A DNA stretch of 64,000 bases from an uncultured Hyphomicrobiales bacterium (GTDB lineage Bacteria > Pseudomonadota > Alphaproteobacteria > Rhizobiales > Xanthobacteraceae), in contig CAISIV010000018.1 in assembly GCA_903885555.1 (NCBI GenBank), forward strand, positions 49,049 through 113,048. The letters are read 5' to 3'. A program made the translations under genes and the position numbers. Numbering within the stretch: the stretch's first letter is position 1; every line of letters starts with the position of its first letter. Positions 1-64,000 of the stretch are shown in pieces. The notes under the pieces were generated by a model that worked only from the letters and a program-made list of their open reading frames with translations, was not told the origin of the DNA and did no database searches.

Positions 1-434
1 GGCGACGCCACGATCGCGATCGTGGTTGGGACCAGTCCGTGCCACACGATCGCGCTGATGCCGGCCTTTGCCATTCCGGCGCCAACCAGGCCGCCGACCA
101 GCGCATGCGAGCTGCTCGACGGAATACCCAAGCCCCAGGTGATGAGGTTCCAGACAATCGCGCCCATCAGCGCGCCAAAAATCACGTTTGGATCGACCAC
201 GCTCGCCGAAATGATGCCGGTGCCGAGTGTGTTGGCGACGTGCAGGCCGAAAAACATGAAGGCGATGAAATTGAAGAACGCCGCCCAGGCCACTGCGTAT
301 TGCGGCCGCAGCACGCGGGTAGAGACGATGGTCGCGATCGAATTCGCGGCATCGTGCAAGCCGTTGAGAAAATCAAACAACAGCGCAACGGCAATGAGCC
401 CGAACAGCACCGGCGTGGACAGGACAGCATCCAT
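1..434 (-). CDS. Inorganic phosphate transporter, PiT family (truncated by window edge; N-terminal part present)
   Basis: Reverse-strand translation MDAVLSTPVLFGLIAVALLFDFLNGLHDAANSIATIVSTRVL...; the NGLHDAANSIAT motif is typical of PiT. Followed upstream by a DUF47 gene. Confidence 0.85.
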   Translation of the reverse strand, partial: MDAVLSTPVLFGLIAVALLFDFLNGLHDAANSIATIVSTRVLRPQYAVAWAAFFNFIAFMFFGLHVANTLGTGIISASVVDPNVIFGALMGAIVWNLITWGLGIPSSSSHALVGGLVGAGMAKAGISAIVWHGLVPTTIAIVAS

Positions 435-458
435 GGTCGCGCTACTCCGGAACGACGC

Positions 459-1103
459 TTAAACGTGCTCGATGACGATGCCGTGCAGATCATTGGCAAC
501 GTCGTCGAAGCGATCGACGACCTTTTCCAGGTGATCGTAAACTTCATTGCCTATGAAGAAGGCCATCGGATCGGCCTTGGCACAGCGCAGGTACAGCGCC
601 CGCAGACCGATATCGTGCAACTCATCGGCGCGGCCTTCGAGCGCCGACATCTGCGCCGTCAGATCGCTAATACGCACCGCGTGCGTGCTGATCGAGCGCA
701 GAAGCGGCACGGCTTCCTGCATCAACTGCGCGCATTTGACGATGGCATCAGCCATGTCCTTCATTTCCGTCGTGAACTCGGTCACGTCGAACAGCTTGAT
801 GCCCTTGGCGGTCTTCTGCATCTGATCGATGGTGTTGTCCATCGAGGTGATCAGGTCGCGGATATTGCCGCGGTCGAATGGGGTGATGAAGGTGCGGCGG
901 ACAGCGATCAGCACTTCACGGGTGACGTCGTCGGCATCCTGCTCGCGGTCCATCACGATCTGATAGTTACGCTGGATCGCATCGCCGCCTTCGAGCATCG
1001 CCCGCAGCGCCTCGGCGCCCGCCAGAACCGCTTGGGAATGCCGCGCGAAGAGATCGAAAAACCGCTCCTCCTTCGGCATCAAAGCCTGAAACCAACGCAT
1101 CAT
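459..1103 (-). CDS. DUF47/PhoU-like phosphate transport regulator
   Basis: 214 aa helical protein (MMRWFQALMPKEERFFDLFARHSQAVLAGAEALRAML...); canonical DUF47-PiT gene pair. Confidence 0.85.
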   Translation of the reverse strand: MMRWFQALMPKEERFFDLFARHSQAVLAGAEALRAMLEGGDAIQRNYQIVMDREQDADDVTREVLIAVRRTFITPFDRGNIRDLITSMDNTIDQMQKTAKGIKLFDVTEFTTEMKDMADAIVKCAQLMQEAVPLLRSISTHAVRISDLTAQMSALEGRADELHDIGLRALYLRCAKADPMAFFIGNEVYDHLEKVVDRFDDVANDLHGIVIEHV

Positions 1104-1360
1104 GGCGGAACTCCCCGGCCGAATCGATTGCTGCCGGCGGTCAACCTATTCCGTTGCCGGGCCGATCCGAAACCCGGCAAAAGGCGGCTGTGGGTACAAT
1201 GGGAACAACTCGCATGACGGGAAAACTTGCGGGCCGAAAACCCTTGCGCCGCTTGTGGTTTTCGCCCCGTCAAAATGGACAGGGGCCGCACAAAGCGCTT
1301 AAACATCCCCGGCGCCATGGGCTGGCTCGCGGGGCGCAGTAGCAATAAGCGGAGACGACA

Positions 1361-2479
1361 ATGCGGTTGGGTTACTTCACGATGCCGGTGCACCCGATGG
1401 GCCGGAGCTGGGCGGAAACGCTGCAGGAAGACCGCGAGCAGATTATCCTGTGCGACAAGCTCGGCTTCCATGACGCCTTCGTCGGCGAACATCTGACCGA
1501 TGCCTGCGAGACGGTTACCAGCAGTTCCCTGTTTCTCGCCACGCTGATCTCCGAGACCAAGACCATCAAGCTTGCCACCGGCACCACCAACCTGTCGCAG
1601 ATTCACCCGGTCGTAGTCGCGGCCAACGCCGCGATGTTCGACCACCTCTCGAAAGGCCGCTTCATTTTCGGCATCAGCCCGGGCGCGCTGACCTCCGACG
1701 CCGAAGCGCTCGGCCTGCTGGACGAAGACCGCAACAAGATTTTCGCCGAAGCGATCGACGTCATTCTGGAAATCTGGTCGCGCGATCCGCCCTACAACAT
1801 CGATCTGCCGAACAACCGCTTCAAGGTCTCGACCGCGCGCACCGCGACGCTCGACCTCGGCATCGGCATCATGGCCAAGCCGTATCAGAAGCCGCGGCCG
1901 GAAATCGTCGGCACCGTGGTGGCGCCGTTCTCGCCGGGCGTTGTGCTGATGGGCAAACGCGACTTCCATCCGCTGTCGGCGAACTTCCTGTTGCCGAACC
2001 ATCTCAAATCGCACTGGACCAACTACGCCAAGGGCAAGGCCGAGGCCGGCACCAAAGCCAGCATCAATGACTGGCGTGTCGCGCGTAACATCTTCGTTGC
2101 CGATGACGACAAGACCGCACTGCGTTACGGCCGCGAGGACGCCAAGAGCCCCTATCGGTTCTACTTCGAGCAGATGGGCGCCAAGATGCGCCGCGGCGGC
2201 CGCATCTATGTGTTCAAGAGCCACAAGGAACAGCCGGACGAAGAGATCACGCACGACTACATCATGGACAATTGCGTGATCCACGGCACCGTCAACAAAG
2301 TGGTCGACGAGATCCTCAAGCTGCACGAGATGACCGGCGATTTCGGCGAACTGGTCTATGCCGGCATGGAGTGGGTCGATCCCGCGCTCGGCAAGCGGTC
2401 GATGCAGTTGCTGGCCGAACAGGTCATGCCGCGCGTCAACGAGGCGATCGGCAAGAAGACGAGCGCCGCGGCGGAGTAA
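1361..2479 (+). CDS. LLM-class flavin-dependent oxidoreductase (luciferase-like monooxygenase)
   Basis: MRLGYFTMPVHPMGRSWAETLQEDREQIILCDKLGFHDAFVGEHLTD... bacterial luciferase-like pattern; upstream purine-rich RBS GCGGAGACGACA. Confidence 0.88.
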   Translation: MRLGYFTMPVHPMGRSWAETLQEDREQIILCDKLGFHDAFVGEHLTDACETVTSSSLFLATLISETKTIKLATGTTNLSQIHPVVVAANAAMFDHLSKGRFIFGISPGALTSDAEALGLLDEDRNKIFAEAIDVILEIWSRDPPYNIDLPNNRFKVSTARTATLDLGIGIMAKPYQKPRPEIVGTVVAPFSPGVVLMGKRDFHPLSANFLLPNHLKSHWTNYAKGKAEAGTKASINDWRVARNIFVADDDKTALRYGREDAKSPYRFYFEQMGAKMRRGGRIYVFKSHKEQPDEEITHDYIMDNCVIHGTVNKVVDEILKLHEMTGDFGELVYAGMEWVDPALGKRSMQLLAEQVMPRVNEAIGKKTSAAAE

Positions 2480-2483
2480 CGGC

Positions 2484-4010
2484 CTAGAAGGTGCCCGCGA
2501 TCAGCGCGGTCACCTTCGCTGCCTCCTGCTCCAGTTCATCCACCTTCATGCACACCGCGACATAACGGTCGGGCCGCAGCAAAAAGACGTGGTCGTTGTA
2601 TTGCGCGAGCCGCGGGGCGCCGACGTCGAGCGGCATTGCGACAACACGCGCTTTGAGCTGCGCCCAAGGCGCACCTGACAGTCGCGGCATCACCATCTCG
2701 GCGTGCGCGCTGCGGACGACCAGAGAAAACCCCTCGCCCAGCAGATCGTCCAGCAAAACGCCGCCGATGCGTGGCTGCGGAAACAGCCGGCCGACCAGCG
2801 TTTTCCGCGCATTTTCGCCGTCGGGTACGATGAAGCCCTGCGCAAAACGCGGCGGCGGCTTGAACTTCATCTGCGCGATGTAGTCGCGCGCTTTCGGCAC
2901 CAGCGACAGCGCGCGGAATGCATTCTCGATCGCCCAGGCGACAGCCGCGTTCGGCGGCGCCAGCACGCGCCCGATGTTGAGCGCGAACTCGATCATGGCC
3001 CAGGCGTGATCGCGGCGTTCCGGCTCGTAACTTGCCAAAAGCTTCGGCCCCAGATCGCCCCGCGTCACCGCGGCCAGTTTCCAGGCCAGATTATTGGCGT
3101 CGCGCAAGCCGCTGTTCATGCCTTGGCCGGCAAACGGCGGCGTCAGATGCGCGGCATCGCCCGCGAGAAATACGCGGCCGTTCGACCATTGCTCCGCCAG
3201 CCGGGCGTGGAAGGTATAGACCGTCTTGCGCACGATACGGCTCTGTGGCGCGGCCTCATGCGTCTGCATCAAATGCGCGATCATATTCGGCGCCAGCATT
3301 TCGGCGTCGGTCTCGTGATCGTGCAGCATGAATTCATAACGCCGCGTATTTTCCGGCCCTGGCAAGGCAATGCAGGGGCGCTTGGGATTGGAATACACCT
3401 TAGTGTGCGGCGACGGGCTCGGCGAATTTTCCAGATCGACAATCAGCCAGCGTTCGCGGAAGGTCGATCCGCTCATCGCGATGCCGAGCTGCTTGCGCAC
3501 GGGGCTCGAGGCGCCGTCGCAGGCAATCAGATAATCGCAGCTGAATTCGAGTTCGCCGCCCCAGGGATCCCGCACCCGCAACAAGACGCCGTCGGAAGCC
3601 TGCTCGAATGACGTCAATTCATGGCGGAACGCGGTCGTGACATGCGCAAAGCGGTCGAGCGCCTCGCGCAACTGCCGCTCCAGAATGGGCTGGCGAAAGG
3701 CATTGCGGCGCGGGAAGCCGAACGGCTCTTCGGTCGGCTGCACTTTGGCGAAGCAGCGGCCCTTGGCGGAAAAATAATGCGAGCCATATCCGGCGACCGT
3801 CTGCGACATCACCTCGCCGGCAAGTCCCGCGGCCTGCATGGTGCGCAGCGATTCATCGTCGATCGACACCGCGCGCGGCTCATGCACGGTCGCCGCATTG
3901 CGCTCGAGCAAAAACGTTTCGACGCCGTAGACGCCGAGCAGATTGGCAAGCGTCAGTCCGGTCGGTCCACCGCCGACGATCGCAACGGGAAAGTGTGTTT
4001 TAGCCGCCAT
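2484..4010 (-). CDS. FAD-dependent aromatic hydroxylase (MhpA/PheA-like)
   Basis: GGGPTGLTLANLLG dinucleotide motif, GDAAHLTPPFAGQGMNSGLRDANNLAWKL motif of class A flavoprotein monooxygenases. Confidence 0.9.
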   Translation of the reverse strand: MAAKTHFPVAIVGGGPTGLTLANLLGVYGVETFLLERNAATVHEPRAVSIDDESLRTMQAAGLAGEVMSQTVAGYGSHYFSAKGRCFAKVQPTEEPFGFPRRNAFRQPILERQLREALDRFAHVTTAFRHELTSFEQASDGVLLRVRDPWGGELEFSCDYLIACDGASSPVRKQLGIAMSGSTFRERWLIVDLENSPSPSPHTKVYSNPKRPCIALPGPENTRRYEFMLHDHETDAEMLAPNMIAHLMQTHEAAPQSRIVRKTVYTFHARLAEQWSNGRVFLAGDAAHLTPPFAGQGMNSGLRDANNLAWKLAAVTRGDLGPKLLASYEPERRDHAWAMIEFALNIGRVLAPPNAAVAWAIENAFRALSLVPKARDYIAQMKFKPPPRFAQGFIVPDGENARKTLVGRLFPQPRIGGVLLDDLLGEGFSLVVRSAHAEMVMPRLSGAPWAQLKARVVAMPLDVGAPRLAQYNDHVFLLRPDRYVAVCMKVDELEQEAAKVTALIAGTF

Positions 4011-4395
4011 GCATCATGCGCAGCACGATGGCGCCCAGCGCACCGAGCCAGAGCACGGCACAGGCGCCCATCTGCACGAAGAAGCCGGCATGACGCTTCT
4101 CGGCCGCGTCGGCATAGCCGCGCATGTAAATGATGCGCCCAACAATCCAGACCAGCCCCAGCGCCGCCGCCCCAATATCGCTGACGTACAGCGCGAACAG
4201 CCACAGCGACGGCAGGAAAATGGGCATCCACTCGAGCGTATTCTGCTGCACGCGGAACACGCGCTCGAAATCGGTATGGCCGGTGGTGGCGGGCAGCACG
4301 ACCCCGAACTTCTGCCGCGCCTTCGCGACCATCAGCCCGGTCGAGAAATAGAGCGCGATCGCCAATAGCGTCACAAATGCTGTGTAGTTCGGCAT
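4000..4395 (-). CDS. MAPEG family membrane protein
   Basis: 131 aa, 4-TM profile, ARQKFGVVLPATTGHTDFERVFRVQQNTLEWMPIFLPSLW MAPEG-like; 3' end overlaps the next gene's start by 11 nt. Confidence 0.8.
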   Translation of the reverse strand: MPNYTAFVTLLAIALYFSTGLMVAKARQKFGVVLPATTGHTDFERVFRVQQNTLEWMPIFLPSLWLFALYVSDIGAAALGLVWIVGRIIYMRGYADAAEKRHAGFFVQMGACAVLWLGALGAIVLRMMHGG

Positions 4396-4470
4396 AGATG
4401 ATTTCTCCGTGCCTCCTTAAAGCCGGAAGCAAGGGAAAAAGCTAGACGCCAAGTATGCCGCGGCCGAAAA

Positions 4471-4812
4471 CTACTTCAACAACGGGATGCTGTTGGGGTC
4501 TTTCGGCTTCGGCACGGTGTGCAAAAAGGCATAGATGTCCGCGAGATCCGCGCTCGGCAGGATGGCTTCCCGGTAAGGCGGCATCGCCCGGTTCGTGCCG
4601 CGCACGAAGCCTTCGAAAGCTTCAAACGGCAGCTCTGTATTGGACAGAACCGCGCCATTGCTGGTGACGGCTGAGCCCTGGCCCTCGAAACCGTGGCACT
4701 GCCAGCAACCGTGGGCGACAAAAGCCTTGCGGCCGTTCTCCGGCGACGCCGCCTGCGCCGCGCCGGCGGCAAACGCACAAGCAGCGACGATCAATGCAAC
4801 GCGAATTTTCAT
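4471..4812 (-). CDS. Periplasmic c-type cytochrome (class I)
   Basis: MKIRVALIVAACAFAAGAAQA signal peptide and CWQCH haem c motif (DNA 4693-4707); distal Met in NRAMPPY. Confidence 0.88.
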   Translation of the reverse strand: MKIRVALIVAACAFAAGAAQAASPENGRKAFVAHGCWQCHGFEGQGSAVTSNGAVLSNTELPFEAFEGFVRGTNRAMPPYREAILPSADLADIYAFLHTVPKPKDPNSIPLLK

Positions 4813-4838
4813 GGCGTTTCTCTTTTTTCTTCTTCGCG

Positions 4839-6824
4839 CTAGCGCGGCTGCGTCCATACGTTGAGCAATGCAGGCTGGCCGGATTTGACCACCGCGATTG
4901 CTTCTTTGAGGGCGGGTCCGAGATCCGCCGGATCCTTGATCGGCCCCTTCGCCCACCAGCCCATCGATTCCGCGAGCTTGTGATATTCAATGTCGGGATT
5001 TTCGATCGAGGTGCCGAGCGGCGACAGGTCGTTGCCATTGTAGACGACGCGGTTGCGGAAATTCGCCAGCCGCTGCACGTGCATCACTTCCTGATGATAG
5101 CCGCGGTTGTTGTGCATGACGGACAGCAGCGGAATCTTGTGCCGCGCCGCCGTCCACAACACGCCCGGTGCATACATCAGATCGCCGTCGCCCTGGATAG
5201 AGACCGAGAAGCGGCCGAGGTCGCGGTTCGCCAAAGCCGCGCCGACGGACGCGGGCGCGCCGTAGCCGACGCCGTAGCCGCCGGAGCGGCCGAGCCAATG
5301 ATGGTGCTTCTCCATCGGCCACAGCCGGTTCGGCCAGTTGCTGACATTGCCTTCGGAAGCCACCAGCGACCAGTCGAGATCCTTGATCTGGCCCCACAGT
5401 TCCATACAGAGGCGCGCGGTGCTGATCGGGCTCGCATCCCACGAAAGCGCCGCGGCTTTGCGCACGTTCTCGCGGCCATTGGCGGAAGCCTTGCGGAAAG
5501 CTTCGCCGCGCTTGGCGATGGCATCCTTGCGGCTGTCGGGAATGGCGGACTTCACCGCCTCGATCAGCGCCGGCAGCGTGGCTTCGGCGTCGGCCGGCAT
5601 CGACACATCGACGACCTGGAAGCGCTGGAAGTCCTGATAGTTCGATTTGGTGATCAGTTCGACCGAGTTGATGCTGATCAGCTTGGTGCCCGGCTTGATC
5701 TTGGTTTCGTTGAAACCGATGCCGTGATCGCCATTGTCGACGTAACCGTTCACCACGGCCCAGAAATCGGACAACTCCATGCCGATGATGACGTCGGCCG
5801 GCCCGATCACATTCGGCGGCCGATTAAGATAATGCGTCTTCGGGAAGTTCATCCGGCCGCCCTGATCGACGACGGCAGCCTGCAGCAATTCGGCAAGCTC
5901 GACGAGCAGCTTGATGCCGTTCGGCGTGCGCGCGGCGCGATCGACGACGATCACCGGGCGTTCTGCATTGACGAGCAGCTTCGCCGCCTCCTTGACCGCA
6001 CCGGTATCGCCCTGCGGCGGCGAACTCGGCACGTAGCGTGGAATGTAGAGCTTCTCGCCGCCGTAATCGCGCATCGGCTCCTGCTGCAGACCGGCGTCGA
6101 GCGACATCATCACCGGCCCGTAGGGCGGCGTCATCGCCGTCTTATACATACGCACCATCGACTGCGCGAAATGTTGCGGCGATGTCGGCGTGTCGTCCCA
6201 TTTGGTGAAGTCGCGCACCAGCGCATTGATGTCCTGCGCCGAATGGAAGGTCGGCACGCCCGGCGGGCGATGTGCAGCATCGAGATCGTTGCCGCCAACG
6301 ACAATCACCGGCACACGGTCGCACCAGGCATTGTAGATGCCCATCGCCGCGTGCTGCAGACCGACAGTGCCGTGCACCAGCGTCATCAGCGGCTTGCCGG
6401 CGATCTTGAAGTAGCCGTGCGCCATGCCGACGGCCGACTCTTCATGCATGCAGGTCAGGAATTCGGGGCTCGTGTTCTTGCCGTAGTCGATCAGCGACTC
6501 ATGCAGCGCGCGGAAGCTCGAGGCCGGATTGCAGGGCAGATATTTGATGTCGAGCGTCTTGATGACGTCGACCATGAAGTCGGAGCCGGGCTTACCGCCT
6601 TCGTGCTTGAGTTCTGCCGGCGTACCGGTCTCGGCGGCGGCCATTTTAGCGGTCGGTGGCAAGGCGGAAGGCCGCGGCGACGCGGCGGGCGTCTCGGCCG
6701 ATGTGGCAGCATTGGCGCCTGGAGCGGCCGTAACCGCCGCGCCTGCCACCGCCACGCCCGTCAGAAAATTACGTCGATTGAGTTTGGTCTGAGAATCGTC
6801 GCGTCCCAGATCTTTACGTGCCAT
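4839..6824 (-). CDS. Thiamine-pyrophosphate-binding enzyme (acetolactate synthase/benzoylformate decarboxylase-like) with N-terminal Tat signal
   Basis: NRRNFLTGVAVAGAAVTAAPGANA twin-arginine signal; HEESAVGMAHGY (catalytic Glu region); GDGDLMYAPGVLWTAARHKIPLLSVMHNN (GDG...NN TPP motif). Confidence 0.88.
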   Translation of the reverse strand: MARKDLGRDDSQTKLNRRNFLTGVAVAGAAVTAAPGANAATSAETPAASPRPSALPPTAKMAAAETGTPAELKHEGGKPGSDFMVDVIKTLDIKYLPCNPASSFRALHESLIDYGKNTSPEFLTCMHEESAVGMAHGYFKIAGKPLMTLVHGTVGLQHAAMGIYNAWCDRVPVIVVGGNDLDAAHRPPGVPTFHSAQDINALVRDFTKWDDTPTSPQHFAQSMVRMYKTAMTPPYGPVMMSLDAGLQQEPMRDYGGEKLYIPRYVPSSPPQGDTGAVKEAAKLLVNAERPVIVVDRAARTPNGIKLLVELAELLQAAVVDQGGRMNFPKTHYLNRPPNVIGPADVIIGMELSDFWAVVNGYVDNGDHGIGFNETKIKPGTKLISINSVELITKSNYQDFQRFQVVDVSMPADAEATLPALIEAVKSAIPDSRKDAIAKRGEAFRKASANGRENVRKAAALSWDASPISTARLCMELWGQIKDLDWSLVASEGNVSNWPNRLWPMEKHHHWLGRSGGYGVGYGAPASVGAALANRDLGRFSVSIQGDGDLMYAPGVLWTAARHKIPLLSVMHNNRGYHQEVMHVQRLANFRNRVVYNGNDLSPLGTSIENPDIEYHKLAESMGWWAKGPIKDPADLGPALKEAIAVVKSGQPALLNVWTQPR

Positions 6825-6999
6825 GCCGGCCTCCCATCGCTTCCAACTTTGAACGCTGGACTTGCCCGGTCAGATTCATGACCGGAGGCCAGCTGTTGGC
6901 GCGATGGTAGTGCAGGCGTCAGCGCCCCGCTACGGGGGCACCTATTCTTTTGTGCGCACGGCTTGATATCCGAAAAATATCCGTGTCGCGGCCGTGGAA

Positions 7000-8064
7000 C
7001 TAGCGAACCGGCGGCAACGGTTGCGACGAGATCGCCGGACCCGCGGCACCGGCAGAAGCCGGAGCGTTCGCGCGCGGCGGCGGCGCCATCGGGTTTGCCG
7101 GCTCCGGCGGCGCGCCGGAGTTTGCAATGGCATCGGGCGCCTTGCCCGGCAACACGACGACGCGGGTGCCAACCTGTACGCGGCTGAACAGATCCTCGAC
7201 ATCCTGATTGAGCATGCCGACGCAACCGGACGACACGTACTGGCCGATGGTCGACGGCTGGTTGGTGCCGTGAATGCGATACAGCGTCTTGCCGAGATAC
7301 ATCGCGCGCGCGCCGAGCGGATTGCCGGCACCACCGGCCATGAAGCGCGGCAGATAAGGCTGGCGCTCGATCATTTCCGCCGGCGGATGCCAATCGGGCC
7401 ATTCCGTCATCTTGCTGATACGTTCGGTGCCGGTCCAGGTGAACCCGTCGCGGCCGACGCGAACGCCGTAGCGCATCGCCTTGCCGCCGCCGAGCACGAG
7501 GTAGAGATACGTATTGGCCGTATCGACAACGATGGTGCCGGCCGGCTCCTTGGTCGAGAAGTCGACCAATTGTTTTTTCAGATGGGCCGGCAGTTCCTTC
7601 GGCGCGCCGGTTTCCGGCTGATCGTCCGGCGGCAGCGTCGCAACCGATGCCGGAGCAGCCGGTGCCGTCGCCGCGGGCGAATTTGCTGCGGGCCCGGGCA
7701 CAGCCGATCCGATAGCGCCCGGCGGACGCATCACAGGGTCGGCATCGAGCTGGTGACCGGACTGCGCGTCCGGCAGGATATTGCTCGGCATATTACCGGG
7801 CTGCTGGGCCTGCGCGGGCATCGGGTTCTGACTGAACTGCGGACGGCGCTGTGGCAACTGTCTCATCGGCGCCAGATCGTCATCGTCGTCTTCCATCAGA
7901 TAACCGGGAGCCGGCAGACGCTCGTCGCGATAGGTGCCGGGGAGCGGCGCGGCCCGGAAATAGGGCTCAGGCGCCGGACGATAAGTCTGCGCCAGCGCAG
8001 TGGTGGCCGGAACAGCCAAGAGCGCAGAACCTGCCAGCAGAAAGAAGCCGAGACGTCGGATCAT
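7000..8064 (-). CDS. L,D-transpeptidase (YkuD domain)
   Basis: IHGTNQPSTIGQYVSSGCVGMLNQDVEDLF matches the HGT...SxGCVRM catalytic motif; signal peptide and Pro/Ala-rich N-terminal region. Confidence 0.92.
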   Translation of the reverse strand: MIRRLGFFLLAGSALLAVPATTALAQTYRPAPEPYFRAAPLPGTYRDERLPAPGYLMEDDDDDLAPMRQLPQRRPQFSQNPMPAQAQQPGNMPSNILPDAQSGHQLDADPVMRPPGAIGSAVPGPAANSPAATAPAAPASVATLPPDDQPETGAPKELPAHLKKQLVDFSTKEPAGTIVVDTANTYLYLVLGGGKAMRYGVRVGRDGFTWTGTERISKMTEWPDWHPPAEMIERQPYLPRFMAGGAGNPLGARAMYLGKTLYRIHGTNQPSTIGQYVSSGCVGMLNQDVEDLFSRVQVGTRVVVLPGKAPDAIANSGAPPEPANPMAPPPRANAPASAGAAGPAISSQPLPPVR

Positions 8065-8225
8065 ACTATTTTTACCTGTCAGCCAAATCGGGCCGAAAAA
8101 GCCCCGAAATCGTGCCTTGGATTGCCCAAGGATGAAGGCACATTCAAGACAAGATTGGGGCTATCTCAGTAACGTGATTCTGCCGTGACGCGTGAGCAAC
8201 ATCATTCCAGCGGCCCGGCCCTTCG

Positions 8226-8609
8226 TCAGGCCTTTTTGGCCTCCTCGGCCAGCACTTTCTTGGCGATGCGATGGGCGTCGACCGCAGCTGGAAACCCGCA
8301 ATAAATCGCGACTTGCCGCAGAATTGCAGCCAATTCGACCTCGGTGACCCCATTCCGCAGCGCGCCCTTAAAATGCGCCTCGAATTCGTGCATGCGGCCG
8401 AGGCAGGCGATCATGCCCATATTCAGGATGCTGCGGTCACGGGGTTTGAGGCGGTCGTCGCCCCAGACTGCCCCCCAAGCGAACTCGTTGAGCATATCCT
8501 GGAAGTCGCGATTGAAGTCGTCGGTATTAGCGACGGCCCGATCGACGTATTCATCGCCCAGCACTTGGCGCCGCATCTTCAGACCGCGGTCGTACATTGC
8601 CTTGTCCAT
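8226..8609 (-). CDS. Carboxymuconolactone decarboxylase family protein
   Basis: MDKAMYDRGLKMRRQVLGDEYVDRAV...EFEAHFKGALRNGVTEVELAAILRQVAIYCGFPAAVDA; RBS GGAGGAAAAACC before ATG. Confidence 0.9.
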   Translation of the reverse strand: MDKAMYDRGLKMRRQVLGDEYVDRAVANTDDFNRDFQDMLNEFAWGAVWGDDRLKPRDRSILNMGMIACLGRMHEFEAHFKGALRNGVTEVELAAILRQVAIYCGFPAAVDAHRIAKKVLAEEAKKA

Positions 8610-8729
8610 GGTTTTTCCTCCGTTTTGGGCGGGTTGTTCCGCCGATCGGGGTGATGTTGACAGAAAATGGCCGATCCCGTCCATTCAGGCCAAACGCGAT
8701 GCGGCAAGGAAGTTTCCAAGGAAACCTGG

Positions 8730-9953
8730 ATGGAAGTAGCGATCATCGGCGGCGGGATTTGCGGCCTCGCTCTCGCACTCAATCTGCACAAGCGCGGCAT
8801 TGCCTCGCGCATTTACGAACGCGCGCCGGAGATCAAGCCGCTCGGGGTCGGCATCACGCTGCTGCCGCATGCGATGCGCGAATTCACCGCGTTGGGCGTT
8901 GGCGACCTGTTGCTCAAGGCCGGCATCGAGAACCGCGAGAGCGCTTTCTTCAATCGCTTCGGCCAACTGATCTACAAGGAAGAACGCGGACTGTTCGCCG
9001 GCTATCAATTTCCGGAAGTCGGTATCCATCGCGGCACGTTGCATCTCATATTGTTTGAAGCCGCAAAGACGAAGCTTGGCAGCGACGCCATCGTGCTCGA
9101 CCACGAGTGCACCAGCGTCGAGCAGGACGACAATGGCGTTACGATTCATTTCAAGGACCGCGACAGCGTGCGCGCCGACGTGGCCATCGCCTGCGACGGC
9201 ATCAACTCGCCGATCCGCAAACAATTTTATCCGGACGACAAGCTTGCCTTCGCCGGCATCAATACCTGGCGCGGCGTGACGCGGCGCAAACCGATCCTCG
9301 ATGGCCGGACTTACATGCGGGTCGGATCTATTTTCACCGGCAAGATGGTGATCTATCCGATCGTCGACAATATCGACGACGAGGGCCGCCAGCTCATCAA
9401 TTGGATGGCCGAGATCAAGGGGGATTCCCCACTTCAGAACGACTGGAATAAGCCCGGACAACTCACGGATTTCCTCTCGATCTACGAGAACTGGCGCTTC
9501 GACTGGCTCGACGTCGGCCAGATGATCCGCGACGCCGACCAGATCCTGGAATATCCGATGGTCGACAAGGACCCGATCGATACCTGGACATTCGGCCGGG
9601 TGACGCTGGCCGGCGACGCCGCCCACCCGATGTATCCGCGCGGCTCGAACGGCGCGGCGCAGGCCGCCATCGACGCCCGCACGCTGGCGGACCTGCTGCG
9701 CAACCACACCGACCCGCGCGACGCTCTCAAGGCCTACGAGGCCGAGCGCGCCCAGACGGCGGCCAAAGTGGTGCGCACCAACCGGGAATTCCCGCCGGAT
9801 TTCATTAATATCAAGGTCGAGGAACTGGTCGGCGACAAGCCCTTCGAGAACCTCGACAAATTCATCACCCAGGACGAATTGAAGGCGCTATCGGACAATT
9901 ACAAACGGATCGCCGGTTTCGCGCTTTCCGACGTCACGCCGCGGAACTTTTAG
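8730..9953 (+). CDS. FAD-dependent monooxygenase (salicylate hydroxylase-like)
   Basis: MEVAIIGGGICGLALALNLHKRG; GDAAHPMYPRGSNGAAQAAIDARTLADLL. ATG 8730 preferred over the upstream in-frame start at 8667. Confidence 0.9.
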   Translation: MEVAIIGGGICGLALALNLHKRGIASRIYERAPEIKPLGVGITLLPHAMREFTALGVGDLLLKAGIENRESAFFNRFGQLIYKEERGLFAGYQFPEVGIHRGTLHLILFEAAKTKLGSDAIVLDHECTSVEQDDNGVTIHFKDRDSVRADVAIACDGINSPIRKQFYPDDKLAFAGINTWRGVTRRKPILDGRTYMRVGSIFTGKMVIYPIVDNIDDEGRQLINWMAEIKGDSPLQNDWNKPGQLTDFLSIYENWRFDWLDVGQMIRDADQILEYPMVDKDPIDTWTFGRVTLAGDAAHPMYPRGSNGAAQAAIDARTLADLLRNHTDPRDALKAYEAERAQTAAKVVRTNREFPPDFINIKVEELVGDKPFENLDKFITQDELKALSDNYKRIAGFALSDVTPRNF

Positions 9954-10119
9954 CCGGACATTTAGTTGAATTATCTCAATGGCTTGCGCTGCCGTTGATG
10001 ATTTGCCCCGGATTTCCCCGTAATCCCGGCAAGCACAGGTTTTCGCACCGCCACACGTTTATCGGATAGGCCAGGCATTACTATGGACGGACCTTCCGGA
10101 TGGCGGCATTCAAACCTCA

Positions 10120-10713
10120 ATGGCTGACAGCGACGACGCCACTGACCCAGCGCGCATCGACGAAGCGCGCAGAGACGAAGCGCTTATGGCCCAGGTCGCG
10201 CGTGGCGATGAGGCGGCGTTCCGCCAGCTCACCCGGCGCCATCTGCCGGCCATGGTCGGGCTTGCCCGGCGCGTTCTCGGCAATGCCGCCGACGCCGAAG
10301 ATGTCGCACAGGAAGCCATGCTGCGTGTCTGGACGCATGCACCGCATTGGCAGCCGCTCGCGGCATTCCGCACCTGGCTTACGCGCATCGTGGTCAACCT
10401 CTGTCTCGACCGCAAACGCCGCAAGCCCTGGGTCGCGCTCGACGCCGCCGGCGAAATCGTCGATCCGACACCAGGCATTCCGGAAATCGCCGAACGAAAT
10501 GAGCGCGAGCATGCCCTCACCGCGGCGATTGCCGAACTGCCGGACCGCCAGCGCACCGCCATCCTCCTCACCTACAGCGAGGGCATGAGCAATGCGCAGG
10601 TCGCCGAAGCGCTCGATACGTCGGTGTCCGCAGTGGAAACCTTATTGATACGCGGCAAAAAAAGTCTGCGCGCCAAACTGGGCGCCATGATCGACGGGGA
10701 CGAAGACCAATGA
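10120..10713 (+). CDS. RNA polymerase sigma factor, ECF/sigma-70 family
   Basis: LARRVLGNAADAEDVAQEAMLRVW (region 2) and LPDRQRTAILLTYSEGMSNAQVAEALDTSVSAVETLLIRGKKSLRAKL (region 4). Confidence 0.93.
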   Translation: MADSDDATDPARIDEARRDEALMAQVARGDEAAFRQLTRRHLPAMVGLARRVLGNAADAEDVAQEAMLRVWTHAPHWQPLAAFRTWLTRIVVNLCLDRKRRKPWVALDAAGEIVDPTPGIPEIAERNEREHALTAAIAELPDRQRTAILLTYSEGMSNAQVAEALDTSVSAVETLLIRGKKSLRAKLGAMIDGDEDQ

Positions 10714-11078
10714 ACGAAAATAAAATGGACGACACACAGTTCGAGCAATTGCTCAAAACCGCCTTGAAGCCCGGTCCCTCCGCGCAGCGCGACGATCAGG
10801 CCGCGGCAGATCGCGTGCTCAAGCGTCTGGCCGGTCCGCTGCCGCGCCAGCAGATGGCGTGGTGGCGTCTGCCCGCGGTGCTGCTCGATTGGGAATTCGC
10901 CCCGGCCTGGCCGCGCGTCGCCGCGCTGGCCACCTGTGCCGCGCTTGGTTTTGCCATCGGCCTCATCGGCATCGACCGGCAGGTCGATACCGCCGACGCG
11001 GCGCTGGCCTATGTCAGCCGCGCCGACATCGCCGCCGGCCTGTTTGAAGGCGAATTGCCGCACGGAGAACGGCGATGA
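10710..11078 (+). CDS. Putative anti-sigma-like single-TM protein
   Basis: 122 aa with one TM (VAALATCAALGFAIGLIGI); ATGA overlap with the sigma gene and 4-nt overlap with the next gene. Confidence 0.6.
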   Translation: MNENKMDDTQFEQLLKTALKPGPSAQRDDQAAADRVLKRLAGPLPRQQMAWWRLPAVLLDWEFAPAWPRVAALATCAALGFAIGLIGIDRQVDTADAALAYVSRADIAAGLFEGELPHGERR

Positions 11079-11557
11079 GCACCCTGCAACTGTCGCCATC
11101 GATGATGGCGCGCGGCTCGTCGCGCTGGCTGCTGCTCGGCTCGCTGGCGCTCAATTTGTTCTTCGTTGGTATCGCGGTAGCACTGGCGATCCGCGCTCCG
11201 GCGCCGCCATCCTGGGACCGCAATGTCTTCGTGCGTGTCGACCGTATCGCCGCCAGCTTGCCGCCGGCCGACGCCGACCTGTTGCGCGGCCAGATCAAGG
11301 CCAACCGCGACAATATCGAGACGACGCAATCCGGTTACCGGTCGGCTCAGGATACGATCCGCACCATGCTGCGCCAGGAGCCGTTCGATGTGGCGGCCGT
11401 GCAGGCGGCGATGGCGAAAGCCCGGCTCGCGCGGCAGAATTTCGACCAGTCCATCCAGGCTGTTTTCGCCACGACTGCGGCGCAAATGTCGCCTGCCGGA
11501 CGCCAGGCTCTGGCCGACTGGCCGCCAGGCCGGAAAACAGCGGGAAACCCACAATAA
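11075..11557 (+). CDS. Periplasmic heavy-metal-sensor/CpxP-like membrane-anchored protein
   Basis: 160 aa, N-terminal TM (WLLLGSLALNLFFVGIAVALAI), then helical periplasmic region with QSGYRSAQDTIRTMLRQEPFDVAAVQAAMAKARLARQNF typical of this family. Confidence 0.75.
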   Translation: MSTLQLSPSMMARGSSRWLLLGSLALNLFFVGIAVALAIRAPAPPSWDRNVFVRVDRIAASLPPADADLLRGQIKANRDNIETTQSGYRSAQDTIRTMLRQEPFDVAAVQAAMAKARLARQNFDQSIQAVFATTAAQMSPAGRQALADWPPGRKTAGNPQ

Positions 11558-11726
11558 TTGCGATGCTTAAGCGACGTTCTGGGCTAGTTTCTCCCTCGCC
11601 CAAAGTGGCTTCAGTCAGTCTTTGAAAGTTTTCGTTATGCGTAGTTGTTGTGGTGTTGAGTGGCGGCAAGGAAAGCGGGATGGAACGCGAGATGGAACTC
11701 TTGCGGGCTCTCGCTCGTTGCGAACC

Positions 11727-13112
11727 ATGCTGCTGGGTTTGTGCCTCACGCTGCCGCTCGGTGGCTGCCTTCTGACGGACAAGCCCGAACCCGGGCTCGA
11801 CATTCCGCAAACCTATGACCGCAGCTCGCCCAATCCGGCGATCGCCGAAGCGGCGCTGCCGCCGCTGGACTGGTGGCGCGGCTTCCGCTCACGTGAACTC
11901 TCCGAAATCATCGAAGAGGCGCGCGCCGCCAACCTCGACATTGCCGCAGCCGTCGCCCGCATCGTGCAGGCCGACGCGCAGGCGCGCATCGCCGGTTCGG
12001 CCCTGCTGCCGGTCGTCGACCTCGACGGCAACGCCACGCGCTCGCATGCCGCGGAGACCAATACCAAGGTGGTGCGCGCGTCCTTGACCGCAAGCTACGA
12101 GATTGATTTCTGGGGCAAGAACCGCGCGGCGCTGCGCGCTGCCGAACAAGCCGCCGTCGCCAGCCGCTACGATCGTGAAGTCATCGGCCTGTCCACCGTG
12201 GCTGCTGCCGCCAATGCCTATTTCCAGGTGCTCGCGGCGCAGGACCGCCTGCAGGTCAATCGCGAGAACGTCGCCAGCGCCAGCCGCGTGCTCAATCTGA
12301 TCCAGCAGCGGTTGAACGCCGGTACGGCGTCCGCGCTCGACACCGCGCAGCAGGAATCCCTGCTCAATACGCAGCGCGCTGCGCTGCCATCTCTCGAACA
12401 ATCACTGACGCAAAACCGCAACGCACTGGCCCTGTTGCTGGCGCGCTCACCGGAGAGCGTGCGCATCCGGGGCGGCTCATTACGCAGTATTTCGTATCCG
12501 CGTGTGACGCCCGGGTTGCCGTCCGAGCTTCTGGCACAACGCCCCGACATCCGTGAGGCCGAAGCCCTGCTCGCCGCCGCCAATGCCAATGTCGAGAATG
12601 CCCGCGCGCAATTCCTGCCCAGCATCTCCATCACCGGCGAAGGTGGCTATTCCAGTGCAGTGCTCAAGACGCTGCTGCGGCCGGAGTCCGCGCTGTACAA
12701 TGTCGGCGTCGGCCTGACGCAACCGATCTTTGACGGGCTGCGGCTTCAGGGAAATCTGGATCTGACAAAAGGCCGTCAAGACGAACTGCTGCAGAACTAT
12801 CGCAAGTCGGTCATTTCCGGTTTTGTCGACGTCGAAAATGCGCTCGATGCCGTTCGGCAGGCGAGTTTGCGTGAACGCCTGCAACGCGAGGTCGTCACCA
12901 GTTCGCAGCGCGCCTTCGACATTTCGGAACAGCGCCTGAACCAGGGCACCATCGATCTGGTCACCGTGCTGCAGACCCAGCAGACCCTGTTTCAGGCGCA
13001 AGACAATCTGGTGCAGGCGCGGCTCGCCCATGTGCAGGCGATCGTCAGCCTCTATCAGGCACTTGGCGGCGGCTGGCTGCCGAAGCCGGTGGAGGCTTTA
13101 AATGCACGGTGA
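11727..13112 (+). CDS. Outer-membrane efflux lipoprotein (NodT/TolC family)
   Basis: MLLGLCLTLPLGGC lipobox; TASYEIDFWGKNRAALRAAEQAA and GLTQPIFDGLRLQGNLDLTKGRQ. The ORF opens at TTG 11622; ATG 11727 gives a clean lipoprotein signal. Confidence 0.88.
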   Translation: MLLGLCLTLPLGGCLLTDKPEPGLDIPQTYDRSSPNPAIAEAALPPLDWWRGFRSRELSEIIEEARAANLDIAAAVARIVQADAQARIAGSALLPVVDLDGNATRSHAAETNTKVVRASLTASYEIDFWGKNRAALRAAEQAAVASRYDREVIGLSTVAAAANAYFQVLAAQDRLQVNRENVASASRVLNLIQQRLNAGTASALDTAQQESLLNTQRAALPSLEQSLTQNRNALALLLARSPESVRIRGGSLRSISYPRVTPGLPSELLAQRPDIREAEALLAAANANVENARAQFLPSISITGEGGYSSAVLKTLLRPESALYNVGVGLTQPIFDGLRLQGNLDLTKGRQDELLQNYRKSVISGFVDVENALDAVRQASLRERLQREVVTSSQRAFDISEQRLNQGTIDLVTVLQTQQTLFQAQDNLVQARLAHVQAIVSLYQALGGGWLPKPVEALNAR

Positions 13113-14442
13113 GCTGCCCAAGCAACTGATACAGGGTGCAACGCGGGATAAACGCCGCGTATTCGTCATTGGTCTGATCGTCATCGCGATCGCCGCGGCG
13201 CTGATCTATTACTTCACCGGTTCGACCGAAACGCAACGCCGCAGCCGCTTCGGTGGCGAAGGCGGTCCGGTGCCGGTGCTTGTCGCGCCGGCCGCCAAGG
13301 CCGACGTCCCGGTCTATCTCGACGCGGTCGGCACCACCAAGGCGCTCAACACCGTGACGGTGAAGGCGCAGGTCGACGGCAAGCTGATCGAAGTCGCCTT
13401 CAAGGAAGGTCAGGACGTCAAGCGCGGCGACGTGCTGGCCCGTATCGACCCGACCACCTACAAGGCCGCGCTCGATCAGGCCGTCGCCAAGAAGGCCCAG
13501 GATCAGGCGCTGCTCGCCAATGCCAAGAACGACCTGGCGCGTTACGAACAGCTCGCCGCCACCAACGCCATCAATCGCCAGCAGGCCGACACGCAGAAAT
13601 CGCTGGTCGCGCAATATACCGCGCAAGTCGATTCCGATCAGGGCGCGATCGAAAGCGCGCAGGCGACGTTGGCTTACGCCACCATCCGCTCGCCGCTCGA
13701 CGGCCGCACCGGCATCCGTCAGGTCGACGAAGGCAATATCGTGCGAGCATCCGACGCCACCGGCGTCGTGACGCTGACGCAGCTGCAACCGATCTCGGTG
13801 CTGTTCAACCTGCCGCAGCAGGAGATCAGCCGCGTCAACACTGCCTTCAGCAGAGGGCCGCTAACCGTCGACGCCTTGCGCTCCGATAATGACGCCGTGG
13901 TCGACAGCGGCACCTTGAGCGTGGTCGACAATCAGGTCGACTCCACCACCGGCACGGTCAAGCTCAAGGCCGAATTCCCCAATGCCACGCTGCAACTCTG
14001 GCCCGGCCAGTTCGTCAATATCCGGCTGCTGATCGACACGCTCAAGCAGGTCGTGACGATCCCGACCGGCGCGGTGCAGCGCGGGCCGACCGGCACTTTC
14101 GTCTACGTCGTCAAAGACGAAAACGCCGTAACGATCCGCCCGATCACCGTGCAAAAGCAGGACGAAAACCAGACCGTCGTGTCGAAGGGCCTGGAATCCG
14201 GCGAGCGCGTCGTCACCACCGGCTTCGCGCGCCTGACCGACAACGCCAAGATCGCAATCAGCAGCGGCGACGGCACGGCCGCGCCCGGCGTCAACCGCCA
14301 GCGCGGCACGCGCACACCGGGCGAAAAGAGCGACCGCAAACGGGGCAGCGGCGAGACATCACCGAACGCATTGCAAGGTGCGTCTCCTGGCGGCGCGGCA
14401 CCCGGCACCACACCGAGCGCACCGCCCGCCGCGCCGAAGTGA
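13102..14442 (+). CDS. mdtA: RND efflux periplasmic adaptor (MdtA-like)
   Basis: VLVAPAAKADVPVYLDAVGTTKALNTVTVKAQVDGKL...; order adaptor-RND-RND as in mdtABC. Confidence 0.88.
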   Translation: MHGELPKQLIQGATRDKRRVFVIGLIVIAIAAALIYYFTGSTETQRRSRFGGEGGPVPVLVAPAAKADVPVYLDAVGTTKALNTVTVKAQVDGKLIEVAFKEGQDVKRGDVLARIDPTTYKAALDQAVAKKAQDQALLANAKNDLARYEQLAATNAINRQQADTQKSLVAQYTAQVDSDQGAIESAQATLAYATIRSPLDGRTGIRQVDEGNIVRASDATGVVTLTQLQPISVLFNLPQQEISRVNTAFSRGPLTVDALRSDNDAVVDSGTLSVVDNQVDSTTGTVKLKAEFPNATLQLWPGQFVNIRLLIDTLKQVVTIPTGAVQRGPTGTFVYVVKDENAVTIRPITVQKQDENQTVVSKGLESGERVVTTGFARLTDNAKIAISSGDGTAAPGVNRQRGTRTPGEKSDRKRGSGETSPNALQGASPGGAAPGTTPSAPPAAPK

Positions 14443-14452
14443 GGGAGCGCGC

Positions 14453-17400
14453 ATGAGCGTCTCCTCGCCTTTCATTCATCGTCCGATCGCCACGTCGCTC
14501 CTTGGCGTCGCCGTCATGCTGGGCGGCGCGCTGGGCTACTGGTGGCTGCCGGTGTCGGCGCTGCCGCAGGTCGACTTCCCGTCGATCCAGGTGACGACGC
14601 AACTGCCGGGCGCCAATCCCGACACGATCTCCGCGCTGGTGACCTCGCCGCTGGAAACCCAGTTCGGCAAGATCCCAGCGATGCAGGCGATGACCTCGTC
14701 GAGCTCGTTCGGCATCAGCCAGATCACACTGCAATTCGACCTGTCGCGCGATATCGATGCCGCGGCGCAGGACGTGCAGTCTGCCATCAATGCCGCCGGT
14801 TCAACGCTGCCGAAAAACCTGCCCTACCCGCCGCTGTATTCGAAAGTGAACCCGGCTGACGCGCCGATCATCACGCTGGCGCTGACGTCGAAGACCGTCG
14901 ACCAGCGCAGTTTGAGCGACATGGCCGACACCATCATGGCGCCGCGGCTGTCGGAAGTGACCGGCGTCGGCCGCGTCTCGGTGCAAGGCGGCATCCGCCC
15001 GGCAATCCGCATCCAGGCCGATCTGTCGCGGCTCGCCGCCTACGGTATCGCGTTGGAGGATCTGCGCACGGCCATTGTCGGCGCCAACGTCGCCGGCGCC
15101 AAAGGAGCGCTCGACGGCGCGCATCAGTCCTACACCATCGCCGCCAACGACCAGATTACCAGCGCGGCGGCTTACAAGGCGATTACCGTGGCGTTCCGCA
15201 ACGGCGCGCCGGTTCTCCTCAGCGATGTCGCCGACGTGGTGGACGGGCTGGAGAACACCAAAGTCGGTGCCTCCTACGCTGGCGGGCCAGCCATCGTCAT
15301 CGACGTGCAGCGCCAGCCCGGCGCCAATGTGATCGAGACCGTGCAGCGCGTGCAGGCCGAATTGCCGCGGCTGCGGCGATCGATTCCCGCGGGCGCCCAG
15401 CTCACCGTCATCAACGACCGCACCACCACCATCCGCGCCTCGATCCACGACGTGCAGTTCACGCTGGTGCTGTCGATCGCGCTCGTCGTGCTGGTGGTTT
15501 TGGTGTTCCTGCGCACCATACGCGCCACCATCATCGCCGGCGTGGCGCTGCCGCTGTCGCTGATCGCGACCTTCGGCGTGATGTGGTTCTGCGGATTCTC
15601 GCTCGACAATTTGTCGCTGATGGCGCTGACCATCGGCACCGGCTTCGTGGTCGACGACGCCATCGTCATGATCGAGAACATCGTCCGCCATATCGAGGAC
15701 GGCGAAAGCCCGCTGGAAGCAGCCCTCAAAGGTGCCAAGGAAATCGGCTTTACGGTAATTTCGCTGACCTTATCGCTAATCGCGGTGTTCATCCCGCTGC
15801 TGTTCATGACGGGCCTCGTCGGCCGCATGTTCCGCGAATTCGCCCTGACCCTGACTATCGCCGTCGTTGCGTCAGCCGTCGTCTCGCTGACGCTGACGCC
15901 GATGATGTGCGGCCGGCTGCTGCGGTCGCACGGCACCGAGCGCAAACCTGGACCGTTGTCGGAACGCTTCAACGGCTACGTCGAACGCACCATCGAGCTC
16001 TATCACCAGAGCCTGCTGTGGGTGCTCAAGCGCCAGCGCGCGACGCTCTGGGTAACGCTGGCGACGCTGGCCGCTACGATCTTCCTCTACATCGTCATGC
16101 CGAAGGGCTTCCTGCCGCTGCAGGATACCGGCGTGATCACTGCGGTCACCGAAGCCGGCACCGACGTATCGTTCGCGGAAATGCAGCGCCGCCAGAAGCA
16201 GGTCGAGGACTTGCTCCGCGCCGACCCGGACGTCGTCAGCGTCGTGTCGGTGATCGGCGTCAGTACCCTGAATACGTCACCCAATGCCGGGCACATCTCG
16301 ATCACGCTGAAGCCGCGCGAAGAGCGCAGCAACCGCGTCGAGACCATCATCGGCCGGCTCAAGGACGCCGTCGGCCACCTGCCGGGCATGACGGTCTACT
16401 TCCAGGCGACGCAGGACATCCAGATTTCGACGCGTGCGGCCCGCGCGCAGTATCAGTACACGCTGGTCGGCACCGATTCCGCCGAAGTGGTCGAATGGGC
16501 CGACAGACTGACGCGCAAGCTGCGTAGCGAACCGCAATTCCGCGAAGTCGCATCCGAAGCGCAGGAAGGCGGGCCCCGCGTGCTGGTCGACGTCGACCGC
16601 GAACAGGCCGGCCGCCTTGGCGTGTCGATGCAGAGTATCACCGACACGCTCAACGATGCCTTCGGCCAGCGCCAGATTTCCACCATCTATGGCCAGGCCA
16701 ACCAGTATCGCGTCATCCTCGAGGCGCAGCCGCGCTATCTGCAGGACCCGACCTCGCTCGGCAAACTCTACGTCACCGGCGCCACCACCAGTAACGGCAC
16801 GGCGGCGACCGTGGCCAATACGGCGAGCGGTACGACGAATACCAACACCACCGCGACGCCGAACACCGTGACCGGCTCCAACCAGGTGCCGCTGTCGGCC
16901 TTTGCGCGCTTCACCTACACCTCGGCGCCGCTGACGATCGCGCATCAGGAGCAGTTCCCCTCCATCACCATCAGCTTCGACCTCGCGCCCGGCTATGCGC
17001 TGAGCGACGCAGTGACGCTGATCACCAAGGCACAGAATGACATCGGCATGCCGACCTCGGTGACCGGCACCTATTCGGGCGACGCCGCCGAATTCGCCAA
17101 ATCGCTGGCGGGCGAACCGTGGCTGCTGCTCGCCGCCGCCATCACGATCTACATCGTGCTCGGCGTGCTGTACGAAAGCTTCATCCACCCGCTGACCATT
17201 CTCTCCACGCTGCCTTCGGCCGGCGTCGGCGCGCTGCTGGCGCTGATGCTTTTTGGATATGATTTGTCGGTGATCGCGCTGATCGGCATCGTGCTGCTGA
17301 TGGGCATCGTGAAAAAGAACGCCATCCTGATGATCGACTTCGCGCTCGAGGCCGAGCGCAATGAAGGCATGTCGCCCGAGGAGTCCATCGTCCAGGCGGC

Positions 17401-17650
17401 GTTGCTGCGCTTCCGTCCGATCATGATGACGACGCTGGCCGCTCTGTTCGGCGCGCTGCCGCTGGCGCTGGAAGGCGGCACCGGCTCCGAACTGCGCAAT
17501 CCGCTCGGCGTCTCGATCGTCGGCGGCCTGCTGCTGAGCCAGTTGCTGACGCTCTACACCACGCCGGTGATCTACCTGTACATGGAACGGCTGCGCGCAC
17601 GGCTCAGCCCGTTGCCGCCGCGGGCGCCGCGCACTCAGCCGGCCGAGTAG
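14453..17650 (+). CDS. mdtB: RND efflux permease (MdtB-like)
   Basis: MSVSSPFIHRPIATSLLGVAVMLGGALGYWWLPVSALPQVDFPSIQVTTQLPGA; full-length HAE1-type RND. Confidence 0.9.
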   Translation: MSVSSPFIHRPIATSLLGVAVMLGGALGYWWLPVSALPQVDFPSIQVTTQLPGANPDTISALVTSPLETQFGKIPAMQAMTSSSSFGISQITLQFDLSRDIDAAAQDVQSAINAAGSTLPKNLPYPPLYSKVNPADAPIITLALTSKTVDQRSLSDMADTIMAPRLSEVTGVGRVSVQGGIRPAIRIQADLSRLAAYGIALEDLRTAIVGANVAGAKGALDGAHQSYTIAANDQITSAAAYKAITVAFRNGAPVLLSDVADVVDGLENTKVGASYAGGPAIVIDVQRQPGANVIETVQRVQAELPRLRRSIPAGAQLTVINDRTTTIRASIHDVQFTLVLSIALVVLVVLVFLRTIRATIIAGVALPLSLIATFGVMWFCGFSLDNLSLMALTIGTGFVVDDAIVMIENIVRHIEDGESPLEAALKGAKEIGFTVISLTLSLIAVFIPLLFMTGLVGRMFREFALTLTIAVVASAVVSLTLTPMMCGRLLRSHGTERKPGPLSERFNGYVERTIELYHQSLLWVLKRQRATLWVTLATLAATIFLYIVMPKGFLPLQDTGVITAVTEAGTDVSFAEMQRRQKQVEDLLRADPDVVSVVSVIGVSTLNTSPNAGHISITLKPREERSNRVETIIGRLKDAVGHLPGMTVYFQATQDIQISTRAARAQYQYTLVGTDSAEVVEWADRLTRKLRSEPQFREVASEAQEGGPRVLVDVDREQAGRLGVSMQSITDTLNDAFGQRQISTIYGQANQYRVILEAQPRYLQDPTSLGKLYVTGATTSNGTAATVANTASGTTNTNTTATPNTVTGSNQVPLSAFARFTYTSAPLTIAHQEQFPSITISFDLAPGYALSDAVTLITKAQNDIGMPTSVTGTYSGDAAEFAKSLAGEPWLLLAAAITIYIVLGVLYESFIHPLTILSTLPSAGVGALLALMLFGYDLSVIALIGIVLLMGIVKKNAILMIDFALEAERNEGMSPEESIVQAALLRFRPIMMTTLAALFGALPLALEGGTGSELRNPLGVSIVGGLLLSQLLTLYTTPVIYLYMERLRARLSPLPPRAPRTQPAE

Positions 17651-17689
17651 ACAGATGTCTGCAATCGCCAAGCGCCGAACTCTGAAGAC

Positions 17690-17787
17690 TCCCCTCCCCC
17701 TTGTGGGGAGGGGTTGGGGGCGGGGGTCCGCAATGCGACCCTCGCAGCTACCCCCCTCCCTAACCTTCTCCCACAAGGGGAGAGGGA
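17690..17787. repeat. Intergenic inverted-repeat element (CCCCTCCCCCTTGTGGGGAGGGG...CTTCTCCCACAAGGGGAGAGGG)
   Basis: Complementary G/C-rich terminal arms plus internal hairpins in the mdtB-mdtC gap. Confidence 0.75.
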
Positions 17788-17836
17788 ATAGACCGGGGTT
17801 GCCTATCCGCTTTTCCTCTAGCGGCAGCCGCACGTC

Positions 17837-20800
17837 ATGAACTTCTCATACCCCTTCATCCGGCGGCCGATCGGCACCACGCTGCTGGCGATCGGGCTGT
17901 TCATGACCGGCGCGGTGGCTTACGGATTCTTGCCGGTCGCCAGCCTGCCCTCCGTCGATTTCCCGACCATCAATATCAGTGCCAGCCGGCCCGGCGCCGA
18001 TCCCAACATCATGGCGGCGACGGTCGCAGCGCCGCTGGAGCGGCGGCTCGGCGAAATCTCCGGCGTCACCGAAATCACCTCGACCAGTTCGCTCGGCTCC
18101 ACCCGCATCACCGTGCAGTTCGACCTGAAGCGCAGCATCGAAGGCGCCGCGCGCGACGTGCAGGCAGCCCTCAATGCCGCGCTGACCGACCTGCCCGGCG
18201 ACATGCCGACGCTGCCGAACTTCCGCAAAGCCAATCCCGCCGCGGCGCCGATCCTGATCCTGGCGCTGACGTCGAAAACCATGCAGGGCAGTGCCATCTA
18301 CGACGCTGCCGACAGCGTGATCGCGCAGCGCCTGAGCCAGGTCGACGGCGTCGCCGACGTTTCCGTCGCCGGTTCCGAGCAACCGGCCTTGCGCGTGCGG
18401 GTCGATCCGGCCCGGCTGTCATCGATGGGCCTGTCGATGGAGGACGTACGCACCGCGATTGCCAATTCCAATGCGGTTGGCCCGCTCGGCACTTTCGACG
18501 GGGCCAAGCGCGCCGTCACCATCGGCATCAACGATCAACTGACCAACGCCACCGACTACGATCCGCTGGTGGTCAAGACCGTCGACGGCACCGTCATCCG
18601 GCTCTCCACCGTCGCCACGATCAGGCCCAGCGTGCGCAACAGCCGCTCGGCCGGCTGGTTCAACCGCGATCCATCGGTACTGCTGATCATCACCAAGCAG
18701 GCCGACGCCAATGTCATCGACACCGTCGACCGTATCTACGCGCTGTTGCCCGAATTGCGGCAGTGGATTCCGGCCGGGCTCGACATCTCGGTGCTGACCG
18801 ACCGCACCCAGACCATCCGCGCCAGCGTGCACGACATGCAGCTGACGCTCGCCGCCACCGCCGTGCTGGTGATGCTGGTGGTATTCCTGTTTCTGCGGCG
18901 TACCGCGGCGACCATTGCCGCCGGCGTGACCGTACCGCTGTCGCTCGCCGGCACTTGCGCGCTGATGTGGGCGGCGGGATTCTCCATCGACAACCTGTCG
19001 CTGATGGCGCTGGCGGTCAGCATCGGCTTCGTCGTCGACGACGCCATCGTCATGATCGAGAACGTGTTCCGCAATCTGGAGAACGGCCATTCGCCGTTGC
19101 GCGCGGCGCTGATGGGCGCCAAGCAGATCGGCTTCACGGTGGTGTCGATCTCGGTGTCGTTGATCGCGGCCTTCATTCCGCTGCTGTTCATGGGCGGCAT
19201 TGTTGGCCGCCTGTTCCGCGAATTCTCGGTAACGCTCGCCTTTGCCATCGCCGTCTCGACCGTGGTGTCGCTATCGGTGACGCCGATGATCTGCGCCTAC
19301 TTTGTCAAGCAAGGCCCGAGCCCGGACGCGACCTGGCTCGACCGCCGCGTCGAAGGCATCCTGTCGCGCATGATCCGATTCTACGACCGGTCGCTTGCCT
19401 TCGTGCTGGAGCAACGCGCGCTGGCAATGATGACCTTCGTCGCCACCATCGCGCTCACTGCCTTCCTCTACGTGAAGGTGCCAAAGGGTTATTTTCCGCA
19501 GGACGACACCGGCCTGATCTTCGGCGGCACGCAGGCCTCGACCGATATTTCCTACGAAGCCATGCTGGTGCTGCAGCAGCAGGCGATGGATATCGTGCTG
19601 GCGGATCCGGCGGTGTCGGGCCTCGGCTCATCGGCCGGCGGCGGTGGCGGGCCCGGCGGCGCTTCGGTCAATCGCGGGCGGCTGTTCATCAGTCTGAAGC
19701 CGCTGGCCGAACGCGACAACGTCACCACCCAGCAGGTGATCAACCGCCTTCGTACAAAACTATCGAACATCCCCGGCGTGCGCGTTTTCATGTTCCCGGC
19801 GCAGGATCTGCGGGTCGGCGGCCGGCAGAGCGACTCGCAATATCAGTTCACGTTGTGGAGCGCCGATATCGACCAGTTGCAGAGCTGGGTGCCGAAGGTG
19901 GTCGACCGCGTGAAGCAGTTGTCGCAGGTGACCGATCTCAACACCGACCGCGAGCAAGGCGGTCTGCAGGCCAATATCTCTATCGACCGGCCTGCCGCCG
20001 CAAGGTTCGGCGTGCGTATTCAGGATATCGACAACGCGCTCAACAACGCCTTCTCGCAGCGCCAGATCTCGACCATTTACGGCCCGCGCAATCAGTATCG
20101 CGTCATTCTCGAGGTCGACCAGAAATACCAGCGCGATCCAGGCGATCTCAGCCAGGTCTATGTGCCCGGTAGCGGCCGCACGCAGGTGCCGCTATCGGGA
20201 CTGGTGAAGGTCGAACGCGGCATCGCGCCGCTGGTGGTCAACCATCAGGGTCAATTCCCCTCGACCACCATCACCTACAATCTTGCGCCCGGCATCACCA
20301 TCGAGGAGGCCACCGCGGCGATTTCCCAGGCCGTCGCCGAAATGCATATTCCCGATATCGTGCATGCGGATTTCTCCGGCGATGTGCAGGCCTTCAAACA
20401 GGCCACCAGCGCACAACCGCTGTTGCTGCTGGCGGCCTTGATCGCGGTCTATATCGTGCTCGGCGTTCTCTATGAGAGCCTGGCGCATCCGCTGACCATC
20501 ATCTCGACGCTGCCCTCGGCGGGCCTCGGCGCCCTGCTGGCGCTGCAGGTCTCCGGCACCGAACTGACGGTGATCGCCTTCATCGGCATCATCCTGCTGA
20601 TCGGCATCGTCAAGAAGAACGGCATCATGATGGTGGACTTCGCGCTGGAGGGCGAGCGCAAGCGCGGGCTGTCGCCGATGCAGGCGATTCACGAAGCCTG
20701 CATGGAGCGCTTCCGGCCGATTCTGATGACGACGATGGCGGCCATGCTCGGCGCCGTGCCGCTGGTGATCGCCTCCGGGCCCGGCTCGGAACTGCGGCGC

Positions 20801-20971
20801 CCGCTCGGCATCACCATCATCGGCGGCTTGCTGGTGTCGCAGTTTCTGACGCTGTACACGACGCCGGTGATCTATTTGCTGCTCGACAAGCTTCATCGCA
20901 AACTCGGCGGTGCCAGCCCGACCTTCGTCTGGCGCAAATCGCCGCCGCCAACGCAGCAGCCGGCGGAATAA
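17837..20971 (+). CDS. mdtC: RND efflux permease (MdtC-like)
   Basis: MNFSYPFIRRPIGTTLLAIGLFMTGAVAYGFLPVASLPSVDFPTINISASRPGADP; full-length. Confidence 0.9.
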   Translation: MNFSYPFIRRPIGTTLLAIGLFMTGAVAYGFLPVASLPSVDFPTINISASRPGADPNIMAATVAAPLERRLGEISGVTEITSTSSLGSTRITVQFDLKRSIEGAARDVQAALNAALTDLPGDMPTLPNFRKANPAAAPILILALTSKTMQGSAIYDAADSVIAQRLSQVDGVADVSVAGSEQPALRVRVDPARLSSMGLSMEDVRTAIANSNAVGPLGTFDGAKRAVTIGINDQLTNATDYDPLVVKTVDGTVIRLSTVATIRPSVRNSRSAGWFNRDPSVLLIITKQADANVIDTVDRIYALLPELRQWIPAGLDISVLTDRTQTIRASVHDMQLTLAATAVLVMLVVFLFLRRTAATIAAGVTVPLSLAGTCALMWAAGFSIDNLSLMALAVSIGFVVDDAIVMIENVFRNLENGHSPLRAALMGAKQIGFTVVSISVSLIAAFIPLLFMGGIVGRLFREFSVTLAFAIAVSTVVSLSVTPMICAYFVKQGPSPDATWLDRRVEGILSRMIRFYDRSLAFVLEQRALAMMTFVATIALTAFLYVKVPKGYFPQDDTGLIFGGTQASTDISYEAMLVLQQQAMDIVLADPAVSGLGSSAGGGGGPGGASVNRGRLFISLKPLAERDNVTTQQVINRLRTKLSNIPGVRVFMFPAQDLRVGGRQSDSQYQFTLWSADIDQLQSWVPKVVDRVKQLSQVTDLNTDREQGGLQANISIDRPAAARFGVRIQDIDNALNNAFSQRQISTIYGPRNQYRVILEVDQKYQRDPGDLSQVYVPGSGRTQVPLSGLVKVERGIAPLVVNHQGQFPSTTITYNLAPGITIEEATAAISQAVAEMHIPDIVHADFSGDVQAFKQATSAQPLLLLAALIAVYIVLGVLYESLAHPLTIISTLPSAGLGALLALQVSGTELTVIAFIGIILLIGIVKKNGIMMVDFALEGERKRGLSPMQAIHEACMERFRPILMTTMAAMLGAVPLVIASGPGSELRRPLGITIIGGLLVSQFLTLYTTPVIYLLLDKLHRKLGGASPTFVWRKSPPPTQQPAE

Positions 20972-21688
20972 TCAGACGCCGAGATAGCGGTGTTGTATTT
21001 CCGGCGCCGCGGCAAGCTCGGCCGACAGTCCGCTCCACACCACGCGGCCGCGCTCGATCAGGAAATGCCGGTCGGCGACCTTCGTCAGCGCACCGACATT
21101 CTTGTCGATCACCAGAATGGCGAGACCTGACTCCTTCAGCCGCGCCAGACAGCGCCAGATTTCGGCGCGGATCAGCGGCGCCAGACCTTCGGTCGCCTCG
21201 TCGAGGATCAGCAGCCGCGGATTGGTCATCAGCGCGCGGCCGATCGCCAACATCTGCTGCTCGCCGCCGGACAGTTGATTGCCCATACTCGACGCACGCT
21301 CGGCGAGCCGCGGAAACAATGCGTGGACCCGGTCAAGCGTCCAGCCGCTGCTCTCGCGCGCCACCGCCGTCGCCAGCAAATTCTCGCGCACCGTCAAGTT
21401 CGGGAAAATCTGGCGGCCTTCCGGCACCAGGCCGATGCCGAGCTGCGCGATCTTGTAAGACGGCAGGCCGCGGATTTCGGTGCCGAGAAAGCGGATGCTG
21501 CCGGCGCGCGCCGGCGTCAGGCCCATGACCGAACGCACGGTCGTTGTCTTGCCCATACCGTTGCGCCCCATCAGCGTCACCATCTCGCCGGGCGCGATGG
21601 TGAGCGACAGGCCGAACAGCACTTGGCTGAGGCCGTAGCAGGTCTCGATGCCATCGACGGCGAGGACGTCAGACTTACTGTCAGACAT
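20972..21688 (-). CDS. livF: Branched-chain amino acid-type ABC transporter ATP-binding protein
   Basis: MGRNGMGKTTTVRSVMGL Walker A; LSGGEQQMLAIGRALMTNPRLLILDEATEGLAP. Confidence 0.93.
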   Translation of the reverse strand: MSDSKSDVLAVDGIETCYGLSQVLFGLSLTIAPGEMVTLMGRNGMGKTTTVRSVMGLTPARAGSIRFLGTEIRGLPSYKIAQLGIGLVPEGRQIFPNLTVRENLLATAVARESSGWTLDRVHALFPRLAERASSMGNQLSGGEQQMLAIGRALMTNPRLLILDEATEGLAPLIRAEIWRCLARLKESGLAILVIDKNVGALTKVADRHFLIERGRVVWSGLSAELAAAPEIQHRYLGV

Positions 21689-22442
21689 GCGTCGCCTCCG
21701 CCTCGCCGAGATAGGCTTCGCGCACCGCGGCGTTGGCACGGATTTCGGCGGGGTTGCCGGAGGCAATCGCGGAACCATAGACCAGCACCGTAATGCGGTC
21801 GGCCAGCGCGAACACCGCTTCCATGTCGTGCTCGACCAGCAGAATGGTAAGCTCGCCCTTGAGCGCGCGCAGCATCTCGACCATGCGAGCGGATTCTTCC
21901 GGCCCCAGGCCGGCCATAGGCTCGTCGAGCAACAGCATGCGCGGGCTGCCCGCCAGCGCCATCGCCAGTTCGAGCTGGCGATGCTCGCCGTGACTGAGCA
22001 GCGAAGCCGGCAGCTCGGCGCGATCTCTCAAACCGGCGCGGGTCAAGGCCGCACGGGCCGGATCGCGCAATTCCGGCTCCGATCGCGCATCGCGCCAGAA
22101 CCGGAACGAATGACCGGCATGGGCCTGCACGGCGAGCGCAACGTTGTCGAGCACGCTGAGATCGAGAAACAGCGACGTGATCTGGAACGAGCGCGCCAAC
22201 CCCAGCGCGCTGCGCCTGTACATCGGCAGCGTGGTGATATCGCTGCCGGCAAAATGAATGCGCCCAGTGTCCGGAGTCAGTTGTCCGGAAAGCTGCGCGA
22301 TCAACGTGGTCTTGCCGGCGCCGTTCGGACCGATGACGGCGTGCAGCTCGCCCGGCGCGACGCTCAGCGACAGATCGTCGGTCGCGACGATGCCGCCGAA
22401 ACGCTTGCCGAGGTGATCCACGGTAAGAAGCGGCTCGCTCAT
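21681..22442 (-). CDS. livG: Branched-chain amino acid-type ABC transporter ATP-binding protein
   Basis: MSEPLLTVDHLGKRFGGIVATDDLSLSV; GPNGAGKTTL Walker A; LLLDEPMAGLGPEES. Confidence 0.93.
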   Translation of the reverse strand: MSEPLLTVDHLGKRFGGIVATDDLSLSVAPGELHAVIGPNGAGKTTLIAQLSGQLTPDTGRIHFAGSDITTLPMYRRSALGLARSFQITSLFLDLSVLDNVALAVQAHAGHSFRFWRDARSEPELRDPARAALTRAGLRDRAELPASLLSHGEHRQLELAMALAGSPRMLLLDEPMAGLGPEESARMVEMLRALKGELTILLVEHDMEAVFALADRITVLVYGSAIASGNPAEIRANAAVREAYLGEAEATHV

Positions 22443-23440
22443 GCGCGCTCCTTGCTGAGCTTGCGCAGCAAGCCGTCGATGCCGCCCCGCGCGAACAGCA
22501 CGACCAGCAGCAGCAGCGGCCCCATGACGATCTGCCAGTATTCCGAGGCGCGCGCCGCCTGCTCGCCGAACATCGGCGTGCCGAGCAGTTTTATCAAAGT
22601 CGGCAACAGTTCCTCGAACACCAGCAGCGCCACCGCGCCGAACACCGGGCCGAACAGCGTGCCCATGCCGCCGAGCACGACCATGATGATGAGATCGCCG
22701 GAGCGCGTCCAATACATGATCGACGGACTGACAAAATCGTTGTGATTGGCCAGCAGCGCGCCCGACAGGCCACAGAGCGTACCGGCGACAACGAAACACA
22801 CGAGCTTGTAGCGGTAGGTCGGAAAGCCGATGGCCCGCATGCGCACGTCGTTGGAGCGCGCGCCTTGAATCACCATGCCGAAACGCGAATTCACCAACCG
22901 CCAGACCAGATAGATCGCGGCCAACAGCAGCGCCAGGCAGATGTAATAAAACTGCACCTTGTTAGACAGATTGACCGGCGCGACGAATTCGCTGCGTTTA
23001 TAGATGGTCAGGCCGTCGTCGCCGCCGTAACGCGCAATGCCGGCGCAGATGTAATAGGCCATCTGTGCGAAGGCGAAGGTGATCATGATGAAGTAAACGC
23101 CGCGTGTGCGCAGGCTCAGCGCACCGATCACCAGCGCGAACAGCGCCGACGCCGCCAGCGCCGCCGGCCATTGCACGAAGCCGCTGGCGATGCCCTCGTG
23201 CGCCAGAATGCCGACGGCGTAACCACCGATACCGAGATAGGCGGCGTGGCCGAAGCTCATCATGCCGCCATAGCCGAGCATGAGGTTGAGGCTGACCGCA
23301 GCGAGTGCCAGGATGACGATGCGGGTGAACAGCGTCAGCATGAAACGATTGCCGGACAGGCCCGTATAAAGCGGCAGCAGCACCAGCGCGGCCAGCAGGA
23401 CGAATATCGCGATGTTACGCGGGGTGAGTTGGGCCGTCAT
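22439..23440 (-). CDS. livM: Branched-chain amino acid-type ABC transporter permease
   Basis: LNLMLGYGGMMSFGHAAYLGIGGYAVGIL typical LivM motif. Confidence 0.93.
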   Translation of the reverse strand: MTAQLTPRNIAIFVLLAALVLLPLYTGLSGNRFMLTLFTRIVILALAAVSLNLMLGYGGMMSFGHAAYLGIGGYAVGILAHEGIASGFVQWPAALAASALFALVIGALSLRTRGVYFIMITFAFAQMAYYICAGIARYGGDDGLTIYKRSEFVAPVNLSNKVQFYYICLALLLAAIYLVWRLVNSRFGMVIQGARSNDVRMRAIGFPTYRYKLVCFVVAGTLCGLSGALLANHNDFVSPSIMYWTRSGDLIIMVVLGGMGTLFGPVFGAVALLVFEELLPTLIKLLGTPMFGEQAARASEYWQIVMGPLLLLVVLFARGGIDGLLRKLSKERA

Positions 23441-24354
23441 TTCTGGCCCGCCGAAAACAGACCTTCGGGCTTCACCACCAGCACGATTGCCATCAGCAGA
23501 TAGATCAGCATCGACGACAGCGCCGGCGCGGCGGTCGCCGCCGCTTCCTTGCTCAGGATCATGCGCAGCAGGTCGGGGAAAAAGGCGCGGCCGAGCGTGT
23601 CGATGAAGCCGACGAAAATCGCCGCCACCAGCGCGCCGCGGATCGAGCCGACACCCCCGATCACGGTGATGACGAAGGCGAGGATGACAATGTTCTCACC
23701 CATCCCAATTTGGACCGTGAGAATCGGCGCCTGCATCAGGCCGGCGAAGCCAGCGAGCGCGGCGCCAAGGCCGAAAACCAGCGTGTAGAGCAGCTTGATG
23801 TTGACGCCGAGTGCGCCGACCATCTCTCTGTTTGAAGCTCCCGCCCGGATCAGCATGCCGATGCGCGTACGCATGACCAGCACGTAGAGAAAACCCGCGA
23901 CCAGTAGCGTCACCACGATGATGGCGAGCCGGTAGCCGGAATAGAACACGCCGGGCAGGATCTGCACCGGCTGGCTCAGCCACGGTGGCAACGGCAGGCT
24001 CAAGCCGGCAGGACCCCAGATCAACCGCACCGATTCATCGAAAAACAGAATCAACCCGAAAGTCGCCAGTACGTGGTCGATATGGTCGCGGCCATAAAGC
24101 CTACGCATCGCCACGACTTCCACCACCATGCCGACCAGCAAGGTGGCGACCAGCGCCAGCACGGCGCCGAGCACGAAGCTGCCGGTCCAGGCCGCAAAGG
24201 TCGCGGCGAAATAGGCGCCGATCATGTAGAGCGAACCGTGCGCCAGGTTCACCAGATCCATGATGCCGAACACCAGCGTCAGGCCCGCCGCCAGCAGAAA
24301 CAGCAGCAGGCCGAACTGCAATCCGTTCAGGCACTGTTCGATGAAAAGCGTCAT
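23437..24354 (-). CDS. livH: Branched-chain amino acid-type ABC transporter permease
   Basis: LNGLQFGLLLFLLAAGLTLVFGIMDLVNLAHGSLYMIGAY typical LivH motif. Confidence 0.93.
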   Translation of the reverse strand: MTLFIEQCLNGLQFGLLLFLLAAGLTLVFGIMDLVNLAHGSLYMIGAYFAATFAAWTGSFVLGAVLALVATLLVGMVVEVVAMRRLYGRDHIDHVLATFGLILFFDESVRLIWGPAGLSLPLPPWLSQPVQILPGVFYSGYRLAIIVVTLLVAGFLYVLVMRTRIGMLIRAGASNREMVGALGVNIKLLYTLVFGLGAALAGFAGLMQAPILTVQIGMGENIVILAFVITVIGGVGSIRGALVAAIFVGFIDTLGRAFFPDLLRMILSKEAAATAAPALSSMLIYLLMAIVLVVKPEGLFSAGQK

Positions 24355-24445
24355 GATCTCAAATGGTGCAAGACTGATGCCGGACCGCAAACAAGCAAAC
24401 GGCGGCAGCGCACAAGCGCCGCCGCCGTGATCGCCTAGCGCCCGA

Positions 24446-25621
24446 TCACTTCATCGAACATTTGCTGAAGTGGATGTCCTGGTTGTCCTTGACGATGGTG
24501 GCGACGGTTTTGAGCGACAACTGACCGTCGGCATCCTTCACGACATCCTGGAGATAGAAGTTCTGGATCGGAACGTGGTTGGGTCCGAACTTGAAGCCGC
24601 CGCGCACCGACTTGAAGTCGGCCTTTTCCATCGCCTTCTGCACCGCGACCTTGTCGTCGAGCTTGCCTTTGGTGAGCACCACCGCCGAGTTGATCAGCTG
24701 CGCGGCGTCATAAGACTGCGCGCCATAGTAGGTCGGACGCAGGCCGGTGTATTTCTTGCGATAGTCGGCGACGAACTTCTTGTTCTGCTCGTTGGGAAGA
24801 TCGTTGACCCATTCCTGCGCGCCGGGAACGCCGATGGCGTTTTCCTTCTGCAGCGGCAGCGACAGCTCGTCGATCGTGAACGCGGTGTAGAGCGGGATCG
24901 TACCCTTGAGGCCGGCCGCGGCGTATTGGTTGAGGAACTGCACGCCGGCGGCACCCGGATAGAACACGAACACGGCTTCGGCGCCCGAGGCTTTCGCCTT
25001 GGCGAGTTCGGCCGAGAAGTCGAGCTGCGACGGCCAGGTGGTGAGCTCTTGCCCGATCACCTTGCCTTTGAAAGTCGAGGCGACGCCCGCCAGCATGTCC
25101 TTGCCGGCCGCGTAGTTCGGCCCGATGAGGAACACCGACTTCACGCCCTTCTGGTTCATGTAGGTGCCCATAGCCTGCGGCGTCTGGTCGTTGTTCCACG
25201 ACGTCGAGAACACCGTCGGCGAGCACATTTCACCGGCGACCTGCGACGGGCCGGCGTTGGAAATCACCAGGAAGGTCTTGGAGTCGACGATCGGCTTGAG
25301 CGACGCCAGCAGCACGTTCGACCAGATATAACCGGCGATGAAATCGACCTTGTCGGATTCGATCAGCTTCTCGGTCTTCTGCTTGCCGACGTCCGGCTTC
25401 TGCCCGTCGTCTTCATAGATCACTTCGACCGGAATGCCGCCCATCTTGCGGCCCATGTGGTCGAGCGCCAATTCGAACGAATTGCGCATGTCGTTGCCGA
25501 TCACGGCGGTCGGACCGCTGAAGGTCGAGACGAAACCGATCTTGATGGTTTTCTGCTGGGCCGCAGCGGGACCCGCCGCGAGCAACAAGGCCGTACTGGC
25601 GGCCAACAACGCTTTGCGCAT
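24446..25621 (-). CDS. ABC transporter periplasmic substrate-binding protein (Liv/aromatic type)
   Basis: Signal peptide; KTIKIGFVSTFSGPTAVIGNDMRNSFELALDHMGRKMGGIPVEVIYEDD. Confidence 0.92.
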   Translation of the reverse strand: MRKALLAASTALLLAAGPAAAQQKTIKIGFVSTFSGPTAVIGNDMRNSFELALDHMGRKMGGIPVEVIYEDDGQKPDVGKQKTEKLIESDKVDFIAGYIWSNVLLASLKPIVDSKTFLVISNAGPSQVAGEMCSPTVFSTSWNNDQTPQAMGTYMNQKGVKSVFLIGPNYAAGKDMLAGVASTFKGKVIGQELTTWPSQLDFSAELAKAKASGAEAVFVFYPGAAGVQFLNQYAAAGLKGTIPLYTAFTIDELSLPLQKENAIGVPGAQEWVNDLPNEQNKKFVADYRKKYTGLRPTYYGAQSYDAAQLINSAVVLTKGKLDDKVAVQKAMEKADFKSVRGGFKFGPNHVPIQNFYLQDVVKDADGQLSLKTVATIVKDNQDIHFSKCSMK

Positions 25622-25804
25622 GATTATTCCTCCCCATGATTTCGTAGCCTTGGCCGTTCCGGCCTATTTGTGCAGTCTAGTGTAGCGGCACGTCTTCCAA
25701 AAGGTCCATCTCCGCTAGAGCCGCAGCGCGAATTATAATTCCAAGGTATAGGGCAAGATATAGACTTGGACGCACCAAACCTGCCCATTCAAGCAAGGGT
25801 TGCC

Positions 25805-26596
25805 ATGACGACAGATGCCGATCTCCAGAACATCGTGTTTCCCTCGCTGAAGGACCGGGTGGTCATCATCACCGGTGCCGGCCAGGGCATCGGCCGGGTC
25901 TTTGCCAAGGCCTTCGCACTGGCCGGGGCCAAAGTCGTCATCGCCGAGCGTAACGAGGCCACGGCCGCAGCGGTCGCCGGCGAAATCCTCAAAGCCGACG
26001 GCCAGGCACTGGCGATCACCACCGACGTCGCTGACGAAGCGTCGATCAAGGAGATGGTCCAGCTTGTCGAGGATGAATACGGGCGTATCGATGTGCTGAT
26101 CAACAACGCCGGGATTTTCTCGACATTGCAGATGCGGCCGTTCGACCAGATTCCGCTGGACGAATGGGAACAGGTCTTGAAGGTCAATCTGACCGGGCCG
26201 TTTTTGTGCGCGCGGGCAGTGCTGCCGGCGATGCGGCGCGCCAAATGGGGCCGCATCATCAATATCGCCTCGGGCGCGGTGCGGCTCGGCCGCCCGAACT
26301 ATCTGCATTACATCGCGACGAAATCCGCGCTGATGGGCATGAGCCTGTCGATGGCGCGCGAACTGTGCCCGGACAACATCACCGTCAACGCCATCCTGCC
26401 GGGCGCGACCTTCACCGAGATCGAGCGCAAGACCGTGACGCCGGCGCAGAAGGAACGCATCGTCGCGATGCAGTGCATTCCACGGCCGGAGACGCCGCAG
26501 GATCTGGTCGGCGCGGCGCTGTTTCTCGCCTCCGAAGCCTCCGGCTTCGTCACCGGACAAAGCATCAACCTCGACGGCGGCGTGACGCCGAGCTGA
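25805..26596 (+). CDS. SDR family oxidoreductase
   Basis: VVIITGAGQGIGRVFAKAFALAGAKVVIAER; NNAG; YxxxK (YIATKSA). ATG 25805 preferred over TTG 25766. Confidence 0.92.
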   Translation: MTTDADLQNIVFPSLKDRVVIITGAGQGIGRVFAKAFALAGAKVVIAERNEATAAAVAGEILKADGQALAITTDVADEASIKEMVQLVEDEYGRIDVLINNAGIFSTLQMRPFDQIPLDEWEQVLKVNLTGPFLCARAVLPAMRRAKWGRIINIASGAVRLGRPNYLHYIATKSALMGMSLSMARELCPDNITVNAILPGATFTEIERKTVTPAQKERIVAMQCIPRPETPQDLVGAALFLASEASGFVTGQSINLDGGVTPS

Positions 26597-26599
26597 CGG

Positions 26600-27649
26600 C
26601 TAGGCCGTCTGCGCCGACATCATGCGGCGCATGTCGCGGAACGAGATCAGCTTTCTGGCGCTCTCATCCCACAGCACCAGACGCACGCATTTGATGCTCT
26701 CCCACAGCGTCAGGCGGCCGATGGTGCCGAGCTCGGGATTTTCGCGCAGCACTTTGGGCAGCCGATAATACGGAATCTTGCTGCACAGATGGTGCACGTG
26801 GTGGATGCCGATATTGGCGGTGAACCAGCTCAGGAAACTCGGCAGCACGTAGTAAGAACTACCGTGCAGCGCGACCTCGTGCAGATCCCAGGTCTCGTTA
26901 TGGGCCCACTGCGTGTGCTCGAACTGATGCTGCACGTAGAACAGCCAGACGCCCATGGTCGCGGCCAACAGAATGATCGGCAGATGCACAGTGACGAAAG
27001 CGGCAGGGCCGATCAGCCAGATCAGGCCCGCGGCGATGAGCGCAATCGCGGCATTGGTGCCGAGCGTCGAGAGCCATGGCACCAGACCGGCGCGCATCAG
27101 ACCGACCGGCAACCGGTGCTGCACGATAAACAGATAAGCGGGACCGATGCCAAACATCACGGCCGGATGGCGATAAAGCCGGTATTTCAGACGGCCGAAT
27201 CGCGACAGCGCCAGATATTCGTTGACCGTCAGCGTATCGATATCGCCGATGCCGCGCTTTTCCAGGTTGCCCGAGGTCATGTGATGTATCGAATGCGTGC
27301 GGCGCCAGAAATCGTAGGGCGTGAAGGTCAGCACGCCGAGCGCGCGGCCGGTCCAGTCATTGGCCAGCTTGTGGCGGAAGAAGGCGCCGTGCCCGCAGTC
27401 GTGCTGGATCATGAACAGACGCACCAGAAAGCCCGCAGCCGGCACCGCCAGCAGCAAGGTCACCCACCAAAAGCCGAACGAATAGAACAGCCACATCACC
27501 ACCCACAGCGCCGCCAGCGGCGCGAAAGTGATGGCAAGCTCAACGATGCTGCGCAGATGGCTGGGCTCGCGGTAACGCAGCAATTTCTGCGTCCATCCGC
27601 GCGCCTCACCCACCCCGGCTATCTCGGCTGCGCCTTGTGCGTTATTCAA
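26600..27649 (-). CDS. Membrane fatty acid desaturase
   Basis: Histidine boxes HDCGH, HSIHH, HHVHH. TTG start in the given ORF; exact start uncertain. Confidence 0.88.
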   Translation of the reverse strand: MNNAQGAAEIAGVGEARGWTQKLLRYREPSHLRSIVELAITFAPLAALWVVMWLFYSFGFWWVTLLLAVPAAGFLVRLFMIQHDCGHGAFFRHKLANDWTGRALGVLTFTPYDFWRRTHSIHHMTSGNLEKRGIGDIDTLTVNEYLALSRFGRLKYRLYRHPAVMFGIGPAYLFIVQHRLPVGLMRAGLVPWLSTLGTNAAIALIAAGLIWLIGPAAFVTVHLPIILLAATMGVWLFYVQHQFEHTQWAHNETWDLHEVALHGSSYYVLPSFLSWFTANIGIHHVHHLCSKIPYYRLPKVLRENPELGTIGRLTLWESIKCVRLVLWDESARKLISFRDMRRMMSAQTA

Positions 27650-27835
27650 GCGGACGTCCTTTATGGCTATGGAAGGGGCGTTAAGGTCCGCTCAGCCGCC
27701 ACGGCTGGCGCGGTTACGCAATTCTGCAAGGGAATGTTGAGTCTCGGCAGACTATTGAGGTTTTCTTATGTTGGATACCGGACTTAGTGTCATTGGGGTA
27801 CGGCGATCACACGAAAAGACCCTGGGAGCCTCGAT

Positions 27836-28699
27836 ATGAACTCACATGCGACGCCAACCGTCGCCCTGATTGCACCGGGCAACATGGGTGCGGCGGTAGC
27901 AAAGCGGCTGACGGAAAACAAGGTCAGCGTGCTGACATCGCTGGCCGGCCGCAGTGCAGCAAGCAGCAAACGCGCGCAGGACGCCGGAATGCGCGGCGCC
28001 GAAGACCGCGAACTGGCGGAAGCCGACTTCCTCCTTTCCATTGTACCGCCGGGCGATGCACTGGCGCTGGCTAAGCGGCTGGCGAGCGTGCTGAGCGCCG
28101 CCAACAAGAAGCCGATTTATGTCGAATGCAACGCGGTCAGTCCGCAGACCATGAACCACATCGCCGACGTGGTGAAAGCGACCGGCTGTGAATTTGTCGG
28201 CGCCGCCATCATCGGTCCGCCGCCGAAGCCGGGCAGCACCAACACCAAATTCTATGCGGCAGGTCCAGCCGCCGCCAACTTCGCGATCTTCAATGACTAC
28301 GGCCTGATCGTGCGCGTGCTCGACGGACCGATCACCGCCGCGTCAGCGCTGAAGATGTCCTACGCCGGCATCACCAAAGGCTTCACCGCGCTCGGCGCTT
28401 CGATGATGCTCGCCGCCACGCGCGGCGGTTCGGCGGAAGCGCTGCGCGCCGAACTCGCCGAAAGCCAGCCGGCTTTGTTCGGCTACCTGACGCGGCAAGT
28501 GCCGACGATGTATTCGAAGGCCTATCGCTGGGTCGCCGAGATGAACGAGATTTCGGATTTCATCGGCGACGATAAGTCCGAGCACGCCATGCTGGATGCG
28601 GCAGGCCTGTTGTACGAACGTCTGGCCGCCGACTTCGACGGCGGCAAGCAGGAGATCGGCGCGCTGGAGACCTTCGTCGCCGGAGCCAAAAAGGAATGA
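27836..28699 (+). CDS. NAD(P)-dependent oxidoreductase (6-phosphogluconate dehydrogenase-like NAD-binding + DUF1932)
   Basis: VALIAPGNMGAAVAKRLTENKVSVLTSLAGRS; C-terminal ALKMSYAGITKGFTALGASMMLAA typical of DUF1932. Confidence 0.82.
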   Translation: MNSHATPTVALIAPGNMGAAVAKRLTENKVSVLTSLAGRSAASSKRAQDAGMRGAEDRELAEADFLLSIVPPGDALALAKRLASVLSAANKKPIYVECNAVSPQTMNHIADVVKATGCEFVGAAIIGPPPKPGSTNTKFYAAGPAAANFAIFNDYGLIVRVLDGPITAASALKMSYAGITKGFTALGASMMLAATRGGSAEALRAELAESQPALFGYLTRQVPTMYSKAYRWVAEMNEISDFIGDDKSEHAMLDAAGLLYERLAADFDGGKQEIGALETFVAGAKKE

Positions 28700-29487
28700 C
28701 CGAGCAACCGATCCTTCTCGAGCAGCGCGCCGGCTATAGCGTTATTACCCTCAACCGGCCGGACAAGCTCAACGCCTTCAACGATGCCATGCACGAGGCG
28801 CTGCGCGAAGCCGTAGCCGCCGTTGATGCCGACGAAAACTGCCGTGCCCTTCTCATCACCGGCAGCGGCAAAGCTTTTTGCGCCGGGCAAGATCTCAATG
28901 ACCGCTTGCCGAAGGACGGCAAGCCTGTCGTGCTCGGCGAGACGCTGGAGAAATATTACAATCCGCTGGTGAAGAAGCTGCGCACGTTGCGCTTCCCCGT
29001 GGTCGCCGCGGTCAACGGCGTTGCCGCCGGCGCCGGCTGCAACATCGCGCTGGCCTGCGACATCGTCATCGCCGCGCAATCGGCCCGCTTCATCCAGTCC
29101 TTCGCCCGCATCGGCATCATCCCGGACGCCGGCGGCACCTGGATGCTGCCACGGCTGGTCGGCGACGCTCGCGCACGCGGACTGGCGCTGCTGGCGCAGG
29201 ACCTGACTGCCGAAAAAGCCGCGGAATGGGGCCTGATCTGGCGCGCCGTCGGCGACAAGGCGCTGGTCTATGAATCGACCCGGATCTGCGAACACTTCGC
29301 CACCGCGCCGACACAGGGCCTCGCGCTCATCAAGCAGGCGCTCAATGCCTCGGTCGGCAATACGCTCGAACAGCAACTCGATCTCGAGCGGGGATTGCAG
29401 CGCGCCGCCGGGCAAACGCCGGATTATGCCGAAGGGGTGCGCGCCTTCATGGAAAAGCGCAAACCGAACTTCACCGGCCGCAAATGA
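28696..29487 (+). CDS. Enoyl-CoA hydratase/isomerase (PaaG-like)
   Basis: VITLNRPDKLNAFNDAMHEALREAV; GSGKAFCAGQDL; ARIGIIPDAGGTWMLPRLVG. Confidence 0.92.
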   Translation: MTEQPILLEQRAGYSVITLNRPDKLNAFNDAMHEALREAVAAVDADENCRALLITGSGKAFCAGQDLNDRLPKDGKPVVLGETLEKYYNPLVKKLRTLRFPVVAAVNGVAAGAGCNIALACDIVIAAQSARFIQSFARIGIIPDAGGTWMLPRLVGDARARGLALLAQDLTAEKAAEWGLIWRAVGDKALVYESTRICEHFATAPTQGLALIKQALNASVGNTLEQQLDLERGLQRAAGQTPDYAEGVRAFMEKRKPNFTGRK

Positions 29488-30494
29488 ACGCCATCGACAT
29501 CCACACCCATATCGTGCCGGCGGAGTTTCCGGCTTACGCCGGCAAGCACGTCACCGAATTCGGCGGCAAGCAATGGCCGCAGATGTGCGCGGGCCGCGAT
29601 TGCCACCACAAGAACGTGATGATCGACGGCAAAAACTTCCGCACCGTCACCGATGAATGCTGGGACGTCGAGCGCCGTCAGGAAGCCATGACGCGCATGG
29701 GCATCGCGCGCCAGGTGCTCTCACCCATGCCGGAACTACTGTCGTACTGGCTGCCGCTTGAGGACGCCGTGCCGCTGACGCGCCACGTCAACGACACCAT
29801 CGCCGCCATGGTGGCGCGCGCGCCGGACAAGTTCGCGGGCCTCGGCGGCGTGCCACTGCAGGACCCCGACGCCGCCACGCGCGAACTCGAACGTCTCATG
29901 GCCGACGGCTTCAAGGGCGTCGAACTCGGCAGCAACATCAACGGCGCAGCGCTCGGCGATCCGAAATTCGAAGGCTTCTTTGCCCGCGCCGAAGAACTCG
30001 GCGCCGCGGTGTTCGTGCATGCGCTGCATCCCAGCGGCAAGGAACGCATCGTCGGTCCGCCCGGCCTGATGGCCTTCATCGGCTTTCCGCTGGAGACGGC
30101 CTATTGCATTGCCTCGCTGATGACCGGCGGCACGCTGACGCGCCACCCTCGCCTGCGGCTGGCCTTCAGCCATGGCGGCGGCGCTTTCGCCTCGATCCTG
30201 CCGCGGCTGACGCATGGCTGGAAATCACGGCCTGAAGTCACCGAACGCATCGGCATCTCGCCGCGCGAGCATGCCAAAAATCTCTATTACGACACGCTGA
30301 CCTACGACCCGCACACGCTGGGACATCTGATCGAAACCTTCGGGGTGCGCCAGCTTTGCCTCGGCACCGATTTTCCGTTCGACATTTATGACCGTGACCC
30401 GCGCGGCAATGTGGCGGCACTCAAACTTTCAGACGGCGATGTGAAGCTGCTGCACCACGACAACGCCGCGCGTTTTCTGGGTGAGACCATATGA
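29484..30494 (+). CDS. Amidohydrolase-family protein (ACMSD-like)
   Basis: MNAIDIHTHIVPAEFP; HALHPSG; LAFSHGGGAFASILPRL; LCLGTDFPF. Confidence 0.88.
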   Translation: MNAIDIHTHIVPAEFPAYAGKHVTEFGGKQWPQMCAGRDCHHKNVMIDGKNFRTVTDECWDVERRQEAMTRMGIARQVLSPMPELLSYWLPLEDAVPLTRHVNDTIAAMVARAPDKFAGLGGVPLQDPDAATRELERLMADGFKGVELGSNINGAALGDPKFEGFFARAEELGAAVFVHALHPSGKERIVGPPGLMAFIGFPLETAYCIASLMTGGTLTRHPRLRLAFSHGGGAFASILPRLTHGWKSRPEVTERIGISPREHAKNLYYDTLTYDPHTLGHLIETFGVRQLCLGTDFPFDIYDRDPRGNVAALKLSDGDVKLLHHDNAARFLGETI

Positions 30495-31414
30495 GCAAGG
30501 CTAAAGTGACTGCGCTGCGCAGCGTAGATCTCGGGTTCACCGATCTCGACAAGGCGGCCAGGTTTTTCACCAATGTCTGGAACCTCGCGCCCGTTGGCGA
30601 AACGTCCGGCGTGCATTATTTCCGCGCCACCGGGCCTTTTCACCACGTCCTCAGCATCCAGCAGACGGCGCAGCCAGTGATGATCCGCATGGTGTTCGAC
30701 GCTGCCGACAGCGCCACCGTCGACGCGCTACACGCACAGGTGAAGGCGCACGGCATTACGACCATCGATCCACCCGGCAAACTGAAACAGCCGCACGGCG
30801 AGTATGGCTTCGGCTTCAAGGACCCGGAAGGCCGCAACATCGCCATCGTCTGCGGCGTCAAGGATCACGCCGACGGCGCCGACCAGCCCGACCGGCCGCG
30901 CAAGGTCAGCCACGTCAATATCAATGCCGGCGAGAGCGACGCCACGCTCGCCTGCTACCGCGACGCGCTCGGCTTCAAGGTGTCCGATACGACGCGGAAG
31001 TTCCATTTCATGACGGTCAACGCCGACCACCACAATATCGTGCTAGGCTTTTCCGGCGGGCCGACGCTCAATCACATCGCCTTCGAGATGCCCGATCTGG
31101 AATCGGTCATGAAAGGCGCCGGCCGTATGCGCGACGACGGCCGCGGCATCGAATGGGGGCCGGGCCGCCACGGCCCCGGGAACAATGTGTTCTGTTATTT
31201 CCTCGGCCCCGACGATATGCCGATTGAATACACTGCGGAAATGCAGCAAGTGGACGCCAGCTACCGGACCGGCAAGCCGGAAGACTGGAAATGGCCGCCG
31301 GGCCGGCTCGACCATTGGGGCATCACCAAGGGGCCGAGCGAGCGGATCGAAACCGCCGGGCTGAAGATCAACTTCACGGATGACGGCCATCGCCTCGACG
31401 CGTGGCGCGCCTAA
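30491..31414 (+). CDS. VOC family (glyoxalase/extradiol dioxygenase-like) protein
   Basis: Two VOC modules: SVDLGFTDLDKAARFFTNVWNL and HVNINAGESDATLACYRDALGFKVSD; terminal MPIEYTAEMQQ. Confidence 0.85.
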   Translation: MSKAKVTALRSVDLGFTDLDKAARFFTNVWNLAPVGETSGVHYFRATGPFHHVLSIQQTAQPVMIRMVFDAADSATVDALHAQVKAHGITTIDPPGKLKQPHGEYGFGFKDPEGRNIAIVCGVKDHADGADQPDRPRKVSHVNINAGESDATLACYRDALGFKVSDTTRKFHFMTVNADHHNIVLGFSGGPTLNHIAFEMPDLESVMKGAGRMRDDGRGIEWGPGRHGPGNNVFCYFLGPDDMPIEYTAEMQQVDASYRTGKPEDWKWPPGRLDHWGITKGPSERIETAGLKINFTDDGHRLDAWRA

Positions 31415-31429
31415 CGAACGGAACATCGA

Positions 31430-32248
31430 ATGACTGGTAAAAAGGATTTGCGCGTCGGTATTGCAGGGCTCGGCGCGGTCGGACTCGACGTGGCGCGGCG
31501 CCTGATCGACGGCGATGTGCCCGGCCTGGTGCTCACCGCCGTCGCGGTGCGCGACGCCGACAAGGCGCGTAAAGCCCTGCCGCAAATCGGCGATCTCGTT
31601 GCGCTGCGCACTGCCACCTCGCTGGCCGACGACTGCGATATCGTCGTGGAATGCCTGCCGCCGGCGCTGTTCCGCGACGTCGCGATCGCGGCGATCGACA
31701 AAGGCCGTATCTTCGTGCCGCTTTCCGTCGCGCAACTGCTCAACAACGGCGATCTGGTCGAACGCGCCAAGGCGAACGGCGCGCGTATTATCGTGCCGAC
31801 CGGCGCGCTGCTCGGGCTCGACGCCGTGCGCGCCGCCGCCGAAGGCACCATCCATTCGGTCAAGATGGTGACGCGCAAGCCGCCCGCCGGCCTCGAAGGC
31901 GCGCCCTATCTGCTGGAAGGCAACATCTCGGTCGCCGGTTTGACCGAGCCGATGAAGGTGTTCGACGGCTCGGCGCGCGACGGCGCGCGCGGCTTCCCAA
32001 CCAACGTCAATGTCGCTGCCGCGCTCAGCCTCGCCGGCATTGGCCCGGACAAGACGAAGCTGGAAATCTGGGCCGACCCGACCGTCACCCGCAACACCCA
32101 CACCATCACGGTCGATGCCGACGCCATGCGTTTCACCATGACAATCGAGAACGTGCCGTCGGAAAATCCGCGCACGGGAAAAAGCGTCGCACCATCGACC
32201 ATCGCCGCGCTGCGCGGCCTGGTGTCGGAACTCAAGGTCGGCAGCTAG
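31430..32248 (+). CDS. Aspartate dehydrogenase-like protein
   Basis: LRVGIAGLGAVGLDVARRLIDG; VECLPPALFRDVAIAAIDKG; IIVPTGALLGLDAVRAAAEG; SENPRTGKSVAPSTIAALRGL. Confidence 0.87.
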   Translation: MTGKKDLRVGIAGLGAVGLDVARRLIDGDVPGLVLTAVAVRDADKARKALPQIGDLVALRTATSLADDCDIVVECLPPALFRDVAIAAIDKGRIFVPLSVAQLLNNGDLVERAKANGARIIVPTGALLGLDAVRAAAEGTIHSVKMVTRKPPAGLEGAPYLLEGNISVAGLTEPMKVFDGSARDGARGFPTNVNVAAALSLAGIGPDKTKLEIWADPTVTRNTHTITVDADAMRFTMTIENVPSENPRTGKSVAPSTIAALRGLVSELKVGS

Positions 32249-32278
32249 CGCTGCCCCTGGAGATTTTTGAGTCTTTTT
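32240..32278 (+). terminator. Weak candidate terminator (GGCAGC-TAGC-GCTGCC hairpin then T-rich stretch)
   Basis: Perfect 6-bp stem overlapping the stop codon; T-runs follow but are not directly adjacent. Confidence 0.3.
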
Positions 32279-32300
32279 TGCTGCGGTGAGCGCGGCTAGG

Positions 32301-32319
32301 GTCTCCTCGGAATGGAGAC
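32301..32319 (+). promoter_or_regulatory. Possible Shine-Dalgarno-sequestering hairpin GTCTCC-TCGGAAT-GGAGAC
   Basis: Perfect 6-bp inverted repeat whose 3' arm is the SD (GGAG) of the gene starting at 32326. Confidence 0.45.
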
Positions 32320-32325
32320 TCACTC

Positions 32326-32535
32326 ATGAAAGTTCGCACGATCATCGCCGCCACCTGTCTGGCCATCTTCGGCTTTGCGCAGATCGCCGACGCTCGCCCT
32401 CACCGCGCCAGACACCACGCGGCAAAGAAGACCCTTAAATCGATCCAGACCGGGGTAAACACCTCGACGACCGACGTGAATGGTGATGGCACATCCGATG
32501 TCGTGACGACGAAGCCGAAGCGAAAGCCGAAGTAG
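32326..32535 (+). CDS. Small secreted basic protein with one DxNxDGxxD motif
   Basis: 69 aa: signal peptide MKVRTIIAATCLAIFGFAQIADA, mature part basic, DVNGDGTSD; good SD spacing. Confidence 0.72.
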   Translation: MKVRTIIAATCLAIFGFAQIADARPHRARHHAAKKTLKSIQTGVNTSTTDVNGDGTSDVVTTKPKRKPK

Positions 32536-32538
32536 ATT

Positions 32539-33783
32539 TCAGCGCGAGCGCTTGCGCGCGGCGATCGCCTGATCGGCGGCGGCAACGCCGGTGAGATAGC
32601 CGCCATGCGCGGTGGAGAAGTCGTTTTCCGAACAGGCCTCGCCGGCAAAGAACAGACGCCCGTCGACAGGTTCCGCCAGCGTGGCGCGGCAGTCGGCGTG
32701 GCCGGGCTTGGCGTAGGAGTAGGAGCCGAGCGCGAACGGGTCCGCGCCCCAGCGATGAATCCGTACCGGCGTCACACGCTGGCGGAAGTCGTTGCCGAGC
32801 AAGCCGGCCAGTTCGGCAATGGCGTAATCGGCAAAAGCATCGTCGCCGCCGGCTTCGAGTTCCTTGGCAAACCGGCCGCCGAAATAGACCTCGACCAAAG
32901 GCTGTCCCAGTGCGTGCAGATTATAGGCCGCGGTCGAGGTGCGGTCGGTGCGGCCGAACAAACGGCTGTCAGGCGCGAATTCTTCCGCGCCGCTCAGCGA
33001 CAGAAACAGTTTGTCGGCAAGGCCGAGCGGCAGGCCCGCCGCCGCTTCGGTTTTGTCAGGCAAGGCCGGTGTGAACAGGAATTCCTTTTCCGCGAGAACG
33101 GCGCTCGGCAGCGTCACAATGACCTGATCGGCGCTGATCGTGCCCTTGGCGGTTTCGATCTTCAATCGCCGGCCGCTGTGATCGATCTGCAGCACCGGGC
33201 AATCGAGCAGCACGGGCAATCCGTCGCCATGCGCGGCGATCGCCGTGCCGTAGCCTTCGCGCACCCGCCAATTGATTTCAGTGTCGGCGTAGTTGGCGAA
33301 ATCCAGCGCCGAAACGAGGTCCATCTCGGCGCCGCTGATATAGGTGCCGACAGCGTTGATCATGTTGTTCCAGCGGCAACCGGGATCGAACGCAGCGGAT
33401 GCCGGCACATCGGGGCTCGTCTGGCCGATCGCTTCAAGACGGTCGAAGAAGGCTCGCTGCGCTCTGCCGAAGTCGGTCTGCTCTTCTGCCGAAAAGCCGG
33501 TCGTCAACGCCGGCTTCTGCCAGGGCGGTGTCGAACGGTCGATGACGCAACCTTGCGCCCGCGCGATCGCCGTCCACGGATTGCGTTCGGCGGAATGCAG
33601 CCAGCCGCAGCCGAGATCGAGCGTATTGCCCGCATCGTCGGCGACGGTCCAGGCGCGCCCGCCAAGCCGCGGCCGCGCCTCGATCACCAGGCATTCAATG
33701 GCGGCCTTCGCCAGCCGCCGGCCCGCGGCAATGCCCGCCGCCCCGCCACCGATAATGGCGACTTCGGTGTCGCTTTTCGCCAT
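32539..33783 (-). CDS. FAD-dependent flavin/monoamine oxidase
   Basis: VAIIGGGAAGIAAGRRLAKA; LGGRAWTV; C-terminal RLFFAGEACSENDFSTAHGGYLTGVAAADQ. Confidence 0.9.
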   Translation of the reverse strand: MAKSDTEVAIIGGGAAGIAAGRRLAKAAIECLVIEARPRLGGRAWTVADDAGNTLDLGCGWLHSAERNPWTAIARAQGCVIDRSTPPWQKPALTTGFSAEEQTDFGRAQRAFFDRLEAIGQTSPDVPASAAFDPGCRWNNMINAVGTYISGAEMDLVSALDFANYADTEINWRVREGYGTAIAAHGDGLPVLLDCPVLQIDHSGRRLKIETAKGTISADQVIVTLPSAVLAEKEFLFTPALPDKTEAAAGLPLGLADKLFLSLSGAEEFAPDSRLFGRTDRTSTAAYNLHALGQPLVEVYFGGRFAKELEAGGDDAFADYAIAELAGLLGNDFRQRVTPVRIHRWGADPFALGSYSYAKPGHADCRATLAEPVDGRLFFAGEACSENDFSTAHGGYLTGVAAADQAIAARKRSR

Positions 33784-33846
33784 GGATGCCCGCGCAAAAC
33801 CTTGAACTGTGGTTCCGCCGGAACCTGTCGTGAAACTTATATCGGC

Positions 33847-33939
33847 CTATCTTGGACCAAAGAAACGTGACCCCACCAAGACAGTGGCCCAGGTCAACAT
33901 GTAGACAGCCGCCGCGAGCGCCAGAATTTCAATTCCCAT
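33847..33939 (-). CDS. Unannotated 30-aa single-TM small protein MGIEILALAAAVYMLTWATVLVGSRFFGPR
   Basis: Not in the supplied ORF track (too short). ATG preceded by AGGGGAGGCGACG (strong SD, ~5-nt spacing); hydrophobic core IEILALAAAVYMLTWATVLV. Confidence 0.65.
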   Translation of the reverse strand: MGIEILALAAAVYMLTWATVLVGSRFFGPR

Positions 33940-34142
33940 CGTCGCCTCCCCTGTCGCATTTTTTTCTTATCTTAGACCGATCGGTGGCGAGTTCCAGCAA
34001 GTTCCGGGCACTCAAAAACCTCCTGAAATACAGGGAATTGGCCGCAATATCCGGTTTCGGACATTGCGGCGCCGTTCCTTAATGCCTTTTCAACCACCAA
34101 AGCACACGCCCTCGCCGTATTAACCCAACCGGCAGCGGAGGC

Positions 34143-35705
34143 GTGCAACGTGACCTTAGAAAAGGTTCGCGAATGAGGCCCGACGACGGCAAAGCGAGAA
34201 TGATGACGATACCGCGCCCGACGCGGCGCGTGATCGCACCCATTCTTCTGGTCGTGCTCTGCTTCTGCGCGCTCTGCGGCTACATTCTGTTTGAAGCGCG
34301 TCGCGCCACTTACGACCGCGCCGCCGACGTCGCCAAGGGCCTCATCACCGCCATCGAAGCGGACATCGGCCGCAACATCGAGACGGTCGATTTATCGCTG
34401 CAAGGCGTCATCGACGGTCTGGCCCTGCCGGAGTTCGACCGGTTCGATCCGATGGTACGCAATATGATCCTGTTCGATCGTTCGGCGACCGCGCGGCACC
34501 TCGGGAAAATGTTCGTGCTCGACGAGACCGGCACGGTGCGGCTCGATTCCAAGGATCTTCACCCATCACCGGTGAATTTGGCGGACCGCGATTATTTCCT
34601 GGCGCACAAGAACGACCCGAACGTCGGGCTCTATATCAGCCGTCCGGTATTCTCGCGCATGAGCAGCGACCGTGTGATCGGCCTGAGCCGCCGCGTCACA
34701 AAAGCCGACGGTTCGTTCGGCGGCATCGTCGTCGCAAGCCTGCGGCTTTCTTATTTCGAGGACATGTTCAAGAAAATATCGCTTGGTCCGGACGGCAGCA
34801 TCACATTGCTGCGCAGCGATGGCGTCGCGCTGATGCGCTGGCCGCAACCCGGCGACTTTATTGGACAGGATCTGCGGCGCGCCAAGCTGTTCGAGGAACT
34901 GTCGCGCGAACGCGACGGCAGATTCGATACCACTTCCGTTACCGACGGTCGCCGGCGCCTGTTCGTCTATAGCCAGATCGCCGACCTGCCGCTGGTCGTC
35001 AGCATCGGGCAATCGACCGCCGACATCTTTTTGCGGTGGAACGAATATGCCTTCGGCATCGTATTCATGATCGCGCTGCTGTGTGCCATTACCTATATGG
35101 TGGTGATGTATCTGATGCATGACCTGCACCGGCGCGGCATCGCGGAAAATCAGCTTTCAATCATGGCCGCCACCGACACTTTAAGCGGTCTGTCCAACCG
35201 CAGGCATTTCAACGAAAGCCTTGCCCGCGAATGGCAACGCGGGATGCGCGACAAGGAGCCGCTGGCTTTGCTGATGATCGATGCCGACCATTTCAAATCC
35301 TACAACGACGTGCACGGCCACCCGGCCGGCGATCACATGATCAGGATCCTGGGTGCGGCGATGACCAGCGCGCTCGAGCGCGGCGGCGACCTCGGTGCGC
35401 GCTATGGCGGCGACGAATTCGCCATTCTGCTGCCCGGCACGTCGGTCGACGGCGCCCGGAGCGTCGCCGGAAAAATCCGCCAGTGCTTCGAAATTCTCTG
35501 TGAAGGCGAAGGCGTCAAGAACCTGGGTTTGAGTATCGGCATCGGCTGCGTCACACCGGTCAAGGGCATGCACGCCAGCGAACTCGTCCTGCTTGCCGAC
35601 CACGCGCTCTATCGCGCCAAGGAGCTTGGCCGCAACCGGACCGAAGCGCTCGAATTGCCGGTTCAACTAGCCGCGGCGCGCCCGGGTCACGAACGCGCCG
35701 CGTGA
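34143..35705 (+). CDS. Diguanylate cyclase with N-terminal periplasmic PDC/Cache-like sensor
   Basis: TM near N-terminus, PDC-like region; [17 protein letters not shown] gives an RxxD I-site plus GGDEF. Start could be 34173 or 34203. Confidence 0.9.
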
Positions 35706-35708
35706 TCT

Positions 35709-36677
35709 CTACTGCGCGGTGATGCCGCCTTCCTTGACGACGCGCGTCCATTTCACGATTTCGGTCTTGATGTATTCGTTGAACTCGGCCGAGCTCATCG
35801 AAGCCACCGCCGCGCCTTCGCGGTCGAACTGTGCCTTCAGCTCAGGCGACTCCAACGCCGCCTGCACATCCTTGTAGATCTTCTGGGCCAGCGGCGCCGG
35901 CAGACCGGCGGGCGCGACGATGCCCCACCAGTTATCGGCGACGTAACCGGGCACGCCGGCTTCGGCGATGGTCGGCACATCCGGCAGCACCGGATTGCGC
36001 TTGGCGCCGCCGGTGCCGAGCGCGATGAGCTGGCCGGACTTGATGAAGGGCGTGGTCTGCACCAGCGACGAGAACATGATCTTGACGTGACCCGCGACGA
36101 CGTCCTGCATGGCCGGCCCGCCGCCTTTGTAGGGCACGTGCACGATGTTGACGCCCGCCGTCAGCTTGAACAATTCGGCACCGAGATGCTGGAAGCTGCC
36201 GACACCCGCCGAGGCGTAGTTGAGTTCGCCGGGCTTTTCCTTCGCCAGCTTCAGCAGATCCTTTACCGTCTTGATCGGCGAATCCGGATTAACGACCAGC
36301 ACGTTCGGGCCGGTGGCCAGAATCGAAATCGGCGTGAACGACGTAATCGGATCGTAATGCAGCTTGTACAGCGCCGGATTGACCGCGTGCGCGATCGAGA
36401 TGATGCCGAGTGTGTAGCCGTCGGGCGCCGACACGGCCAAGGCTTCGGTGCCGATCGTGCCGCCGGCGCCGCCGCGGTTGTCGACGTAAACCTGCGCGCC
36501 GATTTTCTCGCTGAGCTGCTTGGCGACCATGCGGCCGACCACGTCGTTGCTGCCACCCGGCGGGAACGGAATGATCAGCTTGATGGGCCGGTTTGGATAA
36601 TCCTGGGCAAAGGCGGGAGCCGCTAGCGCCAGCAGCAATACGGCGGCTTTGATCAGCCGCGACGGCAGGTTCAACAT
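35709..36677 (-). CDS. Bug-family tripartite tricarboxylate transporter substrate-binding protein
   Basis: MLNLPSRLIKAAVLLLALAAPAFAQDYPNRPIKLIIPFPPGGSNDVVGRMVAKQL. Confidence 0.93.
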   Translation of the reverse strand: MLNLPSRLIKAAVLLLALAAPAFAQDYPNRPIKLIIPFPPGGSNDVVGRMVAKQLSEKIGAQVYVDNRGGAGGTIGTEALAVSAPDGYTLGIISIAHAVNPALYKLHYDPITSFTPISILATGPNVLVVNPDSPIKTVKDLLKLAKEKPGELNYASAGVGSFQHLGAELFKLTAGVNIVHVPYKGGGPAMQDVVAGHVKIMFSSLVQTTPFIKSGQLIALGTGGAKRNPVLPDVPTIAEAGVPGYVADNWWGIVAPAGLPAPLAQKIYKDVQAALESPELKAQFDREGAAVASMSSAEFNEYIKTEIVKWTRVVKEGGITAQ

Positions 36678-36823
36678 GATTGCACTCACTTTTGTTTTTA
36701 AGGCTTGTTGGGCGTTATCCTCAGGCCCGATTAAAGGCGATTTCGCGCGCCAAGCCAATACGAGATTGCCAACCCGGCTCCCCGGAAATGGCGACTGAAA
36801 GCGGCCGGTTCGCCCAATTCGGG

Positions 36824-37456
36824 CTAGCGCAGATTCAGCCGCGCCGTCTGCCGGTCGATGACGCCGCGAATCATGATGTTGAAGGCAACCACGATGCGGT
36901 CTTCGTTCTCGGCGGCGCGGCCGATCTCGACACCGTGCGACAGGTAGCTCGGCCACATCACCATGCGGCCTTTTTCCGGCATCGAATAGAAGGTGCTGGA
37001 ATTATGGACGTTCTGCTCGGTGAAATCCGGCTCGATCATGCGCGCGTGCAGGCGCGGATCGCCAAAAATGGTGGGCCCGCAGTTTTTCGGTGTCTTGACG
37101 TAGAAAATGCCGCTCAGCAGGCAATTGGGATGAATGTGCATGTGGTGGCGATGATTGGGGTGCGTGATGTTCGCCCACATATTGGTGATGTAGTGGGACT
37201 CGCGCTTGATCCGATAGACGTTGAGAATCTCATGCGACTCCAGCAGCGCGAGATCGGACAGTTCCTTGAACTCCGGCAGCGTCTGCAGGTCGTCCTGCGA
37301 AATGAAAACCCGGTCCGAATCGCGGGTGCCCTGCCCGGCGGCCTTGAGGTCATACAGCTTCTTCTCGATGCGGTCCGCCACCGACAGATCGGGAATCTGT
37401 CCAGTAAACAGCGCCGTCGGAAACAGCATGTGCATTTCTTTATTGAGCAATTCCAT
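36824..37456 (-). CDS. Putative 2OG-Fe(II) oxygenase (TIGR02466-like)
   Basis: MLFPTALFTGQIPDL start, HHMHIHPNCLLSGIFYVKTP, MWPSYLSHGVEIGRAAENEDRIVVAFNI. Confidence 0.7.
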   Translation of the reverse strand: MELLNKEMHMLFPTALFTGQIPDLSVADRIEKKLYDLKAAGQGTRDSDRVFISQDDLQTLPEFKELSDLALLESHEILNVYRIKRESHYITNMWANITHPNHRHHMHIHPNCLLSGIFYVKTPKNCGPTIFGDPRLHARMIEPDFTEQNVHNSSTFYSMPEKGRMVMWPSYLSHGVEIGRAAENEDRIVVAFNIMIRGVIDRQTARLNLR

Positions 37457-37627
37457 ATCGGTCCCCGGACAGCTGCGTGGATTGAACGGCCGCGACACTA
37501 ATTGAAAGACGACAACCCTGCTACTGAGGGGCCGGACGCTTTGTCCTTGCTACGCCCATGCGCCCGTTTGACAATTCGGCGCCGTGGCATATCGTTTGCA
37601 TACATATAATCGGACCGAAACCGCCGC

Positions 37628-38485
37628 ATGAAACCCGCGCCCTTCATCCGCCACGTGCCGAAAACGCTCGATGAGGCGCTGAAAGTGCTCGCCGAAGTGG
37701 CGCCCGAGGATGGCCGGATTCTCGCCGGCGGGCAGAGCCTGGTGCCGATCATGGCGTTCCGGCTGGCAAAGCCGGCGCATCTGGTCGACATCAACGAAGT
37801 CGAGGGGCTCGACCGACTCCATAGCGACGGCAAGACCCTGAGCATCGGCGCGCGGGTTCGGCATGGCGCCTTTCACAAGAACGTCGTCGATAATCCGCTC
37901 GGCAAGCTGCTGACCTTCGTCGGGCACCACATCGCGCATTATCCGATCCGCATGCGCGGCACCTTCTGCGGCAGCTTGGCACACGCCGACCCGTCGTCGG
38001 AATGGTGTCTGGTGTCGGCCACGCTCGATGCCACCATGATCGCCAAGAGCGCGCGCGGCGAGCGTACGATCAAGGCCACGGATTATTTCCAAGGCATCAT
38101 GTCGACAGCTTTGGCCGAGGACGAGTTGCTGGCGGAGGTTCGCCTGCCCTTGCTCGCGGCCGACGCCAAATTCGGCTTCAACGAATTCAGCCGCCGCGCC
38201 GGCGATTTCGCCATGAGCGCGTCGCTGGTCACGTACACTGTGAAGAACGGCAAGATTGCCGACGCCCATGTTGGTGTCGGCGGCGCAGAGCCGAGCCCGC
38301 GCCGTATTGCCGAGGCCGAAACAGCGCTCAATGGCCAGACGCCAGGCGATGCCGCGTTCCGTGCCGCCGCCGAAGCTGCCGCAAGCGCCATCGAGCCGCT
38401 GGAAGATCACCAGACCACCGGCGAATACCGGCGCGATCTGGTGCGCGCGGTGGTGCGGCGCGCGCTGGAAAATTCTCAATCATGA
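37628..38485 (+). CDS. Xanthine dehydrogenase family FAD-binding (M) subunit
   Basis: LAEVAPEDGRILAGGQSLVPIMAFRLAKPAHLVDIN; typical CoxM-like. Confidence 0.93.
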   Translation: MKPAPFIRHVPKTLDEALKVLAEVAPEDGRILAGGQSLVPIMAFRLAKPAHLVDINEVEGLDRLHSDGKTLSIGARVRHGAFHKNVVDNPLGKLLTFVGHHIAHYPIRMRGTFCGSLAHADPSSEWCLVSATLDATMIAKSARGERTIKATDYFQGIMSTALAEDELLAEVRLPLLAADAKFGFNEFSRRAGDFAMSASLVTYTVKNGKIADAHVGVGGAEPSPRRIAEAETALNGQTPGDAAFRAAAEAAASAIEPLEDHQTTGEYRRDLVRAVVRRALENSQS

Positions 38486-40833
38486 GCGCCCCGGAAACCA
38501 AAGGCACCGGGCTGAAATGGGTCGGCCGCGCCATCCGCCGGCTGGAAGATCCGGCACTGGTGCGCGGCCAGGGCCACTTCACCGCCGATCTCTCTGCGAC
38601 GCATTGGGTACGCTTCGTGCGGAGCGCGGATGCTGCCGGGAAGATCGTCAACATCGGCAAGCCCGGCGGGAAAATGGTGATCACCGCCGCGGATCTGACG
38701 GGCGTGAAAAAGATCACGCCCATGCTGCACAAGTTCTCCTACCGGCCGATCGGCCAGCCGATTCTCGCCGACGGCGTGGTGCGCTTTGTCGGCGAAGCGG
38801 TGGCCGCCGTCGTCGCGCCGAGTGAAGAAGAAGCCGAAGACATCGCCGATCTGGTCGAGATCGAGATCGACGCCACCGCGCCGCTCACCGATGCCCGCGA
38901 TGCATTGAAAACCGGCGCACCGCAAATTCATGCCGAAGCGCCCGGCAACATCATCCTCGAAGGCAAGGTCAAGACGCCCGGCTTCGACGCGGTCTGGGAT
39001 GGCGCCGCGAAGACCATCATGCTCGACGCGCGCTCGCATCGCCAGAACGCCACGCCGATGGAAGCGCGCGCCGGCCACGCCGTCTATGACGCCGCCTCAG
39101 GCCGCGTGACATTGAACTGCACAACGCAGATGCCGCATTTGATGCGCACCGCCATCGCGGACGTGCTCGGCATGCCGGAGTCGGATCTGCGCGTCATCGC
39201 GCCCGATGTCGGCGGCGGCTTCGGCCAGAAGATGTCGCTGTGCGCCGAATATGTCGTGCTGGTCTGGCTGGCGCGCAAACTGAAATCGTCCGTGGCCTGG
39301 ACCGAAGACCGCCGTGAAAATCTGATCGCCTCGTTTCATTCGCGCGACCAGTACATCACGCTGGAAGCCGCCTTCGACAAGGACGCCAAACTGTTGGCGC
39401 TGCGCGCCGACGTCGTCTCCAACATCGGCGCCTATTCCTGCTTCCCCACCACCAGCGGCGTCGAACCGCTGATGGCGATGGCGGAAATGCCCGGCCCCTA
39501 CGACGTGCAGCAGTATCAATGCTTGGCGCGCGGCGTCATAACCAATACCTGCACCATGGCGGCCTATCGCGGCGTGTCTCGGCCGGTCATCACCTTCACG
39601 CTCGAACGGTTGATGGACAAGGCGGCCCTGGCCTTCGGCATCGACCCGGTCGACATCCGCCGCCGCAACCTGATCGACAAATTTCCTTACAAGTCAGCGA
39701 TGGGGCTGGAATACGACGAGGCGACCTATAAAGAAACGCTGGAGATGGCCGTGAAGGCCATCGACGTGCCGGCGTTCCGCGCCCGGCAGAAGGCGGCGCG
39801 CGCCAAAGGCCAATATCTCGGCATCGGCTTCGCGACCTTCTCCGAGCGCACCGGTTATGGCAGTCCCGCCTTTGCGGCGCGCGGCATGGAGATCACGCCC
39901 GGCTGGGAGACGGTTCATCTCACCATCGATCCGTCCGGCTTCGTCGAGGCGCGCATCGGCTCGTCGCCGCACGGCCAGGGCCTGCGCACCACGCTGGCGC
40001 AGATCATCGCCGACGAAATCGGCGTCACGCCCGACATCATCAAGGTCATCCACGGCGACACCGACACTTCTCCCTATGGTTGGGGCACTTTCGCCAGCCG
40101 TTCGCTGGTGATTTCCGGCGGCGCTACGCTGATTGCGGCGCGGAAAATCCGGGCGAAGCTGATCAAGATCGCCAGCCATCTGCTGGAAGCCGCGCCCGAG
40201 GACATCGTGCTGGAAGCGGGCAGCGCCAAGGTGGCCGGCACCGACCGCTCCATCACCATCGCAAAAATGGCGCGCGAGGCCTACACGCAGACCCACAAGT
40301 TCAAGGGCGAGATCGAGCCCGGCATGACCGAGAGCGGTACTTACGATCCGCCGGGCACTTTCTCCAACGCCTGCCACGTCGCCATTGTCGAAGTCGACAC
40401 CGAGACCGGGCACGTCAGGATGGAGAAGTTTCTCGTTGCCGAAGACGCCGGCAAGATCATTAATCCGATGATCGCCGACGGCCAGGTGCATGGCGGCATC
40501 GCGCAAGGCATCGGCAACGCGCTGCTGGAAGAGATCATCTACGACGACAATGGCGGCATTCTCACCGCCAATCTCGCCGACTACATGCCGCCGACCGCGC
40601 GTGAAATTCCGGAAATCGAGTTGCATCATATCGAAACGCCGAGCACGCAGTCGATCACCAAGGCCAAGGGGCTGGGCGAAGGCGGCTGCATCGGCGCGCC
40701 GGCCGCGATCATCAACGCCATCAACGATGCGCTGACGCCCTTTGGCGTGGGGATCGACGAGATCCCGGCGACGCCGCAGCGCATCCGCGCGGCGCTGCGC
40801 GAAGTAGAGAAAGCCGCAAGGAAAACGGCATGA
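38482..40833 (+). CDS. Xanthine dehydrogenase family molybdopterin-binding (L) subunit 1
   Basis: 783 aa; VGRAIRRLEDPALVRGQGHFTADL; PDVGGGFGQKM; AAYRGVSRP; KGLGEGGCIGAP (catalytic Glu region). Confidence 0.94.
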   Translation: MSAPETKGTGLKWVGRAIRRLEDPALVRGQGHFTADLSATHWVRFVRSADAAGKIVNIGKPGGKMVITAADLTGVKKITPMLHKFSYRPIGQPILADGVVRFVGEAVAAVVAPSEEEAEDIADLVEIEIDATAPLTDARDALKTGAPQIHAEAPGNIILEGKVKTPGFDAVWDGAAKTIMLDARSHRQNATPMEARAGHAVYDAASGRVTLNCTTQMPHLMRTAIADVLGMPESDLRVIAPDVGGGFGQKMSLCAEYVVLVWLARKLKSSVAWTEDRRENLIASFHSRDQYITLEAAFDKDAKLLALRADVVSNIGAYSCFPTTSGVEPLMAMAEMPGPYDVQQYQCLARGVITNTCTMAAYRGVSRPVITFTLERLMDKAALAFGIDPVDIRRRNLIDKFPYKSAMGLEYDEATYKETLEMAVKAIDVPAFRARQKAARAKGQYLGIGFATFSERTGYGSPAFAARGMEITPGWETVHLTIDPSGFVEARIGSSPHGQGLRTTLAQIIADEIGVTPDIIKVIHGDTDTSPYGWGTFASRSLVISGGATLIAARKIRAKLIKIASHLLEAAPEDIVLEAGSAKVAGTDRSITIAKMAREAYTQTHKFKGEIEPGMTESGTYDPPGTFSNACHVAIVEVDTETGHVRMEKFLVAEDAGKIINPMIADGQVHGGIAQGIGNALLEEIIYDDNGGILTANLADYMPPTAREIPEIELHHIETPSTQSITKAKGLGEGGCIGAPAAIINAINDALTPFGVGIDEIPATPQRIRAALREVEKAARKTA

Positions 40834-41309
40834 GTGAAAAGACAGACATCACACTGACCATCAACGGCAACGACCACGCCATCAAGGTCGAGCCGCGCCG
40901 TACGCTGGTGGACGCCATCCGCGAGGATTGCGGGCAGACCGGCACGCACATCGGCTGCGAGCATGGCATCTGCGGCGCCTGCACCGTGATCGTCGACGGC
41001 GAACCGGTGCGCTCCTGCCTGATGTTTGCCGTACAGGCGGCGGGCAAGAAAATCCGCACCGTCGAAGGCCTCGCCACAGACGACACACTGCATCCGATGC
41101 AGCAGGCCTTCATGGACCACCACGGCCTGCAGTGCGGCTTCTGCACACCGGGCTTCCTGATGCTGGCGGTCGGCGTGCTGGAGCGCGAGCCCAACATCAG
41201 CGACGACGACCTGCTCGACGTGCTGTCGTCGAATCTGTGCCGCTGCACCGGCTATCAAGGCATCATCAAAGCCGTGCGCGCGGCCGCGATCGAGATGCGC
41301 GGGAAATGA
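40830..41309 (+). CDS. Xanthine dehydrogenase family (2Fe-2S) (S) subunit
   Basis: GCEHGICGACTVIVDGEPVRSCL and CGFCTPG...CRCTGY two 2Fe-2S motifs. Confidence 0.96.
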   Translation: MSEKTDITLTINGNDHAIKVEPRRTLVDAIREDCGQTGTHIGCEHGICGACTVIVDGEPVRSCLMFAVQAAGKKIRTVEGLATDDTLHPMQQAFMDHHGLQCGFCTPGFLMLAVGVLEREPNISDDDLLDVLSSNLCRCTGYQGIIKAVRAAAIEMRGK

Positions 41310-43561
41310 CAGAGAAATTCGTCGGACGTTCCGTTCCGCGATTGGAAGACCGGCCTCTTTTGACCGGCCAGGGCAAGTTTGCCGCCGACGTTTGCTTTCG
41401 CGGTCAGTGGACCATGCGCGTGGTGCGCTCGCCTATCGCGCACGGCACGATCAAGTCGATCGACGCCAGTGCCGCGCTGGCGCTGCCCGGCGTTCATGCG
41501 GTGTGGACCGCCGACGACGTCGCGCACATCCCGCCGATCCCGTTCCGCCTTACCGGCTTGAAGGCGCTGGAGCCGTACCGGCAGCCGGTGCTGGCGAGTA
41601 ACACCGTGCGCTACGTCGGCGAGCCGGTCGCGGTTGTGTTCGCGGACGATCAATATGTCGCCGAAGACGCCGCCGATCTGGTCGAGCTCGATATAGAACC
41701 TCTTCCGGCTCTGACCGACGCCACGGACGAAGCGGGAATTTACGAAGCGGGCCTGACCACAGAGCCGAGTGTCGTTCGCAAAGGCTACGGCGACATCGAC
41801 GTCGCCTTCCGCAACGCCCACGCCGTCGTTTCGCTGGAGCTTTCGGTCGGTCGCCACACCGGCGTGCCGATGGAGACGCGCGGCGCCATCGCGCGCTACG
41901 ACGCCGCCCGCGACGTGCTGGAAATGCATGGCGCGGCCAAGGTGCCGCACTGGAATCGCGACACCATGGCGAAAATGCTGGGACGGAAAAGAGATTCCGT
42001 CCAGCTTTACGAGGGCCACGTCGGCGGCGGCTTCGGCATTCGCGGCGAAATCTATCCGGAGGACGTGCTGGTCTGTGCCGCCGCGCTCAAGTTCAAGAAG
42101 CCGATCAAGTGGATCGAAGACCGTCGCGAGCATCTCATCGCCGCCAACCATTCGCGCCAACAGCGCCACAAAATCAGAGCCGCCATCGACGCTGATGGGC
42201 TCATCCTCGGCATCGACAACGAGTTTTTCCACGACAACGGCGCCTACATGCGCACGCACGCGGCAACGGTGCCCGATCTCGCCGCCGCCATGCTGCCGGG
42301 ACCGTACAAGGTGCCGGCCTATCGCGCCGTGGGCCACATACGGCTGACCAACAAAACGCCCTGCGGCACCTATCGCGCGCCCGGCCGCTACGAGAGCACG
42401 TTCGTGCGCGAAAGGTTGCTGGACGCCATCGCGGCCAAGGTCGGCGTCGACACCGTCGAAATCCGCCGCCGCAATCTGATCGGCAAGACGGCGATGCCCT
42501 ATACGCTCGGGCTCGAAACGCTCGGCACCCATATCGTCTACGACTCCGGCGACTACGCAAGACTGCTCGACAAGGCGCTGGCCGCCGCCGACTGGCCGAA
42601 ATTGCAAACCGATTTACGCGCGCGCCGTGCCAAAGGCGAAAAAGTCGGCTGTGGCGTCGCCATGTTCGTCGAGAAAAGCGGCCTCGGCCCGTTCGACACC
42701 GTGCGCGTTGAAGTCAAAGCGACCGGTGGCGTCGAAGTCATCACCGGCGTTGCCTCGATCGGGCAAGGCGTCGAAACCGTCATCGCGCAGATCTGCGCCG
42801 ATGCACTGGGTGTCGATTACAAGACGATCAACGTCATCCACGGCCAGACCGACCGCATCGACAAAGGCATGGGCGCCTTCGCTTCGCGCGTCACCGTGAT
42901 GTGCGGCGAAGCGACAAGGCTTGCCGCTACCAAATTGCGCGACAAGGCGCTGAATCACGCCGCACAACTGATGCAAACCAGCGCCGACAGACTCGACATT
43001 ATCGACGGCGATGTCGTGCGCATTGGCGGCGGTCCGTCCATGCCGCTCAGCGAAGTCGCCCGCGCGCTGCCGGAGGGCCTAAACGCCGAAGACACGTTTG
43101 AGTCCGCGCACATGGTCTACCCCTACGGCGTCCACGTCGCCGCCGTGCGTGTCGATCCGGAAACCGGCGGCGTGGCGATCGAGCGTTATGTCATGGCCTA
43201 CGACATCGGCAAGGCGGTGAACCCGAAGCTGGTCGAGGGCCAGATCGCCGGCGGCCTCGCGCAAGGCATCGGCGGCGCGCTGCTCGAGGAGTTTCTCTAC
43301 GACGACAGCGGCGAGCCGCTGTCGGTGACCTTCGCCGACTATCTTATGCCGACGGCGCACGAAGTTCCGCCCTCCACCATCCTCATTACCGAGGATGCGC
43401 CAAGCCCGCTCAATCCGCTGGGCCTGAAGGGCGCCGGAGAAGGCGGCACCAATCCGGTCGGTGCCGTGATTGCGTCCGCCATCGATGACGCCATCGGCAT
43501 CCCCGGCGCCGTCACCGTATTGCCGGTGACGCCGCAGCGTCTGAAGGCCCTTCTCAAGTAG
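41306..43561 (+). CDS. Xanthine dehydrogenase family molybdopterin-binding (L) subunit 2
   Basis: 751 aa from ATG 41306; VGRSVPRLEDRPLLTGQGKFAADV; VGGGFGIRGE; GTYRAPGRYESTF; GLKGAGEGGTNPVG. Confidence 0.94.
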   Translation: MTEKFVGRSVPRLEDRPLLTGQGKFAADVCFRGQWTMRVVRSPIAHGTIKSIDASAALALPGVHAVWTADDVAHIPPIPFRLTGLKALEPYRQPVLASNTVRYVGEPVAVVFADDQYVAEDAADLVELDIEPLPALTDATDEAGIYEAGLTTEPSVVRKGYGDIDVAFRNAHAVVSLELSVGRHTGVPMETRGAIARYDAARDVLEMHGAAKVPHWNRDTMAKMLGRKRDSVQLYEGHVGGGFGIRGEIYPEDVLVCAAALKFKKPIKWIEDRREHLIAANHSRQQRHKIRAAIDADGLILGIDNEFFHDNGAYMRTHAATVPDLAAAMLPGPYKVPAYRAVGHIRLTNKTPCGTYRAPGRYESTFVRERLLDAIAAKVGVDTVEIRRRNLIGKTAMPYTLGLETLGTHIVYDSGDYARLLDKALAAADWPKLQTDLRARRAKGEKVGCGVAMFVEKSGLGPFDTVRVEVKATGGVEVITGVASIGQGVETVIAQICADALGVDYKTINVIHGQTDRIDKGMGAFASRVTVMCGEATRLAATKLRDKALNHAAQLMQTSADRLDIIDGDVVRIGGGPSMPLSEVARALPEGLNAEDTFESAHMVYPYGVHVAAVRVDPETGGVAIERYVMAYDIGKAVNPKLVEGQIAGGLAQGIGGALLEEFLYDDSGEPLSVTFADYLMPTAHEVPPSTILITEDAPSPLNPLGLKGAGEGGTNPVGAVIASAIDDAIGIPGAVTVLPVTPQRLKALLK

Positions 43562-43708
43562 CGCCCTGCCCACGCGCGATGCTGCAGAGCGGCAAAAGAC
43601 AACCATTCATTGACAATGCCGCACCCTCAATGGGAGGCTCAAAGAAAAAGGACGCCGGCCTCGCACAGCCGAAGGGTCCTTCAACAAACAAAAGATCGGG
43701 GAGCCCAA

Positions 43709-44710
43709 GTGAACAAACAAACCTTCAGGACAATTGCGTCCGTTTTGATAGCGGGTCTAGCGCTTGCAACAAGCGCCAGCGCGCAGGACACCAAGCACTA
43801 TCGCTTCGCGCACGATCAGCAGCTCAACTCCGGCTACAGCATCGCTTACGACATCTTTTCCGCGAAGCTGAAGGAGTTGAGCGGCGGCAAGATGCTGGTC
43901 GACCAGTTTCCCGGCGCTCAACTCGGCCAGGAGCCGCAGCTTCTGCAACTGGTGAAGGCGGGCGATCTCGACTTCGCCATCGTCTCTTCGGCCAACACCG
44001 CGACCATCTCGCCCCAAGCCGGTGTGATGTCGCTGCACTTTCTGTTCCGCGGCTCCGACCACATGGTCAAGGCGCTCGGCGACGAGAAGGTGTTTGAAGC
44101 CATCCGCGACATGATCGATCAAACGACGCAGGGCATCCACGTGATCGGTCTCGGCACGCAAGGCCTGCGCAACATGTACAGCAAGAAAGAGATCCGCAAG
44201 ATCGAGGACATCAAAGGCCTCAAGATCCGCGTGCAGGCAACCGCGACCGAAGACGCGACTTTCGCAGCCTACGGTTCGCAGACCGTCCATATGCCGTTCG
44301 GCAGCGTCTACACCTCGCTGCAGACCGGCGTCGTCGATGTCGGCGAGAATTCGGTCAACGTCTACCTGATCAACAAGCATTACGAGCCCGCGCCGGTGCT
44401 CAATATGACCGAACACGAAGCTAACAACGCCATTCTCTGGATCAGCGACAAGCTCTGGCAGAGCCTCAACGCCGATCAGAAGAAATGGGTTCTGGCCGCC
44501 GGCAAGGACGTCAGCACGCAGGAGCCGAAGAAAGCCTTCGCGCTCGAAGACGCGGCCGCCGCCAAGCTCAAATCGATCGGCGTCAAGATCGTGACTGATG
44601 TCGACAAGTCGGGCTTCCAAAAAATCTCTAACCCGATGCTCGACAAGCTCGCCAAGGAGCTCGGGCCGCACGCCGACAAGATCAAGAGCCTGATCGTCTC
44701 GATCAAGTAA
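43709..44710 (+). CDS. dctP: TRAP transporter substrate-binding protein DctP
   Basis: GTG start; signal peptide; DTKHYRFAHDQQLNSGYSIAYDIFSAKLKELSGGKMLVDQFPGAQLGQEPQ. Confidence 0.93.
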   Translation: MNKQTFRTIASVLIAGLALATSASAQDTKHYRFAHDQQLNSGYSIAYDIFSAKLKELSGGKMLVDQFPGAQLGQEPQLLQLVKAGDLDFAIVSSANTATISPQAGVMSLHFLFRGSDHMVKALGDEKVFEAIRDMIDQTTQGIHVIGLGTQGLRNMYSKKEIRKIEDIKGLKIRVQATATEDATFAAYGSQTVHMPFGSVYTSLQTGVVDVGENSVNVYLINKHYEPAPVLNMTEHEANNAILWISDKLWQSLNADQKKWVLAAGKDVSTQEPKKAFALEDAAAAKLKSIGVKIVTDVDKSGFQKISNPMLDKLAKELGPHADKIKSLIVSIK

Positions 44711-44730
44711 CGCCTTCTGGTGGTTAAACG

Positions 44731-44760
44731 GAGAGGCCGGGAAACCGGCCTCTCCTTTTC
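44731..44760 (+). terminator. Intrinsic-terminator-like hairpin GAGAGGCCGG-GAAA-CCGGCCTCTC-CTTTTC between dctP and dctQ
   Basis: Perfect 10-bp stem, GAAA tetraloop, followed by CTTTTC. Confidence 0.75.
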
Positions 44761-44774
44761 GACGGAATGACAGT

Positions 44775-45353
44775 ATGAGTGTCGCCGACCAGCTGGTGCT
44801 GCCGCGCCAGCGTCATTTGAAATGGAAAGCCCTCGACCCGCTCGAGATGATCCTGATGATCGTCTGCGGCCTGACACTGTTCGGGTTTTCGGTTTCGGTG
44901 TGCTGCGACATCATCACCCGGCAACTCGGTTCCCCCTGGCTGTGGCTGCAGGAAGTCACCTCGACGCTGTTCATCTACGGCATCTTCATCGGCGCCTCGG
45001 TGGCGACCCGGCGTAACGACCATCTCTACCTCACGGCGCTTGCCGAGGCCCTGCATGGCCCCGCGCGCACCGCGGCGGAAATCGTCATTCGGCTTGTCGT
45101 GCTCGCCGTCGCGATCTGCCTGATCTATTTCGGCTACATCAATTTCCTTCGCGGCTTCGGCAGCTTCCGCCTGCCGTCCAACACGCCGATTGCCTCGCTC
45201 TATGCGGCAATCCCGCTCTGTGGCGTGCTGATCGCGCTGTTCACAATCGAGCAAATCGTCAACGGCTGGCGCAACGGTTTCGACCACCCCGAGCCGGAAG
45301 CACCGGAACTGACGACCGCCTTCGGCGCCACCCGGCCGGGAGAGCCGACATGA
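44775..45353 (+). CDS. dctQ: TRAP transporter small permease DctQ
   Basis: 4-TM, WLWLQEVTSTLFIYGIFIGASVATRRNDHLYL. Confidence 0.92.
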   Translation: MSVADQLVLPRQRHLKWKALDPLEMILMIVCGLTLFGFSVSVCCDIITRQLGSPWLWLQEVTSTLFIYGIFIGASVATRRNDHLYLTALAEALHGPARTAAEIVIRLVVLAVAICLIYFGYINFLRGFGSFRLPSNTPIASLYAAIPLCGVLIALFTIEQIVNGWRNGFDHPEPEAPELTTAFGATRPGEPT

Positions 45354-46687
45354 GCTCGCCGGTCATTCTCGGGCTGATGACATTCTGCTTCCTGTCTTTC
45401 GGCTATCTCGGCGTACCGGTGCCCTTCGCCTTGCTGGCCGGCGTCTTCGTCGGCGCGCTGCTCGCGGACGTCTCGCTCGCGGCCATCATCCAGAAGATGT
45501 TCGACGGCGTCGACAACGAGGCGCTGCTGGCGATCCCGTTCTTCCTGCTGGTCGGCGAACTGATGAGTTCGTCCAATGTCGTGATCCGCGTCGCCAATCT
45601 GGCGCTGGCACTGGTCGGACATATTCGCGGCGGCCTCAGTCAGGTTGTCACTGTCTTCAGCATGATGTTTTCGGAAATGTCGGGGTCGACCACAGCCGAC
45701 GTCGCCGTCATCAGCCGCGCCTTGAGCGGGCCGATGAAGAGAGAAGGCTACAAAGGGCCTTTCATCGCCGCCATCATCGCCGCCGCCTCGACCATCGCCG
45801 CTTTGGTGCCGCCGAGCATAACCGCCGTCGTCTACGGCGCGGTCGGCAACGTATCGATCGCGGGTCTGTTCATGGCCGGCGTGGTGCCGGGCCTCATGAT
45901 CGGCTTCGGCCTGATGATCTACTGCTATTTCTTCGGGCCGGTCGGCGCACGGCGGCCCCGCGCATCGTTTTTCATGGTCGCACACGCCGCCAAGGACGCC
46001 GTGCTGCCGCTGATGATCCCGATCATTCTGCTCGGCGGCATTCTGAGTGGCTGGTTCACACCGACCGAAGCCGGCGTCGTCGCGGCCGCGTGGATTTTGC
46101 TGGTCATCATCCCGGCGCTGAACCCGCAGCACATCTGGAGATTGCCCTATGATTTCTGTCTGGCCGGGCTGATCTTCTCCCTGCCGCTCATCACCATCGG
46201 CGCCGCCAATGCCTTCGGCTGGATGCTCGCCTATCTGCGCGGCGCCAGCGTCATCGCCGACTGGATCACGGCCATTGCGGGCACCGATCCGCATCTCATC
46301 ATGCTCTTGATGGTGCTGCTGTTCACCATCATCGGCGACTTCATCGAGCCGGTGCCGACCATCATCATCTTCATGCCGCTGGTGAATGCGCTGACGCAGA
46401 TCGGCGACATCAATCCGGTGCACATGGGTGTCGTGCTGATCGCCACGCTTGCGTTCGGGCTGATCACGCCGCCCTACGGGCTCGTTCTGCTGATGGCGTC
46501 TAAATTCGTCGGCGTGAGGTTCTCGCAAGCCTTGCGCGCGGCGTTGCCGATCTATGTCGTGTTCCTGGTCACGATCACGTTCTGCATCTATTTCCCGAAG
46601 GTCGTGCTCTGGCTGCCGAAACAGGTCATTCCAACAGCTGTCGGCTGCTTCCAGAACCCGAGCGGCACCGGCTATATCTGTCCTTGA
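45350..46687 (+). CDS. dctM: TRAP transporter large permease DctM
   Basis: GVPVPFALLAGVFVGAL...AIPFFLLVGELMSSSNV...MFSEMSGSTTADVAVISRAL. Confidence 0.95.
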   Translation: MSSPVILGLMTFCFLSFGYLGVPVPFALLAGVFVGALLADVSLAAIIQKMFDGVDNEALLAIPFFLLVGELMSSSNVVIRVANLALALVGHIRGGLSQVVTVFSMMFSEMSGSTTADVAVISRALSGPMKREGYKGPFIAAIIAAASTIAALVPPSITAVVYGAVGNVSIAGLFMAGVVPGLMIGFGLMIYCYFFGPVGARRPRASFFMVAHAAKDAVLPLMIPIILLGGILSGWFTPTEAGVVAAAWILLVIIPALNPQHIWRLPYDFCLAGLIFSLPLITIGAANAFGWMLAYLRGASVIADWITAIAGTDPHLIMLLMVLLFTIIGDFIEPVPTIIIFMPLVNALTQIGDINPVHMGVVLIATLAFGLITPPYGLVLLMASKFVGVRFSQALRAALPIYVVFLVTITFCIYFPKVVLWLPKQVIPTAVGCFQNPSGTGYICP

Positions 46688-46714
46688 GGCGCAGCGTTCA
46701 CGTCAGGAATTGCA

Positions 46715-47551
46715 ATGGTACAAGATAAGAGCCTGCCGCGACTCAAGGCGCCACCGGGGGCCTGCGACACGCATATGCACATCTACGACTCGCGTTATCC
46801 GAAGGCGGCAACCGCCAAGATCGATCCACCCGATGCCTCGCTGACCGATTATCTCAAAGCGCGCGCCAGGCTCGGCATCGACCGCACCGTGGTGGTGCAA
46901 CCTTCCGTGTACGGCAAGGACAATAGCTGCCTGCTCGACGTCATGGCCGCCATTGGGCCGAGCGCGCGGGGTGTCGCCGTGGTCGACCACACCGTTTCCG
47001 ACGCGGAGCTGGAGCGGCTGACAAAGCTCGGCATTCGCGGCATCCGGTTCTTCATGCTGGCCGGCGCGCCGTTGCCACTGGGCATCCTGGAGACGATGGC
47101 GGCGCGGATCGCGACATTCGGTTGGCATGTGCAGTTTCAGACCGACGGCCGGGTGCTGGGCGACCTTGAGCCGATGCTGCAGCGGTTGCCCACGACCTTG
47201 ACCATCGATCACGTCGGTAAATTTCTCGAACCGGTCGAGCCGGACCATCCGGGCTTCCGCGCGTTGCTGCGTCTGCTGGACAACGGCCGCACCTGGATCA
47301 AGCTGGCGGCGCCCTACGAGACATCAAAGCTCGGCCCGCCCTATTACGACGACGTCGGCAAGCTCGCGAAGCTTCTGGTGAAGGCCGCGCCGGAACGCAC
47401 GATCTGGGCGAGCAACTGGCCACATCCGATGGCGGGCGAACGAACGCCGCAGGACGCCTGGATGCTCGACATGCTGCTCGACTGGGTGCCGGACGAAGCG
47501 ACGCGCCACAAGGTGCTGGTCGACAACCCCGCGCGGCTCTACGGGTTTTAG
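46715..47551 (+). CDS. Amidohydrolase (2-pyrone-4,6-dicarboxylate hydrolase/LigI-like)
   Basis: PPGACDTHMHIYDSRYP; IDRTVVVQPSVYGKDN; TIWASNWPHP. Confidence 0.87.
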   Translation: MVQDKSLPRLKAPPGACDTHMHIYDSRYPKAATAKIDPPDASLTDYLKARARLGIDRTVVVQPSVYGKDNSCLLDVMAAIGPSARGVAVVDHTVSDAELERLTKLGIRGIRFFMLAGAPLPLGILETMAARIATFGWHVQFQTDGRVLGDLEPMLQRLPTTLTIDHVGKFLEPVEPDHPGFRALLRLLDNGRTWIKLAAPYETSKLGPPYYDDVGKLAKLLVKAAPERTIWASNWPHPMAGERTPQDAWMLDMLLDWVPDEATRHKVLVDNPARLYGF

Positions 47552-48033
47552 GACAGCTTTTTCAGCAGCAGCGCGACGGCGCGCCGTTCGTCGGCCGTCA
47601 GCGGCGCTAGCGTGGCCGCGGTGATTTCCGTGGCAACTTTCATCGCGGCTTCGGTGACATCGCGGCCGCGGTCGGTGAGCGCCACGGCGCGGCGGCGGCG
47701 GTCGGTCGGATCGGCCAGCGCGGTGACGAAGCCGCGGATGCCCAGGCGATCGACCACGCCCTTGATGGTGGCGGCGTCGAGAAAGATCAGACGGCCGAGG
47801 TGATTCTGCGAGCAGGGACCAACCTCGTGCAGCTTGGACAGCGCCGCGAACTGGGTCTGGGTCAGCCCATCGATCATCCGCGCGGTGAAGATCGACGTGT
47901 GCCGCTGCATCGCGACGCGGAGCAGAAAGCCGACCTGCTCGTCGAGCACATAGCGGCCCGGTTCGGCCGCATCCGCCGCAGGCGCCACAACCTTCAATTT
48001 ATCGCGCGGCATCGGTCGGCTACTTTCGTTCAC
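47548..48033 (-). CDS. MarR family transcriptional regulator
   Basis: LTQTQFAALSKLHEVGPCSQNHLGRLIFLDAATIKGVVDRLGIRGFVTALADPTDRRRRAVALTDRG winged helix. GTG start; the downstream ATG (48012) is possible. Confidence 0.9.
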   Translation of the reverse strand: MNESSRPMPRDKLKVVAPAADAAEPGRYVLDEQVGFLLRVAMQRHTSIFTARMIDGLTQTQFAALSKLHEVGPCSQNHLGRLIFLDAATIKGVVDRLGIRGFVTALADPTDRRRRAVALTDRGRDVTEAAMKVATEITAATLAPLTADERRAVALLLKKLS

Positions 48034-48105
48034 AGTTTCACCCTGTGAGAATGACCGGGAAAATGGGTGAGCGATAGCCCCCTCGCTCTCGTCTGTGAAT
48101 CGCGG

Positions 48106-48846
48106 TCAGACTGTCAAATAAGCCCGCTGGACCTCGAGATTTCCGGCCAGATCCATCATCGAGCCCTGCCAGTGAATCTGCCCCTTTTCGAGTACGTAGA
48201 CCCGATCGGAAACGAGCCGGGCAAAGTGGATGTTCTGCTCCGACAGCAGGATCGACAGGCCTTCTTTCTTCAATTCGATAATGGTGTTGGCCATCTGCTC
48301 GACGATGAGCGGCGCCACGCCCTCCGACGGTTCGTCGAGCAGCACCAGCAGCGGATTGCCCATCAGCGTGCGTGCGACCGTGAGCATCTGCTGCTCGCCG
48401 CCGCTCATGCGGTTGCCGAGCCGGTCCGGCATCTCGCCGAGATTGGGAAAAAGCTTGAACAGTTTTTCCGGCGTCCAGGACGGCGCCGGCGTGCCATCCG
48501 GAAAACTGCGCGGCGCCTGGCGGCCGATATCGAGGTTTTCCGTAACGGTCAGATCGACGAAGATGCGGCGGTCCTCCGGCGTAAAGCCGAGGCCGAGGCG
48601 CGCGATCTCGAACGGCTTGAGGCGGGATATATCGTGGCCGTTGAATTTCACCGCACCCTGACGCTCGGCGATCAAGCCCATGATCGTCTTCATGGTGGTG
48701 GATTTGCCGGCGCCGTTGCGGCCCATCAGCGCCACCACCTCGCCACGGCCGACATTGAAATTCAGGTCGTAGAGAATGCGCGCGGCACCATACCAGGCGC
48801 TGAGATTTTCGACCGACAGCATGGTATCGCTCATGGTGTCGCTCAT
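48106..48846 (-). CDS. livF: Branched-chain amino acid-type ABC ATP-binding protein
   Basis: MGRNGAGKSTTMKTIMGL; SGGEQQMLTVARTLMGNPLLVLLDEPSEGVAP. Confidence 0.93.
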   Translation of the reverse strand: MSDTMSDTMLSVENLSAWYGAARILYDLNFNVGRGEVVALMGRNGAGKSTTMKTIMGLIAERQGAVKFNGHDISRLKPFEIARLGLGFTPEDRRIFVDLTVTENLDIGRQAPRSFPDGTPAPSWTPEKLFKLFPNLGEMPDRLGNRMSGGEQQMLTVARTLMGNPLLVLLDEPSEGVAPLIVEQMANTIIELKKEGLSILLSEQNIHFARLVSDRVYVLEKGQIHWQGSMMDLAGNLEVQRAYLTV

Positions 48847-49616
48847 GGCGTCACCCCGTGCTGCTCGGCGAAGGTTTTTCCGGTGCCGAAATAGACTTCC
48901 TGCACTTTGGCATTGTCGCGGATGTCGCCGGCATTGCCGTCGGCGATGACGCGGCCGCGCGCCAGCACGATGATGCGGTCGGCATAGGCGAACACCACGT
49001 CCATCGAGTGTTCCGTAAAGAGAACGGAAATGCCGCGCTCCACGACCAGCCGCTTGACCAGTTCGATCAGGCCGTTGCGTTCGCGCGCGCCCATGCCGGC
49101 CGTGGGTTCGTCCATCAGCAGAAGTTTCGGCTCGTTGGCGAGCGCAATCGCAAGTTCGATGCGTTTGACGTCGCCATAGGCAAGTTCGCGGCTTGGCCGG
49201 TCGGCGGCATCCTGCATGCCCACCTGCCCCAGCAGATCGAGCGCGCGGGCGCGGTGCATCGCGGCGACCGGACGCCAGAGCTTGTAGGTTTGCCCGCTAT
49301 GCGACAGCAGGGCCATCTGCACGTTTTCGATCACCGTCATCGAACTGAACGTGGCGGCCACCTGGAAGGTGCGGCCGACGCCGCGCCGCCAGATCGCGCG
49401 CGGCGCAAGGCCGGCGATGTTCTGGCCGTCGAGTAATATCTCGCCGGAATCCGGCGGAAGCTGGCCGTTGATCATGTTGAAGCAGGTCGACTTGCCGGCG
49501 CCGTTCGGCCCGATCATGGCGAGGAATTCGCCGGGCTGGATGGCGAAGTCGACTTCGTTGACGGCGCGCACACCACCGAAGGCCTTGGACAGTTTACGCA
49601 GTTCGAGCACGCTCAT
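48843..49616 (-). CDS. livG: Branched-chain amino acid-type ABC ATP-binding protein
   Basis: MSVLELRKLSKAFGGVRAVNEVDFAI; GPNGAGKSTCFNMINGQ; LLLMDEPTAGMGARE. Confidence 0.93.
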   Translation of the reverse strand: MSVLELRKLSKAFGGVRAVNEVDFAIQPGEFLAMIGPNGAGKSTCFNMINGQLPPDSGEILLDGQNIAGLAPRAIWRRGVGRTFQVAATFSSMTVIENVQMALLSHSGQTYKLWRPVAAMHRARALDLLGQVGMQDAADRPSRELAYGDVKRIELAIALANEPKLLLMDEPTAGMGARERNGLIELVKRLVVERGISVLFTEHSMDVVFAYADRIIVLARGRVIADGNAGDIRDNAKVQEVYFGTGKTFAEQHGVTP

Positions 49617-51499
49617 GGGCCACCCCCGCGCTTGCGCCACAGCGCGGCGAACGCGCCGACGATGCCCTGCGGGAAGGCCAATACCAGCACCAGGATGATG
49701 ATGCCGAGCAGCGCGCGCCAGTATTCGGTCTGGCGCATCACGGTGTCCTGGAGAATGGCGTACAGCGATCCGCCGACGATGGGGCCGGTGAGCGTCTGGA
49801 TGCCACCGAGCAGCACCATCACCAGACCGTCGATGGAGCGGCCGACACTGATGGTTTCCGGCGAGATCGAGCCCTTGGCGAAAGCGAACAGACCGCCGCC
49901 GATGCCGCAGATGCCGCCGGCAATCGCGAAAGCCAGCCAGTGCACGCGCTTGACGTCGATGCCGATAGCTTCGGCACGCAGCGGCGAGTCGCGCCCGGCC
50001 CGCATGGCGTAACCGAACGGCGCAAATAGAAACCGCCGCAACAGCAGCACGGCAATGACCGTCAACAGCAGCGTGAGCACGAAATAGACCCAGGCTTTGT
50101 CGAATGGCGGCGGCGGCCAGACGCCGATGACGCCGTTGGAGCCGCCGGTGAAGCCTTCCCACTGGAACACCGCGGCCCAGACGATCTGCGCGAAGGCCAG
50201 CGTCAGCATCGCCAGATAGACGCCGGACAGCCGCACCGCGAACCAGCCGAACAACAGCGCACCCGCGAGCGCGACCAAGGGCGCCGCGGCAATGGCAATA
50301 CCCATCGGTACCGCCAGCCATTTTACCAGAAGCGCCGCGCCATAGGCGCCGAGGCCGAAGTAAGCAGCATGACCGAACGAATGCATGCCGCCCGGCCCCA
50401 TGATGAAATGCAGCGAGGTGGCAAAGATCACCGCAATCAGCACGTCGATGCCGAGGATCAGCAGATAAGGCTGCGTCTGCGCCAATAGCGGCAGACCCAT
50501 CAGTCCCGCCAGCACGATGACAGCGAGCATCTTGAGCATCGGCGTCGCCGGACGGATCGGCTCTTCGGGCTCGGCAATAGAGCGCACCGCGCCTTGCGGC
50601 TTGCCGAGCAGGCCATAAGGCCGCGCGATCAGCACGGCAGCCATCACCAAAAATTCAGCGACAAGTGTGAACTTGGAGAAATTCACCGTAATGAAACCGA
50701 AATCGACCACGCCGATGCCGATGCACAGCGCCTTGACCTCGGCGATGATCACCGCGGCGAGATACGCGCCGCTGATCGAGCCCATGCCGCCGACCACGAC
50801 GACGACAAAGGCGTCGCCAATGGCGACCAGATCGGTCGCGAGGTTGGCCGGCTCTCGCGCCACCTGCAGTGCGCCGCCGAGACCGGCGAGCGCCGCGCCG
50901 AGCGCGAACACCGAGGTGAACAAAATCGCCTGATTGACGCCGAGCGCGCCGACCATTTCACGGTCCTGCGTCGCGGCGCGGATGAGGCGGCCGAAGCGTG
51001 TCTTGGCCAGCGCGAAATGCAGGATCAGCAGCACCGCCGGCCCGATCAACGCCAAAAACAGATCGTATTCCGGCAGTCGGCGGCCGAGCACTTCGATCGA
51101 GCCGCGCAAGCCGGGCGCGCGCGGGCCGAGCAGATCCTCCGGCCCCCAGATCCAGAGCGCCATGTCATTGAACACCAGCACCAGCGCAAAGGTCGCGAGC
51201 AGCTGGAACAGTTCGGGCGCGCGGTAAATCCGTCGCAAGAGTAGAATTTCTATCAGCGCGCCGATAACGCCGACGATCAGCGCGGTGGCGACGATGCCGC
51301 CCCAGAAGCCGAACACGCCGCCGATTTTCGTGGCGAAGGAGTAAGCAATGTAGGTCCCCAGCATATAGAGGGACCCGTGCGCGATATTGATGATGCGGGT
51401 GACGCCGAAAATCAGCGACAGGCCGACGGCGATAAAGAACAGCCCGGAGGCGGTCGAAAGCCCGTTGAGCGCCTGAAACAGGAATGCGCTGAAGGTCAT
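49613..51499 (-). CDS. Fused LivH-LivM-type ABC permease
   Basis: 628 aa; N-terminal LNGLSTASGLFFIAVGLSLIFGVTRIINIAHGSLYML (LivH) and C-terminal HFIMGPGGMHSFGHAAYFGLGAYG (LivM). Confidence 0.93.
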   Translation of the reverse strand: MTFSAFLFQALNGLSTASGLFFIAVGLSLIFGVTRIINIAHGSLYMLGTYIAYSFATKIGGVFGFWGGIVATALIVGVIGALIEILLLRRIYRAPELFQLLATFALVLVFNDMALWIWGPEDLLGPRAPGLRGSIEVLGRRLPEYDLFLALIGPAVLLILHFALAKTRFGRLIRAATQDREMVGALGVNQAILFTSVFALGAALAGLGGALQVAREPANLATDLVAIGDAFVVVVVGGMGSISGAYLAAVIIAEVKALCIGIGVVDFGFITVNFSKFTLVAEFLVMAAVLIARPYGLLGKPQGAVRSIAEPEEPIRPATPMLKMLAVIVLAGLMGLPLLAQTQPYLLILGIDVLIAVIFATSLHFIMGPGGMHSFGHAAYFGLGAYGAALLVKWLAVPMGIAIAAAPLVALAGALLFGWFAVRLSGVYLAMLTLAFAQIVWAAVFQWEGFTGGSNGVIGVWPPPPFDKAWVYFVLTLLLTVIAVLLLRRFLFAPFGYAMRAGRDSPLRAEAIGIDVKRVHWLAFAIAGGICGIGGGLFAFAKGSISPETISVGRSIDGLVMVLLGGIQTLTGPIVGGSLYAILQDTVMRQTEYWRALLGIIILVLVLAFPQGIVGAFAALWRKRGGGP

Positions 51500-51511
51500 G
51501 GCCTGCTTTTT

Positions 51512-51539
51512 ATCCCTCCCCTCGTTTGAGGGGAGGGAT
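51512..51539. repeat. Perfect hairpin ATCCCTCCCCTC-GTTT-GAGGGGAGGGAT
   Basis: 12-bp perfect arms, 4-nt loop, between the SBP stop and the permease start. Confidence 0.85.
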
Positions 51540-51547
51540 CAAGGAGA

Positions 51548-52750
51548 TCAATTAGCCTCGGCGGGACGCAGCTTCTTCACGTCGGCGTCGCTCGGCAGCA
51601 CGTCTTTGCCGTCGACATATTTGAAATCGACCATGGTGCCCTTGCCGCCTTCAAGCGCGAGCTTGCCGACGTAGGCGCCCATCGTCGCCTGATGATCGCT
51701 GGCGCGATAGCTGAACGGTCCGAACGGCGAGTCGAGCTGCAGACCTGCGAAGGCCTCGACCAGCTTCTCAGTCTCGGTCGACTTCGCCTTGGCGATGCCC
51801 GCCGCGATCGACTTGATGGTGACGTAGCCGACGACCGAGCCGAGCCGCGGATAGTCGCTGAACTTCTTCTGGTAGGCGTCGACGAAGGCGGTGTGCGCCG
51901 GCGTCTTGATCTTGTCCCAGGGATAACCGGTGACGACCCAGCCGACCGGCGTTTCGTCCTTGAGCGGATCGAGATATTCCGGCTCGCCCGACAGCAGGCT
52001 GACAACCGGACGGTCCTTGAACACGCCGCGGGTGTTGCCTTCGCGCACGAACTTGGCGAGATCGCCGCCGAACAGCACGTTGAAGATCGCGTCCGGTTTG
52101 GCGTCATCGATGGCCTGCGCCACGGCGCCGGCGTCGATCTTGCCGAGCGGCGGCGCCTGCTCGGTGACAAACTCGACGTCGGGCTGCGCTTTCTTCAAGA
52201 GCGTCTTGAAGTTTTCCGCCGCCGACTGACCATATTCGAAGTTCGGATAGACCAGCGCCCAACGCTTCTTCTTGGCGGCGATCGCAGCCGGCATCAGCAT
52301 CGCGGTCTGCATGTAGGTCGTGGCGCGCAGACGGTAGGTGTAGCGGTTGCCGTTCTGCCAGGTGATCTTGTCGGTGAGCGGTTCGGCGGCGAGGAAGAAC
52401 ACCTTCTTCTGCGCCGCGAAGTTCGTCACCGCGAGACCGATGTGTGAGAGGAAGGTGCCGGCGATCATCACCACGCCTTCGCGGGTGACGAGTTCCTCGG
52501 CGACGCGGACCGCCTCGCCCGGATTGGTGCCGTCGTCACGCACGACCAGCTCCAGCTTTTTGCCGAGCACGCCGCCCTTGGAGTTGATCTCGTCAAGCGC
52601 CAGCTCCATGCCCTTCTTGTAAGGGTCAAGGAAGGCGGACTGCGTCTTGTAGCTGTTGAGCTCGCCGATCTTGATGGTGTCTTGCGCGGAAGCCTGCGAA
52701 GCAAGACCGACAGCGACGGCGAGTGCGAGATAGAGATGCCTAGTGCTCAT
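51548..52750 (-). CDS. ABC transporter substrate-binding protein (Liv type)
   Basis: Signal peptide MSTRHLYLALAVAVGLASQASA; DTIKIGELNSYKTQSAFLDPYKKGMELALDEINSKGGVLGKKLELVVRDD. Confidence 0.93.
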   Translation of the reverse strand: MSTRHLYLALAVAVGLASQASAQDTIKIGELNSYKTQSAFLDPYKKGMELALDEINSKGGVLGKKLELVVRDDGTNPGEAVRVAEELVTREGVVMIAGTFLSHIGLAVTNFAAQKKVFFLAAEPLTDKITWQNGNRYTYRLRATTYMQTAMLMPAAIAAKKKRWALVYPNFEYGQSAAENFKTLLKKAQPDVEFVTEQAPPLGKIDAGAVAQAIDDAKPDAIFNVLFGGDLAKFVREGNTRGVFKDRPVVSLLSGEPEYLDPLKDETPVGWVVTGYPWDKIKTPAHTAFVDAYQKKFSDYPRLGSVVGYVTIKSIAAGIAKAKSTETEKLVEAFAGLQLDSPFGPFSYRASDHQATMGAYVGKLALEGGKGTMVDFKYVDGKDVLPSDADVKKLRPAEAN

Positions 52751-52858
52751 GACTAAAACTCCCTGAGAGCGGCTCACCGCAGTTCTTCAGCGCGGGTCCG
52801 CGATTGTCAAACTCTGCACGGTCTCGTCGCCTCCGGATTGGCGACCTTGCTAAACTTG

Positions 52859-52871
52859 TTTGTACACAAAT
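52859..52871. promoter_or_regulatory. Operator-like motif TTTGTACACAAAT (copy B)
   Basis: TTTGT/ACAAA dyad; matches copies at 37595 and 54737. Confidence 0.45.
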
Positions 52872-52957
52872 AGTCCGTCCGCACGCCCGAACTTGTCAAG
52901 CATAAGACCTGCCCAAGCGTGCGGCATTTGCGCGTCATTTTTAGCCTTTTCGCCTGC

Positions 52958-53002
52958 GCATGAGCCTTTCCGAAAACCGGTATCCACTTTTCGGGCTTAT
53001 GC
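52958..53002. repeat. Rhizobiales-type palindromic repeat GCATGAGCCTTTCCGAAAACCGGTATCCACTTTTCGGGCTTATGC
   Basis: Imperfect palindrome GCATgAGCC...CCGAAAA...TTTTCGG...GGCTtATGC; a consensus I recognise as widespread in Rhizobiales intergenic regions. Confidence 0.8.
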
Positions 53003-53815
53003 GGTCGGCCTGTCACGGAAGCGGTCCATCAGCGCCTTGTCCTGTCCGCCGTCGACTTCGATCATGGTGCCGTTGACCATTTCCATCAGCGGCGACGCCA
53101 GCATGACAACGAGGTTGGCGACCTCCTCGACTTCGGCGATGCGGCCCATCGGGATCGAGGCCGGCGCCAGTTTGTCGGCCTGTTCGCGCGGGATTTTCAT
53201 GTCGCGCGCCATGGCGTCGACGAGGCCCGCCCAGCGCTCGGTGCGCACCGGGCCCGGATTGACCGCGACGAAGGAGATGTTGTCGCGGCCATATTGGCCA
53301 GCCAGCGACAGCGTCAGGTTCTGACCGGCGGCGTTGGCCGCACCGGGGCAGATTTCCCAATAGGACGGTTTCACGCCGTCATTGCCGATGAGGTTCACGA
53401 CACGGCCGCCGCCCTGCTTCACCATTAGCGGCAGCACGTAGCGCAGGCAGCGCACGTAGCCCATGAACTTGAGCTGCAGCCCCTTTTCCCAGTCGTCTTC
53501 GGTCAGATGCTCGATCACGCCGCCGGCGGCGGAGCCCGCATTGTTGACCATGATGTCAACGCGGCCGAGCGCCTTGGCGCCCTGCTCGATGAAATTCTTC
53601 GCGTCCGCGTCCTTGCGCAGATCACAGGCGATCGGGACGATCTTGCGGCCGGTCGCGGCGGCGATTTCCTTGGCCGCGGCTTCGAGCGGCTCCATGCGCC
53701 GCGCGCAGATCGCGACATCGACGCCTTCCTTGGCGAGCGCGAGCGCGATGCCCTTGCCGATGCCTTCGCTGCCGCCGGTGACGAGCGCGGTTTTGCCCTT
53801 GAGCTTGAGATCCAT
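52997..53815 (-). CDS. SDR family oxidoreductase
   Basis: MDLKLKGKTALVTGGSEGIGKGIALALAKEGVDVAICAR; NNAGSAAGG. The usual active-site Tyr is not obvious (SYWEICPGAANAAGQNLTLSL). Confidence 0.88.
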   Translation of the reverse strand: MDLKLKGKTALVTGGSEGIGKGIALALAKEGVDVAICARRMEPLEAAAKEIAAATGRKIVPIACDLRKDADAKNFIEQGAKALGRVDIMVNNAGSAAGGVIEHLTEDDWEKGLQLKFMGYVRCLRYVLPLMVKQGGGRVVNLIGNDGVKPSYWEICPGAANAAGQNLTLSLAGQYGRDNISFVAVNPGPVRTERWAGLVDAMARDMKIPREQADKLAPASIPMGRIAEVEEVANLVVMLASPLMEMVNGTMIEVDGGQDKALMDRFRDRPTA

Positions 53816-53828
53816 TGCAAATCCTCCG

Positions 53829-54707
53829 TTACGATTTTGAAGCGGCGCGGTGCGACATCCAACGGCCGGCTTCGGCGTTGGCAAACAGATCAGCGAGCGC
53901 GGCATTGAATGCCGCCGGCTCCTCGCTGGTGATGGTGTGGCCGGAACGCGGAATGACCAGAAGGCCGGCGGTCGGCGCGGTGCGCTTGAGGAAGATGCTG
54001 GCGTCGAGGCACCAACCGTCTTCGTCGCCGACGATGATCAAGAGCGGCGGGGCAAATTTCTTCAGGTCGGCTTCCATGTCCCACAATGTCGGCCGTTTGG
54101 CCTGCAAATGCAGCATGGTGAGCGCGTGGCCGGTCGCCGAATGCTCGCTCAGCATCTTGGCGAACTCGGCAAAGCCGCGTGGATCCTTGTTTTTGTGGGT
54201 CTGGCGCGTGGCGCCGTCGGCATAGATCGGCGCGGTGACTTCGATGCCCTTTTCGGCAAACATCTTGCCGGTCTGGCGCGATTGCTCGCGGCCTTCCTCG
54301 ACCAGTTTGGGATCGGCGCTGGAGCCGTAGCCGCAGCTCGCAGCCGTGACCGAAATGCAGCGTTTGGCGTGATGAATGCCGACATGCAGCGCGGTGGCCG
54401 CGCCCATCGAGTGGCCGACCACATGGGCTTTGTCGACTTTCAGCGCGTCCATGACCGCGATGACGTCGTCCCGGGCGATATCCTGGCTGTATTTGTTGCC
54501 ATCCTCGGGGATGTCGGACGGCGGATAACCGCGCTGGCTGTAGGTGATGCAGCGATGGGAGCGCGAGAAATGCCGCATCTGCGGCTCCCACGTGCGGTAG
54601 TCGCCGGCATATTCATGCACGAAGACGACCGGCGTCCCTTGGCCGTCTTTTTGGCCCGCCTCTTCGTAGTACAGACGGGTGCCATCCCGCGCGGCAATAT
54701 GCGGCAT
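53829..54707 (-). CDS. Alpha/beta hydrolase
   Basis: VVFVHEYAGDYRTWEPQMRHFSRSHRCITYSQRGYPPS; nucleophile elbow GHSMGAAT. Confidence 0.9.
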   Translation of the reverse strand: MPHIAARDGTRLYYEEAGQKDGQGTPVVFVHEYAGDYRTWEPQMRHFSRSHRCITYSQRGYPPSDIPEDGNKYSQDIARDDVIAVMDALKVDKAHVVGHSMGAATALHVGIHHAKRCISVTAASCGYGSSADPKLVEEGREQSRQTGKMFAEKGIEVTAPIYADGATRQTHKNKDPRGFAEFAKMLSEHSATGHALTMLHLQAKRPTLWDMEADLKKFAPPLLIIVGDEDGWCLDASIFLKRTAPTAGLLVIPRSGHTITSEEPAAFNAALADLFANAEAGRWMSHRAASKS

Positions 54708-54736
54708 CGCGTACTCCAACAAAGCGAGCTCAATTA

Positions 54737-54749
54737 TTTGCACACATAT
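54737..54749. promoter_or_regulatory. Operator-like motif TTTGCACACATAT (copy C)
   Basis: Matches copies at 37595 and 52859; in the divergent intergenic region 54708-54878. Confidence 0.4.
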
Positions 54750-54878
54750 GAAAGCAGAGTAAAGTCGCGGCGGGAAGATCAATTGCTTTATCTCTTCAGA
54801 CTAGGCCCAATGGCCCAAGTCCGGAGCAAAAAGATCATAGCGGCAACGACCGCACCGGAAATTCAGGGGGAAGTGTGA

Positions 54879-55862
54879 ATGTCTAATCTGTCTCGGCGCG
54901 GTTTGGCCGCGTTCGCCGCCGCTCTCATCCTTGCCGCCGCTGGTGTTTTCTCAGCCGCGCAGGCGCAGCAGAAGCCCGTCATCAAGGTCTCCAGCCTGAC
55001 GCTGCCGGTGTTCAACCCGCTGGTCTGGAACATCATGAAGGCGCGCGGCTTCGACGCCAAGAACGGCTTCGAGCTCGATATTCACCCTTATCCTTCGATC
55101 TCGGCGTTCTACGCGGCCTTCGCCACCGGCGAGACCGACGTGCTGATCGGTGGCCCGACGATTTTCCAGAAGCTCTATCAGGAAGGCGTGCCGCTGCGGA
55201 TCATCGGCACCGGCTTCACGCTCGCCGACCTCGTGATCTTCGCCAAGGATCCGGCGATCAAGACCTTCGCCGACCTCAAGGGCAAGCAGCTCGCCGCCGA
55301 CATGGGTGGCTCGCAGTTCCAGGTGGTGAAGATCTACGCCGCCGCCAAGGGACTCGACCTGACCAAGGACATCACCATCGTCAATGCCAACTTCGCGGTG
55401 GCGCGCGCCCAGCTTGAGGCCAGCCGCGTCGATGCCGCTTTGGTGATCGAGCCGCTCGCCAGCATCATCGCCAAGCAGAACCCGGACTGGAAGGTGATCT
55501 TCAACGGCGCCGAAGGCTGGCGGGAAATCGCCGGCGTCGATGGCTGGGAAATCGTGCCGGCGATGCGCACCGACGCCATCGCAAAAAATCCGAACGGTCC
55601 GAAGATGCTGCTGGCGGCATTGCAGGACGTCGCCGACTTCATGCGCAACGAAACCGCCGCCGCCGACAAGATCGCCAACGAGACGCTCAAGCTGCCGCCC
55701 GGCATTCTGACCGCCGCGGTCGAGAGCAAGCGGCTGAGCATGATCGTGAAACCGGCCTGGGATCCCGCCACCAAGAAGTCCATCACCGACATGATGGAAC
55801 GCGCGGTGAAGGCCGGGTTCTACGAGAAGATGCCCGACGACAAGATCATCTATGCGCCATAG
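54879..55862 (+). CDS. ABC transporter substrate-binding protein (NMT1/SsuA-like)
   Basis: Signal peptide; KPVIKVSSLTLPVFNPLVWNIMKARGFDAKNGFELDIHPYPSISAFYAAFATGETDVLIGGP. Confidence 0.9.
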   Translation: MSNLSRRGLAAFAAALILAAAGVFSAAQAQQKPVIKVSSLTLPVFNPLVWNIMKARGFDAKNGFELDIHPYPSISAFYAAFATGETDVLIGGPTIFQKLYQEGVPLRIIGTGFTLADLVIFAKDPAIKTFADLKGKQLAADMGGSQFQVVKIYAAAKGLDLTKDITIVNANFAVARAQLEASRVDAALVIEPLASIIAKQNPDWKVIFNGAEGWREIAGVDGWEIVPAMRTDAIAKNPNGPKMLLAALQDVADFMRNETAAADKIANETLKLPPGILTAAVESKRLSMIVKPAWDPATKKSITDMMERAVKAGFYEKMPDDKIIYAP

Positions 55863-55884
55863 ACCGCTGATTGATCGCGTTTAA

Positions 55885-56664
55885 ATGACCGCATCGAACG
55901 ACGAGTTGCGAGAGCCTGTCCGGTCTTTCACCTTTCCGCGGCATACTCTCGTTTCTCTGCTGGTCTTCTGCGTTTTCTGGGAAGTGTTGTCGCATCTCGC
56001 GCCGACGCTCGGGATTCCGCCGTTCGCGATTCCCAGCCTGCTGAAGATCGCCAAGAGCATCGCCACCATCACCTGGATCGATATCGTCGTGACGCTAGCC
56101 CGTGTCATCGGCGCGCTGATCGCGTCCTTCGTGCTCGGCCTCGCACTGGCGATGGCGATGTATCGCTCAGAAAGCCTCGAGAAATACGTCTATCCGATCA
56201 TCCGCCTGTTCATGGCGGTGCCGGTGGTGTCGTGGATTCTGTTCGCGGTGCTGTGGTTTCCCGGCGTCGAATTCCGCATCGGCTTCGTGCTGGTGGTGGT
56301 GTGCGGACCGGTGTTTCTGGTCGATACGCTCGATGCCATGAGGAGTGTGCCCAGAGAACTTCGTCACATGATGCAGTCGTTCCGGCCGACCTCGTTACAG
56401 TTCTTCATCAAATTGATGCTGCCAGCGATCGTGCCGACCATCTTCACCAGCTGGAAAGTCAACATCAGCCTCGCCATCCGCGTCGTCACCATCGCCGAAC
56501 TGGTCGGCGCGGTGACCGGTATCGGTCATCAATTGTCGGTGGCGCAGGAATTGTTCTCGGTCGCCGACGTGTTTGCCTGGACCATCGTGCTGGTCGCCCT
56601 GCTCTTCATGATGGAAGCCATCGTTTCCCGCGTCGAACACCGGCTGCTGCGGTGGCGCGCATGA
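55885..56664 (+). CDS. ABC transporter permease (SsuC/TauC-like)
   Basis: Binding-protein-dependent permease; VPVVSWILFAVLWFP...FFIKLMLPAIVPTIFTSWKVNISLAIRVV EAA-loop-like. Confidence 0.9.
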   Translation: MTASNDELREPVRSFTFPRHTLVSLLVFCVFWEVLSHLAPTLGIPPFAIPSLLKIAKSIATITWIDIVVTLARVIGALIASFVLGLALAMAMYRSESLEKYVYPIIRLFMAVPVVSWILFAVLWFPGVEFRIGFVLVVVCGPVFLVDTLDAMRSVPRELRHMMQSFRPTSLQFFIKLMLPAIVPTIFTSWKVNISLAIRVVTIAELVGAVTGIGHQLSVAQELFSVADVFAWTIVLVALLFMMEAIVSRVEHRLLRWRA

Positions 56665-57458
56665 CCGCCATCGTGAAAAACGGTCCGCCGCCGATCGAAG
56701 TGCGCGGCCTGCGCAAGCTGTTTTGGCAGGCCACGACCGGCCAGGCCGTCGTGGCCATCGACCGGCTCGATCTGACCATCGCGCCCAAGGAAATCATCGC
56801 CATTGTAGGTCAGACCGGCTGCGGCAAGTCCACTTTCTTCGACATGATGATCGGGCTGGAGCCGCCGACCGAAGGAACCTTGCGCATCGGCGACAAAAGC
56901 CCGCACGGCGACTTCGATTATTTCCGCGGCAAGATCGCCACCGTGTTCCAGCAGGACCGTTTGTTGCCGTGGCGCTCGGCACTCGACAACGCGAAGCTGC
57001 CGCTGGAACTGATCGGTCTGCCCGAGGCGGAGCAGCGCGAACGCGCCATGACGTGGCTCAAGCGGCTCGGCCTCGGTAATTTCATCAACGCCTATCCGCA
57101 CGAACTGTCCGGCGGCATGCGCCAGCGCGTCGCCATCGCGCGCGCCTTCGTGGTGCAGCCCGACATTCTGCTGGCCGACGAGGCCTTCGGCCATCTCGAC
57201 GAAGTGACGGCGGCCGAATTGCGCGAGACCTTCCTGGCGCTGGCACGCGAATGCGGCTCGACCGCGATTTTAATTACGCATCAGCTCGAGGAAGCCATCG
57301 GCGTCGGCGACCGCGTCGTCGTGTTCGGCAAATCGGCGAAACTGCTCGCCGATATCCGCGTCGCGGCGTGGCCCAAGGAAAAATACGCCGTGCTGCGCGA
57401 AGCGATCCAGTTCACGCTGCAGAACAACGCAGCAGATCCGCGGTTGGCGCAGGATTAA
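56661..57458 (+). CDS. ABC transporter ATP-binding protein (SsuB/TauB-like)
   Basis: VGQTGCGKSTFFDMMIGLEPP; LSGGMRQRVAIARAFVVQPDILLADEAFGHLD. Confidence 0.94.
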   Translation: MTAIVKNGPPPIEVRGLRKLFWQATTGQAVVAIDRLDLTIAPKEIIAIVGQTGCGKSTFFDMMIGLEPPTEGTLRIGDKSPHGDFDYFRGKIATVFQQDRLLPWRSALDNAKLPLELIGLPEAEQRERAMTWLKRLGLGNFINAYPHELSGGMRQRVAIARAFVVQPDILLADEAFGHLDEVTAAELRETFLALARECGSTAILITHQLEEAIGVGDRVVVFGKSAKLLADIRVAAWPKEKYAVLREAIQFTLQNNAADPRLAQD

Positions 57459-57541
57459 CCTCGCGACTTCACAATTCTTCAACAACGTCAGTATTTGGTG
57501 CTATCGTTAGAGTTGTAGCTGATAAGCGTTGTGAGGGGCGT

Positions 57542-57991
57542 ATGAATAAAGCAATTTTGGCTTTCGGTATCCTGTGTTTTTTAAGTTTGACTGGCTGCAT
57601 ATCCACGCAAGAAATGCCGCTCGCTCCTAACGTTGTCCGCATTGACACCCAAGCCAGGGGCTTTCTGTTTACAGGTCAAACTGTGCCGCAGACGATGCGC
57701 GCCGCAGCAAAGGCAACTTTAGACAGGGGCTACACCCACTTCAAATTTGCAGACGCGGGATTAAACCAAGGATCGGTTGTCACCGGCGTAGTCTCGAACA
57801 GCAACAGCAATTTCAGCGGAACTTACGGCCAAGGATTCGTGAGCGGCAACTCGAACTCTTTTGGCACGGCTAGCGTAGTTCGCGCTCCGACGGCTAGCGC
57901 GGCAGCAACAGTTATAATGTTCCGCGCTAACGAACCTGGCGCACAAGGCGCCTTTGAAGCCGATCAGGTACTGCGACAGTATGCGGAATGA
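57542..57991 (+). CDS. Hypothetical lipoprotein in a lower-G+C patch
   Basis: MNKAILAFGILCFLSLTGC lipobox; Asn/Ser/Gly-rich segment; good SD GTGAGGGGCGT. Confidence 0.75.
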   Translation: MNKAILAFGILCFLSLTGCISTQEMPLAPNVVRIDTQARGFLFTGQTVPQTMRAAAKATLDRGYTHFKFADAGLNQGSVVTGVVSNSNSNFSGTYGQGFVSGNSNSFGTASVVRAPTASAAATVIMFRANEPGAQGAFEADQVLRQYAE

Positions 57992-58022
57992 CGTGAGGAT
58001 GTCGCCCCCTTACGGCGAAACA

Positions 58023-58871
58023 CTAACCGTGTAAAATCGCCTTCGCGGCGTCGCCCATGGCTTCGACCGACTCGCCGGCGTCGAGGAAACACACAATACG
58101 GCACGGACAGCCCTCGAGACCTTCGTAGCGCCACGGGAAGGCGCCGATCAGGCAGCGCTTGCCAAGCATCAACTCGATATCGCCGCCGATATTCTCGGCA
58201 TGCAACAGGCCTTCCTGGAAGGCCCAGTTGTGGAACGGGAACACGTCGGCCGACACCTGACGGCCGGACTTTTTATGCGTGTAATTGAAGGTGCCGAAGA
58301 ACTCGGCCGGCGTCTTGCCGTGCTTCTTGGTGAACTCCTCGGCGAGATCGGGCCGCATGTAGCGGATCGAGGTGTTCATGGCGTGGTCGCAGGACCCCGT
58401 GTCCATGCCCCACCACTTGATCTTCTTTTTCAACATCCAGTGCAGCGTGTCGAGGTTCGGGCCGGGGTGGTAGCAGAAGTACTTCACCAGATCCTGCTGG
58501 GACTGGCCTTCGTAATACTTGTGCCAGCCAGTGTGCAAAATAAGGATATCGCCTTCGCGAATGTCGGCACCCGTCGACTCGATCATCTCGGGCGTGATCA
58601 CCGCCCAGTCGTGCATGTGCTTGGAAATGTCGACGACGACGCCGCGGTTCATCAGATAATCCAGCGGCAGATGCGCCATGTCGCCCTTGCGGTTGTCGGT
58701 GGCGTGCATCGCCCCGTCGAAATGCGTGCCGACATGCAGCGCGGTGTCGATGCGTTGCGCCACTATCCGCACGGTCTGCAGATTCTGTGCGTAATACATC
58801 TTGTTACCGGCGTAGCCGACCCAGCCGGGCGTGTGCACGTTCATGACATGGGTGAGATCGACGATTTTCAT
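58023..58871 (-). CDS. Cyclase family protein (kynurenine formamidase-like)
   Basis: VDLTHVMNVHTPGWVGY; LHVGTHFDGAMHAT; ILILHTGWHKYY. Confidence 0.9.
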   Translation of the reverse strand: MKIVDLTHVMNVHTPGWVGYAGNKMYYAQNLQTVRIVAQRIDTALHVGTHFDGAMHATDNRKGDMAHLPLDYLMNRGVVVDISKHMHDWAVITPEMIESTGADIREGDILILHTGWHKYYEGQSQQDLVKYFCYHPGPNLDTLHWMLKKKIKWWGMDTGSCDHAMNTSIRYMRPDLAEEFTKKHGKTPAEFFGTFNYTHKKSGRQVSADVFPFHNWAFQEGLLHAENIGGDIELMLGKRCLIGAFPWRYEGLEGCPCRIVCFLDAGESVEAMGDAAKAILHG

Positions 58872-58904
58872 GGGGCAGATCCTGTTGGCGATTGAGCTAG
58901 TCCA

Positions 58905-59645
58905 TCACAGCAGGCCGCGCAGCGCCAGATGCACGCCAAGCGCGAGCAGGCCGAGGAAAAAGCACAGGCGGAACGTCTCGGCCTTGACCTTGTTGCGGAT
59001 GATCTGCCCGAACCACATGCCGATTAGCGCGACGCCGAGTGCCAGAAGCGCCGGCCAGGCCACTTCGGTGTGGAACTGGCCCTGATAGGCCAACGCCAGA
59101 GCGAGCGTGATGGTCGACACCGTAAACGACAGGCCGAGCGCCTGCACCATGCGGTTGCGGTCGAATTCGAGCGCTGTGATGTAAGGCACGCCGGGAATGA
59201 CAAACACGCCGGTCGCCACCGTCGCCACGCCGGTGAGAAATCCGACGATCAAACCGAGCCAGGTTTCGGACTGCGGCGGCACCTTGAACTGCACCTTCAC
59301 CAGGCCGAGCGCGGCGTAGGCGATCAGCGCAACGCCGAGCCAGATGCCCGCCTGCCCGCTGTTAGGCGGCAGTGTCACGGCACCAATCAAGGTGCCGACG
59401 CAGACGCCGATGAGCATCGGCCACAGCCGCCTCGTCAGCAGCAGCACGTCGCCGCCGGTGACGAGTTGCCAGATATTGGTGACCAGCGATGGCACCACCA
59501 GAATGGCGGCGGCCTGCGACGGCGACATCACGAGGCCGAGCAGGCCGATGGCGACCGTCGGTAGGCCGAGGCCGATGACGCCTTTGACGAAGCCCGCCAG
59601 CAGAAAGGCTGCGGCGGTCACGCTGAGAATGAGAAAGGAGTTCAC
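58905..59645 (-). CDS. Sulfite exporter TauE/SafE family membrane protein
   Basis: GTG start; LLAGFVKGVIGLGLPTVAIGLLGLVMSPSQAAAILVVPSLVTNIWQ; repeated half GFLTGVATVATGVFVIPGVPYI. Confidence 0.88.
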   Translation of the reverse strand: MNSFLILSVTAAAFLLAGFVKGVIGLGLPTVAIGLLGLVMSPSQAAAILVVPSLVTNIWQLVTGGDVLLLTRRLWPMLIGVCVGTLIGAVTLPPNSGQAGIWLGVALIAYAALGLVKVQFKVPPQSETWLGLIVGFLTGVATVATGVFVIPGVPYITALEFDRNRMVQALGLSFTVSTITLALALAYQGQFHTEVAWPALLALGVALIGMWFGQIIRNKVKAETFRLCFFLGLLALGVHLALRGLL

Positions 59646-59742
59646 GTCGCGTCCTTTGCGGGGACCGCGACCATGCGGCAAGCCGCGCGCCGCTTCAATG
59701 CGGATTGGCGCAACCCTGACTCCAGAAATTGCGAAGGCAATC

Positions 59743-60234
59743 TCAGCGTTCGAGATTCTGGATGACCTTTTCCAGCAGGCGGCGAAGCTCAAGCGTCTCG
59801 GCCTCGGTCATGCCGCGCGTCGCCTTGCGGTTTATTCTTGCCGCGTGCGGCAAAAGTTGCGGCTTCAGGCGGCGGCCCTGCGCCGTCAGCGTGATGTTGA
59901 TCTTGCGGCGGTCCTCGGCGTTGCGTTCGCGAATGATCAGCCCCCGCCGCTCCATGCCTTCCAGCACGCCAGTCAAGGATGCCTTTTCAACCCGCATCCG
60001 CTCAGCCAGTTCGACCTGCGTCAGCCCCTCGATGTCCCACAGGATGCGCAGCACCGACCATTGCGCGGTGAGAATGCCGTGCGGCTCGAGCTCATCCGCC
60101 AGTGCCTTGACGGAAGCGCGGTGCGAATAGCGCGTCAGATAACCGACGCTAAGCGAATCCGCGCCGTCGTCCGGCACCGCGGACGATCTGGCGTCCCCCC
60201 CTGTTTTGGCAGGCTTTTTCGCATTCATCGGCAT
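59743..60234 (-). CDS. MarR family transcriptional regulator
   Basis: LTQVELAERMRVEKASLTGVLEGMERRGLIIRERNAEDRRKINITLTAQGRRL winged helix. Confidence 0.92.
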   Translation of the reverse strand: MPMNAKKPAKTGGDARSSAVPDDGADSLSVGYLTRYSHRASVKALADELEPHGILTAQWSVLRILWDIEGLTQVELAERMRVEKASLTGVLEGMERRGLIIRERNAEDRRKINITLTAQGRRLKPQLLPHAARINRKATRGMTEAETLELRRLLEKVIQNLER

Positions 60235-60256
60235 CGGGCAAACCGCGATTGACTCT

Positions 60257-60278
60257 AATCGTATGGAACCATACGATT
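60257..60278. promoter_or_regulatory. Perfect operator-like inverted repeat AATCGTATGG-AA-CCATACGATT
   Basis: 10-bp perfect arms with 2-nt spacer between divergent marR and Rieske genes. Confidence 0.85.
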
Positions 60279-60330
60279 TTGCCATGCTTGGCGCTACAGC
60301 CGCCGGCTCATCAATTCGGACCTGAACGCC

Positions 60331-60696
60331 ATGCCGGAAATTCACGTCGCCAAGCTTGCGCAATTCGCCGACGGCGAACGCCGCATCGTTGCCCATGAGG
60401 GCAAGGAAATCGGCGTGTTCCACTGGCAGGGGAAATTCTACGCGTACGAGAACCTATGTGTTCATCAGGGCGGCCCCGCCTGCGAGGGCGTCATGATGCA
60501 CAAGGTCGAGGACGTCATCGCGCCCGACAAGACCTGGAGCGGGCAGAAGTTCTCCAAGGACGAAATCCACTTCGTCTGTCCCTGGCACGGCTACGAATAC
60601 GATCTGAAAACCGGCGAATGCGCGGCCGACCGCAAGCTGAAGCTCAAGAGCTTCGAGGTCGTGAAACGCGGGGAGGATGTCTATGTCGTTGCATGA
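60331..60696 (+). CDS. Rieske (2Fe-2S) ferredoxin-type protein
   Basis: CVHQGG...CPWHGYEYDLKTG Rieske ligands (CxH...CxxH). Confidence 0.92.
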   Translation: MPEIHVAKLAQFADGERRIVAHEGKEIGVFHWQGKFYAYENLCVHQGGPACEGVMMHKVEDVIAPDKTWSGQKFSKDEIHFVCPWHGYEYDLKTGECAADRKLKLKSFEVVKRGEDVYVVA

Positions 60697-60928
60697 TGAG
60701 ATCGCGCAGGCCGAGTTGCACTTAAGCGACGCTGAAATTCAATCCATGCTGGCAACGGCCGTGAAGATGTTTGCCGGACGCGCGGCCGAACGGGAAGGCG
60801 CCCTGCCCGCCTTCGGGCCGCAAGACGCCAACGCCACCGAAGTGATGGTCGCGGTCACCGCGATGATGAAGGCCGTCAACGTGCAGGTGTTCGAGCTCGG
60901 CATGTGGCAAGCCTGGAGCGGGAAATAA
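60683..60928 (+). CDS. Conserved-looking 81-aa protein of unknown function
   Basis: MSLHDEIAQAELHLSDAEIQSMLATAVKMFAGRAAEREGALPAFGPQDANATEVMVAVTAMMKAVNVQVFELGMWQAWSGK; start overlaps Rieske stop by 14 nt, stop 3 nt before the next start. Confidence 0.75.
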   Translation: MSLHDEIAQAELHLSDAEIQSMLATAVKMFAGRAAEREGALPAFGPQDANATEVMVAVTAMMKAVNVQVFELGMWQAWSGK

Positions 60929-60931
60929 CCA

Positions 60932-62122
60932 ATGGAACTGCCCCTCTCCGACTTCCGCCGCATGGCGGTCGAGGAATTCGATACCTCAAAGCTGCTGGCG
61001 CACGCCGCCAAGCAGGCAGCCGATCGCAACTACAAGGGCTTCCCGATCGTCGACGTTGATTCGCATCACTACGAAAGCGAAGCGATCGACGAGATTCTCG
61101 AATACATGGACGATCCGGTGCTGCAACAACTGGCGCGCAGCGCGCGACAGGCCAGCGCCAAGAGCGTCGGCGTACTGCCGTCGGGCGTCGGCTATCAGGA
61201 CATGGGCGGCCGCGTCATGCGCTATTCGACGCGCGGCATGGAGAAGACTCCCGCCGGGACCCAACGCGACATCTCGCTGGCGCGGCGCTGGATGGACGCC
61301 ATCGGCATCAATATCGCGGTGATGTTTCCGACGCCGATGCTGCAGCTCGGCCTGCATCCGCAGGTCGAGGTCGAGGTCGCCCTGGCGCGCGCCTATAACC
61401 GCTGGCTCTGCGAACGCGTGCTGGCGCACGAGCAGCGCATCCGCTCGATGCTGTACCTGCCGTTCAACGACTCCGAAGCGTCGTACAAGATGGTGCAGGA
61501 ATTCGGCGGCAAGCCGGGCGTGGTCGGCTTCATGGTGACGTCGGCGCGCTACCGGCCAGTGCATCACAATTCCTACATGAAGACCTACGCGCTGATGGAA
61601 GAGATGAACCTGCCGCTGGCGTTCCACGCCGGCTACAACTGGGAAGACCGCACCGTCGGCCTGATGAACCAGTTCATCTCGGTGCACGCGCTCGGCTTCG
61701 TGTTCTACAACATGGTTCATCTCGCCAACTGGGTGATGAACGGCATTCCGGAGCGGTTCCCCAAGCTGAAAGTGCTGTGGGTCGAAAGCGGGCTCGCCTG
61801 GGTTCCCTTCATGATGCAGCGCTTCGACAACGAATACATGATGCGCTCGTCGGAAGCCCCCGCGCTCAAAAAGATGCCGAGCGACTACATGCGCGACATG
61901 TTCTACTCGTCGCAGCCGATGGAAATGACCGACATGGCGATGCTGGAGCAGACCTTTCGCATGCTCAAAGCCGATACTCAGCTGCTTTATTCATCGGATT
62001 ATCCGCACTGGGACTTCGACCTGCCCTCGACGATCTACGACCTGCCGTTCCTCGATGAACAGGCCAAGCGCAATATCCTTGGCGGTAATGCGATGCGCGT
62101 GTTTAATATGACCCTGCCATAA
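60932..62122 (+). CDS. Amidohydrolase family (COG2159-type) hydrolase/decarboxylase
   Basis: FPIVDVDSHHYESEAIDEIL; LAFHAGYNWEDR; LKVLWVESGLAWVPFMMQRFDNEY; LLYSSDYPHWDFD. Confidence 0.9.
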   Translation: MELPLSDFRRMAVEEFDTSKLLAHAAKQAADRNYKGFPIVDVDSHHYESEAIDEILEYMDDPVLQQLARSARQASAKSVGVLPSGVGYQDMGGRVMRYSTRGMEKTPAGTQRDISLARRWMDAIGINIAVMFPTPMLQLGLHPQVEVEVALARAYNRWLCERVLAHEQRIRSMLYLPFNDSEASYKMVQEFGGKPGVVGFMVTSARYRPVHHNSYMKTYALMEEMNLPLAFHAGYNWEDRTVGLMNQFISVHALGFVFYNMVHLANWVMNGIPERFPKLKVLWVESGLAWVPFMMQRFDNEYMMRSSEAPALKKMPSDYMRDMFYSSQPMEMTDMAMLEQTFRMLKADTQLLYSSDYPHWDFDLPSTIYDLPFLDEQAKRNILGGNAMRVFNMTLP

Positions 62123-62156
62123 GCGCCGCCACCAAGAGCGGCGCAGGGAGGGCTTC

Positions 62157-63134
62157 GTGCGTATCGTTCTTGCTCAGATTCTTGCTCTGATTTCGGCGCT
62201 TTTGTTGGCTTCGGGCGCGTTTGCGCAAGGCGCGGCGGACTACCCCAATCGGCCAATTCGGCTGGTCGTCTGCGTGCCGCCCGGCGGCGGCGTCGACACC
62301 GTGGCGCGCATTGTCGCAGAAGGCCTGCAGCGCAAACTCGGCCAGCCGGTGATCGTGGAAAACCGCGGCGGCGTTGCCGGCAATCTCGGCACCGAGGTCG
62401 TGTTCAACGCAGAACCCGACGGCTACACGTTGCTGGCGGCGCAGCCGGCGCCGCTCACCATCAATCCGCTGCTATACAAGAAATTGAACTTCGATCCGAC
62501 GCAGCTCGTACCGGTCACGATCATGACCACGGTCGACAATGTCCTGCTGGTGCGGAAGGATTTCCCCGCACAGACGCCGCAGGAATTCATCCAATACGTC
62601 AAGAACAGTCCCGGCGCGGTCAACTACGCCTCGCAGGGTATCGGCACCACCTCGCATCTGAGTGGCGCCTTGTTCGAGACCATGACCGGCTCCAAGCTGG
62701 TGCATGTGCCGTACAAAGGCACGTCGCCGGCGCTCAACGACATCATCGCCAGCCACGTCGACATCATTTTCATGGAACTGGCCTCGGCGATCAAACTGCA
62801 CGAATCCGGCTTTGCCCGTATTCTCGCGGTGGCGACCACCAAGCGCATTGCGAGCCTGCCGAATATTCCGACGCTCGATGAGTCCGGTGTGAAAGGCTTT
62901 GAGTCCAGCACCTGGAACGCCATCGCGGCGCCGCCGAAGACGCCGGACGCGATCGTGCAAAAGCTCAACAAGGCGATCGTCGAGGTGCTCAACAGCCCCG
63001 AAGCGGCCGAGCATTTCACCAAGCTCAATTTGCGTGCTTCGAGAAGTACGCCGGAAGAAGCCGCCGCTTTCATCAAGCACGAGACCGAAGTCTGGGGCGG
63101 CGTCATCAAGGCCGCCGGGGTTCAGGCGAACTAG
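62157..63134 (+). CDS. Bug-family tripartite tricarboxylate transporter substrate-binding protein
   Basis: GTG start; signal peptide; DYPNRPIRLVVCVPPGGGVDTVARIVAEGLQRKLGQPVIVENRGG. Confidence 0.93.
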   Translation: MRIVLAQILALISALLLASGAFAQGAADYPNRPIRLVVCVPPGGGVDTVARIVAEGLQRKLGQPVIVENRGGVAGNLGTEVVFNAEPDGYTLLAAQPAPLTINPLLYKKLNFDPTQLVPVTIMTTVDNVLLVRKDFPAQTPQEFIQYVKNSPGAVNYASQGIGTTSHLSGALFETMTGSKLVHVPYKGTSPALNDIIASHVDIIFMELASAIKLHESGFARILAVATTKRIASLPNIPTLDESGVKGFESSTWNAIAAPPKTPDAIVQKLNKAIVEVLNSPEAAEHFTKLNLRASRSTPEEAAAFIKHETEVWGGVIKAAGVQAN

Positions 63135-63137
63135 TCT

Positions 63138-63257
63138 CATCCCTCCCCCGCAGGGGGAGGGTGGCGAACGCAGTGAGCCGGGTGGGGGCGTACTCACTCG
63201 TGGCAATACCCCACCCCGGCGCTACGCGCCGACCCTCCCCGTTCAGGGGAGGGATTA
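63138..63257. repeat. Intergenic inverted-repeat/MITE-like element (ATCCCTCCCCC...GGGGAGGGATTAA)
   Basis: Terminal inverted arms plus nested internal hairpins; arms similar to the elements at 17690 and 51512. Confidence 0.8.
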
Positions 63258-63692
63258 AGACGGCGCCATGAACTTCCGGAGCGCGGCGAGCCACACCGCA
63301 AATCCCTTGTTCTCGAACTGATCGATCATCCGCTCGTAGTCCGGCGTGGCGCAATCGAAGGTCGCCCACCACTCGACGAAAGCCTTGCCGCTATCGACTA
63401 CCGGCGTGATGCGGATCGTCGCCGCGTAATTTCGCACCGGAAACGGCGGCTCGCTGGCGAAAGCGTAACTGTAGGAACGATCGATGTCGGAATGCGCCAG
63501 CAGGATTTGCCGGAGCGTTTTGTCGCCGACGATGACGCGGCGGACGCTGCCGACCTGATCGCCTTTGCGGCCGTCTTCGATCGTGGTCTCGGAAACAACG
63601 CCGGCCCAGGCGTAATGATCGAACGGCCGGATCACCGACCAGACTTTGCCGGCGGCATGATCGAGCACGGTGCTGTAATAGGCCTTGGCCAT
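63255..63692 (-). CDS. SRPBCC family (polyketide cyclase/START-like) protein
   Basis: MAKAYYSTVLDHAAGKVWSVIRPFDHYAWAGVVSETTIEDGRKGDQVGSVRRV. Confidence 0.88.
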   Translation of the reverse strand: MAKAYYSTVLDHAAGKVWSVIRPFDHYAWAGVVSETTIEDGRKGDQVGSVRRVIVGDKTLRQILLAHSDIDRSYSYAFASEPPFPVRNYAATIRITPVVDSGKAFVEWWATFDCATPDYERMIDQFENKGFAVWLAALRKFMAPS

Positions 63693-63765
63693 TGTTGATG
63701 TCCCGCATGTGAGGAGGTTGCCGCTGTGTGGGCGCACCGCGCGGTTCCAGCCACCCGATTCCTGC

Positions 63766-63810
63766 AGACAAGCATCGTCAAGACATGCGTCATCAAGACA
63801 TGCGTCATCG
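63766..63810. repeat. Three tandem 15-bp units AGACAAGCATCGTCA/AGACATGCGTCATCA/AGACATGCGTCATCG
   Basis: Direct reading; units 2 and 3 differ by one base. Confidence 0.9.
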
Positions 63811-63857
63811 CCCGTATTCTTTACCGGCCCCGGGCAGGCCGTATTCCAAATTCGCCT

Positions 63858-63984
63858 TTCCGCCTTCGCCCTTTGGGCTTCGGCGGACGAGCCTTCCATC
63901 GCCCTCCAAGAACGAGGGCGCGCGGAACGCCGGGGCCACGACGACCCCGCAGCCTCGTGAGAGAGTTGAGTTTGTTCTCACGAG
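63858..63984. repeat. Cluster of consecutive hairpins (REP-like intergenic element)
   Basis: CCGCCTTCGCCC-TTT-GGGCTTCGGCGG; CGCCCTC-CAAGAAC-GAGGGCG; CTCGTGAGA...TCTCACGAG (63954-63984). Confidence 0.6.
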
Positions 63985-64000
63985 CATAGTCACCACGAAG

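Follow-up and report, generated by a model that had tools for sequence, protein, structure and literature searches.

ThDP (TPP) enzymes of the family considered here are textbook cytoplasmic proteins, and we know of none shown to work in the periplasm together with a cytochrome c. PoxB and pyruvate:ferredoxin oxidoreductase, both cytoplasmic and mediated by FAD or Fe-S, oxidize ThDP intermediates and feed an electron carrier, as we propose below for a gene pair whose carrier would differ in being a periplasmic cytochrome c. Benzoylformate decarboxylase (BFD/MdlC) and benzaldehyde lyase share their domain order with the enzyme described here, in which E128 and H151 align with Glu47 and His70 of BFD, but both are distant from it in sequence (~20% identity, with the BFD model scoring below its cut-off); to our knowledge, neither has a Tat signal or a cytochrome partner. 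The sister clade of our enzyme is formed by cytoplasmic PRK08327-related thiamine pyrophosphate-binding proteins (30-38% identity), which have the invariant DGD…NN in common with it, whereas they have no Tat signal, no downstream heme gene (0/50), Trp instead of Asn at position 395, and other residues after NN. A similar gene layout is found in SorAB-type sulfite dehydrogenase, a periplasmic molybdenum enzyme with an adjacent gene for its cytochrome c partner (PMC2864759), in which the cofactor is molybdopterin rather than ThDP; the SorAB-type layout also occurs in one of our sampled loci (L120). Scytonemin ScyA was considered as a precedent for an exported ThDP enzyme and rejected, since its predicted site of action is on the cytoplasmic side (PMC2726228). 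A literature search, with thin coverage of subscription journals, retrieved no exported ThDP enzyme and no ThDP-cytochrome pair. As far as we found, the superfamily is known, and its export together with an obligate cytochrome partner is undescribed.

The ThDP enzyme and its cytochrome neighbor

The gene pair lies in a 64,000-nucleotide stretch of an uncultured Hyphomicrobiales bacterium, hereafter the window (Table 1). The Pfam domains TPP_enzyme_N, TPP_enzyme_M and TPP_enzyme_C (PF02776, PF00205 and PF02775) all exceed their curated cut-offs in the first protein and, together with the catalytic Glu and the DG…NN Mg2+ motif (E128, D546, N573), place it in the ThDP-dependent decarboxylase superfamily. 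No curated NCBIfam model reaches its own cut-off on this enzyme: the best one, PRK08327 (NF006203), scores 213 bits against a cut-off of 456, while benzoylformate decarboxylase (NF005485) scores 155.6 against 493 and acetolactate synthase (ALS, TIGR00118) 118.8 against 538. By these cut-offs the enzyme is a member of neither of the latter two families, to which the wording “ALS/BFD-type” in an earlier note on this DNA alludes. The AlphaFold model has a mean pLDDT of 86.8, with only the signal region (residues 1-43) below 50. A Foldseek search with it ranks the FAD-bearing glyoxylate carboligase first and also has benzaldehyde lyase and ALS among its best matches, with target-based TM-scores of 0.76-0.81. 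The best PDB matches by sequence are BFD and benzaldehyde lyase, at the ~20% identity given above. A 695-aa plus-strand ORF covering the whole ThDP gene (window 4794-6881) was discarded as an antisense shadow in high-GC sequence, as codon scoring calls the minus-strand gene only.

Table 1. Positions in the window of the ThDP enzyme gene, its predicted signal and active-site residues, and the cytochrome c gene
Feature	Position	Strand	Basis
ThDP (TPP) enzyme with predicted Tat signal, 661 aa, PYR-TH3-PP domain order	4839..6824	-	Pfam, AlphaFold, Foldseek
Predicted Tat signal region (residues 1-39, MARKDLGRDDSQTKLNRRNFLTGVAVAGAAVTAAPGANA), perhaps cut at an AxA-type site around residue 39	6708..6824	-	Sequence, RR conservation, TatC
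H127-E128-E129; E128, predicted ThDP-activating Glu (BFD Glu47 position)	6438..6446	-	Alignment to BFD chains
H151, aligned with BFD His70	6372..6374	-	Alignment, conservation
D546-G547-D548 to N572-N573, Mg2+/diphosphate motif	5106..5189	-	Invariant in 72 homologues
H571…H577-Q578-E579, beside NN; set the Tat clade apart from cytoplasmic relatives	5088..5114	-	Alignment
Small class I cytochrome c, CWQCH, M77-P-P ligand region, Sec signal, 113 aa	4471..4812	-	PF13442 + PF00034, family alignment

The conserved RRxFL motif of the N terminus (NRRNFL, residues 16-21), a hydrophobic stretch and a TatC encoded in the same genome make the enzyme a predicted Tat substrate with a clear signal of standard form. 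Its stop codon is separated by 26 intergenic nt from the start of the signal-bearing CWQCH cytochrome on the same strand, as the earlier note had described, with the distance given there as 27 nt. Cytochrome_CBB3 (PF13442) and Cytochrom_C (PF00034) both score above cut-off in this second protein, and its signal peptide, CxxCH motif and Met ligand agree with them in identifying a class I cytochrome c; a structure model was of low confidence (pLDDT 70) and was left unused. When 37 genomes were searched with a profile of the cytochrome family, strong matches were obtained only in four (G000, G010, G011 and G018), all of them holders of the enzyme.

The roles of Glu47 and His70 in BFD have been described (PMC6028569). 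The corresponding Glu, E128, is found in 41 of 42 diverse members of the clade that carries the Tat signal (hereafter the Tat clade) and is replaced by Asp in one; H151 is conserved as well, and in the DGD…HNN of the enzyme (residues 546-548 and 571-573) D546, G547, D548, N572 and N573 do not vary among the 72 homologues aligned. Where the earlier note had listed HEE and GDG…NN motifs in an apparently active enzyme, HEE, DGD and NN are indeed kept and the first Gly of “GDG” is variable in the clade; the retention of the predicted catalytic residues is strongly supported by their conservation across phyla. Beside NN, the Tat clade has its own residues, namely H571, H577 and Q578 (41/42 each) and E579 (42/42), at positions where cytoplasmic homologues show A/Y, F/Y, N and D, respectively, and position 395 is Asn in the Tat clade versus Trp in 30/30 cytoplasmic rows. 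Such clade-specific residues around NN and at N395 indicate that the Tat clade would have changed in function, and not merely in address. An orthologue with 93% identity (L045:9977-11968, genome G010) has Asp (GAC) at the position of Glu128, which may reflect natural variation, decay of this copy or a mistake in the assembly.

Conservation and distribution of the pair

Seven further genomes of the genus hold orthologues at 65-93% identity. We sampled the best 80 of 231 loci, which belong to Rhizobiales, Burkholderiales (including cultured Limnohabitans), Rhodospirillaceae and Acidobacteriota, as well as two diverged members on Caballeronia and Novosphingobium plasmids and one from the class-wide sample. 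An RR signal is found in 91/91 Tat-clade members with an intact N terminus, at 42-93% identity, in Alpha- and Betaproteobacteria and in Acidobacteriota. An automatic Tat rule scored 89 of the 93 members with at least 40% identity as positive; among the four that it missed, two are cut by the end of their contig (L077, L112) and two have the RR, with a hydrophobicity below the threshold (L111, L125).

Directly 3′ of the ThDP gene, a small CxxCH gene was found in every one of the 89 clade members with at least 350 nt of downstream sequence. It starts near the stop codon of the ThDP gene, mostly with a 4-nt overlap (ATGA-type) or a spacing of 7-16 nt, and its heme motif is mostly CWQCH, CWGCH, CYECH or CYQCH. 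In contrast, a Tat signal and a downstream heme gene are both lacking in 50 of 51 distant homologues (at most 38% identity, with adequate flanks), and the remaining one, L097_2, is the only one of the 51 to have the heme gene and also the only one to have the signal. As a background, a small CxxCH gene follows 4 of 1,120 other genes called in the sampled loci, and these four cases include two other Tat-ThDP genes (L097, L120) and one SorAB-type molybdopterin oxidoreductase. Signal and cytochrome are conserved together far more often than chance would allow (89/89 versus 4/1,120), 89/89 not being a count of independent events because the members mostly descend vertically.

The earlier note had stated that its proposal would fall if the Tat signal and the cytochrome neighbor were unconserved in orthologues, and had suggested following the gene pair across genomes. 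Both features are conserved (91/91 and 89/89), and the co-occurrence of the genes separates the Tat clade (89/89) from its cytoplasmic relatives (0/50). The prediction of Tat export from RR signals across phyla thus withstood this test; predicted export and cytochrome pairing are both strongly supported, and conservation across phyla strongly supports a functional coupling of the enzyme to the cytochrome. A search for a fusion of a ThDP enzyme to a heme domain gave no hit.

When 88 homologues were placed in a tree by a quick method, the Tat members grouped in a single clade (SH-aLRT 95), with the cytoplasmic homologues on its other side and L097_2 apart. The tree shows one origin of the main Tat clade, as judged from the sampled proteins; little can be said on an independent origin of L097_2, because the tree is a quick one and the branch is long. 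The clade is rare and patchy, with 2 of 385 random genomes of the class, the window's own included, and no member beyond the window's own genome in a random sample of 399 genomes of the phylum. The pair was found in soil and freshwater Rhizobiales, in Burkholderiales (including the cultured Limnohabitans sp. 15K) and in Acidobacteriota.

Two loci contain additional genes of this kind. In L097, a second, highly divergent Tat-signalled ThDP enzyme (7328-9913; 26% identity to that of the window, on its own deep long branch) has a small cytochrome directly downstream, is flanked by two CxxCH genes, and lies directly upstream of a standard Tat-ThDP/cytochrome pair; no relatives of it were found in 399 sampled genomes. 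In L120, an alphaproteobacterial MAG, three tandem Tat-ThDP genes (7265-14834) each have a heme gene downstream, and a molybdopterin oxidoreductase/cytochrome pair is located further along (~20.6-21.9 kb).

Possible mechanism and competing explanations

The earlier note had proposed a periplasmic oxidation that passes electrons to cytochrome c. The export signal and the pairing speak for this proposal, and the oxidative role is plausible. The reading that we favor, by a little over even confidence, is a two-gene periplasmic module in which a 2-oxo acid (or acyloin) oxidoreductase would use a cytochrome c of its own to oxidize the ThDP intermediate; the direct transfer from ThDP to heme and the class of substrate are parts that we infer. 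In such a module, the enzyme would fold, bind ThDP/Mg2+ and probably dimerize in the cytoplasm before its export by Tat, as the conserved signal suggests; dimer assembly before export is probable because the ThDP sites of this family sit between subunits. In the periplasm, its attack on a 2-oxo acid (or on a related acyloin) would release CO2 and lead to a ThDP-bound carbanion/enamine, as expected from the family and from the conserved residues. Where protonation of this intermediate would yield an aldehyde, the cytochrome c encoded next to the enzyme may instead withdraw two electrons from it, one at a time; the acyl-ThDP would then be hydrolyzed to yield a carboxylate, and the reduced cytochrome would hand its electrons to a terminal oxidase. 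In DXP synthase, another ThDP enzyme, electrons of the C2-alpha-carbanion pass to O2 and to small or artificial oxidants, and redox dyes likewise serve PDH as electron acceptors (PMC11908136). In several genomes, an aldehyde dehydrogenase gene adjoins some of the cytoplasmic homologues, which fits a decarboxylation to the aldehyde followed by its oxidation; cytochrome c occupies the place of this dehydrogenase in the Tat clade, from which we infer that oxidation could take place on the ThDP intermediate.

A narrower version, which we regard as possible and advance tentatively, describes a flavin-free respiratory ThDP enzyme that Tat would export as a cofactor-loaded oligomer and that would pass the electrons of the ThDP carbanion one at a time to a dedicated cytochrome c (a 2-oxo acid:cytochrome c oxidoreductase). 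Several points count against the main reading: every FAD-free ThDP decarboxylase known to us from this branch is non-oxidative and cytoplasmic, the catalytic Glu is changed to Asp in one 93%-identical relative, and the members descend mostly vertically, as noted above. Another explanation, which we consider unlikely, has a non-oxidative decarboxylase or C-C lyase exported to yield a periplasmic aldehyde, with the cytochrome working for a separate aldehyde or alcohol dehydrogenase of the periplasm whose gene lies elsewhere. The closest solved relatives (BFD, benzaldehyde lyase and glyoxylate carboligase) are non-oxidative, and the aldehyde dehydrogenases that adjoin cytoplasmic homologues in several genomes would also agree with this explanation, yet no conserved gene for a periplasmic dehydrogenase was found beside the pair in the sampled loci, while the cytochrome follows the ThDP gene every time.

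The enzyme could also carry FAD, as pyruvate oxidase and ALS do, and transfer electrons from ThDP through FAD to cytochrome c as an exported analogue of pyruvate oxidase. We judge this quite improbable: the central domain PF00205 is present and Foldseek puts an FAD-bearing enzyme, glyoxylate carboligase, at the top, but the top matches by sequence, BFD and benzaldehyde lyase, are FAD-free. That the enzyme works in the cytoplasm, with an N terminus that has lost its function or stays on as an uncleaved anchor, and with the cytochrome as an unrelated neighbor, appears very improbable to us in spite of the length of the N-terminal region and its low confidence in the AlphaFold model: the RR motif, the hydrophobic stretch and the cytochrome are conserved together across phyla, at identities as low as 42%, and cytoplasmic relatives have neither Tat signal nor cytochrome. 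If the two-gene oxidoreductase reading is correct, the oxidation of 2-oxo acids or acyloins would take place outside the bacterial cytoplasm, the electrons would enter the cytochrome c pool directly, with neither substrate import nor NAD being needed, and Tat would export a ThDP-loaded, probably oligomeric enzyme.

Genes around the pair

Clustering the neighbors of the sampled loci revealed no third conserved gene beside the ThDP-cytochrome pair. Neighbors that recur in a minority of loci are tripartite tricarboxylate (TctC) receptors, Amidohydro_2 and UbiD/UbiX, as well as FAD-dependent aromatic hydroxylases/monooxygenases and a LigXa-type Rieske oxygenase; by their predicted families, they suggest a setting of aromatic or carboxylic acid catabolism. 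The MAPEG and aromatic hydroxylase genes, which the earlier note had listed as following the system, turned out to be local neighbors: each is nearby in only 4 of ~81 genomes, all close relatives (the hydroxylase being counted at at least 45% identity), and neither was retained as part of the system. Further along in the window (10120-17650), an ECF sigma factor gene, with short ORFs downstream of it, precedes an OEP/HlyD/AcrB RND efflux set; L046 has this ECF/RND-efflux order close to its ThDP gene, and L045 has the ECF part of it. In L102 and L104, ORFs at ~2.7-6.0 kb, near the Tat-ThDP pair, resemble by eye a two-subunit ThDP decarboxylase.
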